From: Cytophagaceae bacterium
GTDB lineage: Bacteria; Bacteroidota; Bacteroidia; Cytophagales; Flexibacteraceae
Direction: 5' to 3'
Length of the DNA: 64,000 nucleotides
NCBI GenBank assembly: GCA_027485575.1
Contig: JAIXQU010000051.1
Coordinates: 1-64,000, forward strand
The notes below the pieces were generated by a model that saw nothing but the letters and a program-made list of their open reading frames with translations, did no database searches and was not told where the DNA came from. Of the stretch, positions 1-64,000 are shown in pieces (positions within the stretch are counted from its first letter, which is position 1; each line of letters begins with the position of its first letter). The position numbers and the translations under genes are program-made.

Positions 1-1
1 A

Positions 2-2836
2 AACCCAGCGAACGGTGCACCAATTACGGTTCCATCACAAGACATGGTTTTGGGCTTGTACTATATTACAAAAGGCAGAAGAAGCACACCTGAGCAACCT
101 GTAATGGGCGAAGGCAGAACGTTTTATTCTCTTGAGGAAGTAGTTATTGCATTAAATGAAGGTAAGCTTAATAAGCATGCATATATTAAAGTAAAGGCCA
201 AGGTAAAAAATGCCGAAGGTGAACTTGAGTATAAAATTTTCGAAACAGTTTCTGGCCTTGTATTATTCAATTTGTGCGTACCTGAAGAGGTTGGATACAT
301 CAATGAGCTTTTGACCAAAAAGAAATTACAGAAAATTATTTCTGATGTTTACAAGCAATGTGGAGTAAAGCGAACGGCTAAATTCCTTGATGATATAAAA
401 GCATTAGGATTCAAAATTGCGTTCAGAGGTGGTCTTTCTATTGGATTAGATGATATCAAAATTCCTGACGAAAAGGATAAACTAGTTGCCGGAGCAAAAA
501 CAGATGTTGAGGCAGTCTGGTCTAATTATTTGATGGGTCTAATCACAGACAATGAAAGATACAATCAGGTAATTGATATTTGGACCCGGGTAAATTCACA
601 AATAACTGAGACTTTAATGAAGCAGTTAGAAAATGATAACCAAGGGTTTAACAGTATTTATATGATGATGCACTCCGGAGCCAGAGGTTCAAGAGAGCAA
701 ATCAGACAGCTTGGAGGTATGAGGGGTCTAATGGCCAAACCTCAGAAAAACCTTCAAGGTTCTGTTGGTGAGATTATTGAAAATCCAATTCTTTCTAATT
801 TTAAGGAAGGTCTGGATGTATTGGAATATTTTATTTCTACGCATGGTGCCAGAAAGGGATTGGCCGATACTGCCCTTAAAACGGCAGATGCTGGTTATTT
901 GACAAGACGTCTTCATGACGTTGCCCAGGATTTGGTTGTTAATGAAGTAGATTGTGGTACACTCAGAGGTATTACTGTTTCTGCTTTGAAAGAAAATGAA
1001 GATGTAGTTGAGCCATTATCTGAACGAATTGTTGGTCGGGTTTCGGTGCACGATGTCTTTAGCCCTGTTTCAGGAGAATTAATTGTAGGAAACAACGAAA
1101 AGATTAGTGATGAAAGCGCCAGATTAATTGATGAGTCTGGAATTGAAGAAATTGAAATCCGGTCGGTTTTAACCTGCGAAACAAAGCGTGGTATTTGCGC
1201 TATGTGCTACGGAAGGAATTTGGCTACGGGTCGAATGGTCCAAAGAGGTGAGGCAGTTGGAGTAATTGCAGCACAGTCTATTGGAGAACCTGGTACTCAG
1301 CTTACTTTACGTACTTTCCACGTGGGTGGTACGGCATCAAACATTGCGGTTGAGTCAACCATTAAGGCAAAACAAGACGGTATAATTATTTTTGATGAAG
1401 TTAGAACTTTGGCCTCAACAACCAATGAAGGTCAGCCTATTGATGTTGTTATTGGAAGAACAGGCGAGTTAAGGCTCGTTCCGGTAGGAATGGAGAATTC
1501 GGACAAAGTAATAATGACAGCCAACATTCCATATGGTTCATTTCTGAAAGTAAAATCCGGAGATAAAGTAACCAAAGGACAAGAGTTATGTTTCTGGGAT
1601 CCATACAATGCAGTTATTTTGACTGATATTGATGGTAAAGTAGAATTTGAATCCATCGAAGAAGGAATCACATTCAGAGAGGAGTATGATGAGCAAACGG
1701 GTCACAGGGAAAAAGTAATTATTGAGACCAAGGATAAAGCTAAAAACCCGGCAATTATAGTTGCAGGAAAATCTGATTCCAAAACATTTAATCTACCTGT
1801 AGGGGCACACCTTGTGGTTGAAAATGGTCAGAAAATCAAAGCAGGACAGGTAATGGGTAAAATGCCAAGATCAGGTGGAAAAACCAGAGATATCACTGGT
1901 GGTTTGCCAAGGGTTACTGAGCTTTTTGAAGCCCGAAATCCTTCTAATCCTGCGGTTGTTTCTGAGATTGATGGTATTGTAACATACGGTGGAATTAAAA
2001 GAGGGAATCGGGAGATTTTTATTGAGTCCAGGGATGGGGTTAAGAAAAAGTATATGGTTCCTCTTTCCAAGCATATCCTTGTTCAGGATGGAGATTATGT
2101 AAAGGCAGGAATGGCTCTCTCAGATGGAGCAATTACCCCTTCTGATATTCTCGCGATTAAGGGACCAACAGCAGTTCAGGAATATCTTGTAAACGAAATT
2201 CAGGAGGTTTACAGGCTTCAAGGTGTTAAGATTAATGACAAACACATTGAAATTATTGTAAGGCAAATGATGCAGAAGGTTGAAATCACCGAACCAGGCG
2301 ATACAAACTTCCTTCCTGGTCAATCGGTTGATAAATTTAGTTTCAGAAGGGAAAATGATGAAATAATGGGTGCTAAGGTTGTAACCGAAGCAGGCGATTC
2401 CCAATTGTTAAAGCCAGGACAAATTGTTTCATCAAAAAGACTCAGGGATGAGAATTCAAGTTTGAGGAGACGAGATGCTAAATTGGTTGAAGTGAGAGAA
2501 GCTGAGGCAGCAACATCCAGACCGATTTTGATGGGTATTACCCAAGCATCCCTTGGAACCGAAAGTTTTGTATCCGCAGCATCATTCCAGGAGACTACAA
2601 AAGTATTGAGTGAAGCCTCTATCAGAGGAAAAGCAGATAGTTTGTTAGGATTGAAAGAAAATGTAATTGTAGGACACTTGATTCCGGCAGGAACCGGAAT
2701 GAGAGACTATGATCCCATCATCGTTGGTTCTAAAGTTGAATTTGAAACTTTAACGCAAATTGCAGAAGGTAACGCTTCTCAAAATCAAGGTCCGTCTTCT
2801 TACAAAAGAACCAAAAGAGAATCTTCAATCGCTTAA
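2..2836 (+). CDS. rpoC: DNA-directed RNA polymerase subunit beta' (5'-truncated by window edge)
   Basis: Open from base 2 ([23 protein letters not shown]...) with typical RpoC motifs ([45 protein letters not shown]). Confidence 0.97.
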
Positions 2837-2839
2837 TTT

Positions 2840-3151
2840 ATGGAGAATCAGGAGCAAAATCAAATCAATATTGAGCTTTCAGAAGAAATGGCAGAGGGAA
2901 TTTATTCCAATCTGGCTATGATTGCTCATTCCAATTCAGAATTTGTAATTGATTTTATCAGGATGATGCCTGGTGTTCCAAAAGCCAAGGTTAAATCCAG
3001 AATCATTATGACTCCAGAGCATGCAGTAAGATTTTTGCAGGCATTGAAGGACAATGTAGATAGATATCAGGATACTTTTGGCGATATTAAAGATATGAGT
3101 GACATGCCTAAAATGCCTTTCAATTTTGGAGGCACAATGGGTCAAGCTTAA
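2840..3151 (+). CDS. DUF3467 family protein
   Basis: 103 aa directly after rpoC; pattern EGIYSNLAMIAHSNSEFVIDFIRMMPGVPKAKVKSRIIMTPEHAVRFLQAL fits DUF3467. Confidence 0.85.
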   Translation: MENQEQNQINIELSEEMAEGIYSNLAMIAHSNSEFVIDFIRMMPGVPKAKVKSRIIMTPEHAVRFLQALKDNVDRYQDTFGDIKDMSDMPKMPFNFGGTMGQA

Positions 3152-3165
3152 TTCGTTTTCTTTGA

Positions 3166-4200
3166 ATGGAAAAAGTAAAAAATAAAGCATCAAAAAATGG
3201 CAAAGCTTCTCAAACGAAGCATCCTAAAGAGCGATATCAGTTTTGGTTCGAGAATATGCTGCTAATGCGTAGATTCGAAGAAAAAGCGGGTCAGCTTTAT
3301 GGTCAACAGAAAATCAAAGGGTTTTGTCATTTGTATATTGGTCAGGAGGCATGTGCTTCGGGTGCAGTTTCTGCCTCAATAAAAGGAGATAAATGGATTA
3401 CAGCATATCGGGACCATGGACTTCCATTGGCTTTGGGCTCTGAACCCAATGCCCTCATGGCCGAATTGTTTGCGAAAGCAACCGGTTGTTCAAAAGGGAA
3501 GGGAGGCTCAATGCACTTTTTCGATAAAGAAGTTAATTTTTTAGGAGGTCATGGCATCGTAGGTGCCCAGGTACCAATGGGTGCTGGAATAGCCTTTTCT
3601 GAAAAATATAACAAAACCGGAAAAGTCTGTTTTTGCTATATGGGCGACGGTGCAGTAAGACAAGGTGCTTTTCATGAAGCACTTAACATGGCTATGAATT
3701 GGAAACTCCCTGTCATTTTCGTTATTGAGAATAATGGATATGCCATGGGTACTTCTGTTCAAAGAACATCAAATGTTACCGAATTGTATAAATTGGGTTC
3801 AGCCTTTGATATGCCAAGTGAGGCCGTTAATGGCATGAGTCCGGAAGCCATCCATGATGCTTTTTATGAAGCTGCAGAAAGGGCCAGAAGGGGAGAAGGT
3901 CCTACCTTGCTTGAACTTCGCACTTATAGATACAAGGGTCACTCCATGTCAGATCCGGCAAAATACCGGACAAAAGAGGAGCTTGAAGATTACAAAAATC
4001 AGGATCCTATTGAACATGTTCGGGGAGTACTATTAGAAAATGGCTGGGCCACAGAATTAGAATTAGAAACAATAGAAAGTAAAATAAAAGACATAGTTAA
4101 TGCTTCTGTTACCTTTGCAGAGGAATCTCCATTTCCAACCGCAGATGAGGTTTATAAAGATGTTTATGCAGAAGCAGATTATCCATACATCATTGATTAG
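3166..4200 (+). CDS. pdhA: pyruvate dehydrogenase (acetyl-transferring) E1 component subunit alpha
   Basis: GDGAVRQGAFHEALNMAMNWKLPVIFVIENNGYAMGTS thiamine-PP motif; KGKGGSMHFF. Confidence 0.93.
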   Translation: MEKVKNKASKNGKASQTKHPKERYQFWFENMLLMRRFEEKAGQLYGQQKIKGFCHLYIGQEACASGAVSASIKGDKWITAYRDHGLPLALGSEPNALMAELFAKATGCSKGKGGSMHFFDKEVNFLGGHGIVGAQVPMGAGIAFSEKYNKTGKVCFCYMGDGAVRQGAFHEALNMAMNWKLPVIFVIENNGYAMGTSVQRTSNVTELYKLGSAFDMPSEAVNGMSPEAIHDAFYEAAERARRGEGPTLLELRTYRYKGHSMSDPAKYRTKEELEDYKNQDPIEHVRGVLLENGWATELELETIESKIKDIVNASVTFAEESPFPTADEVYKDVYAEADYPYIID

Positions 4201-4206
4201 AAAAAA

Positions 4207-4923
4207 ATGAATCAGGAATTAAAAGATAAGATAGTTGAAAAAGAATCAGCTCTTGAAAACCCGGAAGTAATAGTTGAAAAGCTAACAGACTTTGAACACT
4301 ATTTAGAAAATAACGCTAAAAAGCTCGGCATTTTTGCAGGGGTAGTGGCATTGGTTATTGCTGGATTTTTTGGTTATAAATATTGGATGGGAACACAGAA
4401 TGATGAAGCCCAGGCCCAAATGTATTCTGCCATTTATTATTTTGAGGCTGACTCTTTGAAGAAAGCCTTAAACGGTGATGGAAATAACCTTGGTTTTTTA
4501 ACCATTGCTGAAGACTATTCCATGTCAAAAGCAGGCAAACTTGCTCACTTTTATATTGGATCAATTTACCTTAAACAAGGCAAATTTCAGGATGCAATTG
4601 ATAATTTAAAGGTATATGACGGCAGTGATATGCTTGTTGGGCCACGTGCTAATTGTCTGATTGGAGATGCTTATCTTGAATTAAATAATTTGGATGATGC
4701 GCTTCAGTATTATAAAAAAGCAGCCCTGCATGCTCCAAATAAGTATTTTTCTCCAAGGTATCTTATGAAAGCGGCTTTGGTTCAGGAGCTGCAAAAAAAT
4801 TATTCAGATGCAATCAGCACCTATGGTCAGGTGATTGAAAAATATTATGAAAGTCAGGAAGCTACCGATGCCAAGAAGCTCAAAGCCAGACTTGAGCAAA
4901 TGGTAGAGGGAACCTCAAAGTAA
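4207..4923 (+). CDS. tetratricopeptide-repeat membrane protein (YfgM-like)
   Basis: N-terminal TM segment followed by TPR-like helices (AIDNLKVYDGSDMLVGPRANCLIGDAYLELNNLDDALQYYKKAA). Confidence 0.75.
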   Translation: MNQELKDKIVEKESALENPEVIVEKLTDFEHYLENNAKKLGIFAGVVALVIAGFFGYKYWMGTQNDEAQAQMYSAIYYFEADSLKKALNGDGNNLGFLTIAEDYSMSKAGKLAHFYIGSIYLKQGKFQDAIDNLKVYDGSDMLVGPRANCLIGDAYLELNNLDDALQYYKKAALHAPNKYFSPRYLMKAALVQELQKNYSDAISTYGQVIEKYYESQEATDAKKLKARLEQMVEGTSK

Positions 4924-4950
4924 TTATTAGCTATTGTGTTAATATAAAAA

Positions 4951-4978
4951 AGAGTCTTTAAGGCTCTTTTTTTTTATT
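4951..4978. terminator. bidirectional intrinsic terminator between convergent genes
   Basis: aaaaaAGAGTCtttaaGGCTCTttttttttt between a + gene ending 4923 and a - gene ending 4977. Confidence 0.75.
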
Positions 4979-5381
4979 ATCTTATTCGTAACCACGCTTC
5001 TCCTTCTAAGACCAATTCGCTTGTATTTTGGGTGTAAATGGAGGTCTTGACCTTAAATCTTTTTTTCTGAGGAATAGCTTCAACTACTAAAAATCTTGCC
5101 TCATATTTTGTCTCGACAAACATCGGTTTTTTAAAATCAAGGGTTTGACTAAGATATATGGATTCAGGTCCTGGAAATATTGTACCGAAAACCTTGCTAA
5201 AGACCGAAGCACCTAGCATTCCATGAATAATTGGCTTTTTAAATGCTGTTTGGGCTGCATAAGTGGAATCTAAGTGCAATGGATTGGTATCTCCTGTTAG
5301 TTTTGCAAATTCATTTACGTCTTTTTGAGTAAATGAAAACTCATGGGACCAAGCCTGGTCCAGTTCAATTTTGGTTTTCAT
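4977..5381 (-). CDS. MaoC-like hot-dog dehydratase
   Basis: FTQKDVNEFAKLTGDTNPLHLDSTYA...KPIIHGMLGASVFSKVFGTIFPG is a MaoC/R-hydratase signature. Confidence 0.88.
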   Translation of the reverse strand: MKTKIELDQAWSHEFSFTQKDVNEFAKLTGDTNPLHLDSTYAAQTAFKKPIIHGMLGASVFSKVFGTIFPGPESIYLSQTLDFKKPMFVETKYEARFLVVEAIPQKKRFKVKTSIYTQNTSELVLEGEAWLRIR

Positions 5382-5384
5382 AAG

Positions 5385-5945
5385 ATGTCACTTTTAATTT
5401 TTGGTCTCGGCAATATTGGTGAAAAATATGACGGTACCCGTCATAATATTGGTTTTGATGTTGTTGATGAAGTTGCAAGAAAAAAGAATGTTAGCTTCTC
5501 AAATGATAAATTTGGGTTGGTTGCCAAATTTCAAATTTCTGGCAATACAGTCTTTTTAATAAAACCCAACACATTTATGAATCTATCAGGTGATGCAGTC
5601 TCTTTTTGGAAGAAAAAAGTTGGTGCTGAAAATCAGGAGATTTTAGTTATAACCGACGATCTTGCTCTTCCCTTTGGGGCCATTCGGATTAAGAAAAAGG
5701 GTTCATCTGGGGGGCATAACGGCTTGTCTGATATTGAGTTGAAGTTGAAGGATTCAGAATATCCGAGGATGCGAATGGGCATTGGTTCTGACTTTGAAAA
5801 AGGTCAGCAGGTTTCTTATGTTTTAGGCAAAATTCCTTTGGAACTTGAAGAAAAAAGGAAAGAATGGATTCACAAAAGTTCAGAAGCGGTCCTCTGTTTT
5901 TGTACCAGAGGTATTGATGTGGCCATGAACTTATTCAATGGCTGA
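5385..5945 (+). CDS. pth: peptidyl-tRNA hydrolase
   Basis: MSLLIFGLGNIGEKYDGTRHNIGFDVVD... KPNTFMNLSG; GGHNGL. ORF-track start at 5343 moved to the ATG at 5385. Confidence 0.93.
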   Translation: MSLLIFGLGNIGEKYDGTRHNIGFDVVDEVARKKNVSFSNDKFGLVAKFQISGNTVFLIKPNTFMNLSGDAVSFWKKKVGAENQEILVITDDLALPFGAIRIKKKGSSGGHNGLSDIELKLKDSEYPRMRMGIGSDFEKGQQVSYVLGKIPLELEEKRKEWIHKSSEAVLCFCTRGIDVAMNLFNG

Positions 5946-7497
5946 TTTTTTTGGATTTATCCTTAAAAATGTAGACGCTGTCCATTCTCGCATCATTTGG
6001 AAAAAACTTAAACGACTGCTGCAATTGATATTTTTTTTGAAATTGTTTGCCCACTTCAAAGGCTTCTTTTTCATCTTTCCAGACCAGAATAATCTCAGGA
6101 TTAAATTTTGAAAGAATCAAACTGTTGGTGGATGCATCTGTCAATCTATGGGGAATTTTTGTTTCTATTGTACTGAGAAAACTTGCCATTGCTTGATTGC
6201 TCAATCCAGGGTAATCTAAAAAACGGCATTCTTTACAATACCATCCGAGAAGTCCAATTGGTTCAAGAAGAATTTGTGAGGTAGCTGAACCGATTGTTTC
6301 TAGATGTTTAGCCAACATTTTGCTTTTTTCTGCTCTTAAAATGAATGCTTCAGATGCATTTTCAATTTTTGTTTTGGTAAAATCAAAAATTGAAACAGAC
6401 CAAACTAAAAAGAATGAAATCACCAACCAATAACTGGCATCAAAGTACCCAACCTGTCTTTTTTGGAGTTGTTCGTATATAACCTGCAAAGATTTTGAAG
6501 TCATATACCAATAAGCCACAAACATAGGAGAAACATACCATGGCCACCATGCCCCGGTGAGACTAAAAAGTCCATTATAGAGAAATAGCCATGAAATGGC
6601 TGGAAATAAGCATTTTATCGCTTTTTTATCTAAAAATACGGCAACTATTGTAATAAGTAGATACACGTATTTGCCTGAAAAGAGTAAATATCCAAGCCCT
6701 TTTTCAATTTCAATTTTTCTACTTATGAGATGGTTTGATTTTGCAACAATACTTTGGGGAATTATTTGTCCAAATATCAATTTCCCTATGCAAGCCCAAG
6801 TTAATAAAACTATCAGACCAAATGAAATTTGCATCAGTATTTCCTTTGGGCGTATCTTTTTTTGGTAAATGAGGTTTGCAAGATTTCCAATTCCTGCGAG
6901 AAACCCTTCGGGTCTTATAAATATTAGAAGCCACCCCCACCATTTACTTTTCTGGTTATGGTTTGGAAAAATGGAAAGCGAAAGGCAAAGCATATACAAA
7001 CATGTTTCAAGTCCGGAGTTTCCATAGTGAATATTTCTGAAATCCAGGTACAATGGCAGTGCACCTATAAAAACAAGAAGCAATAATTTGACATCTGCAT
7101 TTTGAAGTTTATTTATTGATTTCCATATAGTTATGATGAAAGCCATGGAGAGAAGTATCCCATTTACAATTGGGATAAATTCGTTCCAACTTTTTCCAAG
7201 GATAAGCGCAAAAATTCCATTCCAAAAGGGGTAAATAATTGAAGTGGATGTGTATCCCTGAACCGATTTTTCGAAATATGGAAATCCGGATTCTAAAAAA
7301 TTCCTGGTTATGCGAAAAGAAATAAACGCATCATCAAAATAATATGGAAAATAGTACGAGAAATAAGTCGTAATCAGAATTACAGCCAGCAGGCTGGAAA
7401 GCAATAACAGTATTCTGATTTTCAATTTTGTTCCACTCTTGATGGTCAATTTGGGAAATTCTAATGGATTAGAAAAACACAAAAAAGGGCAATCCAC
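5935..7497 (-). CDS. polytopic membrane protein, glycosyltransferase/mannosyltransferase-like
   Basis: 520 aa, many TM segments, N-terminal YYFDDAFISFRITRNFLESG typical of GT-C-like proteins; the true start may lie downstream of 7497. Confidence 0.55.
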   Translation of the reverse strand: MDCPFLCFSNPLEFPKLTIKSGTKLKIRILLLLSSLLAVILITTYFSYYFPYYFDDAFISFRITRNFLESGFPYFEKSVQGYTSTSIIYPFWNGIFALILGKSWNEFIPIVNGILLSMAFIITIWKSINKLQNADVKLLLLVFIGALPLYLDFRNIHYGNSGLETCLYMLCLSLSIFPNHNQKSKWWGWLLIFIRPEGFLAGIGNLANLIYQKKIRPKEILMQISFGLIVLLTWACIGKLIFGQIIPQSIVAKSNHLISRKIEIEKGLGYLLFSGKYVYLLITIVAVFLDKKAIKCLFPAISWLFLYNGLFSLTGAWWPWYVSPMFVAYWYMTSKSLQVIYEQLQKRQVGYFDASYWLVISFFLVWSVSIFDFTKTKIENASEAFILRAEKSKMLAKHLETIGSATSQILLEPIGLLGWYCKECRFLDYPGLSNQAMASFLSTIETKIPHRLTDASTNSLILSKFNPEIILVWKDEKEAFEVGKQFQKKYQLQQSFKFFPNDARMDSVYIFKDKSKKISH

Positions 7498-8045
7498 AAA
7501 AATCCCAGGAAATGCCAGAAAATAGTAACAATTTGTGCGAGTGTATTTTTAGCTGGGTTTAAACTGACTATAAATCCATCCACGTATCTTCTGTTTTTGA
7601 ATGAATCCCTTAAAACAAGAGCTAAACCAGTTAATCCAAAGGCCATGTGGGAAAAATGCAAACCTGATAAGATATAAATAAAAGCTCCTTCAATATTTTT
7701 GAAGTTAACGCCTTGATTAAAAAGGTTTTGCCAGCCCAATATCTGAAAAATACAAAATGCAATGGCAGCCAATACTGTTATTCCAATCCAACTAAAATAG
7801 GCTTTGAATAATTCTTTCCTGAAACACTTGTTTGCCTGATGAAGTGTTAGAGAACTCGCGAAGATAAAAACTGTACTCAGATAAAAGTATCCGGGGATTA
7901 TTATGTGCTTCCCACTCAAGTTGTTTACCCTTATAAGGTAAGCTATTATTAGGAATAAAAAGAGAATACCAGATCCAATTATCAGAAGCCAGATAATGGT
8001 TATGTAGGGATTTCCTCTTGCTGTTGGTAAACTTTTCATTGCCAT
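7461..8045 (-). CDS. cytochrome c oxidase subunit III family protein (heme-copper oxidase subunit III)
   Basis: 194 aa, five TM helices; LTLHQANKCFRK, GLHFSHMAFGL, FWHFLGFLWIALF pattern of COX3. Confidence 0.75.
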   Translation of the reverse strand: MAMKSLPTARGNPYITIIWLLIIGSGILFLFLIIAYLIRVNNLSGKHIIIPGYFYLSTVFIFASSLTLHQANKCFRKELFKAYFSWIGITVLAAIAFCIFQILGWQNLFNQGVNFKNIEGAFIYILSGLHFSHMAFGLTGLALVLRDSFKNRRYVDGFIVSLNPAKNTLAQIVTIFWHFLGFLWIALFCVFLIH

Positions 8046-8126
8046 AATGACTAAACAACCTTAATCAACAAATGGTTGTAACAAAAAAAATCAAGCCTAC
8101 AATTTGTTTAAATACCCATCTGAATG

Positions 8127-8438
8127 CTACAAAATAAAACAATCGATGACAAGTTGTTTTCCCGCACGTTCATTCACCAGTTTTATTATTTGGGTTTTAG
8201 AATAGGTTAATTGTTGTCGTAGCGGAGCATTATCTACAACAATATACAAAATTTTATTTTCTACTTTTAAGCTTTTTGTATGTCTGGATATCACGGGTCC
8301 AACCAAAGTTTCCCATTCAGCGTTTATCCTTGAAATCAGTAGTTTTTCACCTAAATGATTAGATTTAAGCCAATTATCAATTGCCTCTTTAAAGGTAGTA
8401 GCTTCTGTGCTTCTCAGATTTTTTGGCTTGATCAACAT
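8127..8438 (-). CDS. DUF721 / DciA-like protein
   Basis: W.TLVGPVISRHTKSLKVENKILYIVVDNAPLRQQLTYSKTQIIKLVNE pattern of DUF721. Confidence 0.75.
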   Translation of the reverse strand: MLIKPKNLRSTEATTFKEAIDNWLKSNHLGEKLLISRINAEWETLVGPVISRHTKSLKVENKILYIVVDNAPLRQQLTYSKTQIIKLVNERAGKQLVIDCFIL

Positions 8439-8490
8439 TGTTTTGCAAGTTCTTTATATTCAATTAATTTTCCGCTTTAATAAACAAAAA

Positions 8491-8862
8491 ATGAAAAAAA
8501 TATTTTTATCGCTTTCTTTAGTTATTGCTCTAAGTACATTAAGCTTCAGTCAGACAACGCAGTATGAATTCCAACAAATGACTGCGGTTGAATCCGTAGT
8601 TCCAGGTGGACTCGGTCGTTCCAGGTTAATTACCTCCGCCAAAGATGGTAGTATGGAAGAAATCAAACTGGAAAACTTTTTCAGCTTTGTAGGTATCAAT
8701 TTTGGAAACATAAAGGAAAATGATAAAATCCTTGCCGGAAAAATCGAGGAAAAAGTAAATGCCGGCTGGGAGTTGGTTTCAATAACTCCAGGAGTTTATG
8801 CGGCAGATAAAAGCACGGGTATTTTTATTACCAGATATCTTTTCAGAAGAGTAAAAGCATAA
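8491..8862 (+). CDS. secreted DUF4177-like small protein
   Basis: Signal peptide MKKIFLSLSLVIALSTLSFSQ; C-terminus GWELVSITPG..FITRYLFRR resembles DUF4177. Start moved from 8407 to the ATG at 8491. Confidence 0.5.
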   Translation: MKKIFLSLSLVIALSTLSFSQTTQYEFQQMTAVESVVPGGLGRSRLITSAKDGSMEEIKLENFFSFVGINFGNIKENDKILAGKIEEKVNAGWELVSITPGVYAADKSTGIFITRYLFRRVKA

Positions 8863-8865
8863 GTA

Positions 8866-10725
8866 CTAGGATTTCTTTTTGGAAAAATCTTTTTTCCATT
8901 CCTTAAAAAGTAAAACCAGGCCCTCCAGTCTGGTTTTGTTTTTTACTAGGCTTTCAATTTCCTGGATAGAATAGCCAGATTTACCAGAAAGAAAACGAAT
9001 ATCTTCTTTTTTGAATGGTTCATTTAACCGGGCACTATACTCTGGAATCCATCCTAAAAGTCCAATCTTTTGGACAATTTCATAGTTTGGGTCTTCTGGC
9101 CTCACATCATTGTAATAAATTAAATTTACCTTTTGGTTGATGAGATTCCATTGAAGGGAGTCAATAGAAATCTTGTGAATTGAAGTCCTTGCTTTGATGG
9201 ATATGGCTGCGGCTACACCTGCCGCCTGGCCGAGAATCATCCAACATGGTTCCATTCTAAGGCAACTGTATCCAACGTAAGATGCTGAAACGGGTACCGG
9301 AGTTAAAACATTATCAATTTGCAATGGGACCATGACCTCAAAAGGAATAGTAAAGGGTTTTGTCTGATAAGAAATAAACCCATCAAGATTTTTTTTGTCG
9401 GCTTTTCTTTTTTGCATGGCGTGGCTTTCAATTGGATAATGACTTGTTCCGATTGAAGATTTATGTATTGGCGGCCGGCCATTTGGTTTTTCTGGTAAAG
9501 CATCATGGGCGGTAAAAATATATTTTCCTTCGATTCTCCTGCCTTCCCCAACATAAATCTGCCGGGGGAAATTATCATGGTCCCGATATTCATCATTGGC
9601 AAAACCAAACTCAAGGGCTTCTTTCCTGAAACGTAAAGGAACTGCACTGTCATTCTGAACAAAATAAATTAATCCGAGGGTATAAGATTGTAACCTCCTG
9701 GCAAATGCATCTCTCCAATTCCAATCCGAGTTTGGATATGGCCAACTCTCTTCCGGCAGTTCGCTGGATACCAAAGCTCTATGGTGGCTATTGGCGTCAA
9801 ATTTTTTGTTTGGAAGCTTTACAAGGTTGAAAATTCCTGCAGTTTTATCGTTTTTTGGGAGAAAACCAGTTACAATTCCGGAACGAATATCATCCAGTAA
9901 AATTTGATATTCATACCGGTTGTATGATTGTGGTTTTGATATTTTTTTCTTCTTTTCTGGGTCGTTGGTAAGGCATAGTTTATAATTGTAGGCCTGTATT
10001 GATGAATCTCTCTCTCCAATTGAGCCGGTTTCGAGACTATCGTTTCCCCAGATTTTATATATTTTCCCTTCCATTGGTTCCCCAAAATCAGATTTGTTTT
10101 CTTTTTTGGTTCTAAATCTGCAACCAAATGCTGCCGCCAAATCACCTTCATAAGAGGCATCGATAAATACTTTTCCCTTAATCCAAACTGATTTTTTGCT
10201 ATTATTTGCCTTAGAAATTTTGATTTTTTCAGGAAGATTATTTTGGAATTTAACATTTGAAATGTTGCTATCAAATTGATATTCTTTTAGAATTTCAATG
10301 TTTTTTTCCTTTTTTAAAATAGAGGTAAATACTTTTTCGGCAACATGGGGTTCAAAGTGGAATCCATCGGATGCATCTTTAAATTGCTGGGATTCAACCC
10401 CATATTTTTTGGAATAGTAGTGTTTTATTTCATCAATAAATTCTTTAAAAATTCCACTTGCTAAATCTCTTGATTGGATATCGGTTTCACCCAATCCAAT
10501 TGCAGGTAGGCCGCCAATGTGATTTGTCCTCTCAATCAGAACGACTTTCATTCCCAATCTTGATGCGGAAATGGCGGCTGCAATTCCTCCTGGAGTTGCC
10601 ATTAAAACTACAACATCAAATTCTTTTTGAGGTTCAGGCCTTTCCTTTTCCTTTGAAGGCAGGGAGATTAGCAAAAAGGATAAGGTTAAAACCAAATAAT
10701 ACTGGGTTTGAAATTGCCTTATCAT
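8866..10725 (-). CDS. FAD-dependent oxidoreductase (FAD_oxidored family), exported
   Basis: FDVVVLMATPGGIAAAISASRLGMKVVLIERTNHIGGLPA dinucleotide-binding motif, FIDASYEGDLAAAFGC; signal-like MIRQFQTQYYLVLTLSFLLISL start (the ORF track extends to 10824). Confidence 0.82.
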   Translation of the reverse strand: MIRQFQTQYYLVLTLSFLLISLPSKEKERPEPQKEFDVVVLMATPGGIAAAISASRLGMKVVLIERTNHIGGLPAIGLGETDIQSRDLASGIFKEFIDEIKHYYSKKYGVESQQFKDASDGFHFEPHVAEKVFTSILKKEKNIEILKEYQFDSNISNVKFQNNLPEKIKISKANNSKKSVWIKGKVFIDASYEGDLAAAFGCRFRTKKENKSDFGEPMEGKIYKIWGNDSLETGSIGERDSSIQAYNYKLCLTNDPEKKKKISKPQSYNRYEYQILLDDIRSGIVTGFLPKNDKTAGIFNLVKLPNKKFDANSHHRALVSSELPEESWPYPNSDWNWRDAFARRLQSYTLGLIYFVQNDSAVPLRFRKEALEFGFANDEYRDHDNFPRQIYVGEGRRIEGKYIFTAHDALPEKPNGRPPIHKSSIGTSHYPIESHAMQKRKADKKNLDGFISYQTKPFTIPFEVMVPLQIDNVLTPVPVSASYVGYSCLRMEPCWMILGQAAGVAAAISIKARTSIHKISIDSLQWNLINQKVNLIYYNDVRPEDPNYEIVQKIGLLGWIPEYSARLNEPFKKEDIRFLSGKSGYSIQEIESLVKNKTRLEGLVLLFKEWKKDFSKKKS

Positions 10726-10765
10726 TAATTTTGAAGAAATTGATTTTTCTGTAAATGTATCAAAT

Positions 10766-11428
10766 ATGACGTATAGCCAATTGACGGAAGATGGTTCAAT
10801 AACACTTTTTTCTGAAAAGTTCAATGAAACCTACCATAGCCGAAAAGGGGCCTTAACAGAATCTCTTCATGTGTTTATTGAAACCGGATTGAAATACAAA
10901 TCTCTGGAAAAGAAAGAAATAAAAATTGGAGAAATCGGACTTGGTACGGGATTGAATGCAATTCTTAGCCTTGAATTTGCTCAAAAAACGGGACTTGATA
11001 TTGATTATTGTTCTATGGAAGCATTTCCCATTTCCAGTCAGCTTAAGCTTGAGATATTGGATAAATACCCCAAGGATTTTGTTAGTGAGTACCAAAAAAT
11101 CCTGAATCTTGAGGCAGGGAAAAGGGAACAGCTAAATAAATTTTTTGCTTTTTCCTGGTTCAATAGAAGTTGGCCTGATTTTAATCCCTTTTCTGATTTG
11201 GATGTTGTTTTTTATGATGCATTTGCACCCGATACTCAGCCAGAAATGTGGGATGAAGTTGCTTTGAATCAGGTGTTTAAATCATTAAATGAGGGTGGAA
11301 TTCTGGTTACCTATTGTGCCAAAGGATATGTTAAGCGGAATTTGAAAAAAGTTGGCTTTCAAATTGAAAGTCTCCCTGGACCTCCCGGAAAAAGAGAAAT
11401 GACAAGAGCAACCAAGAAGTTTATTTAA
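10766..11428 (+). CDS. mnmD: tRNA 5-methylaminomethyl-2-thiouridine methyltransferase-like (MnmD)
   Basis: EIGLGTGLNAILSLEFA; DVVFYDAFAPDTQPEMWDEVALNQVFKSLNEGGILVTYCAKG; RKREMTRA-like end. Confidence 0.87.
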   Translation: MTYSQLTEDGSITLFSEKFNETYHSRKGALTESLHVFIETGLKYKSLEKKEIKIGEIGLGTGLNAILSLEFAQKTGLDIDYCSMEAFPISSQLKLEILDKYPKDFVSEYQKILNLEAGKREQLNKFFAFSWFNRSWPDFNPFSDLDVVFYDAFAPDTQPEMWDEVALNQVFKSLNEGGILVTYCAKGYVKRNLKKVGFQIESLPGPPGKREMTRATKKFI

Positions 11429-11431
11429 CTT

Positions 11432-12922
11432 CTATTTTTTTAAAAAGAATTTGATTGGTTTCAAATTTGGTGGAAGTGTATCCTTTTTATAAGATTCTTT
11501 CAGTTTTAATGAAATTGGATTTAGATATCCGTAATCAATCTTTTGAATGGGTTGGAAATTGGATTGTGTGACGCCCTTTGTTGTGACTTTGGATATTTTT
11601 TTCTTTTTGATTATTGCTTTTTGGCTTGGTGATTTGGTGTTGTTGATTCCAACATTCGACTTTTCATCATTCCATAGAAAAGATTCAGAATCCCCAACGG
11701 CATACATTTCTGAAACGGAATCAGTTTTTGTCAACTGGATATAAGCTGCTGTTATCAGATTTACCCGTTTTGGCTTAGTGATCATAACCATCATTGAATT
11801 CCTTTTTGCCCGTATAATTTCTACCAGAGAATCTTTATAAATTTCAATTGTATCAGCCTCTATATACATAGAATCGTTTTGAATATGGGCATTACGAACC
11901 AGGAATATTTCTTTACTTTTTGGTGTTTTTATAATAGACAATGAATCGCCATATCCATCAAATTGTCCCCTGATGTTTATTTTATGGAAGAAATTATATC
12001 TTTCAACTGAATCCTCTTTTCTGGAAGTAAGAAAAGGCGAATAGATAAACAGCTCCTTTTTTTCCTTGTCCATAATTCTGGTTTTGGTGCTACCCTCCAT
12101 ATCCATGGCCTTTTTACCTAGAACGGCTTTTTGCCCGGATGAAATGATGGCAGAATCGGTAGACGCAATTTCAACATCTCCTTTTAACAAGTAATCATCA
12201 CCAGTTGGAATAATTTCTTTTGCTTTAATCTTGACGTCTTTTCTGGTTACCTGGGTGCCGGCACTTCTGGAAATTTTATTCGTTTTTAAGTCGATCTCAA
12301 TCATTTTGCCAGCGATTTCATCATTTTTCTTTTTGAAAATGATTCTTGCTTTCTTACTCATTTTGAGCAAGTTGGTAGATTTATCCAGATAAATGGTATC
12401 AGCTATTCCTTTAACCGTATCGTTTTCCCACTCAGCATGTCCAATTAATCTTAAATTTCTACTACCAGAGAAAATTATGCATCTATCAGATTTGAACCGA
12501 ATTCCGTTTGCTGTTCCACTTGTAAATGAATTGGAGGTAAGAATTTTGGTATTCATATCATACATAAATGCATTTGACTTGATTGCACCTTCTGCACTAT
12601 TTATCACCGCATTTCCAATTACATTGGCCAACTTTTTGGATGGATAATAAATACCAGAATCACCAGTAACCACCATGCCGTTACTTCTTAAAGTGAAATC
12701 TCCTTTTAAAATGGCCCTTTTAGGATTTTGATAAATATCCGCATGACGGGCCTTAATTGTATCCTCGGGATTGCGCAGTTCTATTTCACCATCAATGGTT
12801 TTATGATCAGCAGATTTTAACTCCTTTCCCTTCCAGAAAATCTGTTGGGCATTTGAATGGAGCACCAAAATAAAAAAAAAGAGGCTAAAAGCCCCTTTTG
12901 TTGAAAAAATAGTCCTAATCAA
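11432..12922 (-). CDS. OstA/LptA-like protein (exported)
   Basis: Signal peptide then OstA repeats (DIYQNPKRAILKGDFTLRSNGMVVTGDSGIYYPSKKLANVIGNAVI). TTG start 2 nt after the rplT stop. Confidence 0.78.
   Translation of the reverse strand: MIRTIFSTKGAFSLFFFILVLHSNAQQIFWKGKELKSADHKTIDGEIELRNPEDTIKARHADIYQNPKRAILKGDFTLRSNGMVVTGDSGIYYPSKKLANVIGNAVINSAEGAIKSNAFMYDMNTKILTSNSFTSGTANGIRFKSDRCIIFSGSRNLRLIGHAEWENDTVKGIADTIYLDKSTNLLKMSKKARIIFKKKNDEIAGKMIEIDLKTNKISRSAGTQVTRKDVKIKAKEIIPTGDDYLLKGDVEIASTDSAIISSGQKAVLGKKAMDMEGSTKTRIMDKEKKELFIYSPFLTSRKEDSVERYNFFHKINIRGQFDGYGDSLSIIKTPKSKEIFLVRNAHIQNDSMYIEADTIEIYKDSLVEIIRAKRNSMMVMITKPKRVNLITAAYIQLTKTDSVSEMYAVGDSESFLWNDEKSNVGINNTKSPSQKAIIKKKKISKVTTKGVTQSNFQPIQKIDYGYLNPISLKLKESYKKDTLPPNLKPIKFFLKK
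12871..12897 (-). terminator. intrinsic-terminator-like hairpin for the infC-rpmI-rplT unit, inside the OstA-like ORF
   Basis: Minus strand AAAAGGGGCT-TTT-AGCCTCT-TTTTTTTT: 7-bp stem with one G-U pair, 3-nt loop, 8-9 T tract. Confidence 0.6.
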
Positions 12923-12924
12923 AA

Positions 12925-13260
12925 TCAGGCAAACAATTTTTTGAAATCTTCTGGTTTTTCAAATGCAAGATATGCAAGAACCTTTCGGTCTAATACAATA
13001 TTTCTCTTTTTGAGGTCACCAATAAATTTGGAGTAAGACATTCCGTTTTGTCTTGCTGCTGCATTGATCCTTTGAATCCAAAGGGCACGGAATTCTCTTT
13101 TGTTGGCTTTCCTATCCCTGTAGGCGTATACCAATCCTTTTTCAACTGCATTTTTTGCTACAGTCCAAACATTTTTTCTGCGACCAAAATACCCTTTGGC
13201 CAATTTCAGAATTTTCTTTCTTCTCGCTTTGGAGGCTACGTGATTTACTGATCTAGGCAT
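12925..13260 (-). CDS. rplT: 50S ribosomal protein L20
   Basis: [51 protein letters not shown]. Confidence 0.97.
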
Positions 13261-13263
13261 GAC

Positions 13264-13452
13264 TTAAAGCATTTTTTTAATGTTGGCCGCTTCAGAAGCG
13301 GATACTAAACCTGTGTGCGTCAACGCTCTTTTACGTTTCGTTGACTTTTTTGTCAAGATATGACTCTTGAAGGCGTGCTTTCTTTTCACCTTGCCGGTGG
13401 CGGTGAGGGCGAAGCGCTTTTTTACGCCTGATTTCGATTTTAACTTCGGCAT
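13264..13452 (-). CDS. rpmI: 50S ribosomal protein L35
   Basis: [42 protein letters not shown]. Confidence 0.96.
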
Positions 13453-13457
13453 TTTTT

Positions 13458-13976
13458 TTATTTTTTCGGTTTCGGAGCCATAATTAAAAACATTCTTTTT
13501 CCTTCCAGTTTTGGTTCCATTTCTACCTTTCCGTCTTCGGTAAGGGCAGCGGTAAACCTCGCCAGCAAGTCTCTTCCACGGTCAGAAAATACAATGGAGC
13601 GTCCTACAAAATGTACATAAGCTTTAATCTTTGCACCTTCAGCAAGAAAGGCTTTGGCGTGTTTAACTTTGAAATCAAAATCATGTTCATTGGTGTTTGG
13701 ACCAAATCTAATTTCTTTGAGGACAACTTTAACCGCTTTCGCTTTCAGCTCCTTATTTTTCTTTTTCTGCTCGTATTTGAACTTTGAGAAATCGACAATC
13801 CGACAAACAGGTGGGCTTGCTCCAGGGGCTATTTCTACCAAATCAAGTCCCTGGTCTGCAGCCATGTCAAGGGCTACTTCAATAGGGTAGATTCCGATTT
13901 CTACGTTTTCTCCTGTTACCCGTACTTCTTTGGCAGTTATACGGCCATTGACTCTGTTGCTTATCTCGTCTCTCAA
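13458..13976 (-). CDS. infC: translation initiation factor IF-3
   Basis: [21 protein letters not shown]...; [26 protein letters not shown]; noncanonical TTG start. Confidence 0.96.
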
Positions 13977-13998
13977 GCAGTGTTTTTAATAAGGGCCG

Positions 13999-14006
13999 CA
14001 AATATA
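13999..14006 (-). promoter_or_regulatory. candidate Bacteroidota -7 promoter element (TAnnTTTG) for infC
   Basis: Minus strand TATATTTG 23 nt upstream of the infC start; no clear -33 box. Confidence 0.4.
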
Positions 14007-14013
14007 TGAAAAA

Positions 14014-14394
14014 TCAATTAATTGCCTTTAAATCAAATTTAATTTTTAAAAGTTCTTTGAAATCTTCCCCAATTTGCTTCATATCGTCATCGTCAGACTC
14101 AAACTCCCATACAATTTTTCCGTTATGACCTTGGCTTACAAGGGATTCAATCATTTTTGCACATCGGAACAGATATTCGTTCGCTGTAGAATTGAAATAA
14201 CTTAATGAAAAAATCAAGATTGTTTCCTTTGAAGGAAGACTTGAATAGTCTGTTAGCCATGCAGTTAAAGGGCTAAAATATTGAAATGGATTTTCTGGAA
14301 AAACCCGGCCTCTTATAGATAAAATGCCAGTTTCTCCATCAAAATCTATTGCCGGAGTTTTAAAGCTTGGTTCAATAATTAATCTATTCATCAA
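14014..14394 (-). CDS. SiaC-like regulatory phosphoprotein (DUF1987)
   Basis: TPAIDFDGETGILSIRGRVFPENPFQYFSPLTAWLTDY... SYFNSTANEYLFRCAKMIESL...GKIVWEFESDDDDMKQIGEDFKELL matches DUF1987 architecture. Confidence 0.75.
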   Translation of the reverse strand: MMNRLIIEPSFKTPAIDFDGETGILSIRGRVFPENPFQYFSPLTAWLTDYSSLPSKETILIFSLSYFNSTANEYLFRCAKMIESLVSQGHNGKIVWEFESDDDDMKQIGEDFKELLKIKFDLKAIN

Positions 14395-14872
14395 TCGGAA
14401 ACGAGAATGCTAGGTAAATAATATCTGGCGAATTTGACCGTGTAAATTTTTTAAAATACTTTTCCTTTGAATACCTAAAACAAAAATCCAGACCAAAGTC
14501 TCCTTGATTTTTGCCATTTGAATCAGTTTTTTCAACCAATTTCCTCATAAAGTTTATTCTGGCATCTTTAGAGTCTCTTAAGCTAAAAAATTTTTTTTCA
14601 GCCAGATCGAGTTTTTCTTTTCTGCAAAAATTGATTGAAACTATTCTCACTTTATCAGAGGAATCAACAGTTATCCTCAACAGACCTAAGTGATTTGGAT
14701 GCCGGTGGCTTACCAGATTCTGGTATAGTTCCATCCCAATTCTGAATATTTTTCTTTGAGAAGCAATAGGCAGGCCGAGGTTTTTGGTTTGATTATCAAG
14801 ATACTCAGACGCCTGACTATCATTTCTTTTGTCATCTTTTGAAAGCAATATTTGAAATGATTTTTCTTTCAT
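14384..14872 (-). CDS. divergent SiaB-like (anti-sigma/ATPase-like) protein
   Basis: RKIFRIGMELYQNLVSH N-box-like segment; overlaps the SiaC-like ORF by 11 nt in the same direction. Confidence 0.55.
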   Translation of the reverse strand: MKEKSFQILLSKDDKRNDSQASEYLDNQTKNLGLPIASQRKIFRIGMELYQNLVSHRHPNHLGLLRITVDSSDKVRIVSINFCRKEKLDLAEKKFFSLRDSKDARINFMRKLVEKTDSNGKNQGDFGLDFCFRYSKEKYFKKFTRSNSPDIIYLAFSFPIDE

Positions 14873-14997
14873 TCTGTGTCTGCTTTGGTCAGGCTTAAGC
14901 TTAAATTTTATTGGATATTTCTTTTAATACTGATTACCCGATAAAGGTAAGAATCATTTATTTAAACGCACCAAAATATATTCTCTTAAGCTCAAAT

Positions 14998-15011
14998 CTG
15001 ATTTGTATCAG
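14998..15011. promoter_or_regulatory. candidate CRP/FNR-family operator upstream of ccoS
   Basis: Perfect dyad CTGAT-TTGT-ATCAG (compare FNR TTGAT-N4-ATCAA), 79 nt upstream of the ccoS ATG. Confidence 0.5.
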
Positions 15012-15090
15012 CCTTCAAGCTAAGATTTCTCATAAAGCTCAGCCATGTAATTTACATGATTTGCCTCACAATTTTTAATTATTCCAAAGT

Positions 15091-15249
15091 ATGAACATTA
15101 TTTTCTTGCTCATCGGCATTAGTCTTTTGGTTGGAACCGCATTTCTTATTGGTTTTTTCTGGGCTTTCAATACCGGCCAATTTGACGATACATGCACACC
15201 AGGAATGAGAATAGTAGACTCCACTGAAGAAGTTGAATTTGAAAACTAA
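15091..15249 (+). CDS. ccoS: cbb3-type cytochrome oxidase assembly protein CcoS
   Basis: 52-aa ORF absent from the supplied track: MNIIFLLIGISLLVGTAFLIGFFWAFNTGQFDDTCTPGMRIVDSTEEVEFEN; CcoS pattern FxWAxxxGQFDD, directly upstream of ccoNO. Confidence 0.88.
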   Translation: MNIIFLLIGISLLVGTAFLIGFFWAFNTGQFDDTCTPGMRIVDSTEEVEFEN

Positions 15250-15298
15250 GAAATAGAAATCCGGAACCAATCATCAATAAACGAAATTCGATTTTGTT

Positions 15299-17452
15299 AT
15301 GAACCATTTAGAAAGCAATGAAATAGAGACCTTTACTTATGACAATACAATTGTCAGAAACTTTGGTCTTGCGACAATTATTTTTGGAATTATTGGGATG
15401 ACAGTTGGCTTATTGGTTGCATTTCAATTGGTTTTTCCTGCCCTTAATTTTGGGATACCCTACACTTCATTTGGTAGAATCAGGCCGTTGCACACCAACG
15501 CGGTAATTTTTGCATTTGTCGGAAATGCAATTTTTATGGGTATTTACCATTCTCTTCAAAGACTTTGCAAGACCCGAATGTTCAGCAATGCCCTTTCTCA
15601 AATCCATTTTTGGGGCTGGCAATTGATAATTTTATCTGCAGCTCTTTCCTTACCTCTCGGTTATACAACCTCAAAAGAATATGCTGAATTAGAGTGGCCG
15701 ATAGATATTGCCATCACCTTGATCTGGGTGGCATTTGGTGTCAATCTTTTTGGAACCATAATTAAAAGACGGGAAAGACACCTTTATGTAGCCATCTGGT
15801 TTTACATCGCCACTTTCGTTACTGTAGCAGTTTTACACATTGTAAACTCTTTTGAAATGCCTGTCAGCTTTCTTAAAAGCTATTCTTTTTATGCAGGTGT
15901 TCAGGATGCGTTGGTTCAATGGTGGTATGGTCACAATGCGGTAGCATTCTTTCTCACGACACCATTTCTTGGGTTAATGTATTATTATTTACCCAAAATG
16001 TCGAATCGGCCGGTCTATTCTTACCGGTTAAGCATACTCCATTTCTGGGCTTTGATATTTATTTATATCTGGGCAGGGCCTCACCATTTATTGTATAGCA
16101 CATTACCAGATTGGGCTCAATCTTTGGGAACCGTATTTTCAATAATGCTTATTGCGCCGAGTTGGGGTGGTATGATCAATGGTTTATTAACCCTAAGAGG
16201 CGCATGGGATAAAGTAAGGCAAGATGATATTTTGAAGTTTATGGTGGTAGGTATCACATGCTATGGCATGGCTACCCTTGAAGGACCATTGTTGTCTCTT
16301 AGAAATGTTAATGCCATAGCGCACTTCACAGATTGGATTGTGGCTCATGTGCACGTAGGCGCATTGGGATGGAATGGTTTTCTAACTTTTGCCATGCTCT
16401 ATTATATCATCCCCAAAATTTACAGAACGGAATTATATTCTAAAAAAATGATGTCTGTACACTTTTGGTTGGGGACCCTGGGAATCCTTTTCTATGCCAT
16501 TCCGATGTATTTTTCAGGGTTTACCCAAGGTTTGATGTGGAAAGAATTTGGTGAAGAAGGTGTTTTAAAGTATCCAAATTTCCTTGAAACCACCATTCAG
16601 ATTATTCCATTACACCTGATGAGAGCTATTGGGGGAACTTTCTATCTGGCCGGTGTAATTGTGATGACAGTAAATATTGTCAGGACCATGCTTGCAGGCA
16701 GTTTACTAAGAGAAGAAAATGCAAGTGCACCAGCCTTGGCACCAAATTTTGTGCCTACCGGTGAATCTTTAGGCTGGCACAGGGTTATTGAAAGAAGACC
16801 AATTCAAATGCTTATCCTAAGCCTATTGGTAATATTAATTGGTACAGCAGCAGAGTTAATCCCTACCTTCTTAATCAACAACACCGAGGCTGGAATAGAA
16901 GCAGTAAAACCCTATTCTCCCTTAGAGCTTGCGGGCAGAGATTTGTATATCCGGGAAGGTTGTGTTGGTTGCCATAGCCAATTGGTAAGGCCTTTTCGGT
17001 CAGAAACAGAGCGTTATGGAGATTATTCCAAAATGGGGGAATTTGCCTATGATCATCCTTTTTTATGGGGTTCAAAAAGGACAGGCCCTGATCTGCACCG
17101 ACAGGGTGGAAAGTATCCGAACTCATGGCATTTCCACCACATGAATGAACCTTCAACCATGTCTCCCGGCTCTATCATGCCTGCATATCCCTGGTTGATT
17201 ACCAATACTTTAGACCAGTCAGATTTAAAAGCCAAAATCAATGCGCTTCGTTCCGTTGGTGTGCCATATGAGCCGGGATTTGAAGACCTGGCCTTGAACG
17301 ATGCCAATGAGCAGGCAAAAGTGATTTCCTCATCATTGAAAACTGAAGGGGTTAATGTACTTCCCGACAAGGAAATTGTAGCGATGATTGCCTATCTTCA
17401 AAGACTAGGTACCGACATAAAAAAGGCCAATGCAGAAGCCAGTGTAAAGTAA
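15299..17452 (+). CDS. ccoNO: cbb3-type cytochrome c oxidase, fused subunits I and II (CcoN-CcoO)
   Basis: Heme-copper oxidase N-domain (WWYGHNAVAFFLTTPFLGLMYYYLPK) followed by a CcoO domain with EGCVGCHSQLVRPFRSE. Confidence 0.95.
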   Translation: MNHLESNEIETFTYDNTIVRNFGLATIIFGIIGMTVGLLVAFQLVFPALNFGIPYTSFGRIRPLHTNAVIFAFVGNAIFMGIYHSLQRLCKTRMFSNALSQIHFWGWQLIILSAALSLPLGYTTSKEYAELEWPIDIAITLIWVAFGVNLFGTIIKRRERHLYVAIWFYIATFVTVAVLHIVNSFEMPVSFLKSYSFYAGVQDALVQWWYGHNAVAFFLTTPFLGLMYYYLPKMSNRPVYSYRLSILHFWALIFIYIWAGPHHLLYSTLPDWAQSLGTVFSIMLIAPSWGGMINGLLTLRGAWDKVRQDDILKFMVVGITCYGMATLEGPLLSLRNVNAIAHFTDWIVAHVHVGALGWNGFLTFAMLYYIIPKIYRTELYSKKMMSVHFWLGTLGILFYAIPMYFSGFTQGLMWKEFGEEGVLKYPNFLETTIQIIPLHLMRAIGGTFYLAGVIVMTVNIVRTMLAGSLLREENASAPALAPNFVPTGESLGWHRVIERRPIQMLILSLLVILIGTAAELIPTFLINNTEAGIEAVKPYSPLELAGRDLYIREGCVGCHSQLVRPFRSETERYGDYSKMGEFAYDHPFLWGSKRTGPDLHRQGGKYPNSWHFHHMNEPSTMSPGSIMPAYPWLITNTLDQSDLKAKINALRSVGVPYEPGFEDLALNDANEQAKVISSSLKTEGVNVLPDKEIVAMIAYLQRLGTDIKKANAEASVK

Positions 17453-17492
17453 TTATTTAAAAAATCAGATAACTTAAAATTCGTATTTCATT

Positions 17493-17678
17493 ATGTTCAG
17501 GCAATTTCTTCAACAGGTTCCAGGGGCCGATTTTTACATGATTGGCTCACTGATGATTTTTTTGGTATTCTTTTTTGGTGTTGGTCTTTATCTTCTAACC
17601 GGGGATAAAGAAAAATTTGAGGAAATGGCGCAACTTCCTTTGAATCAGAATATAAATGAAATCAATAATAACAATTAA
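17493..17678 (+). CDS. CcoQ-like small membrane subunit
   Basis: 61 aa, one TM helix, located between ccoNO and ccoP. Confidence 0.6.
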   Translation: MFRQFLQQVPGADFYMIGSLMIFLVFFFGVGLYLLTGDKEKFEEMAQLPLNQNINEINNNN

Positions 17679-17689
17679 TTAGGAAGGTC

Positions 17690-18541
17690 ATGAAAAAGGT
17701 GTTCGGTTTATTTTTGATATTGGCATTTCCTTTTTCTGGAATAGGCCAGGATATTGCCAAAGAAAGCGCATTAACTGAAAATGAAATGTTGACTGGTGCT
17801 GCTTTGGTCGTCCTTGGATTTACAGTATTGTTGGTCTTTGTTTTGGTCCTTTTGTTGATAAAGTTAAAAAATACCCTGAATCCTTTGATCCAAAGAACTG
17901 AGGAAGAAGAACTTTATGAAGAACAGGATTTATGGAGCAAACTTTTTCAACTCAGACCCCTGGCGCTTGAGGAAAAACTAGTTATGGCTCATTCCTATGA
18001 TGGAATCGAGGAGCTCGATAATCCAACCCCGCCCTGGTTTATGTTTTTGTTTTATTCCACCATTTTGTTTGGCGCCATTTATTGGGTGGTTTACCATGGT
18101 CTAGGCGATGGAAAAATTATGGAGAATGAATATGCAGCCCAGGTTAAGGATGCAGAAATTGTTAGGGAAATTTATTTGAAAAAGTTTGCCAATTCAGTAA
18201 ATGAAAGCAATGTGACTCTTGTTACCAAAAAGGACCAAATTCTGGAGGGCAAACAAATCTATGACAATAATTGTGTGGCATGCCATAGTTCCGGAGGGGA
18301 GGGAAAAGTTGGTCCAAATCTGACAGATGATTATTATTTGCATGGTGCTGGTATAAAAAACATTTTTCATACCGTTTCTGAAGGGGTCCCTGAAAAAGGT
18401 ATGATTGCCTGGAAAAAGCAACTCAATCCGCTTCAAATACAATTGGTTTCCAGTTATGTCATAACCTTGAAAGGGACAACTCCTGCAAATCCTAAAGCCC
18501 CTCAAGGAGTAAAGGAGGGAACTCAACAGGCAGGATTATAA
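17690..18541 (+). CDS. ccoP: cbb3-type cytochrome c oxidase subunit III (CcoP)
   Basis: Bipartite TM N-terminus with NPTPPWFMFLFYSTILFGAIYWVVYH; one CXXCH (NNCVACHSSGGEGKVGPNL). Confidence 0.92.
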   Translation: MKKVFGLFLILAFPFSGIGQDIAKESALTENEMLTGAALVVLGFTVLLVFVLVLLLIKLKNTLNPLIQRTEEEELYEEQDLWSKLFQLRPLALEEKLVMAHSYDGIEELDNPTPPWFMFLFYSTILFGAIYWVVYHGLGDGKIMENEYAAQVKDAEIVREIYLKKFANSVNESNVTLVTKKDQILEGKQIYDNNCVACHSSGGEGKVGPNLTDDYYLHGAGIKNIFHTVSEGVPEKGMIAWKKQLNPLQIQLVSSYVITLKGTTPANPKAPQGVKEGTQQAGL

Positions 18542-18613
18542 GAGCTGGTAATTTTATAAATTGTTCATAACCAGAATTTAAGCAGGTATTTACGCAGCAG
18601 AATTTATTCAACC

Positions 18614-19360
18614 ATGTATATATTAATTTTCTTTTTAGCACATTGGTATTTAAGTCTTTTTGCCCAAACATTTTTTCTGCACCGCTATGCTGCCCATGCC
18701 ATGTTTACGATGCACAAAACCTGGGAGAAGTTCTTTTATATATGCACCTATATTTTTCAAGGTTCATCTTTCCTGAGTCCAAAAGCGTACGGTGTCATGC
18801 ATCGTTTGCATCATGCTTTTGCAGACACTGAAAAAGATCCGCACTCACCTTCTTATTCAAAAAACTTGCTGGATATGATGTGGAAAACAAAAAATATATA
18901 CAATGATATTTTGAACAACAGAGCCAATATTGAAGCTAAATTTCTAAAAAATGTTCCTGATTGGAGGCCCATTGAATGGCTTGGTGACCAATGGTTCTCG
19001 AGGGTATTATGGGGAACCTTGTATACTCTTTTCTACATTCAGTTTGCGACAGCTTGGTGGCAGTTTTTGCTTTTGCCAATTCACTATTTGATGGGGCCGG
19101 TTCACGGTGCCATCATCAATTGGTTTGCCCACAAGTTTGGATATGTCAATTTCAAGGTAAATGATACAGCCAGAAATCTTTTGCCATTAGATTTTTTAAT
19201 GATGGGAGAAAGCTACCATAACAACCACCATAAATTTGGAGGAAGGCCCAACTTTGGAATTCGATGGTTCGAATTGGACCCAACCTATCCGGTGTTGCTT
19301 TTGCTTGATTTTTTACATGTCATCAGGCTTAAAGCCAACAACGATTTGAAAATATTTTAA
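18614..19360 (+). CDS. acyl-CoA/fatty acid desaturase family protein
   Basis: Histidine boxes HRYAAHAMF, HRLHHAFADTEKDPHSP, ESYHNNHHKFGGRP. Confidence 0.88.
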   Translation: MYILIFFLAHWYLSLFAQTFFLHRYAAHAMFTMHKTWEKFFYICTYIFQGSSFLSPKAYGVMHRLHHAFADTEKDPHSPSYSKNLLDMMWKTKNIYNDILNNRANIEAKFLKNVPDWRPIEWLGDQWFSRVLWGTLYTLFYIQFATAWWQFLLLPIHYLMGPVHGAIINWFAHKFGYVNFKVNDTARNLLPLDFLMMGESYHNNHHKFGGRPNFGIRWFELDPTYPVLLLLDFLHVIRLKANNDLKIF

Positions 19361-19403
19361 GGTGCAGGAGTAGAAAAATTAGCGCAAAAGTTGATTTTTC
19401 ACA

Positions 19404-19489
19404 TTACAATAAGGCCACATCCAACCCTACTTCTTCCTTCATCGCCTTCAAAAATCGTCACTTGGATTTTCTTTTAGATAGTGCTAAAA
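19404..19489 (-). pseudogene. decayed second copy of the dnaE 3' end
   Basis: Minus strand reads NPSDDF(frameshift)LKAMKEEVGLDVALL* versus the DnaE end NPSDDFLKAMKEEVGLEVSLL*; the differences are mostly synonymous. Confidence 0.8.
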
Positions 19490-19496
19490 CCTTCTT

Positions 19497-19754
19497 TTAT
19501 GGTTTAACAAAACTTAAAAATCCTTCCGTAGAAAGGTCTTCATTTAACTCTTCCCAATGTAGCCATTTGCCTTCATTCCACAATTCAAATGATTGACGCT
19601 GGGTATCGGTGCCATTTTCAAGTATGGGATACCATGATAAGGGGTGGCCGAAAATCCGCTGATCATTCATTTTTACAAAAATATAACCATCCTGAAACCA
19701 GACTTTTTCAGCTTTAAGTCCCGAAGGTTTCAACGTTTGAAGTAAGCTTTCCAT
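19497..19754 (-). CDS. DUF2442-like protein
   Basis: VWFQDGYIFVKMNDQRIFGHPLSWYPILENGTDTQRQSFELWNEGKWLHWEELNEDLSTEGFL fits DUF2442. Confidence 0.75.
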   Translation of the reverse strand: MESLLQTLKPSGLKAEKVWFQDGYIFVKMNDQRIFGHPLSWYPILENGTDTQRQSFELWNEGKWLHWEELNEDLSTEGFLSFVKP

Positions 19755-19867
19755 TTTTGTTCTATCAGGTCTTCATTTTCTTCAATTATACTTTCTGCCA
19801 AATGAATATCTTTATTTTTCATTCCTTTGTTTTCAACCAATTGTGATTTACGAATAGAAGGACTCAA
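19739..19867 (-). pseudogene. N-terminally truncated DUF4160 remnant
   Basis: Minus-strand frame LSPSIRKSQLVENKGMKNKDIHLAESIIEENEDLIEQKWKAYFKR* resembles the C-terminal half of DUF4160 proteins, which commonly precede DUF2442; preceded by an in-frame stop, with the N-terminal domain absent. Confidence 0.6.
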
Positions 19868-19894
19868 TTAGTTTAAATCAAATAGATCCTTTTT

Positions 19895-22800
19895 TTAAAG
19901 CAGCGATACCTCCAATCCTACTTCCTCTTTCATCGCCTTCAAAAAATCATCACTCGGATTCACCATCATTTTTCGGCTGAAGGCATCGGCTTCAATGGTT
20001 TCAGCCTGGTCAATGAACCGGAAACGGATGCTTTGTTTTCCCTGGTGCTTTTTTAAAACCGATTCCAAAAGGTCCAGATTGATGCTGTCCAGCAGCTCAA
20101 TCGGAATTTTCACTTCCAGACCTTTTAAGAATTTGGATCTTACTTCTTCCAGCAACATCATGTCCAAAACATTGAACATGAACTCATTTTCGTTGCCAAA
20201 CCGAGGTCTGAATTCACCTTTTACAAATATAAACTGACCTTCCTTTCCAAAGCTTTCATATTTCTGGTAGTCCTTTCCAAATAGCGCTATTTCGTATTGC
20301 CCCGAATAATCTGTGATAGCAAACCTGCAATATGGATTTCCGTTTTTGGCAATTTTCTGGATTCGGTTGGTCACCATGCCCGCAAAGCGGATTTCCCTTC
20401 CGGGTTTTGCTTCGATGTCCGCAGCAGCAACTGTACAAAAAGTTTCTATGTCCTTTTTGAATGGATCAAGCGGATGGCCGGAAATGTAAAATCCAACCAC
20501 ATCATACTCTCTTTGAAGGGCTTCCATGGCTATCATTTCCGGAATTACCGGAATTTTAGGCTCCGCCACCTGAGCTGAAAAACCAGAACTTCCAAAAAGT
20601 GAAGTTTGTGCAGAATTCGTCTGACTGGCTTTGGCATTTCCGAAGCGAATCATTTTTTCAATCAGGTTGTCCTCTCCCTCTACAAAGAAATGGCCTCTGT
20701 GCAATCCATTTTCCTTAAATCCGTCAAAAGCACCTGCAGCTGCCAGCGATTCCAGGGTTTTTTTATTGATGCTGCGTTGGCTAACCCGCTCTGCAAATTG
20801 CCAAAGACCTGTATAAATTCCTTTTTCCTGCCTGTCTTTTACCAATCCTTCCACTGCCGCCTCTCCAACTCCTTTGATTCCCGCCAGGCCAAATCGAATC
20901 TGCCCCTCCATATTTGGTGTGAAATCTGCAAAAGACTCATTTACATCTGGGCCCAAAACTTTGATGCCCATGCGGTTGCACTCTTCCATGTAGTACTTCA
21001 CCTTGTCTATATTGGCCTTTTCATTGGTAAGGTTGGCAGCCATATATTCTGCGGGATAATGTGCTTTGAGCCAGGCTGTCTGGAAGGCTACAAACGCATA
21101 GCAAGTGGCATGGCTTTTATTAAAAGCATAGGCAGCAAATGCTTCCCAATCCACCCAGATTTTATTCAGTTTATCCTGGGGATGGCCTTTCGCTACCGCC
21201 TTTTCCATAAACATGGGCTTTAGTTTGTCCAGTGTTTTTCTGTCTTTTTTACCCATTGCTTTTCGCAGTACATCGGCATCTCCTTTCGAAAAATCAGCCA
21301 GGCGCTGCGAAAGCAGCATCACCTGTTCCTGATAGACAGTAATGCCATAGGTTTCTTCCAATATTTCAGCCATTTCCGGCAAATCGTAGCTAATTGCTTC
21401 CTGACCATTTTTTCGCTTCACAAAATTGGGAATATACTCCAAAGGCCCTGGGCGGTACAGTGCGTTCATGGCTATAAGGTCTTCAAATTTAGTGGGTTTG
21501 AGATCCTTCATGTATTTCTGCATACCCACACTTTCAAACTGAAATACACCATTTAACTCACCTCTTTGAAATAGTTCAAAAGTTTTCTGGTCCGAAAGGT
21601 CTACATTATCCATATCAAACTCCAGATTGTGGTTTTGCTTGATAAGCTTGAGACAGTTTTTTATGATGGTGAGGGTTTTGAGGCCCAAAAAGTCCATTTT
21701 GATAACCCCGGCATCCTCAATAACGGTACCTTCAAATTGTGTAAGTAAAAATTCAGAATCTTTGGCCGTGGCTATGGGCATAAGTTCTGTAAGGTCGGAA
21801 GGCGCAATGATAACAGCTGAGGCGTGAACTCCGGTATTTCGGACAGAACCTTCCAAAATAATGGCCTCAGTAAGTACTTTGCCTCTTGGGTCAGTTTTGG
21901 AGGTATAAATTTCTCTCAACTGATTTACGAGCATCATATCTTCGGTATTCAGTTCCTCTTTTTCCTCCAGACTTTTTTCACCCTTCAATGGAGCCAATAA
22001 AAGTCTGTTTAGGGTAACGCCAATTTTCTCAGGAATCAATTTTGTAAGTCCATTTGCTTGGTCTAAAGGCAAATCAAGCACACGTGCAACATCTTTTATG
22101 GAGGTTTTGGCAGCCATGGTACCATAAGTTACAATTTGTGCCACCTGGTATTTGCCATACTTTTCAACCACATAATCGAGCACTTTCTGCCGGCCATCAT
22201 CCTCAAAATCAGTATCAATATCTGGCATTGACTTCCTGTCCGGGTTCAGAAACCGCTCAAAAAGGAGCTTGTATTTGATGGGGTCAATGTTGGTTATACC
22301 CACACAATAGGCAATAGCCGAACCCGCTGCTGAACCTCTCCCTGGCCCAATGGAAACGCCAAGATTCCGACCAGCTTTTATAAAATCTGCAACAATGAGA
22401 AAGTAACCCGAAAAGCCCATTGTTTTAACCGTAAATAATTCAAAATCAAGTCGCTCACGTACCTCTTCTGTTATTTCCCCATATCGTTTCAAGGCCCCTT
22501 CAAAAGTAAGGTGTTTGAGGTATTCCCATTGGTCATCAAAGCCTGTTGGCACAGGAAAATTGGGAAGCAAAATATCCCGCTTCAATTCCAGTTTTTCCAC
22601 TTTGTCCACCACCATCTGCGTGTTTTCCAAAGCCTCCGGAATGTCAGAAAACACCTTTTCCATTTCCGCCTTGGTTTTGAAATAAAACTGGTCGTTAGGG
22701 AACTTAAAACGTCGGTTTTTTACAATCGCATCCTCATGCACAAAATCATCAAAGCCTGGCGTGCTTTGCTTTTCTCCCGTGTTGATGCAAAGCAGGATAT

Positions 22801-23458
22801 CATGTGCATTGTAGTCCTTTTGGTTGGTATAGTGGCTATCGTTGGAGCAAATAATGGGCACTTTATACTTTCGACTCCACTTTATCAGAATTTTATTTAC
22901 CACATCCTGCTCCTTCATGTTGTGGCGTTGGAGTTCAATAAAATAGTCATCTCCAAATAGATTGAGCCACCACTGAAACTCTTTTTCGGCCTCCTCTTCA
23001 CTTTTCTGAAGTATCATTTGAGGCACGTAAGCCCCAATACAACAAGTAGTTGCTATTAATCCTTCATGGTATTTTTCAATCAGCTTTTTGTCAATCCGGG
23101 GATAAACGCCATATTTTCCATCTATCCAGCCCAGAGAGCAAAGTTTCGACAGATTTTTATAGCCTTCCGCATTTTTGGCCACCAGCAACTGATGGTACCT
23201 GTCATCCTTTTCCTGCTTGGTAAATTTCTTGCGGTTCATGTCCTCGACCACATAAAATTCGCAACCCACAATCGGTTTTACGCCTTGTTTATTGGCCTCA
23301 TTCACAAACTGAAACACGCCAAACATATTGCCATGGTCTGTAATGGCGCAGGCAAGTTGGCCGTCATCGGCCGCTTTTTTGAGCATATCGCCAATATTGG
23401 CAGCACCATCAAGGAGCGAAAATTGCGTATGACAGTGAAGATGAGAGAATTGAGGCAT
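19895..23458 (-). CDS. dnaE: DNA polymerase III subunit alpha
   Basis: PHP domain start (FSHLHCHTQFSLLDGA), GPGRGSAAGSAIAYCVGITNIDPIKY, PDIDTDFEDDGRQKVLDYV. Confidence 0.97.
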   Translation of the reverse strand: MPQFSHLHCHTQFSLLDGAANIGDMLKKAADDGQLACAITDHGNMFGVFQFVNEANKQGVKPIVGCEFYVVEDMNRKKFTKQEKDDRYHQLLVAKNAEGYKNLSKLCSLGWIDGKYGVYPRIDKKLIEKYHEGLIATTCCIGAYVPQMILQKSEEEAEKEFQWWLNLFGDDYFIELQRHNMKEQDVVNKILIKWSRKYKVPIICSNDSHYTNQKDYNAHDILLCINTGEKQSTPGFDDFVHEDAIVKNRRFKFPNDQFYFKTKAEMEKVFSDIPEALENTQMVVDKVEKLELKRDILLPNFPVPTGFDDQWEYLKHLTFEGALKRYGEITEEVRERLDFELFTVKTMGFSGYFLIVADFIKAGRNLGVSIGPGRGSAAGSAIAYCVGITNIDPIKYKLLFERFLNPDRKSMPDIDTDFEDDGRQKVLDYVVEKYGKYQVAQIVTYGTMAAKTSIKDVARVLDLPLDQANGLTKLIPEKIGVTLNRLLLAPLKGEKSLEEKEELNTEDMMLVNQLREIYTSKTDPRGKVLTEAIILEGSVRNTGVHASAVIIAPSDLTELMPIATAKDSEFLLTQFEGTVIEDAGVIKMDFLGLKTLTIIKNCLKLIKQNHNLEFDMDNVDLSDQKTFELFQRGELNGVFQFESVGMQKYMKDLKPTKFEDLIAMNALYRPGPLEYIPNFVKRKNGQEAISYDLPEMAEILEETYGITVYQEQVMLLSQRLADFSKGDADVLRKAMGKKDRKTLDKLKPMFMEKAVAKGHPQDKLNKIWVDWEAFAAYAFNKSHATCYAFVAFQTAWLKAHYPAEYMAANLTNEKANIDKVKYYMEECNRMGIKVLGPDVNESFADFTPNMEGQIRFGLAGIKGVGEAAVEGLVKDRQEKGIYTGLWQFAERVSQRSINKKTLESLAAAGAFDGFKENGLHRGHFFVEGEDNLIEKMIRFGNAKASQTNSAQTSLFGSSGFSAQVAEPKIPVIPEMIAMEALQREYDVVGFYISGHPLDPFKKDIETFCTVAAADIEAKPGREIRFAGMVTNRIQKIAKNGNPYCRFAITDYSGQYEIALFGKDYQKYESFGKEGQFIFVKGEFRPRFGNENEFMFNVLDMMLLEEVRSKFLKGLEVKIPIELLDSINLDLLESVLKKHQGKQSIRFRFIDQAETIEADAFSRKMMVNPSDDFLKAMKEEVGLEVSLL

Positions 23459-23570
23459 TTGGAAAATTTAAAACTCAGAAGTTAAAATTCAAAACCAGTT
23501 TAAAAACCGATTTGAAATTCACTTCCAATTGAGGATGCAATGTAAAGATTTTTTGGGCAGCCTGGCGGGC

Positions 23571-23586
23571 TCCCGATAAATCGGGA
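23571..23586. repeat. short perfect intergenic palindrome
   Basis: TCCCGAT-AA-ATCGGGA, upstream of dnaE. Confidence 0.6.
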
Positions 23587-23705
23587 ATCCTGAAAAGCGA
23601 TGTTTTAAGAACAATAATTTAAGCTTGATTATCAAAAAATAGAGGCTTGAATTTGAAGACGGAAATGAAGGTGTGAAACTAGAGTTTAATTTGAGGGATT
23701 TGAAT

Positions 23706-24395
23706 TCAATTAAAAAAAGCATCTGCATAGCAAGTATCTTTATGCCTGGAGAAATCCATGTTTTTGGGCTCTATAATTGTACTTCCCGATTCTCTTGTTT
23801 TTTTGTTATAGTAGTCAATTGGAATTTCTTTTTGTAGTTTGGGATACCAATTAATAATCTCGTATTGCCTTGAATGGTACTCCAGGGCATGAAGATATAA
23901 GTTAGAATTAAAGTTTAAGCTATTTGTTGAAAGTGATTGAATATAATTATTGCGATTAAAATAGTAGGTTGAGGTGTCAAAAATCAGCTTTAATTTTAAT
24001 ATTGTTCCTTTAATTGCAAGGTATTCATTTGTAAGCTGTTTTCCTCCATTTAGGTTTCCTGAAGTTGTAATGATGTATTTCTTGAAATTTGCTGTATCAA
24101 GCTGAAAACTAAAATCATTATAAGAACTGCCAAGCTTCATTTTTGGAATTTGAAAATTTCCATTTTCATCGGTGTATGAAACCTGACGGTCAGTCTTGCC
24201 AGAGCTTTGAAGGAACAATCCTCCACCAGCGTAGGTAGTTGTAACTACCATCACTCCCGGTATGGGTTGTCCGGTCTCTTCTAAAATCAAGTTGCCATTT
24301 ATTTTGCCAACTTCCTCAAATTCACTATTGAAAAGCTCTAATTTACAAGAAGATAGCATAATAAAACCGAACAGAACAATTGTCTTTATTTTCAT
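23706..24395 (-). CDS. lipoprotein with carboxypeptidase-like regulatory domain
   Basis: Lipobox LSSCK; INGNLILEETGQPIPGVMVVTTTYAGGG... DENGNFQIP. Confidence 0.6.
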   Translation of the reverse strand: MKIKTIVLFGFIMLSSCKLELFNSEFEEVGKINGNLILEETGQPIPGVMVVTTTYAGGGLFLQSSGKTDRQVSYTDENGNFQIPKMKLGSSYNDFSFQLDTANFKKYIITTSGNLNGGKQLTNEYLAIKGTILKLKLIFDTSTYYFNRNNYIQSLSTNSLNFNSNLYLHALEYHSRQYEIINWYPKLQKEIPIDYYNKKTRESGSTIIEPKNMDFSRHKDTCYADAFFN

Positions 24396-25111
24396 GTGTT
24401 TAATTTTAGGGATAATTGAAGTTGATTTAAAGTACCCGGTTGATATTTGAAATCAGAAGAGGCAATAGAAAACATTGTAATAACTCCAAGTAAAAGTTGT
24501 GGATAGCCTTCTCTGGAAAGGCTTCTGTAGACACCAACTTGTAAACCAGGTGTAAATCTTCTAAAAGGCTTTAAATAAAGCTCTTCATTTGAAAGATCGG
24601 TTTTGTTCAGTTCAAATCCGGATTTTATTAGTGAACCAGAAATCAATTGTCTAACAATAATGCCATTAGCAAAAATCCATTTAGAATTTTCCTTGAATCT
24701 AAAATTTCCTAAAAAACCATAACTCAGGAAGACCATTTTCCTGGTGTAATTCAATTGATAGAGACTAGAGTTGCTTCTTATGGACTGATAATCTGCATCA
24801 AAACCTAAGCTAAGCCCACCTGACCATTTTGTTGAAAACTGTTTTGTTGCTGAACCAAAAAATGCGGCAGATCCATTTGGAATAACATTTGCATTTTTAT
24901 GAGTTCCTAAATAGAAACTAGATCCTAAATTTAAACTTGTGCTCAATTTGATTTCTTTCAGAAATGAACTCTGCTTGGCTAAAGTCATATTGCTACTCAG
25001 GAAAAAAAACAGAATAATTATTCCCGGGAATGAAATTATTGCTTTTGTTTGGGGAGTTGAGATTAAAGAAAGCATTTTATAAATAACAGATAAATTAATA
25101 ATATACAACAT
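24392..25111 (-). CDS. predicted outer-membrane beta-barrel-like protein
   Basis: Signal-like N-terminus from the internal Met MLSLISTPQTK...; alternating beta-strand-like segments; 4-nt overlap with the downstream lipoprotein gene. Confidence 0.45.
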   Translation of the reverse strand: MLYIINLSVIYKMLSLISTPQTKAIISFPGIIILFFFLSSNMTLAKQSSFLKEIKLSTSLNLGSSFYLGTHKNANVIPNGSAAFFGSATKQFSTKWSGGLSLGFDADYQSIRSNSSLYQLNYTRKMVFLSYGFLGNFRFKENSKWIFANGIIVRQLISGSLIKSGFELNKTDLSNEELYLKPFRRFTPGLQVGVYRSLSREGYPQLLLGVITMFSIASSDFKYQPGTLNQLQLSLKLNT

Positions 25112-25316
25112 TTAAAGCCAGTTACTTGAGCCTTTATTGCTCTTTTATCTTTGAGGGTCCAATATACACGAAAAATTATATCATGATAACCTTAAGGCAA
25201 GCATAGTTGGGTAATCTTAAATATTTTTTGTAATGCCCGAACCATATGCATCCAAGGTGTTGTCAGATTTTTTAAACTTTATTTTGGGCTTAATTTTACT
25301 CTGTTTTTTAAAACAA

Positions 25317-25350
25317 AAAAAGCCGCCTTTTGCAAAGCGGCCTTTTTTAC
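25317..25350 (-). terminator. intrinsic terminator downstream of tRNA-Arg
   Basis: Minus strand ...aaaaaGGCCGCTTTGCAAAAGGCGGCttttttt hairpin (GCCGC/GCGGC stem) 5 nt past the tRNA. Confidence 0.7.
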
Positions 25351-25354
25351 TGGG

Positions 25355-25428
25355 TGATCCCGGAGAGACTCGAACTCCCAACCCTCAGAGCCGAAATCTG
25401 ATATTCTATCCAATTGAACTACGGAACC
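25355..25428 (-). tRNA. tRNA-Arg (anticodon TCG)
   Basis: Hand-folded 74-nt cloverleaf: acceptor GGTTCCG/CGGGATC, D stem GTTC/GAAT, anticodon stem TCAGA-TTTCGGC-TCTGA, T arm GGGAG-TTCGAGT-CTCTC, discriminator A; CCA not encoded. Confidence 0.93.
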
Positions 25429-25439
25429 ATTTCGGACTG

Positions 25440-25447
25440 CAAACATA
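25440..25447 (-). promoter_or_regulatory. candidate -7 element for tRNA-Arg
   Basis: Minus strand TATGTTTG (TAnnTTTG) 11 nt upstream of the mature tRNA 5' end. Confidence 0.45.
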
Positions 25448-25475
25448 GGAAAAATGTGATTGGCATGAAATTGAA

Positions 25476-26237
25476 TTATTGGAAATCTTTGCTTTTCCTC
25501 AGAAATTCTTCTGCCAGCAATAAATCCTCTGGAGAATCTATACCAATGGTTTCTAATTCATTTTCAGCCACATAAATGTTGTATCCAGCTTCCAGCCAAC
25601 GCAGTTGTTCAAGATTTTCAGCCAGCTCAAGTTGCCCCGGTGGCAGTTTACTTATTTCCAATAATACCTTTGAAGTATAGGCATACATTCCCAAATGTCG
25701 GAAATAGGGGGCCTTTTCCTTCCAGAGTTTTTCATTTTCGCCTCTCACAAAAGGTATTGTACTTCTGCTGAAATACAGGGCTTTACCCGTGGTGGATTTC
25801 ACCAGTTTCACCACATTGGGATTGAAAATGGCTTCCTCACTTACAGTTTTCTGACACAAGGTTCCAATATCAGCATGGGTTTTGTTCATCAAGGCAACCA
25901 GTTCCTCAATTTGCCTGGGGTCAATAAAGGGTTCATCCCCCTGAACATTGATAATGATTTGAGCATCTGATTGGCTTTTTTCAAATGCTTCGGCACAGCG
26001 GTCTGTTCCGGAAACACATGAAACCGAAGTCATAACTACCTCTCCACCAAAAGAATAAACTTCACCTGCAATCCTATCGTCATCCGTGGCAACCACAACC
26101 CGTTCAATGTTTCCTGCCTTTTTGGTTTGCTCAAAAACCCGCTGAATCATGGTTTTGCCTCCAATTTTAACAAGGGGCTTGCCTGGAAATCGGGTACTTG
26201 CATATCTGGCCGGGATAATGGCTAAGGCTGATTTCAT
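25476..26237 (-). CDS. kdsB: 3-deoxy-manno-octulosonate cytidylyltransferase
   Basis: IIPARYASTRFPGKPLVKIGGKTMIQRVFEQ; INVQGDEPFIDPRQI. Confidence 0.96.
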   Translation of the reverse strand: MKSALAIIPARYASTRFPGKPLVKIGGKTMIQRVFEQTKKAGNIERVVVATDDDRIAGEVYSFGGEVVMTSVSCVSGTDRCAEAFEKSQSDAQIIINVQGDEPFIDPRQIEELVALMNKTHADIGTLCQKTVSEEAIFNPNVVKLVKSTTGKALYFSRSTIPFVRGENEKLWKEKAPYFRHLGMYAYTSKVLLEISKLPPGQLELAENLEQLRWLEAGYNIYVAENELETIGIDSPEDLLLAEEFLRKSKDFQ

Positions 26238-26248
26238 ATAATTGATTT

Positions 26249-26968
26249 CTATAGTTTTACTCTTTCAGATATCCAATTCCAGATTTTTCCGTTCAGGTTT
26301 TTCTGATAGGGAATCCATATTTCACCATTTAACAACCAAAACCAGCCTTTGCTTTTCGGCAATTGGTATAAATCCTGATGGGTTGCTTCTCTTTCTACCC
26401 AGATTTTAACTTCGTTTTGAGAACTCAGCCAATCTTCTTCTGAGAACCCAATTTTTTCGTTTGACAACAACTCCGCTTCAACTGTCCGGTTGGCAAAACT
26501 CCAAATCACCCTTGCCTGCTCAAAAAAATTATTTTTTTCCAATCGGCCGAGAACCAATTCCATAGGTTGCTCTTTTCCTGATTCTTCTAAACAGGCCTGA
26601 ACCAATTGCTCGGTAAAAGAGATCCAAACTTCAGGATTGGCAGGTGATTTGGGGATTTCCCCTGAGGTTGCCGAAATTTTAATTCTTGACTCATTTTCTT
26701 CCGGAAAATCAGTGGTTGCTATGACCATTTTATTCAATTCCTGAAGCCAGTTTTTGGAGAGATTACCCTCCCAGATAAGATCATCATCCATAGAAAATCC
26801 TTCGGCCTCAATTTCTTCCTTTGGTATTTCATCCCTTTCGGTGAATATTTGTTCCAGATAAATGCCAAGTTCATTTGCTCCAAAAGGTTTTAGCTCGGCC
26901 TTTACAGAAAAGGAGTGGGGAGGCGGAACGTCAATATCGGTCTGGTAATAAATGGTTAATTCCTTCAT
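26249..26968 (-). CDS. hypothetical protein
   Basis: 239-aa intact ORF tightly packed between menE-like and kdsB genes on the same strand; no family recognised. Confidence 0.6.
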   Translation of the reverse strand: MKELTIYYQTDIDVPPPHSFSVKAELKPFGANELGIYLEQIFTERDEIPKEEIEAEGFSMDDDLIWEGNLSKNWLQELNKMVIATTDFPEENESRIKISATSGEIPKSPANPEVWISFTEQLVQACLEESGKEQPMELVLGRLEKNNFFEQARVIWSFANRTVEAELLSNEKIGFSEEDWLSSQNEVKIWVEREATHQDLYQLPKSKGWFWLLNGEIWIPYQKNLNGKIWNWISERVKL

Positions 26969-26981
26969 CTTTTTATTGGGG

Positions 26982-28124
26982 TTAAAATTGTTTCTTCCAA
27001 ATGGGTAATATTTTTTCTATTAGAGTTTTTAAGGCTGGTTTATCTACTTTTAAAGAGGCTGTAACCGGTATTTTTTCTATTTCATAGATGGCTTTTGGCA
27101 AAATTTTAGGGTCTTCATTTTGCCTGATATTTGCCATAAATTCTGACCAGAAACCTTCTCCATCCGGAATATTTGTCTTATTGCTTTCAAAGACCATAAC
27201 CAGAACTTCTCCGAAAACTGAATTATGAATGCCTACCAATTCAAAGTTAATTGATTTCCAAGGCAAATAATTGAATATTATAGTTTTAACTGATTCCGGA
27301 TTGATTTTCAGCCCATCAGAATTTATGATTTCATCCATTCTGCCTGCTAAGAAAAATGAATTCTCACTGACCAGATTTACAGTATCTTTTGTTTGGAGCC
27401 ATACATTTTGTGTCACCTTCCCAAGGATAGCCAAACAACCGTTTTCTTCTGTTTTTATTTGAATTCCAGGTAAAATTTGAAAGGGGATTTCTTCAGGTTT
27501 AAGATTTTGGTTGGGTATATAATGGTTTTTAATGGCAATGTGCGAGGCTGTCTCAGTCATTCCATACGATTGAAAAACAGGGCAATTCAATGCCTGAATT
27601 TTACCCTGGGTTTTTTTTGAAATTTCAGCTCCACCGACCAGAATTCCCTTCCAGTTTTTCGAGTGCCTATTGATTTTATTATTTTCAACAACAGCGTCTA
27701 ATTGTCTGGGCACCATAGATATGAACCACTTTTTTTTAGTAAGTAATTCTGAGTTTTCAGGCAGCCCATTCGAAGAGGGTTCTACAATCCACAGGTCAAT
27801 ACCAGCCAGAAATGACCGGGCTAAAACCATAATTCCACCAATATGATTGGCGGGAATGCAAAGAATTAAGCCAACTTCATTTTTATCAAGACCAAAGAAA
27901 TCAATGCTGGTCCGGGCACTGGTTTCAATTTGATTTCGGTGCAGTAATATTTTAGATGGAGTACCCGTAGATCCCGAAGTTTTTACTTCAAAGGTATCTT
28001 TCCCGGAAAAATAAAAATTAGCAAACTCAAAAACAGGTTTAAGGAATTCATGATTTTCAGCAAGTAAATGTTGTTGAAAAAACAGATTTGAAGGATAACC
28101 AATTTCCTTAAACCAAATTGTCAT
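26982..28124 (-). CDS. menE: AMP-binding enzyme, o-succinylbenzoate-CoA ligase-like
   Basis: KTSGSTGTPSKILLHRNQIETSA P-loop; FQSYGMTETASHIAIK; short (380 aa) MenE-type size. Confidence 0.75.
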   Translation of the reverse strand: MTIWFKEIGYPSNLFFQQHLLAENHEFLKPVFEFANFYFSGKDTFEVKTSGSTGTPSKILLHRNQIETSARTSIDFFGLDKNEVGLILCIPANHIGGIMVLARSFLAGIDLWIVEPSSNGLPENSELLTKKKWFISMVPRQLDAVVENNKINRHSKNWKGILVGGAEISKKTQGKIQALNCPVFQSYGMTETASHIAIKNHYIPNQNLKPEEIPFQILPGIQIKTEENGCLAILGKVTQNVWLQTKDTVNLVSENSFFLAGRMDEIINSDGLKINPESVKTIIFNYLPWKSINFELVGIHNSVFGEVLVMVFESNKTNIPDGEGFWSEFMANIRQNEDPKILPKAIYEIEKIPVTASLKVDKPALKTLIEKILPIWKKQF

Positions 28125-28187
28125 TTATTTTTTTCCTGAAGTTTGAATCTGGTTTAATTCAAAACTAAACCAGGTCCCCTTCAAGTT

Positions 28188-28910
28188 CTATAGAAAGTTA
28201 AGCCTTTGAAAAAGACTGTCTTGATAAGTTTTTGAAATAGGAATATGCTTGGCATTAATAATCAGAGTATTCCCTTCAATAAATTGAATTTTTCTCATGT
28301 TTACAATATAAGACCGATGGACCCGAATGAAGGTACTGCCTTTTAATTTTTCCTCTATGGCCTTCATTGTGCTATAAACAATATATCGGGTGTTTTCGGT
28401 ATACACCAAAACATAATCTGCCAAAGCTTCGATAAAATAAATATCCTGATAAGATAGTTTGTAGAATTTCGAATTTGACTTAACGTAGATTTCTTTCAGA
28501 TCTTCATTTTGGCTTGCCTGGCGCTTTGTGAAATAAATTGTATCAATTGCCCTGTGAATGGACTTGGCAAATCTTTCAAATTGAACCGGTTTTACGAGGT
28601 AATCGAGGGCTTTTAAATCAAAAGCCTCAACTGCATAACCTGATTCTGTGGTAATTAAAATGGTTTCCGGTAAATTTGGAATTGATTTCATTAATTCAAT
28701 TCCGCTCATCTCAGGCATATTAATATCCAGAAGAAGAATGTCAACATCCGGATTATTAATGAGAAAGTTAAATCCTTCTTTTCCACTTTGAAGAGAAGCT
28801 TTCAAGACAAGAAAATCAATTCTACTAATATAGTTTTCAAGGATTAATCTTGAAGCATCATCGTCTTCTACAATTACACAAGAATAAGTAACAGCGGTTT
28901 TTTCAATCAT
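28188..28910 (-). CDS. LytTR-family response regulator
   Basis: Receiver domain (VEDDDASRLILENYI..DILLLDINMPEMSGIELM) plus LytTR (IYVKSNSKFYKLSYQDIYFIEALADYVLVYTEN..FIRVHRSYIVN). Confidence 0.93.
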   Translation of the reverse strand: MIEKTAVTYSCVIVEDDDASRLILENYISRIDFLVLKASLQSGKEGFNFLINNPDVDILLLDINMPEMSGIELMKSIPNLPETILITTESGYAVEAFDLKALDYLVKPVQFERFAKSIHRAIDTIYFTKRQASQNEDLKEIYVKSNSKFYKLSYQDIYFIEALADYVLVYTENTRYIVYSTMKAIEEKLKGSTFIRVHRSYIVNMRKIQFIEGNTLIINAKHIPISKTYQDSLFQRLNFL

Positions 28911-29038
28911 TGGTCAATATAAAATGCAATCCAAATTGTCTTAATATCAAAAGGCAAATGTGGTATAAAAATGGAAAATTATCTTATCAATTTTATGAGA
29001 TAAATTTATGAGATAAAATTAATTGATAAAATCCGTTT

Positions 29039-29989
29039 TTACGAATAAATAAAAGTTTCGGAAATGCCATTTTCTAAAATCAGCCCTCTGTACATTCCCG
29101 GGGTATTAAATTCAAAGCAAATTTCTCCGGATTTGTCAATCGCAATTAATCCTCCACATTCGGGATCTTGCTGGTTAAGCTTGTTAACAACAAATCTGCA
29201 GGCTTCCGCTAAATTTAATCCTTTGTATTCCATCAGACAAGAAATATCATAGGCGACCACATTTCTAATAAAAGTTTCTCCTTGGCCGGTACAGGATACT
29301 GCACAAGTGGCATTGTTGGCATAAGTGCCAGCGCCAATAATTGGGGAGTCGCCAATTCTACCAAACCTTTTATTGGTGAGTCCACCGGTTGAAGTTGCGG
29401 CAGCCAGATTTCCGTCCATGTCCAATGCTACTGCTCCGACGGTTCCAAATTTTTTATTGTCTTCTCCAACTTTTGTGAGTTTGACGTTGTGGTCCAACTG
29501 AAATTTATCAGTATCTATAATCTGAAGAAGTTGTTGATATCGGAAATCAGTAAAATAATAGGATGACTCCACTTGTTTTACGCCGTGTTGGGCGGCAAAT
29601 TTCTCTGCCCCTTCACCACAAAGCATCACATAATCAGATTCTCTAAGAATTTTCATCGCCAGGTTGACTGGGTTTTTGATATTAGTAACCCCGGCCACTG
29701 CACCCGCCTTCAATGTTTTTCCATCCATTATTGAGGCATCAAGCTCGTGTTTCTTATCGTGAGTGAATACCGCACCTTTTCCAGCATTGAATAAAGGGTT
29801 GTCTTCCAGCACTTTTACAGATGCTTCAACTGCCAATAAACTGCTTCCGCCCTTTTCCAGAATTTGATAACCTGCTGCTAAGGCCAATTCCAAACCAGAC
29901 CTGTAATCCTTTTCAAGTTGTGGCGTCATTGATGATTTTAAAATAGTTCCTGCTCCACCATGAACCAAAAGCCTGAATTTTTTTTCCAT
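29039..29989 (-). CDS. iaaA: isoaspartyl peptidase/L-asparaginase (Ntn hydrolase)
   Basis: LVHGGAGTI; NAGKGAVFTHDKKHELDASIMDGKTLKAGAVAGV; KFGTVGAVALD autocleavage site. Confidence 0.93.
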   Translation of the reverse strand: MEKKFRLLVHGGAGTILKSSMTPQLEKDYRSGLELALAAGYQILEKGGSSLLAVEASVKVLEDNPLFNAGKGAVFTHDKKHELDASIMDGKTLKAGAVAGVTNIKNPVNLAMKILRESDYVMLCGEGAEKFAAQHGVKQVESSYYFTDFRYQQLLQIIDTDKFQLDHNVKLTKVGEDNKKFGTVGAVALDMDGNLAAATSTGGLTNKRFGRIGDSPIIGAGTYANNATCAVSCTGQGETFIRNVVAYDISCLMEYKGLNLAEACRFVVNKLNQQDPECGGLIAIDKSGEICFEFNTPGMYRGLILENGISETFIYS

Positions 29990-30021
29990 CGATTAAATCA
30001 TTCTGTTTTCGAGCCACAAAA

Positions 30022-30924
30022 GTGGTTCAAATTGAGTTGGCATTGCAAGTAGAATCTTTATTAAAAAATAAAAATTTTAGTTGTTTTGTGGCTTGTTGTA
30101 AAAGATTAATTAAGTCGGGTTTGGAAATCATTTTCTTGTTTTTATTTATTGGGTTAATCATCTTGTTTACCTTTATTGGAGGTGGAGGCCGAAATTATCG
30201 TAGTTTAAAAGAATTCAGAAGTCTAAAGCGTAATACCAGCCACCCTCAGATTTCAGATTCGATTCTTAACACCGAGGTTGAGTTTTACAAAAAGCTTGGT
30301 GAAGAAGAAAAAATCAGATTTAGAAACGAAACTCAATGGTTTTTAGAAAATATCAGGATTACACCGATTGGTTTTGAACTTACTGAACTTGATAGGCTCC
30401 TGGTTGCTGCATCTGGCATCATCCCGATTTTTAATTTTCCGGAATGGCATTTTTACGATTTGGATGAGGTAATGCTTTTCAAAGACTCCATTAACGTCGA
30501 TTTTGAAACCAATGCACACGACAGCAATATTTTGGGCATGGTAGGTTCAGGAAAAATGGAGCGAAAAATGGCCCTTTCAAGAAAAGCTCTTTATGATGGA
30601 TTTAATAATAAAACCGACAAGTTCAATACTGCCATTCATGAGTTTATTCATATGGTTGACATTGCGGATGGAACAATAGATGGCTTGCCTAAAGTGCTGA
30701 TGGACAAACAATATGCCTTGCCCTGGTTAAAATTGATACGGGAAAAGATTAGCCATATTAAGACGGGTAATTCTGACATTGACAGCTATGGTGCAACCAA
30801 TCTTTCAGAGTTTTTTGCTGTTGCTGGCGAGTATTTTTTTGAAAGGCCAGACTTATTGAAAATGAAACATCCCGAGCTATTTGAGCAAATGAACAACTTC
30901 TTCCATGGGAAAAATACAAGCTAA
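30022..30924 (+). CDS. MtfA-like zinc-dependent peptidase with N-terminal TM segment
   Basis: LLVAASGIIPIFNFPEWHFYDLDEVMLFKDSIN; HEFIHMVDIADGTIDGLP (HExxH). GTG start. Confidence 0.85.
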   Translation: MVQIELALQVESLLKNKNFSCFVACCKRLIKSGLEIIFLFLFIGLIILFTFIGGGGRNYRSLKEFRSLKRNTSHPQISDSILNTEVEFYKKLGEEEKIRFRNETQWFLENIRITPIGFELTELDRLLVAASGIIPIFNFPEWHFYDLDEVMLFKDSINVDFETNAHDSNILGMVGSGKMERKMALSRKALYDGFNNKTDKFNTAIHEFIHMVDIADGTIDGLPKVLMDKQYALPWLKLIREKISHIKTGNSDIDSYGATNLSEFFAVAGEYFFERPDLLKMKHPELFEQMNNFFHGKNTS

Positions 30925-30995
30925 ACACTTAGCCATTCAAGCGAAGAAAACCCAATTTCAAATAAACCCCGACTCAGAAAAATTACCTGTCCTTT

Positions 30996-32153
30996 CTAAA
31001 AGAAGGATCTTCCTTCATTTACCATTTTCCTAAGCAAAACAGAGCATCGGTATCTTGGGTCGTGGTAAGAGGAAAACAGGTCATCCAGTTGGTTTACAAT
31101 GGATTCTATCCCAATTTCATCAGCCCATTTTAATAAGCCTTTTGGATAATTCACACCTTTGGTCATTGCCAGGTCAATTTCAGGAGCAGAAGAAATTCCA
31201 TAATGCAGTGCTTCTGAAGCTTCATTTATCAGCATAGCCAAAACACGAGTGAATATCTCTTTTCCCAAAATCTCATCCTCATTGGGTTCTGGCCTGGTTG
31301 TCCCGTTTTCATAAGAATAAAAGCCTTTTCCTGACTTCCTTCCCAAATATCCTGCTTCGAAATGTCTTTTCTGCGTGAAAGAAGGCATATATCTTGGGTC
31401 ACAAAAAAAGGAATGGAAAACAGTTTCAGTAACCGTATAGTTGATGTCATTTCCTATAAAATCCATGAGTTCGAATGGCCCCATTGGAAATCTACCAAAT
31501 TTTTTTAAGGCCCAATCAATGGTGGAAAAATCTGCAATTCCTTCATCATAAATGCGAAGTGCCTCCCCATAAAAGGGTCTGGCAACCCGGTTGACAATAA
31601 AGCCTGGTGTATCTTTGGCAACCACAGTGGTTTTTCCCCAGTTTTGAATGGTTTTGTTGGTTTTTTCAACTACCTCAGGATTGGTTTGAATGGCTGGGAT
31701 TATTTCAACCAGTTTCATAATCTGAGCCGGATTGAAAAAATGGATTCCGATAAATCTATGCGGCTTTTTACATGAGGATGCCAAAGAGGAAATGGAAAGG
31801 GCCGAAGTGTTGGAGGCCAAAATGCAGGAGTCAGAAACCAGATTTTCGAGTTGGCTAAAAATGAGAGATTTAGCTTCTTTGTTTTCGATAATCGCCTCAA
31901 TTACCAAATCACATTCAGAAAAGTCATTTAAATCATTGGCAATAAAAATTCTTTCCAAAATTTCATCCGCCTCTGTTTGTGCGACTTTAGCTTTTGCAAC
32001 CAAGCCGGAAAGCGATTTTTGAATTTTGCCTTTTACCTGGGAAAGTGTGGCTGGGAAGCTGTCAAAAACGATTACTTTTTCCCCTGAGCTGGCGGCAACC
32101 TGGGCTATGCCGATTCCCATCGTTCCAGCCCCTAAAATACCAATTATTTTCAT
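30996..32153 (-). CDS. paaH: 3-hydroxyacyl-CoA dehydrogenase (PaaH-like)
   Basis: ILGAGTMGIGIAQVAASSGEKVIVFD; SNTSALSISSLA; GIHFFNPAQIMKLVEII; within a paa operon. Confidence 0.87.
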   Translation of the reverse strand: MKIIGILGAGTMGIGIAQVAASSGEKVIVFDSFPATLSQVKGKIQKSLSGLVAKAKVAQTEADEILERIFIANDLNDFSECDLVIEAIIENKEAKSLIFSQLENLVSDSCILASNTSALSISSLASSCKKPHRFIGIHFFNPAQIMKLVEIIPAIQTNPEVVEKTNKTIQNWGKTTVVAKDTPGFIVNRVARPFYGEALRIYDEGIADFSTIDWALKKFGRFPMGPFELMDFIGNDINYTVTETVFHSFFCDPRYMPSFTQKRHFEAGYLGRKSGKGFYSYENGTTRPEPNEDEILGKEIFTRVLAMLINEASEALHYGISSAPEIDLAMTKGVNYPKGLLKWADEIGIESIVNQLDDLFSSYHDPRYRCSVLLRKMVNEGRSFF

Positions 32154-32974
32154 TTTCCTTTAAAAACGGGTTTTCTCTTTTCTAAAAAAGCCTGAATTCC
32201 TTCTTTGCAATCTTCTGATTCGCTGGCTTCTATCTGAAGCCTGGTTTCGGCTTCCAATTGTTGTTCAAGGGTATGATTTAAGCCCTCGTTGAAAGCCTTT
32301 TTAGTTAGTGCCAATCCGTAAGTTGGCATATTTCTTAGGTTTTCAGTTAAATTCTCAACAAAATTTCTGAATTCTTCGTCTGGAATCGATTTGTATATCA
32401 TTCCCATTTTTTCAGCTTCAATGGCAGAAATTTTATCTCCCAACATAGAAATGGCCAAAGCTTTTTGAAATCCAATTAGTTTTGGTAGAAAATAAGTTCC
32501 TCCACTGTCTGGAATCAATCCAATGGCACTAAAAGCCTGAATAAAATTTGCAGATTCAGTTGCCACAACAATGTCGCAAGCCAAAGCAATATTGGCCCCG
32601 GCACCTGCGGCCACGCCATTTACCGCAGCCAAAACTGGCTTTTCTAAATTTCTGATTGCTAGAATGATTGGGCCATAATGTTCTTCTAAAATGGCTTTAA
32701 ATCCCGGGTGAAGTTCAGGATTGGTCACCTCAACGAGATCTTGTCCTGCACAAAAGGCCTTCCCTTCTCCAGAAATGACTACCACGCGAATTTCCGGGTC
32801 TTCATTGCAATCCCTGAGTGCCTTCTGGACAGCAAAAGCCATCGATCTATTGAAACTATTGTAAGACTTAGGTCGATTTAGAATAATTTTTCCTATGCCA
32901 TTCGTTTTTGTAAAAAATATGGTTTCTTCCATTATTGATTGGTCTGAAATTATTTTTGAATCATTAAATAACAA
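32150..32974 (-). CDS. paaG: enoyl-CoA hydratase/isomerase (PaaG-like)
   Basis: GEGKAFCAGQDLVEVTNPELHPGF; AAVNGVAAGAGANIALACDIVVA. The start is probably at MEETIFFTK, downstream of the listed ORF start. Confidence 0.87.
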   Translation of the reverse strand: MLFNDSKIISDQSIMEETIFFTKTNGIGKIILNRPKSYNSFNRSMAFAVQKALRDCNEDPEIRVVVISGEGKAFCAGQDLVEVTNPELHPGFKAILEEHYGPIILAIRNLEKPVLAAVNGVAAGAGANIALACDIVVATESANFIQAFSAIGLIPDSGGTYFLPKLIGFQKALAISMLGDKISAIEAEKMGMIYKSIPDEEFRNFVENLTENLRNMPTYGLALTKKAFNEGLNHTLEQQLEAETRLQIEASESEDCKEGIQAFLEKRKPVFKGK

Positions 32975-32980
32975 ATTGGT

Positions 32981-33472
32981 TCACAGACACTTGAAATAAT
33001 CAAAAGGCTCATGGCAATCCTGGCATTGGAACAAAGCCTTACAAGCAGTAGAACCAAACTGACTGATTAATTTGGTGTTTGTTGAACCACATCGGGTGCA
33101 TTTAACTATCCTTTCTCCATGAAGTAGCGCCCTTTTATCCATGGAAGCATCCATGGGTGGAGCAATGCCATAATCTTTCATTTTTTTCCTGCCTGATTCT
33201 GAAATCCAGTCTGTTGTCCAGGCCGGAGAAAGAACCAATTTAATTTTCCCCGTATAGCCTGCTTTTTGAAGTGCCGATTTAATATCATCGCCAATAACAT
33301 CCATGGCGGGACAACCAGAATATGTAGGAGTAATGGTTACGGTTACTTCTTTATTCTCAATTTCAATTTCCTTTATAATGCCCAAATCCTCAATGGTTAA
33401 CACAGGAATTTCAGGATCTGAAACTGATTTCAGAATCTCCTTTATTACGTTTAAAGTAGAGTTCGGGTTCAT
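32981..33472 (-). CDS. paaD: phenylacetyl-CoA epoxidase subunit PaaD
   Basis: SVSDPEIPVLTIEDLGIIKEI; YSGCPAMDVI; C-terminal Cys-rich CTRCGSTNTKLISQFGSTACKALFQCQDC. Confidence 0.94.
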   Translation of the reverse strand: MNPNSTLNVIKEILKSVSDPEIPVLTIEDLGIIKEIEIENKEVTVTITPTYSGCPAMDVIGDDIKSALQKAGYTGKIKLVLSPAWTTDWISESGRKKMKDYGIAPPMDASMDKRALLHGERIVKCTRCGSTNTKLISQFGSTACKALFQCQDCHEPFDYFKCL

Positions 33473-33478
33473 ATTGGC

Positions 33479-34231
33479 TTACCAGTTCATCTGTGGGTAG
33501 GTTCTTTGCATATATTGCAAATCAGCCAAAATAAATCCGAGATGTTCTGAATGTACACCTAATTTGCCTCCTTTCTGAGACCAGTCTACACCTTCAACTG
33601 AAAGTGCAGCTTCGTTGAATATGTATTTTGTATCGCTGAGGAAATCTGCTTTTACCAAATCAAGGTTGGCTCCGATTCCAAGTTGGGACATCTCATTTTC
33701 TACTTCCGTTTCCTCAAAAATTCCTCCACAATAAGTCCATAAGATAGAAACCGCTTTTTGAATTTTACCGTGACTTTCTTCAGTTCCATCACCTAGTCTT
33801 TTGACCCATTCTGAGGAAAAACGATGGTGATATTGAACCTCTTTAATCGATTTTTGAGCAATTGCTGCAATCTGAGAATCTTTACTGCCTACCAACTGGT
33901 TTAATAGAGGTAAATGATATGCATCAAATAAATATTGCCGGGCAATTACCCAGGCAAAATCGGTATTGGGTTGTTCTACTAACCTGTAATTTCTATATTC
34001 ATGCTCGTACCTAAGAAAAGCTAAATCATCCTCTGTCTTTCCAAGTCCTTGAATTTCAGCTGCATATTGCAAGTAATTTCTAACTTGTCCGAACAAATCC
34101 AAAGAAATATTTGTAAGACCAATGTCTGTTTCAAGATTGGGGCCATGTCCACATAGTTCAGAAAGCCTGTGTCCCAAAATCAATGGGTTATCTGCAAGGA
34201 TTAAGAGGTAGTTGTAAATTTTTTGGTTCAT
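33479..34231 (-). CDS. paaC: phenylacetyl-CoA epoxidase subunit PaaC
   Basis: YLLILADNPLILGHRLSELCGHGPNLETDIGLTNISLDLFGQVRNYL. Confidence 0.95.
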   Translation of the reverse strand: MNQKIYNYLLILADNPLILGHRLSELCGHGPNLETDIGLTNISLDLFGQVRNYLQYAAEIQGLGKTEDDLAFLRYEHEYRNYRLVEQPNTDFAWVIARQYLFDAYHLPLLNQLVGSKDSQIAAIAQKSIKEVQYHHRFSSEWVKRLGDGTEESHGKIQKAVSILWTYCGGIFEETEVENEMSQLGIGANLDLVKADFLSDTKYIFNEAALSVEGVDWSQKGGKLGVHSEHLGFILADLQYMQRTYPQMNW

Positions 34232-34232
34232 T

Positions 34233-34517
34233 CTACATGTGGGTTAGTTCATCTGGTAAAATGTAAAATGTTGGATGCCTGTAGATTTTGTCAGCGGCAG
34301 GTTCAAACAATTCTCCATTTTCTTCCGGATTAGATGCGGTAATTTCTTTTGAAGGGACTACCCATATACTAACACCTTCTTGCCGTCTGGTATAAACATC
34401 TCTTGCATTTTCGATGGCCATTTTCGCATCTGTTGCATGAATGCTTCCAACATGGCGATGATCTAGTCCACTTTTACTTCTGATAAATACTTCCCAAACG
34501 GGCCATTCTTTTTTCAT
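34233..34517 (-). CDS. paaB: phenylacetyl-CoA epoxidase subunit PaaB
   Basis: WPVWEVFIRSKSGLDHRHVGSIHATDAKMAIENARDVYTRRQEGVSIWVVPS. Confidence 0.95.
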   Translation of the reverse strand: MKKEWPVWEVFIRSKSGLDHRHVGSIHATDAKMAIENARDVYTRRQEGVSIWVVPSKEITASNPEENGELFEPAADKIYRHPTFYILPDELTHM

Positions 34518-34571
34518 TTTTCAGAGATTAGGTTTGGTTTAACTAAATGATTTTTTTCGTCCTTCAATATT

Positions 34572-35525
34572 TTACACTGCCACTTTTAAGGAACGTTGTT
34601 CTTGCTTTTCGGCATAAGCCAGTGCAGCATCTCTTACCCAGGCACCTTTTTCCCATGCTGATTTTCTAGCCTCCAGTCTTTCACGATTGCATGGGCCATT
34701 TCCTGCAACAACCTGGGTGAATTCTTCCCAATCGATGTCCCCAAAATCATAGTGACCACGGGCTTCATTCCATTTTAATTTGGGATCGGGGATGGTGATT
34801 CCGAGTATTTCTGCTTGTGAAACGGTCTGGTCAACAAATTGTTGACGAAGCTCATCGTTTGTTTTCAATTTAATTTTCCATTTCAAGGCTTGCTCTGTAT
34901 GTGGAGATTCCGCATCTCTTGGGCCAAACATCATAAGAGATGGCCACCACCATCTGTTTAAAGCATCCTGAGCCATTCTTTTCTGCACCTCTGTTCCATT
35001 GCAAAGGGTAAGCATAATTTCATATCCTTGTCTTTGATGAAAACTTTCTTCCTTGCAAATCCTCACCATCGCTCTTGCATAGGGTCCATAAGAAGTCCTG
35101 GTAAGCATAACCTGATTCATAATAGCGGCCCCATCAACCAACCAGCCAACAGCCCCCATGTCAGCCCAGGTTACGGCAGGATAGTTGAAAATGCTCGAAT
35201 ATTTTGCTTTTCCGGAATGGAGTTGATCATAAAGTTCGTCCCGGGTGATGCCCAAAGTTTCAGCTGCAGAGTAAAGATAAAGACCATGCCCTGCTTCATC
35301 CTGTACTTTGGCCAAAAGTGCTACTTTTCGCCTCAGGCTTGGGGCCCGGGTAATCCAATTTCCTTCCGGCAACATGCCAACAATTTCAGAGTGAGCATGT
35401 TGAGAAATCTGGCGGATATGTGTTTTCCTATATTTTTCCGGCATCCAATCTTTTGCCTCGATATTTTGGCCTTTATCTATTTTGGCCTGGAAATCTGCCT
35501 CCAACGGGTCGTTATTAAGGTACAT
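34572..35525 (-). CDS. paaA: phenylacetyl-CoA epoxidase subunit PaaA
   Basis: [66 protein letters not shown]. Confidence 0.97.
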
Positions 35526-35530
35526 ATTTT

Positions 35531-36607
35531 TTATTGATCAAAATCTACAACTACTTTTTCAGTGAGTGGAACTGCCTGGCAGGTTAATATATAACCAGCT
35601 TCCACTTGTTCTTTTTCAAGGGCATAATTTACACTCATTTCCACATTGCCCTCAATAAGTTTTGCTTTACAGGTACAGCATACCCCTCCTTTGCAAGCAT
35701 ATGGCAAATCTGCATTTTTGCCTAAGGCTGCTTCAAGGATATTTTCTCCATTTCTAGGCATTTTAAACTTAAAGTTTTTTCCTCCTTCAATAATTTCAAT
35801 TTCAGAAATGAACATTAAATTCTGAGAATTCTGCTCAGTTTTTCTTTCTTTTTTCTGCCCGTTGGCTGAGAAAAACAGCTCAAAATGAATTCTTTTTTCG
35901 TCTACCTTTTCTTTCAGGAGAAAATTCCGAATCATCAAAATCATTTCTTCGGGTCCGCAAAGGAAATAATGGTCAACTGACTCCGTGGAAATCAAATAGG
36001 AAGAAATTTTTTCAAGTTTTTCCTCATCCATCCTTCCGTTAAAAAGGGAAACATCTCTTTGCTCCTGGGTAAGGAAATAATAGACCTCAAACCTTTCCAG
36101 AAATTGGTTTTTTAAGGCTTCAATTTCTTCCTTCAAAATAATGGAAGCCGCATTCTGATTTGTGTAAAACAAAACAAATCTGGAATCCGGTTCCTGTATC
36201 AAATGCGTTTTAATAATGGAAAAAATTGGAGTAATCCCACTTCCGGCAGCAAAAGCCACATAACTTTTTTTTGCCTCCGGGTTGGAGGGAACGTGGAAAT
36301 TTCCATTGGGGTGACCCACATCCAGCGTGTCACCCACTTTAAACTTCTCATTAATAAAACTTGAAAACACGCCTCCTTCTATTTGTTTGATGGCCACTTT
36401 CCATAAGCCATCCAAGGGACTGGAACAAAGCGAATATGACCTTCTGATTTCCTCTCCGTTGATGGTAGCCCTAAGGGTTAAATGCTGCCCAGGAACAAAC
36501 CTGAAAGATTCCTTTAGATCCTCAGGTACATCGAATGTTAAAATGGAACAATTCAAAGTTGTTCTTTGAATGTCTTTAACTTTGAGTGGAAAAAATTGAA
36601 TGGCCAA
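35531..36607 (-). CDS. paaE: phenylacetyl-CoA epoxidase reductase subunit PaaE
   Basis: FNR-type reductase ([10 protein letters not shown]) plus C-terminal 2Fe-2S ferredoxin [16 protein letters not shown]. Confidence 0.93.
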
Positions 36608-36632
36608 AATCCGGTGTTTTAAATTGTATTAG

Positions 36633-36640
36633 CAAAACTA
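36633..36640 (-). promoter_or_regulatory. -7 element of the predicted paaE promoter
   Basis: Minus strand TAGTTTTG (exact TAnnTTTG), preceded by TTTG (36661-36664) with a 20-nt spacer. Confidence 0.65.
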
Positions 36641-36654
36641 ACAATTGTTAGTTT
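36635..36654. promoter_or_regulatory. candidate repressor operator (PaaR/TetR-type) overlapping the paaE promoter
   Basis: Perfect 20-bp palindrome AAACTAACAATTGTTAGTTT inside the -33/-7 interval. Confidence 0.65.
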
Positions 36655-36799
36655 CTAAGACAAAATTGTTGAAGAAATGTTTTTAAGGTTCTCTCCAAAG
36701 GCTCAAAATAGAGAATGAAAGATTACAGAAATTTTTCCAATCTCGCTTATTATCAAATTGTTATAACTGAACAGAAAAAAAGACTCAACTCGATAAAAT

Positions 36800-38044
36800 C
36801 TAACCATTGGGAATTATAGTTGCTCCCAAAAGATGGATTACGCCATTTTTTACATCTTCTTCTGAAACCAAAGCAATGTCGCTTCCATAGTTGTTTGAAA
36901 ACTCCTTTTCAAGTTTTTCTCTGGAATAGCTTTTTACCGACTCGGGGAGACATACCACCAGATTTGGAAAAAGTTCCTCAGGGTAGGGTAGGAACCGACC
37001 AAAATGATTGCACTTAAATGGGCAAATGGATGGAATTCCCATTTGAATGGCCATATGAACAGCGGATGTATCATTTGAAATTATAAGTCTGCATTGGCTT
37101 ATCCATTCCAAAAGTTCCGTTAATGAGGTTTTACCGGATATGTTCATTGATTTTTGACCAATTTTTCCCGCGAGTTCCTCACAAAGCCGGAGGTCTGATG
37201 GCCCACCCGCAATGATAATCTCACAACCATAATGAGAAATTAACCATTCAGCTATTGAAACAAATTTTTGTTTTGGCCATTGTTTTTCCGGGGTGCTTGC
37301 TCCGGGAAATAATATTACAAATGGATTTTCATGAATTTTCGCAGTCGGATGTTGTGATGAGATTTCGGGCCTATTACAGTTTGAGGATTCTCTAAACACA
37401 AACTCAATAAACTCCTTGTTTCTAAGGAATTCAAACTTTACCAAACCCTCTGGCTCCATGAGCCGGGAATAAAACATGTTTCCAACTTCCAAATCAGCTT
37501 TAGATTGGTTTTGAAAATCCCCATGGATTCCTACTTTTTCTTTGGCTGGGATATGATTTATTAAAAAATCTCCGGCCAGCTTTTCCCTTGAAAAATTTGG
37601 ATAAAGAACCAGGTCGTATTGGTTGCTGTTTACCTCAAGCAATAGTTCATTTATCGTATTTTGATCAGGATTTACGTTTTGGCCTCCCTTTTTCAACCAA
37701 TAAAAACCTTCTATAAATTCCGAATCAAGGGTTTCAGCAAGGTCCCTCCAGATTATATTTCCTAAGAGAAATATTTTTTTACCTCTGGATTTAAGATGGA
37801 CCTCTTTAATGAAATTTCTAAACAGCAGGTAATCTCCAATCGCATCATTTTTGATGATAAGGACTTTGTTGGTCTGGAAAAAAACTGGTTTCCATGAATA
37901 ATACCTGTATAAAATCTCTGGCCTGTTTTTAAGATATTTTTCAAGAAAAATTTCCCGTAATGTCTTATTATCCAGGAATATATAGATAATCCAGAGGTTT
38001 TTGTTTAGTATGCTATCCAGTATTTTAAGTAAGGCAGATTTCAA
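36800..38044 (-). CDS. glycosyltransferase family 9 (heptosyltransferase-like)
   Basis: VLIIKNDAIGDYLLFRNFIKEV; FVILFPGASTPEKQWPKQKFVSIAEWL; ISNDTSAVHMAIQMGIPSIC. Confidence 0.88.
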   Translation of the reverse strand: MKSALLKILDSILNKNLWIIYIFLDNKTLREIFLEKYLKNRPEILYRYYSWKPVFFQTNKVLIIKNDAIGDYLLFRNFIKEVHLKSRGKKIFLLGNIIWRDLAETLDSEFIEGFYWLKKGGQNVNPDQNTINELLLEVNSNQYDLVLYPNFSREKLAGDFLINHIPAKEKVGIHGDFQNQSKADLEVGNMFYSRLMEPEGLVKFEFLRNKEFIEFVFRESSNCNRPEISSQHPTAKIHENPFVILFPGASTPEKQWPKQKFVSIAEWLISHYGCEIIIAGGPSDLRLCEELAGKIGQKSMNISGKTSLTELLEWISQCRLIISNDTSAVHMAIQMGIPSICPFKCNHFGRFLPYPEELFPNLVVCLPESVKSYSREKLEKEFSNNYGSDIALVSEEDVKNGVIHLLGATIIPNG

Positions 38045-38402
38045 AAAATGGAATTTATAGACAAATTGAATTAGAAAAGGGGAAACGGGTCGTGGTTATT
38101 TTCAATGGGGCTTCCAGCAATTAATTTAATTTTCAGGCAGTTTTGGTGCTTGCTTCGTTTCTTGATTTTAATAATTGGCTAATCAGGCCCGAAATAGTAG
38201 AAATTTCAAATATGAATTCCTTTCAGTTTTGGATTTTTCTTTTAAAAATATTCCAATAATTCTGGTTTTAAGTTTTGCAAAAGGATTTAAAGTCAACAAA
38301 TCGGGAAAAAGGAGATAAAAAAACTGACTATGTTTGTGGTCTGATATCATTAGATTCGAGTAGTTTGAATTTTAAGGTATTGAAAATCAAAAATAAAAAT
38401 CC

Positions 38403-39257
38403 TTGAATTTGGATCCAAAAGAAAACTGGTCTCTCACTATTTTTCCAAAGTCTTCGCCTTTTCACTTTAAATTTAAAGAGTTTTGGCAATACCGGGACCT
38501 CATCATTTTATTTGTAAAGCGGGAATTGGTGCCTACTTACAAGCAGACTGTTTTGGGGCCTCTGTGGTTTATCATGCAGCCTTTGCTGACCACTTTGGTT
38601 TATTCTATTATTTTTGGAGCCATTGCGAGGATCCCGACCGACGGTTTACCCCAATTGCTTTTCTATTTACCTGGCATTATTCTCTGGAATTTTTTCAACT
38701 CTGCTTTTATGAAGAGTTCAGGAACCTTTTTGGCCAATGTTCATATTTTTGGAAAAGTCTATTTTCCGAGATTGATCCTTCCAATCTCAGGCCTGCTTTC
38801 GAGTTTTGTGAATTTTTTGATTCAGTTGGTATTGTTGATCATCATAATGGTTGGTTATTATATCAGTGGAACCAAATTTAGTCCCGGAATTCATTTGCTG
38901 TTGTGCCCGGTTTTACTTTTAATGGTTAGTTTTTATTCGTTGGGATTGGGGATGATAGTTTCAGCATTTACCACCAAGTACAAAGATTTATCTCATTTTT
39001 TGGCATTTGGAAGTCAATTGTTAATGTATGCAACGCCTATCATTTATCCAACCTCCATCGTGCCTGCCCAATTCAAGTGGGTTAGTTTTTTCAATCCTTT
39101 AAGTCCAATTTTTGAGGCTTTCAGGTATTCCTTTTTGGGAGTAGGAGAGCTTTTGGCCACCCGATTGTTGGTTAGTTTCTTGGTTGGACTGGCTATTTTT
39201 TATATTGGGTTGGTATTTTTTAATGAGGCAGAAAGAACTTCAATAGATACAGTTTAG
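38403..39257 (+). CDS. polysaccharide ABC exporter permease (Wzm-like)
   Basis: FKEFWQYRDLIILFVKRELVPTYKQTVLGPLWFIMQPLLTTLVYSIIFG; TTG start. Confidence 0.92.
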   Translation: MNLDPKENWSLTIFPKSSPFHFKFKEFWQYRDLIILFVKRELVPTYKQTVLGPLWFIMQPLLTTLVYSIIFGAIARIPTDGLPQLLFYLPGIILWNFFNSAFMKSSGTFLANVHIFGKVYFPRLILPISGLLSSFVNFLIQLVLLIIIMVGYYISGTKFSPGIHLLLCPVLLLMVSFYSLGLGMIVSAFTTKYKDLSHFLAFGSQLLMYATPIIYPTSIVPAQFKWVSFFNPLSPIFEAFRYSFLGVGELLATRLLVSFLVGLAIFYIGLVFFNEAERTSIDTV

Positions 39258-39258
39258 G

Positions 39259-40515
39259 ATGAGCGAGGTTGCTATTAAGGTCGAAAATCTTGGAAAAAGC
39301 TACAGATTAGGTTCCATAGGATCAAAATCTCTTGTAGATGATTTTTTGAATCTTTTTGGTTCAAAACAAAAAGACAAGCCAGATGAAAATCTAATCTGGG
39401 CATTAAGTGAAGTAGGCTTTGAGATTAACAAAGGTGATGCTGTAGGAATCGTTGGAAAAAACGGAGCTGGAAAATCAACCTTATTAAAAATCCTATCGAG
39501 GACAACGGCACCTACCACAGGTTCCATCAAAATAAAAGGAAAAATAGCTTCACTTTTAGAGGTAGGTACTGGTTTTCACCCTGAACTTAGTGGCAGGGAA
39601 AATATCTTTTTAAATGGTGCCATCATGGGCATGTCAAAGTCTGAAATCAAGCGAAACTTTGATGCCATTGTTGAGTTTTCAGGGGTCTCAAAATTTATTG
39701 ATACTCCGGTAAAACGATACAGCTCAGGAATGTATGTGAGGCTGGCTTTTGCTGTAGCAGCACATTTGGAGTCAGAGATCATGATTATTGATGAGGTCTT
39801 GGCAGTGGGCGATATTGACTTCCAAAAAAAGTGTATTGGTAAAATGAAAGAGGTTTCCTCTTCAGAGGGCCGGACGGTTTTATTTGTAAGTCACAACATG
39901 GCTTCCGTGAAGGCCTTATGTAATCGGGGATTGTTTTTGGAAGGAGGAAAATTACGGCTGAGCGGCTCGATAGAAGAGATAACCGAAGCTTATACAGTTG
40001 CCAACAAAGGATTGGTAGAAACCACAGCATTGGCCTTTCGTGAGGACAGAACGGGTTCTGGAAAAGTAAAGCTTGTTGATTTTTATGTTGAGGATGTTGT
40101 TGGGAATCAAATTGAAACAATACTTACCGGAGAGGACATCGTATTTTGTTTTTCGTTGCAAAATGGCCCTGAAAAGTCAAGAAATATAGACTTTGGATTG
40201 AACTTTTTTGATCCGGATGATGGCAATATGGGTGTTTTGTACAGTTCATATCAGAATGTTTTCTTTGAGGCTGAGCCTAACGAATTGCTTTACATCAAGG
40301 TTGTGGTTCCAAATTTTCCGTTTACAATTGGCACCTACAAGGTTGGTACAAGAATTTTAGTTAATTCTGAAGAATCAGACTGGTTGTTAGGTGGAGCAGG
40401 ATTTATACAAGTTGAAAATGGCGATTTTTACGGCACAGGAAATATTGGATTCTCCCATACCCACATGACCAATTTTCTTGGAAGGTGGCATATCAATCAG
40501 GAACAAAAAAAATAG
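39259..40515 (+). CDS. polysaccharide ABC exporter ATPase with C-terminal carbohydrate-binding domain (Wzt-like)
   Basis: GIVGKNGAGKSTLLKILSRTTAPTTGSIKIKGKIASLLEVGTGFHPELSGRENIFLNGAIMGM; extended C-terminal beta domain. Confidence 0.93.
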   Translation: MSEVAIKVENLGKSYRLGSIGSKSLVDDFLNLFGSKQKDKPDENLIWALSEVGFEINKGDAVGIVGKNGAGKSTLLKILSRTTAPTTGSIKIKGKIASLLEVGTGFHPELSGRENIFLNGAIMGMSKSEIKRNFDAIVEFSGVSKFIDTPVKRYSSGMYVRLAFAVAAHLESEIMIIDEVLAVGDIDFQKKCIGKMKEVSSSEGRTVLFVSHNMASVKALCNRGLFLEGGKLRLSGSIEEITEAYTVANKGLVETTALAFREDRTGSGKVKLVDFYVEDVVGNQIETILTGEDIVFCFSLQNGPEKSRNIDFGLNFFDPDDGNMGVLYSSYQNVFFEAEPNELLYIKVVVPNFPFTIGTYKVGTRILVNSEESDWLLGGAGFIQVENGDFYGTGNIGFSHTHMTNFLGRWHINQEQKK

Positions 40516-40525
40516 CAAAAGGATT

Positions 40526-41467
40526 GTGAAACTAGAGACGCCTGTATTATTAATTACCTTTAACCGGCCCGACGTCACAAAGATTGTTTTAGATAAAATC
40601 ATTGAAGTAGCGCCTCCAATCATTTACATTTTTAATGATGCCCCCAGAAGTGGCAACGAAAATGATAAACAGAAATGTTCAGAGATTCGCCAAATGGTAA
40701 ATGGTCTTTCATATGACGGAATCATCAAAACAAGATTTGAAGAGTCAAACCTGGGTTGTAAACTAGGCGAATCAACAGCCATGTCCTGGCTTTTTGAAAA
40801 TGAAGAGATGGGAATTGTCATTGAGGATGACATTCTACCAACCAATGAATTCTTTTATTATTGTCAGGAGATGCTTCTTAAGTATCAATTTGATGAAAGA
40901 ATTTTTTCCATTACTGGCTGTAATCTGATTAATGATTGGAAATCAGATATTCAGGATTACCATTTTGCCCTTTTTGGAAGTTTTTGGGGTTGGGCAGGTT
41001 GGAGAAGAGCCTGGAAACACTATGACGTTAAGATGCCCCTTTGGGAAAATGAAGAAGTAAAAAAAATGGTTGAAAATTATTTGCCGTTTAAAGAGTTCAG
41101 TGATCTTAGAAAAGCCGAATTCGATTCTTTGATTTCAGGAAAAAACGACACATGGGATTTTCAGTTTTGTTTGGCTCACTTGGTTAACCATGCCATTTCC
41201 ATTGTACCATCCAGGAATCTGATAAAGAATATTGGAATCAATAGAGAAGATGCGGTTCACATGCAAGGTGAAAGCCCATTTTCAGATCTTGAACATTACA
41301 AAGTAAATCTGCCTTTTAAAAATAATCCAATAATGATTCCCGATTATGAATATGACCGGAATGTGGTTTTCAAGGCATATCCATGGCTTTTTGATGTTCC
41401 TGAATTGAAGTCTGAGAACAAGCCAACGTTTTATCAAAAAGTAAAAAATAAACTTACCAAATTATGA
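40526..41467 (+). CDS. glycosyltransferase-like (nucleotide-diphospho-sugar transferase fold)
   Basis: VKLETPVLLITFNRPDVTKIVLDKIIE...FNDAPRSG; IVIEDDILPTNEFFYYCQEML; GTG start preferred over the ORF-track ATG at 40478. Confidence 0.65.
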   Translation: MKLETPVLLITFNRPDVTKIVLDKIIEVAPPIIYIFNDAPRSGNENDKQKCSEIRQMVNGLSYDGIIKTRFEESNLGCKLGESTAMSWLFENEEMGIVIEDDILPTNEFFYYCQEMLLKYQFDERIFSITGCNLINDWKSDIQDYHFALFGSFWGWAGWRRAWKHYDVKMPLWENEEVKKMVENYLPFKEFSDLRKAEFDSLISGKNDTWDFQFCLAHLVNHAISIVPSRNLIKNIGINREDAVHMQGESPFSDLEHYKVNLPFKNNPIMIPDYEYDRNVVFKAYPWLFDVPELKSENKPTFYQKVKNKLTKL

Positions 41468-42435
41468 TAAGTATTATTAAATCATTCTTAATGAGGCTTT
41501 TGGGTATTCTAGAACTTAAGGATAAAGTTACCGGTTTATATTACAAAGCAGAAAAAGATCGCCAACTTATAATTTCTCAGATCAACCATTCCAAGGAAGA
41601 GATATTGTTTGGGCAAGGCCAAATTTTGGTAAGACAGCTGGAAGGAACAGGATTTTCGGGAGGTTTCGGTGGTTCAGAGTTCAAGGTTTTTTCACAGAAT
41701 GGGGAGGATGGAATAATTCAGTTTTTAATCCATAAAATACCTGAAATACCCAGGACTTTTATTGAGTTCGGCGTTGAGACTTATTTAGAATCAAATACCA
41801 GGTTTCTACTCATGCACAACAGCTGGAAAGGTTTGGTAATAGACGGAAGTAAAGAAAATATTGAAAATATTAAAGCGCAGGATTTGTATTGGCGTTTTGA
41901 TCTAACAGCAGTTGAGCGATTTATTACAAAAGAAAATATTAATTCCATTTTTAAAGAGAATGGATTTTCTGGAGAAATAGGTATTTTGAGTATAGACATT
42001 GATGGCAATGATTATTGGGTTTGGGAGCAGATTTCTGAGGTTCAACCTGTAATAGTTATTGCGGAATACAATAGTTATTTTGGAAGTGAGCGACCTATCT
42101 CAGTTCCCTATAATTCCGATTTTTACAGAACCAATGTGCATTTTAGCAATTTATACTTTGGGGCTTCTCTATCGGCGCTGAATCACCTTGCTGAGGTAAA
42201 GGGATATAGTTTAATAGGATGCAACAGGTCTGGCAACAATGCTTTTTTCGTTAGAAAAGATAAATTGAATGGACTTACTTCAGTACCAGTTTCAAAGGCC
42301 TTTATTGACACACCCAGCCGGGAAGCAAGAGATGAAAAGGGAAATCTAACTTTTGCGGATTCCCCTTCAAGAAGAAAATTAATTGAAGGGATGCCTGTAA
42401 TTAATGTGGTGAATAATCAAAAAGAGATTATTTAA
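41464..42435 (+). CDS. FkbM-like methyltransferase-type protein in polysaccharide locus
   Basis: FSQNGEDGIIQFLIHKIPEIPRTFIEFGVETYLESNTRFLLMHNSWKGLVIDGSKENI resembles SAM-fold proteins of surface-glycan loci. Confidence 0.5.
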   Translation: MISIIKSFLMRLLGILELKDKVTGLYYKAEKDRQLIISQINHSKEEILFGQGQILVRQLEGTGFSGGFGGSEFKVFSQNGEDGIIQFLIHKIPEIPRTFIEFGVETYLESNTRFLLMHNSWKGLVIDGSKENIENIKAQDLYWRFDLTAVERFITKENINSIFKENGFSGEIGILSIDIDGNDYWVWEQISEVQPVIVIAEYNSYFGSERPISVPYNSDFYRTNVHFSNLYFGASLSALNHLAEVKGYSLIGCNRSGNNAFFVRKDKLNGLTSVPVSKAFIDTPSREARDEKGNLTFADSPSRRKLIEGMPVINVVNNQKEII

Positions 42436-44560
42436 GGCTTGTTTTAAATTTTGATAAACCTGAGTCCAGGAATTTAACAAATTCCTCAACATTCAAATCA
42501 TAGGAGCGGGGCTCAACCAGGAGAGAGCCATCTGGTCCAAGCAATACATACAACGGTTGTGTGTTGCTTTTGTAGCTGATAACTTGAATATCAGCATTTT
42601 GCTTCCCGATTGTCTTTTTGACTTTTCCATCATATTTGCTGGTATACCATTGATTTTCTGGGAGTTCCGTTTTGTCATCTACATACAAGGCAGTTACAAT
42701 AAAATCATTTTCCAATCGTTTCAGCACCTCCGGGCTTGACCAGACATTGGCTTCCATTTCACGGCAATTGACACAACCGTGACCAGTAAAATCTATAAAT
42801 ACGGGTTTGTTTTGTGCTTTTGCACAAGCCAAAGCTTGCTTTAAATCAAAGTAACCTTCTAAACCATGGGGCAAATGCAAAATTTCTGCATACTTTGGGT
42901 AATCGCAAAGTGTAGATTCCTGATTATCAGTAGATGTCCTGGCTCTGCCGCCATTTTTCTCTATAAGTGCTTCAATATTAAAGTCTAATGTGCTTTCTGG
43001 AGGCAGATAACCTGCCAGGGCCTTTAGTGGTGCCCCCCACATTCCAGGAATCATATAAACAACAAAACTCAATACCAATATTGAAAAACCAACCCGTAAA
43101 ACCGGAATTTTTTCCAATGGACTATCATGCGGAAGTCTGATTTTTCCCAAAAGATAAAATCCAATCATTGAGAAGATAACAATCCAAAAAGCCAGATAAA
43201 TTTCTCTGTCCAGTATATGCCAATGGTAGGCCTGGTCTGCTATGGATAAAAACTTTAGCGCAAAGGCCAACTCTAAAAAGCCCAAAACCACTTTAACCGA
43301 GTTCAACCAACCTCCCGACTTTGGTAAACTGGATAACCATTGTGGAAATATGGCAAACAATGTAAAAGGCAGGGCGAAAGCCAAAGAATAGCCGAACATT
43401 CCTATAATTGGTTTTAAAACTTCTCCACCGGCAGATTGAACCAAAATAGAACCCACAATAGGACCTGTACAGGAAAAACTAACCAGCACAATGGTAAAGG
43501 CCATAAAAAATATGCCAATTATGCCGCCTTTGTCGCTTTGTTTATCTGCCATATTCACAATGGAAGAGGGCAAAACAATTTCAAAAAGTCCCAGGAAAGA
43601 CAAACCGAAAAATATAAAAATGAAGAAGAAGAACAGATTTGGAGCCCAATGGGTGGAAATAAAATTGGCAAATTCCGGACCATTGATTCGACTTACAAGG
43701 GTCCCGATTAAAACATATAATATAATGATACTCAAACCATACAGGCTGGCTTTTCTGATTCCTTCCGCTCTGGTCTGGCTTTGACGTGTAAAGAAAGTTA
43801 CAGTCATTGGAATCATTGGAAATACACAAGGCGTAAGCAAAGCCACCAGGCCAGAAAGAAATGCAGCAAAGAAAAAACCCCAAAGGGAGCCTGAACTTTC
43901 GGGTGCTATGGAAGTTGCTTTTACTTCCGAAACTTCGGATTCAATTTTTGATTTTTTTTCAGAAGTTGTAACCGTTTGGAGAGAATCAGTGTTCGATATT
44001 GTTTCCGCCTTATTCCCGGAGTCAACGTTGATTGTGGAAATAGAAGTTTTTTCAGCCTCAGATTTTTCAGCCTTTTCGGAATTTGTGTTTTCTACTTCAA
44101 ATGGACCAAATGAAAAATCTCCATCCTGATCCACGCATTTCCCAATTTCATCGGAGCAGGCCTGAGACTCATAAGTTCCTTCAATGGATGTTGACTCCAG
44201 AATTTTGACCTTTTGTCTGAATTCAGCTTTTTTATGAAATAGGCGTACATTTCCTCCAAATACATCATCAAAATGATTCTCAGCACCAATAGGACTAATC
44301 TTGCCGACCAAAGCATATTTTGGTGATTTATTAAAAGTAAAGACAGAAACTTTTGGGCCCACGTTTGGGTCGAAATCACTGGAATATAGATGCCAGGTCT
44401 GGTCGATTTTCACTTTGAAAACCAGTTCAACAATATCACCTTTTTTAACTTTTTTCCCTTCACTATTGAATGACCAATGTGTAGGATTAACAATTTGGGC
44501 TTGAACCAGTACTGACGTTATCGCAAGTAAAAATCCAATTAGAGCGCTTTTCTTGTTCAT
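42428..44560 (-). CDS. dsbD: thiol:disulfide interchange protein DsbD (N-domain, TM domain, thioredoxin domain)
   Basis: AALLTPCVFPMIPMTVTFF-type TM core; C-terminal thioredoxin-like FIDFTGHGCVNCREMEANVW. Confidence 0.92.
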   Translation of the reverse strand: MNKKSALIGFLLAITSVLVQAQIVNPTHWSFNSEGKKVKKGDIVELVFKVKIDQTWHLYSSDFDPNVGPKVSVFTFNKSPKYALVGKISPIGAENHFDDVFGGNVRLFHKKAEFRQKVKILESTSIEGTYESQACSDEIGKCVDQDGDFSFGPFEVENTNSEKAEKSEAEKTSISTINVDSGNKAETISNTDSLQTVTTSEKKSKIESEVSEVKATSIAPESSGSLWGFFFAAFLSGLVALLTPCVFPMIPMTVTFFTRQSQTRAEGIRKASLYGLSIIILYVLIGTLVSRINGPEFANFISTHWAPNLFFFFIFIFFGLSFLGLFEIVLPSSIVNMADKQSDKGGIIGIFFMAFTIVLVSFSCTGPIVGSILVQSAGGEVLKPIIGMFGYSLAFALPFTLFAIFPQWLSSLPKSGGWLNSVKVVLGFLELAFALKFLSIADQAYHWHILDREIYLAFWIVIFSMIGFYLLGKIRLPHDSPLEKIPVLRVGFSILVLSFVVYMIPGMWGAPLKALAGYLPPESTLDFNIEALIEKNGGRARTSTDNQESTLCDYPKYAEILHLPHGLEGYFDLKQALACAKAQNKPVFIDFTGHGCVNCREMEANVWSSPEVLKRLENDFIVTALYVDDKTELPENQWYTSKYDGKVKKTIGKQNADIQVISYKSNTQPLYVLLGPDGSLLVEPRSYDLNVEEFVKFLDSGLSKFKTSLK

Positions 44561-44576
44561 TTTTTATTTTCAAAGG

Positions 44577-44584
44577 CAAAAGTA
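44577..44584 (-). promoter_or_regulatory. candidate -7 element for dsbD
   Basis: Minus strand TACTTTTG upstream of the dsbD ATG; -33 box not clear. Confidence 0.35.
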
Positions 44585-44619
44585 CAAACTAAGTATTCAA
44601 TATTGATACATCCTGACAT

Positions 44620-45918
44620 TTGGTCCTATATCTTCGCAGCCTTTTCTATAAGAGTTTGAATAAAGACCAGGTATTTCCCGACTATCAGATTTTTGAGTTT
44701 GCCAATGGTATCAGGCTGATTCACAAACAGGTGGCTGCCACAAAAATTTCTCATTGTGGTTTTATTTTGGATGTTGGAAGTCGGGATGAACAAACCAATG
44801 AATTGGGTATTGCCCACTTTTGGGAGCATATGGCTTTTAAAGGCACAGAAAACCGCAAATCTTTTCACATAATAAATCGACTTGAAATTTTAGGTGGAGA
44901 AATCAATGCATATACGACAAAAGAAAAAATTGCTTTTCATGCTTCCGTTCTTTCTTCACATTTTGAAAAGGCAGTAGACCTCCTGGCTGACATCACGTTT
45001 TATTCCATTTTTCCCGAAAAGGAAATTGAGAAGGAAAAGGGGGTTATTCTGGAAGAAATGATGATGTATCGCGATACACCTGATGATGCCATTCAGGATG
45101 ATTTTGATTTGCTACTTTTTCCAAACCATCCGCTTGGCAATAATATTCTTGGTACGGAGGAAAGCGTTCAATCCTTTAACAGGTCAGATTTTCTGTCATT
45201 TTTTAAAAGAAATGTGGGAAATGAAAGAATTATTTTTTCATCCGTAGGTCCGATGGATTTTAATACAGTTGTAAAAAAAGCCAGGCCATTTTTAGAGAAA
45301 ATTCCAAGTCTTTCCATTCAGAAAAACAGGATATCTCCTCAGCCAACTTTTTTTCAGGATACGATTGAATATAAACCAATCTCACAAGCCCACCTTATGT
45401 TGGGGTGCCAATCCTTCTCGTTAAACCATGAAAAAAGGATAACTTTATTTCTTCTGAACAATGTTTTAGGCGGGCCAGCCCTAACAAGCAGACTCAATTT
45501 TACAATCAGAGAAAAAAACGGGTTGGTGTATTCCGTTGAATCTTCTTATGCCCCTTATTTAGATTCAGGAGCATTTTCAATATACCTTGGAACTGAGATG
45601 AAGAATCTGGAGAAAGCCGAAAATCTGGTAAAGAAAGAGATTCATAACCTTCAGAATAATTTACTTTCAAAACAACAATTGAAAAATGCCAAAGAACAGA
45701 TTAAAGGCCAATTGGCTATGGCAGAGGAAGGAAACCTGATGATGATGCTTATGCTTGGAAAGAGTATTCTGGATATGGGAAGGGTGGAAAGTTTGGCAGA
45801 AATTTTCACCAATATTGATAAGATTACTTCAGCCGATCTTTTAGAGGTTGCCAATCTTGCATGGGGTCATGAAAATTGGGTTCGACTGGCATTTGTGCCT
45901 GAAATCCGAAAAAAATAA
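44620..45918 (+). CDS. M16-family zinc metallopeptidase
   Basis: LGIAHFWEHMAFKGTENRKSFHIINRLEILGGEINAYTTKE (HxxEH motif). The start codon is uncertain (TTG). Confidence 0.92.
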   Translation: MVLYLRSLFYKSLNKDQVFPDYQIFEFANGIRLIHKQVAATKISHCGFILDVGSRDEQTNELGIAHFWEHMAFKGTENRKSFHIINRLEILGGEINAYTTKEKIAFHASVLSSHFEKAVDLLADITFYSIFPEKEIEKEKGVILEEMMMYRDTPDDAIQDDFDLLLFPNHPLGNNILGTEESVQSFNRSDFLSFFKRNVGNERIIFSSVGPMDFNTVVKKARPFLEKIPSLSIQKNRISPQPTFFQDTIEYKPISQAHLMLGCQSFSLNHEKRITLFLLNNVLGGPALTSRLNFTIREKNGLVYSVESSYAPYLDSGAFSIYLGTEMKNLEKAENLVKKEIHNLQNNLLSKQQLKNAKEQIKGQLAMAEEGNLMMMLMLGKSILDMGRVESLAEIFTNIDKITSADLLEVANLAWGHENWVRLAFVPEIRKK

Positions 45919-46031
45919 AAATTCAATCACCAAAAAATTAAAAGAACGCACAAAATTTTTCACATGGTTGAAACCTAAATATTTTTTAGACGTGTTAAGT
46001 ACCTAGTTCTTACCCTCTAAATAATATCGTT

Positions 46032-46295
46032 ATGAAAAGTTCATCTGCATCACTGCTAATAGCAATAATCGCCCTTTTAACTTTTAGTTTCCAAAATCCG
46101 TCTTTTGCCAATAATGGGTCTAGTGATGGGGCAAGGTACACTTACACTTCACATAAACTTTCTGCAAAGGAATTCAGGAAAGCATATCAGGCAGCGAAAA
46201 AAGAATATCAAGGCATAAAAAGTTCAAGTACCAAAAAAATGTTACGTAAAAGAAAAGGTAGCTGGCTTCAAAGATGGTATAATAGAAATCTTTGA
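46032..46295 (+). CDS. small exported highly basic protein, unknown function
   Basis: Signal peptide MKSSSASLLIAIIALLTFSFQNPSFA, mature part rich in K/R (KKMLRKRKGSWLQRWYNRNL); followed by its own terminator. Confidence 0.55.
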   Translation: MKSSSASLLIAIIALLTFSFQNPSFANNGSSDGARYTYTSHKLSAKEFRKAYQAAKKEYQGIKSSSTKKMLRKRKGSWLQRWYNRNL

Positions 46296-46310
46296 AATCT
46301 ATATTTATTA

Positions 46311-46346
46311 AAAAAAGGGCCACTGAAATGTGGTCCTTTTTTTTTC
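46311..46346 (+). terminator. intrinsic terminator
   Basis: AAAAAAGGGCCAC-TGAAAT-GTGGTCCTTTTTTTTT after the 46032-46295 gene. Confidence 0.8.
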
Positions 46347-46563
46347 TTATTGCTTTGCCTTGTTGTCGATTTCTTACCTTCAAAATCCCATTTTCACCCA
46401 CCTTGCCTTTATCTTGTCTTTTTTTACCTTTGACTCTCTTGTAATTACCTCATTTATCGGTGGTTATATAGTGTTTTAAAATAGGGGCAGAACCCAGTTT
46501 TAATTTTTTTTTCAGGTCATTTTTTTCATATATCCAGTGTTTTTAATCTTTTTCTAATGAAAA

Positions 46564-46599
46564 GTGGGGGTAGGTGGAAAAAAATGTCAAAAAGTGGTA
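46564..46599 (+). promoter_or_regulatory. candidate MraZ-box operator array
   Basis: GTGGG (46564), GTGGA (46574), degenerate ATGTC (46584), GTGGT (46594): exact 10-bp phasing, upstream of mraZ. Confidence 0.6.
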
Positions 46600-46619
46600 C
46601 AACTTTGAAAATCCCTTAT

Positions 46620-46627
46620 TACTTTTG
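46620..46627 (+). promoter_or_regulatory. candidate -7 element of the dcw promoter
   Basis: TACTTTTG (TAnnTTTG) 47 nt upstream of the mraZ ATG, just downstream of the MraZ-box array. Confidence 0.45.
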
Positions 46628-46674
46628 GCCCGTGGGAAAGTGTGCACTTAACTCTGCCCGCGTAAACAAGTTTA

Positions 46675-47148
46675 ATGATCACCTTTTCAGGCACATACGA
46701 TTGCAAAATGGACCCCAAGGGGCGAATAGTGCTCCCAGCCCGGCTCAAAGCCCGGTTGCCTGATGCTGCTGAGCAGAAAATTGTAATCCTTTTAGGTTTT
46801 AGAAAATGCCTCACCATCTACACCATGGCCCAGTGGGAGGAGCGTTTGCAATCATTTGCCAATGTCTCTGAATATGATGAAGAGGGGCAGCAATTCATCC
46901 GTGATTTCACCTATGGAATGGCGGAAGAAACGTTGGATGGGGTGGGCAGATTTAGCCTGAATAAAAAAATGATACAGTATGCAGGATTGACAAGCGATGT
47001 CATCCTGTCTGGAGTAGGAAGTAAGATAGAAATCTGGAATGCAGAGGATTATGAGAAATCATTGACGCCTATGTCTGAAAGAGGAAAGCTTCAACCTATA
47101 GCCAGAGGAATATTTGATGTACCCAAAAAATCTGAAAACCCGAACTAA
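46675..47148 (+). CDS. mraZ: transcriptional regulator MraZ
   Basis: FSGTYDCKMDPKGRIVLPARLKARLP; AEETLDGVGRFSLNKKMIQYAGL. Confidence 0.94.
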   Translation: MITFSGTYDCKMDPKGRIVLPARLKARLPDAAEQKIVILLGFRKCLTIYTMAQWEERLQSFANVSEYDEEGQQFIRDFTYGMAEETLDGVGRFSLNKKMIQYAGLTSDVILSGVGSKIEIWNAEDYEKSLTPMSERGKLQPIARGIFDVPKKSENPN

Positions 47149-47151
47149 AGC

Positions 47152-48081
47152 ATGTACCACAATCCGGTCATGCTGCAGGAATCGTTGGAAGGTCTCGATA
47201 TTAAACCAAACGGCGTTTATATCGATGTCACATTTGGTGGAGGCGGGCATAGCAATGCCATTCTCAACCAGTTGAAAGATGGAACTTTATATGCATTTGA
47301 TCAGGATGAAGATGCTAAAAACCAAGTGCTTGCACATCCGAATCTGGTTTTTATAAAGGCCAACTTTCAGCATGTGGAAAAGTATCTGAAACTGCATCAG
47401 GTGGGTCCGGCAGATGGACTGCTAGCCGATCTGGGCATTTCATCGCACCAGATAGACGAACCAAAAAGGGGCTTTAGTACCCGTTGGGAAGGACCTTTGG
47501 ACATGCGAATGAACCCTGAAAGTGGCCAATCGGCTGCTGATGTGGTAAATAACTATTCGGAAGCCGAACTGCACAGAATAATGGGCATGTATGGCGAGCT
47601 GAAAAATGCAAAAACACTTGCTCTGGCAATCGTCAAGGCAAGGTCAAAGCAGAAAATCAGCACTACTGAGGAATTAAAAAAAGTGATAACGCCACTTGCG
47701 CCAAGGGGAAAGGAGTTCAAATACCAGGCGCAGGTTTTTCAGGCATTGCGAATAGAAGTCAACCAGGAAATGGACGTTCTGGCCAATCTTCTGGAGCAAT
47801 GCACCCGGGTTTTGAAGCCAGGAGGCCGATTGGTGGTGATGAGCTACCACTCTCTTGAGGACAGAATGGTGAAGCACTTTATGCAAGCAGGAAATTTAGA
47901 AGGAAATCTTCAAAAAGACCTGTATGGGAATATCATTAGGCCATTTGAGCCAATTACCCGAAAGCCATTGGAGGCCAAAACCGAAGAGGTGCTGGCAAAT
48001 CCAAGAGCCCGAAGTGCCAAACTCAGAGTCGCTGAAAAAAACGGACAAAAAAAAATAAAACTGGAGGTTTCTGTTTGCTGA
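47152..48081 (+). CDS. rsmH: 16S rRNA (cytosine1402-N4)-methyltransferase
   Basis: YHNPVMLQESLEGLDIKPNGVYIDVTFGGGGHSNAIL; DGLLADLGISSHQID; GGRLVVMSYHSLEDRMVKHFM. Confidence 0.97.
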   Translation: MYHNPVMLQESLEGLDIKPNGVYIDVTFGGGGHSNAILNQLKDGTLYAFDQDEDAKNQVLAHPNLVFIKANFQHVEKYLKLHQVGPADGLLADLGISSHQIDEPKRGFSTRWEGPLDMRMNPESGQSAADVVNNYSEAELHRIMGMYGELKNAKTLALAIVKARSKQKISTTEELKKVITPLAPRGKEFKYQAQVFQALRIEVNQEMDVLANLLEQCTRVLKPGGRLVVMSYHSLEDRMVKHFMQAGNLEGNLQKDLYGNIIRPFEPITRKPLEAKTEEVLANPRARSAKLRVAEKNGQKKIKLEVSVC

Positions 48082-48138
48082 TTATCAGGAAATTGGGGCC
48101 GGAAAGCAAATTTGAAACATACTTATTAATGATAAAAA

Positions 48139-48522
48139 ATGGCCAGCAACACCATAAGAACCCCCCTGGAAGAACTTGACGTCCCTAAAAAAAGCGGACC
48201 CAATATCTTTTCCTGGTTAGAAGGAAGCATTCGTTTTGAAACCCTTTTCAGGGAGGGTATCCCAGCTCAACACTTGCCAAAAATCGCCTTCTGTTTCTTT
48301 TTGTGTCTATTGTACATAGGTGTGAGCCACCAAAGCAATAGAACCATTCAAAAATTAAATAAAGCCAAACTCCTTCTGGAGGATTTGCGGGTGAATTATA
48401 CCACACAAAAAGCTGAACTGATGTACAACAGCAAACAATCTGAAGTTGCCAAAATGGTAGAACCGCTGGGCATCAAAGAAAGTGAGATTCCACCACAGAA
48501 GGTCAATGAAGTAAAAGAGTAA
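48139..48522 (+). CDS. ftsL: FtsL-like cell division protein
   Basis: Single TM segment followed by a short coiled region; position between rsmH and ftsI. Confidence 0.75.
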   Translation: MASNTIRTPLEELDVPKKSGPNIFSWLEGSIRFETLFREGIPAQHLPKIAFCFFLCLLYIGVSHQSNRTIQKLNKAKLLLEDLRVNYTTQKAELMYNSKQSEVAKMVEPLGIKESEIPPQKVNEVKE

Positions 48523-48590
48523 ATTAAAAGTAAGAAGTGAAAATTCAAAAGGAACCAGGAGTTAGTAACCAGTAAAAGCAGTTATTTTTA

Positions 48591-50729
48591 ATGAATGTAA
48601 AAAAATCCATATTGATTCGCGTGAGGACCGTCTTTTTGATTGGTTCTCTTTTCGCTATTGCGATTGCATATCGGATTTTTCATATTCAATTTGTAGATGG
48701 TGCTGAGTGGAGAGCCAAATCCAGTTCATTTACCAAAAAGGTGGTTAAAGCAACCAGAGGGAATATTTATGCAGTAGATGGTTCACTTTTGGCGACCTCT
48801 TTGCCATTGTATCGTCTGGGTTTCGACCCTTCTATTTCCAATGGAAAAGATAAAAAACTGGCAAAAATTTTCGAAAAAGGAGTCGATTCTCTGGCACTTC
48901 TGCTTTCTCAAAAATTTGAAACCTATCCAGCCTCCTACTATAGAAATCTTTTGGTGGATGCCCGCCACAACAAGAAAAAGTTCATTTACCTGAGCCGTGG
49001 CTTTTCATTGACCTACAGAGACCAACAGGAAATGAAATCCTGGCCAATTTTCAGAGAAGGGAAAAATAAGGGAGGTGTCATTTTTGAAAAAATATACAAA
49101 CGATTTCATCCATTTAAAGAGCTGGCATTCAGAACGGTTGGGTTTATCAATGAGGACAATTTCGGAGCAGGATTGGAAGCAAGTTTCGACCAAATGCTGG
49201 CAGGAACCAACGGCCAAGCCACCTATCAGCGAATTGGCGGAGGCGTTTCAAGACCTATTTTTGATGGAACAGAAATCCGACCAGTGGATGGTTTTGATGT
49301 TGTCACGACCTTGGATGTTAACATTCAGGATGTTGCAGAATCATCTTTATTAAGAGCACTCCGGGAATACCGTGCCCAATTTGGTTGTGTGGTTGTTATG
49401 GAGGTGGAAACTGGTGAGATAAAAGCAATTGCCAATCTTGGTTTGGAAAAGCCAAATCCCACAATGGACCCAATGGCAAAATATATTGAAAAGTACAATT
49501 ATGCGGTAGGAAGAAAGCATTATCCGGGTTCAACATTCAAATTGGCTTCCTACATGGCTTTGTTCGAAGATGGAAAAATTAAGCTGAAAGACACTATCAA
49601 TACGGGAAATGGAAAGCTTCAGGTTGCCAAAGACCAGTGGATTAAAGAGGCCAACGACCATGCATACGGTCGAATTTCTGTAAAAGATGCTTTTGCAAAA
49701 AGCTCGAATGTGGCTGTGGCAAAACTGATCTTAAACACCTATAAAACTCAACCCGAAAAGTTTCTGCAGCACATTACCAATTTTGGCCTGGCTGAACCGC
49801 TCAATTTTCAAATCCGTGGTGCTGAAAGACCATTTTTTAGACTGCCATCTGACAAAAAGCATTGGAATAACGCTGCTTTAGCCAAAATGAGTTATGGTTA
49901 CGAATCAGAAATCACCCCACTTCAAACTTTGGCTTTTTACAATGCGGTAGCAAACAAAGGCAAAATGGTTCAACCCATTATAGTGAAGGAAGTCAGGTCT
50001 AATGACAAAGTCGCTAAAAAGTTTGAGGCAAAGGTGATTCGGGAAAAAATCTGCTCCGATGAAACCCTGGCGGCTTTAAGGGAAATGATGGAAGCGGTGG
50101 TGGAACATCCAAAAGGTACTGGCCACAAAATCAAATCAGACTTATATAAGATTGCCGGAAAAACTGGAACGGCTCATAAGTTTGAGAACAACAAATGGAT
50201 CGATAATTCATACTACACTTCGTTTGCTGGTTTTTTTCCGTCCGATAAACCCAAATATTCAGCCATTGTGATAGTGGATAGCCCAAAATTGGGTCTGATG
50301 GCTGGCGATGCTGCAGCACCTGTATTCAAAGACATTGCGGATAAAATTTATGCCAATGATGTAGAAATGCATCAACTCCTGGCAGAAAAAGAAAGCTCTA
50401 TGGATGTGCCAGAAATTGGTGCCGGGAAATTTGAAGAGCTTCATGAAATCTGCAACAAGCTAAAAATCAGCAACTACGAAAAAGGAGACTCCAAATCAGA
50501 TTGGGTTGGTTCGATGACTTCCAACAAAGCAATTTATTGGAAAGCTAATCTTTTGGAAAAAGGAAAAGTTCCTGATGTGAAAGGCATGAGCCTGAGGGAT
50601 GCGATTTATTTGATAGAGAATTTTGGCTACAGGGTGCGAACCAGTGGCAGAGGGCGGGTAACCTCTCAAAATCCAAAACCCAATAGCCAAATGGCAGAAG
50701 GAGGCGTAATTATGGTAACTCTGGGATGA
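48591..50729 (+). CDS. ftsI: division-specific class B penicillin-binding protein with C-terminal PASTA domain
   Basis: YPGSTFKLASYMALFED (SxxK), AKSSNVAVAK, KIAGKTGTAHKF; C-term VPDVKGMSLRDAIYLIENFGYRV PASTA. Confidence 0.94.
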   Translation: MNVKKSILIRVRTVFLIGSLFAIAIAYRIFHIQFVDGAEWRAKSSSFTKKVVKATRGNIYAVDGSLLATSLPLYRLGFDPSISNGKDKKLAKIFEKGVDSLALLLSQKFETYPASYYRNLLVDARHNKKKFIYLSRGFSLTYRDQQEMKSWPIFREGKNKGGVIFEKIYKRFHPFKELAFRTVGFINEDNFGAGLEASFDQMLAGTNGQATYQRIGGGVSRPIFDGTEIRPVDGFDVVTTLDVNIQDVAESSLLRALREYRAQFGCVVVMEVETGEIKAIANLGLEKPNPTMDPMAKYIEKYNYAVGRKHYPGSTFKLASYMALFEDGKIKLKDTINTGNGKLQVAKDQWIKEANDHAYGRISVKDAFAKSSNVAVAKLILNTYKTQPEKFLQHITNFGLAEPLNFQIRGAERPFFRLPSDKKHWNNAALAKMSYGYESEITPLQTLAFYNAVANKGKMVQPIIVKEVRSNDKVAKKFEAKVIREKICSDETLAALREMMEAVVEHPKGTGHKIKSDLYKIAGKTGTAHKFENNKWIDNSYYTSFAGFFPSDKPKYSAIVIVDSPKLGLMAGDAAAPVFKDIADKIYANDVEMHQLLAEKESSMDVPEIGAGKFEELHEICNKLKISNYEKGDSKSDWVGSMTSNKAIYWKANLLEKGKVPDVKGMSLRDAIYLIENFGYRVRTSGRGRVTSQNPKPNSQMAEGGVIMVTLG

Positions 50730-52189
50730 AAAGTTTAGAGCAAATACTCATCAATGTGACCCTAAGCAGGGTTTCTGGTTCTTTGGAACTGGAGTTGAAT
50801 GGTATTGCCATGGATTCCAGAGAAGTAAAACCAGGTTTTGTCTTTGTTGCCGTTGCAGGAACCCAAACTGACGGGCACGATTACATTGAAAAAGCCATTG
50901 AGAACGGCGCTGTTGCCATTATTTTTGAGGCCAGTAGAGTTGAAACAGACCAACGCGTCACCTGGATTAAGGTTTCGGATTCTTCTGAAGCACTGGGGAT
51001 TATGGCCGCAAACTGGTTTGGAAATCCTTCCAGGCAATTGACTTTAGTTGCTGTAACGGGCACAAATGGAAAAACGACTATAGCGACTTTGCTTTTTCAG
51101 CTTTTCCAGCATTTGGGCTACAGAGTTGGCTTGCTTTCCACGGTGGAAAATAAGATTGGAGAAGAAGTAATCCCATCTACCCACACTACACCCGATGCCA
51201 TTTCTTTGAATGAGTTGCTGGCCAAAATGTTGGCAGCTGGTTGCAGTCATGTTTTTATGGAAGCATCTTCTCATGCCATTCACCAAAAAAGAATTGCCGG
51301 TTTGGAATTTGATGGCGCTGTTTTTAGCAACATATCTCATGACCATCTGGATTACCACGGCTCATTTGATAACTATATATCTGCCAAGAAGTTGCTTTTT
51401 GACAACCTTTCACCGCAGGGTTTCAGCCTGGTGAATGTAGATGACAAAAGAGGCAAGGTGATGGTTCAGAATACCGCTTCTAAAATCCAGACATATTCTC
51501 TGCAGACAGGTGCCAATTTCAGAGGAAAAGTGCTTTCTAATACTTTGGAGGGCCTTCATATGGAAATAAATGGCAAAGAAGTATGGTTCAGACTGGTGGG
51601 AGATTTTAATGCCTATAATCTGGTTGCTGTTTTTGGAGTTGCCATGCTGCTGGGTGAAAATGAAGAAGAGGTTTTATTGGCTCTTTCTGCACTTAACCCT
51701 GTGAGAGGCAGGTTCGAAATGATTCTTTTGAAAAATGGTGCTGTTTCCATTATCGACTATGCTCATACCCCGGATGCACTAAAAAATGTGTTGGAAACCA
51801 TTAAATCCATGCAGATTCCAGGTGAAAACCTAATCACTGTGGTGGGCTGTGGCGGTAACCGTGACAAAGCGAAAAGACCTGTTATGGCCGAAGTTGCCAG
51901 TAGATTAAGCACGCAGGTTTTTTTAACCTCTGACAATCCAAGAAACGAAGAGCCCAAAACCATCATTCAGGAAATGATGGATGGTGTTCCTTTGAGCCAA
52001 AGACGAAGAGTTGCCGTTATTGAAGACCGGGAAGGGGCTATCCGTGAGGCAATTGCAATGGCAAAAATCAATGATGTGGTTTTGGTTGCTGGCAAAGGAC
52101 ATGAAACCTATCAGGAAATTTCTGGTGTGAAATATCCCTTTGATGACCGGGAAAAAGTATTGGAAACCCAAAAACCCATCGTGAACTGA
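50726..52189 (+). CDS. murE: UDP-MurNAc-L-Ala-D-Glu ligase
   Basis: [65 protein letters not shown]. Confidence 0.95.
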
Positions 52190-53439
52190 TGCTGTATTAT
52201 TTGTTTCAATACCTTGACCAGATTACAGACTTTCCAGGCCTGGGTGTTTTCCGGTATATTTCATTCAGGGCGGTTTCCGCTATTATTATTTCGCTGATAA
52301 TCACTGTTGTATTTGGCAAAAAACTCATAGAATATTTGCGTTACAAGCAAGTTGGTGAAACCATTCGGGACCTTGGTCTGGATGGCGAAAAGGCCAAACA
52401 AGGAACCCCAACCATGGGCGGACTTATCATTATTGCCTCTATTTTGATTCCAACTTTGCTTCTGGCGAAGTTAGATAATATCTACATCATTCTCATGTTG
52501 ATAACCACCCTTTGGTTGGGATTTGTTGGCTTTCTGGATGACTACATTAAAGTTTTTCTTAAAAATAAGGAAGGTTTGAAAGGCCGTTCCAAGGTAATCG
52601 GTCAAATCGGAATCGGATTGATTGTTGGATTGACCTTATACTTCCATCCTGATGTGAAAATCAGAGAATTCCATGACCAAAATCTGGAACTGAAAGTAGA
52701 ACCAGGTGAAAAATTTGCCCAACGCCTGGACAACATGGCTGATGTTTCTTTTGGCTATACGGATATTAAATCTGCATTGACAACCATTCCATTTTTCAAA
52801 AATAACGAATTGGATTACAGCACGTTTGGGAAATTTGGTGGATATGATTTTACATGGCTTGTGTATGTGCTGGTTGTTATCTTCATCATCACAGCGGTTT
52901 CCAACGGGGCCAATATTACAGATGGAATCGATGGTCTGGCAGCCGGGACATCGGCCATAATTGGCTCTACGCTTGGCATTATGGCCTACATTTCAGGAAA
53001 TACAATTTTCTCTGAGTATCTGGGTATTATGTATATTCCTAACTCTGGAGAACTCGTTATTTTTTGTTCTGCTTTTGTGGGTGCCTGTGTTGGTTTCTTG
53101 TGGTACAATACATATCCGGCTCAGGTTTTCATGGGTGATACAGGGAGTCTTGCCATTGGTGGAATCATTGCAACATTGGCACTTTCCATTAGAAAAGAAC
53201 TTTTGATTCCTATTCTCTGTGGCATCTTTCTGGTTGAAAATCTGTCAGTTGTCATTCAGGTTGCCTATTTCAAATACACTAAAAAGAAATTTGGGGAAGG
53301 GCGTCGCATATTCAAAATGTCGCCTTTGCACCATCATTATCAAAAGTCTGGTTTTGCGGAACCTAAAATTGTTACCCGATTCTGGATTGTTGGCCTTATG
53401 CTGGCAGCCATCACCCTTGGAACCCTTAAACTGAGATAG
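52189..53439 (+). CDS. mraY: phospho-N-acetylmuramoyl-pentapeptide transferase
   Basis: [61 protein letters not shown]. Confidence 0.97.
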
Positions 53440-54816
53440 ATGGCAATAGATTTAGTTATACTCGGGTCAGGGGAAAGTGGAACAGGAGCTGCACTTTTAG
53501 CAAAAGCCAAAGGCTTGTCCGTATTTGTATCTGATAAAGGAGTGATTGGCCAGGCATACAAAACAGAGCTTGAAAATGCCGGAATTGAGTTTGAAGAAAA
53601 TCAGCATTCTGACGATAAAATATTGACTGCCAAAGAGATTGTAAAGTCTCCGGGCATTCCTTCAAAATCGCCTTTGGTTGCGGAAGCACTTAAAAAGGGC
53701 ATTCCGGTAATCGATGAATTGGAGTTTGCCAGCAGGTATACAAAGGCAAAATTTATTGGAATTACTGGCAGCAATGGCAAGACGACAACTACGCTTTTAA
53801 CCTATCACCTCATGCTGAAGTGTGGGTTCAATGTGGGCTTGGCTGGCAATATTGGAAGTAGCCTTGCAAAGCAAGTTATTGAGGATAAATTCGATTGGTA
53901 TGTGTTGGAAATCAGTTCGTTTCAGTTGGATGGATTGATTAATTTCAGGGCAGATGTTGGCATTTTGACCAACATTACGCCTGACCATTTGGATAGATAT
54001 GACTATAAATTTGAGAATTACATAGATTCCAAATTTAGAATTACCCAAAATATGGGACCCGGCCAAACCCTGATTTACAATGAGGTTGATGCCGTTGTTA
54101 CCGATGGTATTCGACATAGAAATTCGAACTGCCGACTTGTTTCTGTAGGTATGAAAGCGGGTGGCGGCAATGTGGCTTTTCTGGCAAAAGGTTCTTTGGT
54201 TTTCAATCTGGATGCCATGTCTTTCATGATTCCACAGCAGCACATTCCACTTCAGGGAGAGCATAACATGTTGAATTCAATGATGGCGATTGCAGCAGTT
54301 AGTCTTGTTGGTGGTTCTCTTGATTTGATTCGGGAAGGCATCCGGGATTTTGAGAATGCACCTCATCGTTGCGAAAAAGTGGCCAAAATTTTTAATGTCC
54401 AGTTCGTAAATGATAGTAAGGCAACCAATGTAGATTCTGTAAAATATGCATTTTCGGCTTTTTCAGAACCAATCGTATGGATAGCTGGAGGTGTAGATAA
54501 AGGCAACGATTACAGTGAGTTAGACGAAGCTGTAAAAAGTAAAGTAACTGATTTGATTTGTCTGGGTATGGACAATGAAAAGTTAAAAACGCATTTTAAA
54601 GACAAAGTAAAAACCATCACAGAAACTACTTCTGTATCTGAACTGGTGAATATGGCATTCAGTATCGCAAAACCAGGTTCAACCGTTTTGCTTTCGCCTG
54701 CCTGTGCCAGTTTCGACTTATTCAAAAACTACGAAGACCGTGGCAATCAGTTTAAAGCTGCAGTTAAAGAGCTTGAAATAAAAGTGTTAAACAAAATCCC
54801 AACTACCTCAATATGA
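53440..54816 (+). CDS. murD: UDP-MurNAc-L-alanine-D-glutamate ligase
   Basis: ITGSNGKTTTTLLTYHLMLKCGFNVGLAGNIGSSLA; NDSKATNVDSVKYAFSAF. Confidence 0.96.
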   Translation: MAIDLVILGSGESGTGAALLAKAKGLSVFVSDKGVIGQAYKTELENAGIEFEENQHSDDKILTAKEIVKSPGIPSKSPLVAEALKKGIPVIDELEFASRYTKAKFIGITGSNGKTTTTLLTYHLMLKCGFNVGLAGNIGSSLAKQVIEDKFDWYVLEISSFQLDGLINFRADVGILTNITPDHLDRYDYKFENYIDSKFRITQNMGPGQTLIYNEVDAVVTDGIRHRNSNCRLVSVGMKAGGGNVAFLAKGSLVFNLDAMSFMIPQQHIPLQGEHNMLNSMMAIAAVSLVGGSLDLIREGIRDFENAPHRCEKVAKIFNVQFVNDSKATNVDSVKYAFSAFSEPIVWIAGGVDKGNDYSELDEAVKSKVTDLICLGMDNEKLKTHFKDKVKTITETTSVSELVNMAFSIAKPGSTVLLSPACASFDLFKNYEDRGNQFKAAVKELEIKVLNKIPTTSI

Positions 54817-56006
54817 AGCAGGCTGAAGATTTCAAAAACTGGATGAAGCAAAATTTGCATGGCGACCCAATCATTTGGGCGGTGGTGATTGCGCTTTCTC
54901 TTTTGAGTATCCTGGCAGTATATTCTGCTTCAGGAACTTTGGCCTACCGATACATGGAAAGTACGGAACACTACCTGATGAAGCACATGGCGTTGGTCAT
55001 TTTGGGTATGGTTGGCATGTATTATGCCCACAAACTGGATTACCGATATTACTCTAAACTGTCTCGTTTTGGTCTTTTGCTGGCCATTCCGTTGTTGCTT
55101 TTCGCCTACTTTTTTGGACCAAACATCAATGATTCCAAACGCTGGATTGTTATTCCTTTCATCAATCAACAGTTTCAGCCTTCTGATTTGGCAAAACTTG
55201 CCTTGATAGCAAATGTGGCAGCTATGCTGGCAAAACGCCAGGCAAAAATAACCGCAGGCAATTGGCAGGAAACGCTCATGCCTATCCTAATCTGGACGGG
55301 AATTGTCATTGGTTTGATTACCCTTTCAAACGTTTCAACGGCAGCTATGTTGTTGATTACGTGTTTGTTGCTCATGTATTTTGGTCGTGTACCAATGAAG
55401 TTTCTAGGCATGCTGGTCATCGTTGGCGTTTTGGCTGGTTCTGTTGCCATGCTTATTGGACCAAGGGGAAAAACAGCTTTGGCAAGGATTGAACGCTTTT
55501 TGGATAGGGAAGAACTTGATTATCAAACGGAACAATCTTTTATCGCCATTGCAAACGGTGGAATTATTGGAAGAGGCATGGGTAAAAGTCACCAGAAGAA
55601 CTTCCTTCCCCACCCTTATTCAGATTTTATTTATGCAGTAATAATTGAGGAATATGGAATGTTGGGAGGACTGACTGTTCTGTTTTTATACCTCGTTTTG
55701 CTCTACCGGGGCATGATGGCTGTGGCCAGTAGCAGCAATGCCTTTGGCGGTTTGCTCTCCGCCGGTCTCAGTTTTCTGCTCGCCATTCAGGCCATGCTTA
55801 ACATGGCGGTGGCTGTTGGTTTGGTTCCGGTAACTGGTCAACCTTTGCCATTGGTTTCCATGGGCGGTACATCTCTCTTATTTACAGGTATTTCCTTCGG
55901 AATTATCTTATCTGTCAGCCGGGGCGAAATTTCAGGTTCGCTCTCTGTTTCTAAAAATCGTGTTCCATCTAAAGGCAACGTTATTCGTGAACCACAAGCC
56001 GCTTAA
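54813..56006 (+). CDS. ftsW: cell division lipid II polymerase FtsW
   Basis: SEDS protein; DSKRWIVIPFINQQFQPSDLAKLALI; PHPYSDFIYAVIIEEYGMLGG; GQPLPLVSMGGTSLLFT. Confidence 0.95.
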   Translation: MKQAEDFKNWMKQNLHGDPIIWAVVIALSLLSILAVYSASGTLAYRYMESTEHYLMKHMALVILGMVGMYYAHKLDYRYYSKLSRFGLLLAIPLLLFAYFFGPNINDSKRWIVIPFINQQFQPSDLAKLALIANVAAMLAKRQAKITAGNWQETLMPILIWTGIVIGLITLSNVSTAAMLLITCLLLMYFGRVPMKFLGMLVIVGVLAGSVAMLIGPRGKTALARIERFLDREELDYQTEQSFIAIANGGIIGRGMGKSHQKNFLPHPYSDFIYAVIIEEYGMLGGLTVLFLYLVLLYRGMMAVASSSNAFGGLLSAGLSFLLAIQAMLNMAVAVGLVPVTGQPLPLVSMGGTSLLFTGISFGIILSVSRGEISGSLSVSKNRVPSKGNVIREPQAA

Positions 56007-56010
56007 AATA

Positions 56011-57096
56011 ATGATTGGTGGTGGTGGAACGGGAGGACATATCTTTCCGGCACTCGCAATTGCGCAGGAAATAATGCGCAGAAGGCCAGATGCGGAATTG
56101 CTTTTTCTGGGTGCACAGGGAAGAATGGAAATGACCAAAGTGCCAGAAGCCGGGTTTGAAATTGTGGGTCTGCCAATTGCTGGTTTGCAACGCAACTTTT
56201 CGGCCGACAACCTGAGCCTTCCATTTAAAGTTTTCAGCAGTCTGCAAAAGGCAATGGCTTTGGTCCGGTCTTTTAAACCAGATGTTGCCATTGGAGTTGG
56301 CGGTTATGCTTCATTGCCTTTGTTGTTGGCTTCCAAGGTTTTGGGTATCCCATATTTGATTCAGGAGCAAAATTCGTTTGCCGGTTTGACCAACAAATTA
56401 TTGGGAAAAAGTGCCAAATCAGTTTGTGTAGCATTTTCTGAGATGGAGCGTTATTTTCCAGCCAAAAGGTTAAAACTGACTGGAAATCCTGTTCGTAAAG
56501 ATTTGTTGCAGAGCCAGATAAGCCAGTACGAAGGCATTAATCATTTTGGATTACAGCCAGGATTGCAAACCATTTTTGTGATGGGTGGAAGTTTGGGTGC
56601 AAGAACCATTAATGAATCAGTGGCCAAATCGCTAAAAGCATGGAAACGTGAAGGATATCAACTCATTTGGCAAACCGGAACTGCTTTTGCTTCCAAAGCA
56701 GATCAGTTGTTAAAGGAAGATAATTATCCTGGATTCATCACCCAGCCGTTTATAAAGGAAATGAATTATGCCTATGCTGCCGCCGATTTGGTGATTAGCA
56801 GGGCCGGTGCTTTAAGTCTTGCTGAAATATGCATGACAGGCAAATCCAGCATTTTGATTCCAAGTCCAAATGTGGCCGAGGACCATCAAACCAAAAATGC
56901 AATGACACTTGTAAAGCAAAAAGCAGCCAAAATGATTGCCGATGCTGATGCAAAAGAATTGCTCACCCAAACCGTTATAGAAATGCTTCAAAATCCCAAT
57001 CAATTGGAATTGTTTGGGATGGCAGCCCATGGCATGGCCAAACCAGAAGCAACACAACATATTGTCAATCAAATTTTTGAAATAGCTAAAGCATGA
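56011..57096 (+). CDS. murG: UDP-GlcNAc--MurNAc-(pentapeptide) pyrophosphoryl-undecaprenol transferase
   Basis: MIGGGGTGGHIFPALAIAQEI; GGYASLPLLLASKVLGIPYLIQEQNSFAGLTN. Start moved from 55960 to 56011. Confidence 0.96.
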   Translation: MIGGGGTGGHIFPALAIAQEIMRRRPDAELLFLGAQGRMEMTKVPEAGFEIVGLPIAGLQRNFSADNLSLPFKVFSSLQKAMALVRSFKPDVAIGVGGYASLPLLLASKVLGIPYLIQEQNSFAGLTNKLLGKSAKSVCVAFSEMERYFPAKRLKLTGNPVRKDLLQSQISQYEGINHFGLQPGLQTIFVMGGSLGARTINESVAKSLKAWKREGYQLIWQTGTAFASKADQLLKEDNYPGFITQPFIKEMNYAYAAADLVISRAGALSLAEICMTGKSSILIPSPNVAEDHQTKNAMTLVKQKAAKMIADADAKELLTQTVIEMLQNPNQLELFGMAAHGMAKPEATQHIVNQIFEIAKA

Positions 57097-58514
57097 TAAA
57101 CCTAGCAAATACGGACCTACACCAATTTAAATATGTCTATTTTTTAGGCATTGGAGGAATTGGTATGAGCGCCCTTGCCAGGTGGTTTAAGCAACATGAA
57201 TTTTGGGTAGGTGGCTATGACAAAACACCAAGCCCTTTGACAGACTCATTGATAAACGAGGGTATCGAAATCCACTTTGAAGACAGTGTGGACAAGATTC
57301 CTGCTTTTATTAAAGAAAACAAGGAACAAACTCTGGTAGTGCTTACCCCGGCCATTCCTAAGGACCATGCTGAATGGAAATTTTTTACCGAAGCTCAGTA
57401 TGAAATTTTAAAGCGGAGCCAGGTTTTGGGATTGATTTCCCGAAGCTGCTTTACCGTAGGCGTTGCCGGAACACACGGGAAAACCACTACCTCTTCCATG
57501 ATTGCCTATTTACTCAGAGAAGCCGGGCTTGGCTGCACGGCTTTTCTGGGAGGTGTCACTTCCAATTATGAGACCAATTTTCTGCTAAGCGACAAGCTCA
57601 TAGGCGATACGGTAATGGTAGTGGAGGCCGATGAATTTGACCGTTCATTCCTTACCCTTTTTCCAAATATTGCTGTGGTTACCAGCACAGATTCTGACCA
57701 TTTGGATATTTATGGAGACGGTGAAACCATGAAACAAGCTTATGCTGATTTCATTGGGCAAATCAAAAGGGAAGGCAAGTTGTTTGTACAGCATGATATT
57801 AAACAAAAATTTGAAACCAGAACTGGTGTTGTTGCCAAAACTTATGGGCTCAGTGAAGGTCAACTTTTTGCGGATAATGTAGCTGCCAATGGTTTCGGTT
57901 TTGACTTTGAATTGAAGGAAGGTTTGGCCAATTATGGAAAATTCCACCTTTCTATGCCAGGATTTCACAATGTGGAAAATGCGGTAGCTGCCATCGCTGT
58001 TGCGAATTCACTGGGTATTTCTTATGATAAATTAAGAGAAATTCTACCGGGTTTTAAGGGTGTTAAGCGAAGATTTGAAAAAGTGTATGAAGATTCAACT
58101 GTGGTTTTGATGGACGATTATGCCCATCATCCTACTGAAATTTCAGCTGCTTTAAAATCTTTGAGAGCCCTTTTTCCTGAAAAGAAGTTGGGCGTGATTT
58201 TTCAACCTCACCTTTTTTCCAGAACAAAAGATTTTGCCCTGGAATTCAGCCATAGCCTGAATGATGCCGATAGACTTTGGTTGTTAGACATTTATCCTGC
58301 CAGAGAATTGCCTATGTCTGGCGTTACCTCCAAACTGATTTTGGATAGAATTGACATCAGCGAAAAAGCCATTGTTTCAAAAGAAGCATTGGTTGACCAG
58401 GTTGTTGACTCTGATTGTCAGGTAATTGTGGTCCTGGGTGCTGGCGATATCGACCGATTGGTTCAACCTTTGGCCAATGCCCTTTCTGAACGCTCAAAAA
58501 CTGTAGAAGCATGA
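57093..58514 (+). CDS. murC: UDP-N-acetylmuramate--L-alanine ligase
   Basis: VYFLGIGGIGMSALARWF; GVAGTHGKTTTSSMIAYLL; DDYAHHPTEISAALKSLR. Confidence 0.97.
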   Translation: MINLANTDLHQFKYVYFLGIGGIGMSALARWFKQHEFWVGGYDKTPSPLTDSLINEGIEIHFEDSVDKIPAFIKENKEQTLVVLTPAIPKDHAEWKFFTEAQYEILKRSQVLGLISRSCFTVGVAGTHGKTTTSSMIAYLLREAGLGCTAFLGGVTSNYETNFLLSDKLIGDTVMVVEADEFDRSFLTLFPNIAVVTSTDSDHLDIYGDGETMKQAYADFIGQIKREGKLFVQHDIKQKFETRTGVVAKTYGLSEGQLFADNVAANGFGFDFELKEGLANYGKFHLSMPGFHNVENAVAAIAVANSLGISYDKLREILPGFKGVKRRFEKVYEDSTVVLMDDYAHHPTEISAALKSLRALFPEKKLGVIFQPHLFSRTKDFALEFSHSLNDADRLWLLDIYPARELPMSGVTSKLILDRIDISEKAIVSKEALVDQVVDSDCQVIVVLGAGDIDRLVQPLANALSERSKTVEA

Positions 58515-59317
58515 AAATACACTGGACAGATATATTGAATGGTCTCAATCCCAGAACTGGTTTATCGGTTTTGAAAGGCATTATTTTGACTGTTCTGGCT
58601 ATCTCAATGTGGAGTTTTGCAGGAAAAAGACAACGCAGCAAGGTGGTAAACAAGATTGACATTCAGATAGAAAACGAAGCTGAGAATCATTTTGTGAATG
58701 CAGCTGAAATAGAATCAAGCATCACTTTGGGCAAAAACAATATGGTACACATGCGTTGGTTCGATTCGGTTTCCTTGTACAAAATGGAAAGGAAAATTGA
58801 GAAAATCGACTTTGTCAAAAAGGCTCAGGTTTCACATGACTTGAATGGAAATTTAAGTATTCGGGTGTTTTTGGTAAAGCCAGTTGCCCGTATCATCTCA
58901 GGAGGTTCCGACCTGGATACTTACCTGGGTTCGGAGGGAGAAGTGCTTCCGACCTCCGAAAAATATGCTTCGAAAGTAATCACCATTGATGGCCCAGGTT
59001 CCCGAAAACTTGCTTATCACCACGCAAAAGAAGATTCAAGCGCCAATCAAATCATACAACTGGTTCAATTCATTGACAACAAACCTTTCTGGAAAGCACA
59101 AATTTCACATATTTATTTAGACCAGAACGGAGAAGCAACGCTGTATCCGCAAGTTGGTCAACAACTTATAGAATTCGGAGCACCAACAGATATTGAAGCA
59201 AAGTTTAAGAAACTCATGGCCTTTTACGAACGCATTGCGCCGGTAAAAGGTTGGGCGAGTTACCAGAAAGTGAGCATCAAGTTTAGAAATCAAATCGTTT
59301 GCCAAAAAACCTCATAG
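58511..59317 (+). CDS. ftsQ: cell division protein FtsQ
   Basis: One N-terminal TM, POTRA/FtsQ-like region, between murC and ftsA. Confidence 0.85.
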   Translation: MKIHWTDILNGLNPRTGLSVLKGIILTVLAISMWSFAGKRQRSKVVNKIDIQIENEAENHFVNAAEIESSITLGKNNMVHMRWFDSVSLYKMERKIEKIDFVKKAQVSHDLNGNLSIRVFLVKPVARIISGGSDLDTYLGSEGEVLPTSEKYASKVITIDGPGSRKLAYHHAKEDSSANQIIQLVQFIDNKPFWKAQISHIYLDQNGEATLYPQVGQQLIEFGAPTDIEAKFKKLMAFYERIAPVKGWASYQKVSIKFRNQIVCQKTS

Positions 59318-59327
59318 AATATAGATT

Positions 59328-60653
59328 ATGGACAAAGACAAAATCGTCGCCGCACTTGACATTGGCACCACCAAAATCTGCGCCATCGTTGGCCGCATGA
59401 ACCAGCATGGTCGCCTGGAAATTCTCGGTATGGGTCGTTGCAACTCCGAAGGGGTTACACGTGGCCTGATCACCAACATTGAAAAAACCACACAAGGAAT
59501 TTTGAAAGCCCTTGAAGATGCTTCCCAGCAATCAATGGTTGACATTAAAGTGGTCAATGTAGGTATTGCAGGTCAATACATTAAAAGTTCTACCCACAAA
59601 GGCAGCATCATGCGGGACAACCCCCAGGATATGATTGGTGTGGAAGATGTGGAACGCCTGACCAATGACATGTATAAACTGGTTATGCCTCCCGGTGTGC
59701 AGATTATTCATGTGATGCCTCAGGACTATATTGTGGACAATGAATATGGCATTAAAGACCCCGTGGGTATGGTGGGCTCTCGTTTAGAGGCTGATTTCCA
59801 TGTCATTGCGGCCAGAACCGATGCCGTCAGTAACATTTTGCGCTCTGTCCATAAGGCCAATCTGGAAATTGAAAACATTGTTCTTGAGCCTATTGCAAGT
59901 TCTATGGCGGTACTTATGCCAGAGGAAAAAGAAGCAGGTGTCGTTTTGGTTGATATTGGTGGGGGAACAACTGACATTGCCATGTTCTATGAGGGAATTA
60001 TCAGGCATACAGCAGTCATTCCATTTGGTGGTTCGATAGTGACAAACGATATCAAACAAGGTTGCATGCTGCTTCCTCAGGATGCTGAAAAACTGAAGAT
60101 TAAGTTTGGATATGCCTTGGCTTCTCAAGCGGCAAACAATCAGATTGTCTCCATTCCAGGCTTGAAAAACCGACCGGCAAAAGAGATTTCGGTTAAAAAC
60201 CTTTCCTACATCATCGAGGCCAGGATGGAGGAAATTATCGACATCGTTTTTGCTGAAATCGTTTCTTCAAAATTTGTGGATAAAATGAGTCAGGGGGTTG
60301 TTTTAACAGGTGGAGGCGCCCAGTTAAATGCATTAAAAGAACTTTTTGAAATGCGAACCGGTTTGGAATGCCGATTGGGTTATCCGACGGAACACCTGGG
60401 TAAAAGCAAATTGGAGGCCATGAAAAATCCGATGTTTTCAACAGCCTTGGGTCTGGTTATGGCAGGTTTCAAAAGTGTGGATGAGCGTGAAAATCAGTAC
60501 AATCTGGTTAGAAAGCAAAATCACATCAAACCAATAGGCAACCCAAAACCTGAGCCAAAAACGGAAAAAAGGTCTCCGGCAGACTTGCTTTCCAACCTTT
60601 TTGTCAAAGTCAGAGAGCATTTGTATGACGATATTAAATCGAATGATTATTAA
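59328..60653 (+). CDS. ftsA: cell division protein FtsA
   Basis: KIVAALDIGTTKICAIVGRM; VVLVDIGGGTTDIAMFYEG; VVLTGGGAQLNALKELFE. Confidence 0.97.
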   Translation: MDKDKIVAALDIGTTKICAIVGRMNQHGRLEILGMGRCNSEGVTRGLITNIEKTTQGILKALEDASQQSMVDIKVVNVGIAGQYIKSSTHKGSIMRDNPQDMIGVEDVERLTNDMYKLVMPPGVQIIHVMPQDYIVDNEYGIKDPVGMVGSRLEADFHVIAARTDAVSNILRSVHKANLEIENIVLEPIASSMAVLMPEEKEAGVVLVDIGGGTTDIAMFYEGIIRHTAVIPFGGSIVTNDIKQGCMLLPQDAEKLKIKFGYALASQAANNQIVSIPGLKNRPAKEISVKNLSYIIEARMEEIIDIVFAEIVSSKFVDKMSQGVVLTGGGAQLNALKELFEMRTGLECRLGYPTEHLGKSKLEAMKNPMFSTALGLVMAGFKSVDERENQYNLVRKQNHIKPIGNPKPEPKTEKRSPADLLSNLFVKVREHLYDDIKSNDY

Positions 60654-60810
60654 TAGAGTTCAGAGTTTTAAGTAAAAAAATCAAAAGGAATCAGGATTTA
60701 GGAATCAATAACCAGGAAAAAAGCCAGGAAAAAAACCTCCTTTAGTTGACATTTTAATAGATAAAAATATACCAGGAAACGAAAATAAAAAATCAAAAAC
60801 AACGCTGAGC

Positions 60811-60850
60811 CAGCTCCCTCTTCTTCGGGGAGGGTTGGGGTGAGGCCTCT
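60811..60850. repeat. REP-like GC-rich palindromic element
   Basis: CAGCTCCCTCTTCTTCGGGGAGGGTTGGGGTGAGG in an otherwise AT-rich ftsA-ftsZ spacer. Confidence 0.55.
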
Positions 60851-60876
60851 AATTCAATCAAAATCAATAAAATACT

Positions 60877-62538
60877 ATGGAAAAAGAAGAAAGAGCGTAT
60901 TCATTTGATCTTACAGTACAGCCGAGATCAATCATCAAAGTAGTAGGTGTAGGTGGCGGAGGAAGCAATGCCGTAAACTACATGTTCAACCAGGGCTTCC
61001 GGAATGTGGAGTTTGTCGTTTGCAATACCGATGCACAAGCCCTGAAAACCAGTCCTGTACCGAGTAAAATTCAGCTTGGCGGCACCTTTTTGGGAGGCTT
61101 GGGCGCTGGTTCCATTCCAGAAAACGGAAGGGAAGCGGCTGTAATCAGTGAGGAATCGATCAAAGAAATGTTGGACGATGGCACCAAAATGGTGTTTATC
61201 ACGGCAGGCATGGGTGGTGGCACAGGTACAGGTGCTGCCCCGGTTATTGCCAAAGTAGCCAAAGATTTAGGCATTCTTACCATTGGCATTATCACCAAAC
61301 CTTTCCGGTTTGAAGGTCCAAGGAAAAATGCAGCGGCAGAAAAAGGCACAGTAGAAATGCGCCAGTACTGCGATACCGTTATCGAAATCATGAACGACAG
61401 AATTGGTGAACTTTTCAAAGGATTCACAATGACGCAGGCTTTTGCCCAGGCCGATCATGTGCTTTCTACTTCAGCCAAAAGTTTGTCAGAAATCATCACC
61501 GTTCCTGGTGATATCAATGTGGATTTCAAGGACATTGAAACTACAATGAAAAATTCTGGTTCAGCTGTGATGGGCTCGGCTGTTGCCAAAGGCGACAATC
61601 GTGCTATAAAGGCTGTGACAGAAGCAATTGCTTCACCTCTTTTAAGCAGCAACGAAATTGAAGGTGCCACTAAAGTACTTTTGGCAGTTACCTACGGCCA
61701 TGCGCCTGAACTGACCATTGACGAATTTAATGAAATTACTGATTACGTAAGTATCAGAACCGGAGGTCGTGCCGATGTTATTTTTGGAACCACAATGGAT
61801 CCTGAAATGGGCGATTCCATCCGTGTGGCAGTTGTCGCCACAGGTTTTGTGAAAGAATCCATTTTTAATGAAACCAACAATGTGGTAGAATTAACCCAAC
61901 GTTCGGGAGTTGATATCCATTTTGGCCAACCACAAAGCCCAGCACATGTGCCAGGTCCTGCAGTTGAGCCATTGCCTCCTGGTTTTGGAACGCTACCTTC
62001 TCAGCAACCTACTTACACACCGACTCAACACATCAATCCTTATGATGTGGCAGCCGATTACCAGCCAACACAAAGACCTCAGGAGCAGCATCCTAGCTAT
62101 CAGGTTCCGCAACAAAGGGAGGAAATGAGAATGCCGGAGCAACCAAAACCGGCCCAACCACAACCACCAGCCCAGCCGCAGGTTGAGCAATATCAATATG
62201 TGGATATCAATGGAAATTTTCAGTTAATGTATCAATCACCTGAAAATGTGGACAGACCACTTGACCAGGTTGACCAATTGGTTTCACAAAGACCGGATTT
62301 TGCCCAGCAAATCAGCAGAGCCGAAATTTTACGAAATTTAAGTGCACACGCAGGTCCGAAACCAAATTATGACGACCCTGATTATCTGAAAAAAAATGAA
62401 GTGCCATCCTATATGCGGAAGAATCCGAATCTTATGGTTCATAGTGTCCAATCATCTGAAAATATGTCAAAATATACCATGAACGAGAATGGTGAAATCC
62501 TTGACAACAACCGATTTCTACATCCTAAGGTAGATTGA
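60877..62538 (+). CDS. ftsZ: cell division protein FtsZ
   Basis: VGVGGGGSNAVNYMF; ITAGMGGGTGTGAAPVIAKVA tubulin signature; Q/P-rich linker. Confidence 0.98.
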   Translation: MEKEERAYSFDLTVQPRSIIKVVGVGGGGSNAVNYMFNQGFRNVEFVVCNTDAQALKTSPVPSKIQLGGTFLGGLGAGSIPENGREAAVISEESIKEMLDDGTKMVFITAGMGGGTGTGAAPVIAKVAKDLGILTIGIITKPFRFEGPRKNAAAEKGTVEMRQYCDTVIEIMNDRIGELFKGFTMTQAFAQADHVLSTSAKSLSEIITVPGDINVDFKDIETTMKNSGSAVMGSAVAKGDNRAIKAVTEAIASPLLSSNEIEGATKVLLAVTYGHAPELTIDEFNEITDYVSIRTGGRADVIFGTTMDPEMGDSIRVAVVATGFVKESIFNETNNVVELTQRSGVDIHFGQPQSPAHVPGPAVEPLPPGFGTLPSQQPTYTPTQHINPYDVAADYQPTQRPQEQHPSYQVPQQREEMRMPEQPKPAQPQPPAQPQVEQYQYVDINGNFQLMYQSPENVDRPLDQVDQLVSQRPDFAQQISRAEILRNLSAHAGPKPNYDDPDYLKKNEVPSYMRKNPNLMVHSVQSSENMSKYTMNENGEILDNNRFLHPKVD

Positions 62539-62587
62539 GGTTTAAGAAAAAGAATTAGGTTTTTTTTAGTCCATAGTTTCAATTTGC

Positions 62588-62621
62588 AAAAACCGTAGTG
62601 CCATGCGCTACGGTTTTTTTT
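62588..62621 (+). terminator. intrinsic terminator downstream of ftsZ
   Basis: AAAAACCGTAG-TGCCATGCG-CTACGGTTTTTTTT. Confidence 0.85.
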
Positions 62622-62803
62622 GTGGGGGGAGTCCAAAACTGTTTACAAAATGATTACTGTGACCTTTTTTAAAATATTCAATAATGGCTTTTGTAACCTT
62701 TTTTTTAAAAAAATATAATCAAATGAATTACCATAACTCAAAACTAAAGGCCAATTATCCAATATTTTATTAGGTTCTTGTCCCAATTACAGCCGAATAG
62801 TAA

Positions 62804-62944
62804 AATGATTTAATAGCCTTTGAGAAAGCTCTAAAATTGGATTTGACCAATTCGCAGGAAAAGGCGAAGCGTATTTATTTCACCTCAATCAAACTTAAAG
62901 CCTATATTCCAGTTAGTTTTGCATCCCGATTATTTTTGAAATGA
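62804..62944 (+). pseudogene. possible TPR-gene remnant
   Basis: Open frame without an ATG start: NDLIAFEKALKLDLTNSQEKAKRIYFTSIKLKAYIPVSFASRLFLK*; the first ~20 residues look like a TPR helix. Confidence 0.35.
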
Positions 62945-64000
62945 AAACAAAAGGTACTATTCAGAATAAAGTCAACATTGTAACCCTGGGTTGTTCTAAA
63001 AACCTGGTTGACAGCGAAAATATTTATACCCAATTGTTGGCCAATAAATTTGAGGTAGAACACGAGTCCAAAAAGGATGATGCCCAGATTGTGATTGTAA
63101 ACACTTGCGGATTTATTGACAATGCAAAGCAGGAGTCGATAGATACCATTTTGAGGTATGCAGATGCCAAACAACAGGGTTTAATTGACAAATTATATGT
63201 AACAGGCTGCTTATCTGCACGATATAAGGATGATTTGGAAAAAGAGATTCCAACTGTGGATGCCTATTTTGGAACAAGTGAATTGCCAAGATTGCTGAAG
63301 ACCCTGAAGGCAGATTATAAGCACGAGTTGGTTGGTGAAAGATTGATTACTACTCCCGCCCATTTTGCATACTTAAAAATTGCAGAAGGCTGCGACCGGC
63401 CTTGTTCTTTTTGTGCCATTCCGATAATGAGAGGAAAGCATATTTCTTTTCCGGAAGAGCAATTGGTTACGCAGGTTCAAAATTTTGTTAAAAAAGGAAC
63501 CAAAGAAATCATTCTTATTGCCCAGGATTTAACCTACTATGGGTTAGATATTTATAAGAAAAGAGGGTTGTCTGATTTATTGAGGAAAATTTCAGACGTG
63601 GAAGGTGTTGAATGGATTCGGCTTCAATACGCATATCCATCCGGATTCCCTACCGATATTTTAGATGTGATGGCAGAACGGGAAAATATTTGTAATTATT
63701 TGGATATGCCACTTCAAAGTGGTTCTGACAAAGTACTGAAGTTAATGCGGCGTGGCATTACAAGACAAAAAACAGAAGATTTGATTTCAGAAATCCGGTC
63801 AAAAGTTCCGGATATTGCCTTGCGCACCACTTTAATTGCAGGTCACCCAGGAGAAGAGGAGTCTGATTTTGAAGAAACTTTGGACTTCGTAAGCCGAATG
63901 CGTTTTGACAGACTTGGAGTTTTTACCTATTCGCATGAAGACCAGACACATGCCTTCTCGATGGAAGATAATCTGGATGATGAGGAGAAGCAAAGAAGGC
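62941..64000 (+). CDS. rimO: ribosomal protein S12 methylthiotransferase (3'-truncated by window edge)
   Basis: VNIVTLGCSKNLVDSENIYTQL; AEGCDRPCSFCAIPIMRGKHIS radical-SAM CxxxCxxC; LDMPLQSGSDKVLKLMRRG. Missing from the ORF track because no stop codon lies inside the window. Confidence 0.94.
   Translation, partial: MKTKGTIQNKVNIVTLGCSKNLVDSENIYTQLLANKFEVEHESKKDDAQIVIVNTCGFIDNAKQESIDTILRYADAKQQGLIDKLYVTGCLSARYKDDLEKEIPTVDAYFGTSELPRLLKTLKADYKHELVGERLITTPAHFAYLKIAEGCDRPCSFCAIPIMRGKHISFPEEQLVTQVQNFVKKGTKEIILIAQDLTYYGLDIYKKRGLSDLLRKISDVEGVEWIRLQYAYPSGFPTDILDVMAERENICNYLDMPLQSGSDKVLKLMRRGITRQKTEDLISEIRSKVPDIALRTTLIAGHPGEEESDFEETLDFVSRMRFDRLGVFTYSHEDQTHAFSMEDNLDDEEKQRR

Follow-up and report, generated by a model that had tools for sequence, protein, structure and literature searches.

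The perfect palindrome that lies just upstream of paaE in this Cytophagaceae genome is, at a probability we put at roughly 0.86, the operator of a TetR-family PaaR of the Bacteroidota that would act in trans on the paa operon. The site itself, its conservation in relatives, its linkage there to a single TetR clade and the occurrence in the same genome of a TetR from that clade are direct observations, made on a window of 64,000 nucleotides (the whole stretch of DNA analysed), on the genome it belongs to and on related genomes. The pairing of this particular PaaR with the site we infer from clade membership, from gene linkage in relatives and from the motif. The outcome is a widely conserved and testable candidate operator for phenylacetate catabolism in Bacteroidota, in which an unlinked TetR gene is putatively paired with its target through clade and motif.

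The preliminary description of the window had claimed a perfect 20-bp palindrome inside TTTG-N20-TAGTTTTG upstream of paaE, and on re-reading the sequence is as claimed: plus-strand positions 36633-36664 read CAAAACTAACAATTGTTAGTTTCTAAGACAAA, and the palindrome, AAACTAACAATTGTTAGTTT, ends 27 nt short of the paaE TTG start. It is the longest of the window's perfect palindromes, the runner-up having 14 bp. An order-3 Markov model gives a chance expectation of 0.135 palindromes of 20 bp and 0.04 of 22 bp per 64 kb; with about 0.18 of at least 20 bp expected, the length is only modestly unusual and by itself weak evidence, and we dropped it as proof of function. A genome scan found the exact core ACTAAC-N4-GTTAGT in a single copy in 3.9 Mb, which is the window site, and the reversed pattern, used as a control, was likewise found once; one exact core per genome of this size is near chance level and would not be surprising. 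Allowing up to two mismatches the scan gave 52 scattered sites, and the one-mismatch sites on contigs C84, C146 (16-bp core) and C187 (14-bp core) were rejected as they lie in or near unrelated genes. Since the length is weak evidence and the single genomic copy is near chance, the case rests on the position of the palindrome and on its conservation before paaE in relatives.

As to position, TTTG is the -33 box of Bacteroidota promoters, and on the minus strand a TTTG is followed after 20 nt by TAGTTTTG (Table 1), an arrangement that agrees with Bacteroidota sigma-A promoters (TAnnTTTG and TTTG about 19-20 nt apart). The last 8 nt of this promoter overlap the palindrome by 6 nt. If the -7 box is placed at -12 to -5, where start-site mapping in Flavobacterium put the TAnnTTTG consensus (PMC9723704), the predicted +1 follows and the operator would extend across -26 to -7. 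It would thus fill the spacer and overlap the -7 box, a geometry that fits repression.

Table 1. Coordinates of the predicted operator, promoter elements and paa genes in the window
Feature	Position	Strand	Basis or remark
PaaR operator (predicted), palindrome AAACTAACAATTGTTAGTTT	36635..36654	.	conserved core ACTAAC-N4-GTTAGT at 36637-36652
-33 box TTTG, paaE promoter	36661..36664	-	sequence; TTG at the same 8-nt spacing to the operator in 31/38 sites
-7 box TAGTTTTG, fits TAnnTTTG	36633..36640	-	overlaps downstream operator half-site; kept in 17/38 sites
Predicted +1	36628	-	21-nt leader; from -7 box placement at -12 to -5
paaE, TTG start 36607	35531..36607	-	TIGR02160, 422.6 bits
paaA	34572..35525	-	TIGR02156, 538.3 bits
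paaB	34233..34517	-	TIGR02157, 143.3 bits
paaC	33479..34231	-	TIGR02158, 251 bits
paaD	32981..33472	-	TIGR02159, 192.6 bits
paaG-like enoyl-CoA hydratase/isomerase	32150..32974	-	best NCBIfam model TIGR02280, 278.6 bits, below cut-off 345
paaH-like 3-hydroxyacyl-CoA dehydrogenase, last gene of the apparent operon	30996..32153	-	NF006124 492.9 bits, TIGR02279 435.1 bits, both below cut-off

The five genes from paaE to paaD each exceed their NCBIfam cut-offs, and the start of paaE, checked by eye against the ATG, GTG and TTG starts of homologues, corresponds to them. The paaZ gene is separate from this operon, on contig C57. Convergent with the operon end, a weakly MtfA-like gene (DgsA anti-repressor) lies at 30022-30924 on the plus strand.

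Conservation was surveyed over 80 paaA loci, among them 43 Bacteroidota loci with paaE directly before paaA and with upstream DNA. ACTAAC-N4-GTTAGT, with at most one mismatch, stands at the paaE start in 33 of these 43 other paaE-first loci. Elsewhere on those contigs, which total 1.04 Mb, there are only 8 further matches, some lying in front of TetR genes. The site is absent from the scanned stretch in the other 10, of which four (L054, L058, L060, L061) carry it before paaA and one (L046) before a TetR gene; elsewhere in Bacteroidota sites are also found before the TetR gene, paaA and the E1 gene. Within the genus each of the five genomes carries a single exact core, always at the paaE 5' end, and this site has stayed exact though the surrounding sequence has diverged and the linkage of paaE to the TetR gene has been lost. 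A lack of the palindrome before paa genes in relatives, on which the preliminary description was prepared to give up its reading, is thus the opposite of the outcome. Variation is confined to the centre and outer flanks, with centres AATT (here), AAAC, AAGC, AGTT, ATTT and others, and counts over 43 sites give ACTAAC and GTTAGT around a centre of A-N-N-T/C, the half-sites being fixed by the exact-match selection. Judged from these sites the conserved unit is ACTAAC-N4-GTTAGT, and the perfect AATT centre is just one variant. The Saprospira grandis version reads ACGAAC-N4-GTTCGT; here the change is symmetric, in keeping with binding by a protein dimer. Seven genomes of the same order (G005-G008, G010-G012) have paaA and carry neither a PaaR-clade TetR nor the exact palindrome.

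The promoter around this operator appears to take two forms. Of 38 sites, 31 share a TTG placed 8 nt ahead of ACTAAC, every other offset being represented at most 5 times. At 17 sites including that of the window (class a) the right half-site forms TAGTTTTG, and at another 17 (class b) the TTTG forms the end of a TAnnTTTG box that lies 28 bp further upstream, 8 nt before the operator; no site has both registers and four have neither (38 sites; Fisher p = 2e-7, kinship ignored). Class b is assigned by its -7 box only, as no clear -33 TTG is seen in class b sites. The class a operator would cover the spacer and -7 box and the class b operator would begin at about +5, and both positions would suit repression. 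The four congeners have no TTG at the exact offset; three of them have one 1 nt closer. Over the upstream regions L003-L082 the predicted promoter register is species-dependent around a fixed operator. Two such registers around one operator would be a clear example from nature of a promoter turning over while its repressor site stays in place.

The preliminary description had taken the palindrome for the operator of a TetR/PaaR-type repressor and had placed the regulator gene outside the window. The first idea gains backing from the conserved site and its linkage to a TetR clade, and a candidate that agrees with the second was found on contig C166. This genome has only two TetR_N genes, on C166 and C9. 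The C166 gene (C166:111-701) is followed by a gene for a fused 2-oxoacid dehydrogenase E1; the TetR product combines TetR_N (45.3 bits) with TetR_C_24 (70.5 bits), the same architecture as in paaE-adjacent TetRs, and has the recognition helix EAASLYNHI, common to paa-linked TetRs (xAASLYNHI). In the tree it falls within the paa-linked clade of Bacteroidota (98/98 for the clade in full; inner forks 99/97 and 97/87), with Saprospiraceae as its nearest paa-linked neighbours. Clade, recognition helix and domain pair together point to a PaaR orthologue relocated from paaE. In most relatives' loci the TetR gene directly precedes paaE and the operator, in several families of the order it heads the paa operon, and in one congener (G001) the C166 orthologue is about 6 kb from the site and so still paa-linked. 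An exact site is present in 8 of the 15 genomes that have a PaaR-clade TetR, as against 5 of the 44 that have none (Fisher p = 0.002, kinship ignored). KstR2, MbdR and FadR, which respond to CoA thioesters, are among the nearest solved chains of the C166 TetR. Its best-scoring solved relative is a Thermus thermophilus TetR (PDB 3vpr, E 4e-23), presumably PfmR; unlike the C166 protein it falls outside the paa-linked clade in the tree, and on pTT27 of HB8 a similar TetR, taken here to be identical with it, adjoins an acyl-CoA dehydrogenase gene.

The regulon appears narrower than had been anticipated. Sites had been expected before paaZ, paaK and a TetR gene; in the genome itself none precedes paaZ or the TetR-E1 unit, and paaK was not detected there. 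Across the genus, too, no operator was found before paaZ or the TetR-E1 unit, where the genome of the window offers only 110 bp upstream of the TetR gene and congeners with longer upstream DNA have no operator either. The autoregulation usual for PaaR is therefore not seen in the genus. With a single site in each genome the regulon would be very small, and no wider one is seen in the genus; sites before further paa genes and the regulator's own gene, a usual PaaR trait that varies among known PaaR systems, were not found here.

Comparison with known PaaR systems is instructive at the level of the operator. The Thermus PaaR recognises CNAACGNNCGTTNG, and phenylacetyl-CoA causes its release (PMC9493321); in Thermus thermophilus HB8 the protein, TTHA0973, represses paa genes, has the in-vitro selected consensus AACnAACGTTnGTT, and when mutated leaves the paa operons derepressed 4- to 100-fold (PMC6651687). 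The preliminary description had likened the core CTAACA-AT-TGTTAG to the Thermus motif, and the likeness is borne out at 8 of the 10 fixed positions of CNAACGNNCGTTNG, with the same spacing; both are 14-bp sites at a promoter, equal in length and half-site register. The innermost pair differs, A/T here and G/C there, and it is a pair that varies among relatives. Unlike the Thermus system, we have here a Bacteroidota sigma-A promoter, a paaE-first operon, a regulator gene outside the paa operon and no PaaK detected in the genome. In Burkholderia cenocepacia PaaR is again a TetR repressor, with an inverted-repeat operator at paa promoters and release by phenylacetyl-CoA (PMC9493321), but that operator, ACCGACCGGTCGGTT, differs from ACTAAC-N4-GTTAGT. 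As known PaaR operators differ by lineage, the match in the window is a likeness to the Thermus type, compared via the operator. A 2026 survey predicts PaaR by gene context in flavobacterial paa clusters, in a PaaY-PaaR configuration (PMC13186573), and so likewise places PaaR in paa clusters of Flavobacteria; the part of the survey available to us gives no operator. Our search of the literature found no Bacteroidota PaaR site.

The mechanism we propose is a simple one. A PaaR dimer encoded by the C166 gene would bind both ACTAAC half-sites, covering roughly -26 to -7 of the paaE promoter, and in doing so would keep sigma-A RNA polymerase from the spacer and -7 box, leaving paaEABCD-paaG-paaH off. 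Accumulating phenylacetyl-CoA would then bind PaaR and cause its release, allowing transcription of the operon to start near 36628. Binding, repression, phenylacetyl-CoA as the effector and the start site are all predictions from sequence.

Other explanations of the palindrome deserve consideration. It would be improbable, in our estimate, that the site is bound by another regulator such as the C9 TetR or a non-TetR protein, an idea that draws its force from the C166 gene being unlinked to paa in this genome, so that clade membership and the linkage seen in relatives have to carry the pairing. Against it stand the enrichment of exact sites in genomes with the PaaR clade and the proximity of the G001 orthologue to its site. 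The C9 TetR was itself rejected as a paa regulator: it lacks TetR_C_24, adjoins a formimidoylglutamase-like gene and is weakly similar to paa-linked TetRs. An RNA element, whether a hairpin in the 5' leader or an intrinsic terminator serving the upstream gene, strikes us as very improbable. Like any palindrome it does fold, here into a stem of 8 bp (-11 kcal/mol, z -3.05), but the stem is A+T-rich with no T run after it, which is not what a terminator looks like, and an Rfam search gave no match; on these grounds the terminator or RNA element was rejected. Moreover, the sequence changes fall in the centre and flanks and are not compensated substitutions within the stem, as one expects of a site bound by protein, and transcription in this genome would leave out most of the palindrome, since the -7 box lies within it.

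It could also be argued that PaaR in this genus chiefly regulates the E1 operon and that the paaE site is an inherited relic, given that the TetR gene precedes E1 throughout the genus (five genomes). We find this barely credible, as the paaE site is exact in all five despite its diverged surroundings and the lost linkage to TetR, and no site is found at TetR-E1. A PaaR operator remains our preferred reading of the palindrome.

The E1 gene next to the PaaR orthologue bears on how the pathway may be fed. This fused alpha-beta 2-oxoacid dehydrogenase E1 (C166:723-2807; genome G000, locus L161) directly follows the PaaR gene throughout the genus (five of five genomes), and over 59 genomes of the order it is present (E below 1e-120) in 22 of 22 with paaA versus 3 of 37 without (kinship ignored). 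On the Saprospira grandis plasmid NC_016936.1 (L178) positions 5977-12555 carry TetR, E1 (65% identical), paaE, paaA, paaB, paaC and paaD, with the diverged operator at 6598 and 10014, before E1 and paaA. PaaK (TIGR02155) was not detected in any of the five genus genomes (this one and four congeners), and among 27 paa-positive genomes examined 11 have no TIGR02155 match and only two a strong one. The association of E1 with paa, together with no detectable PaaK in the genus, suggests that phenylalanine is degraded via phenylpyruvate and not via free phenylacetate; E1 may turn phenylpyruvate into phenylacetyl-CoA, giving a ligase-free start from phenylalanine. A joint reading for the Bacteroidota, which we offer tentatively and at slightly less than even odds, is that PaaR governs a phenylalanine-fed, ligase-free paa pathway in which the dedicated fused E1 would make phenylacetyl-CoA, both the substrate of the paa epoxidase and the inducer, from phenylpyruvate, and that the operator stayed fixed as the promoter switched between registers 28 bp apart, the same TTTG serving by species as the -33 box or as the end of the -7 box. 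A branched-chain role for the C166 E1 is possible; the genome has a second fused E1 on contig C123, 35% identical, that could fill such a role.
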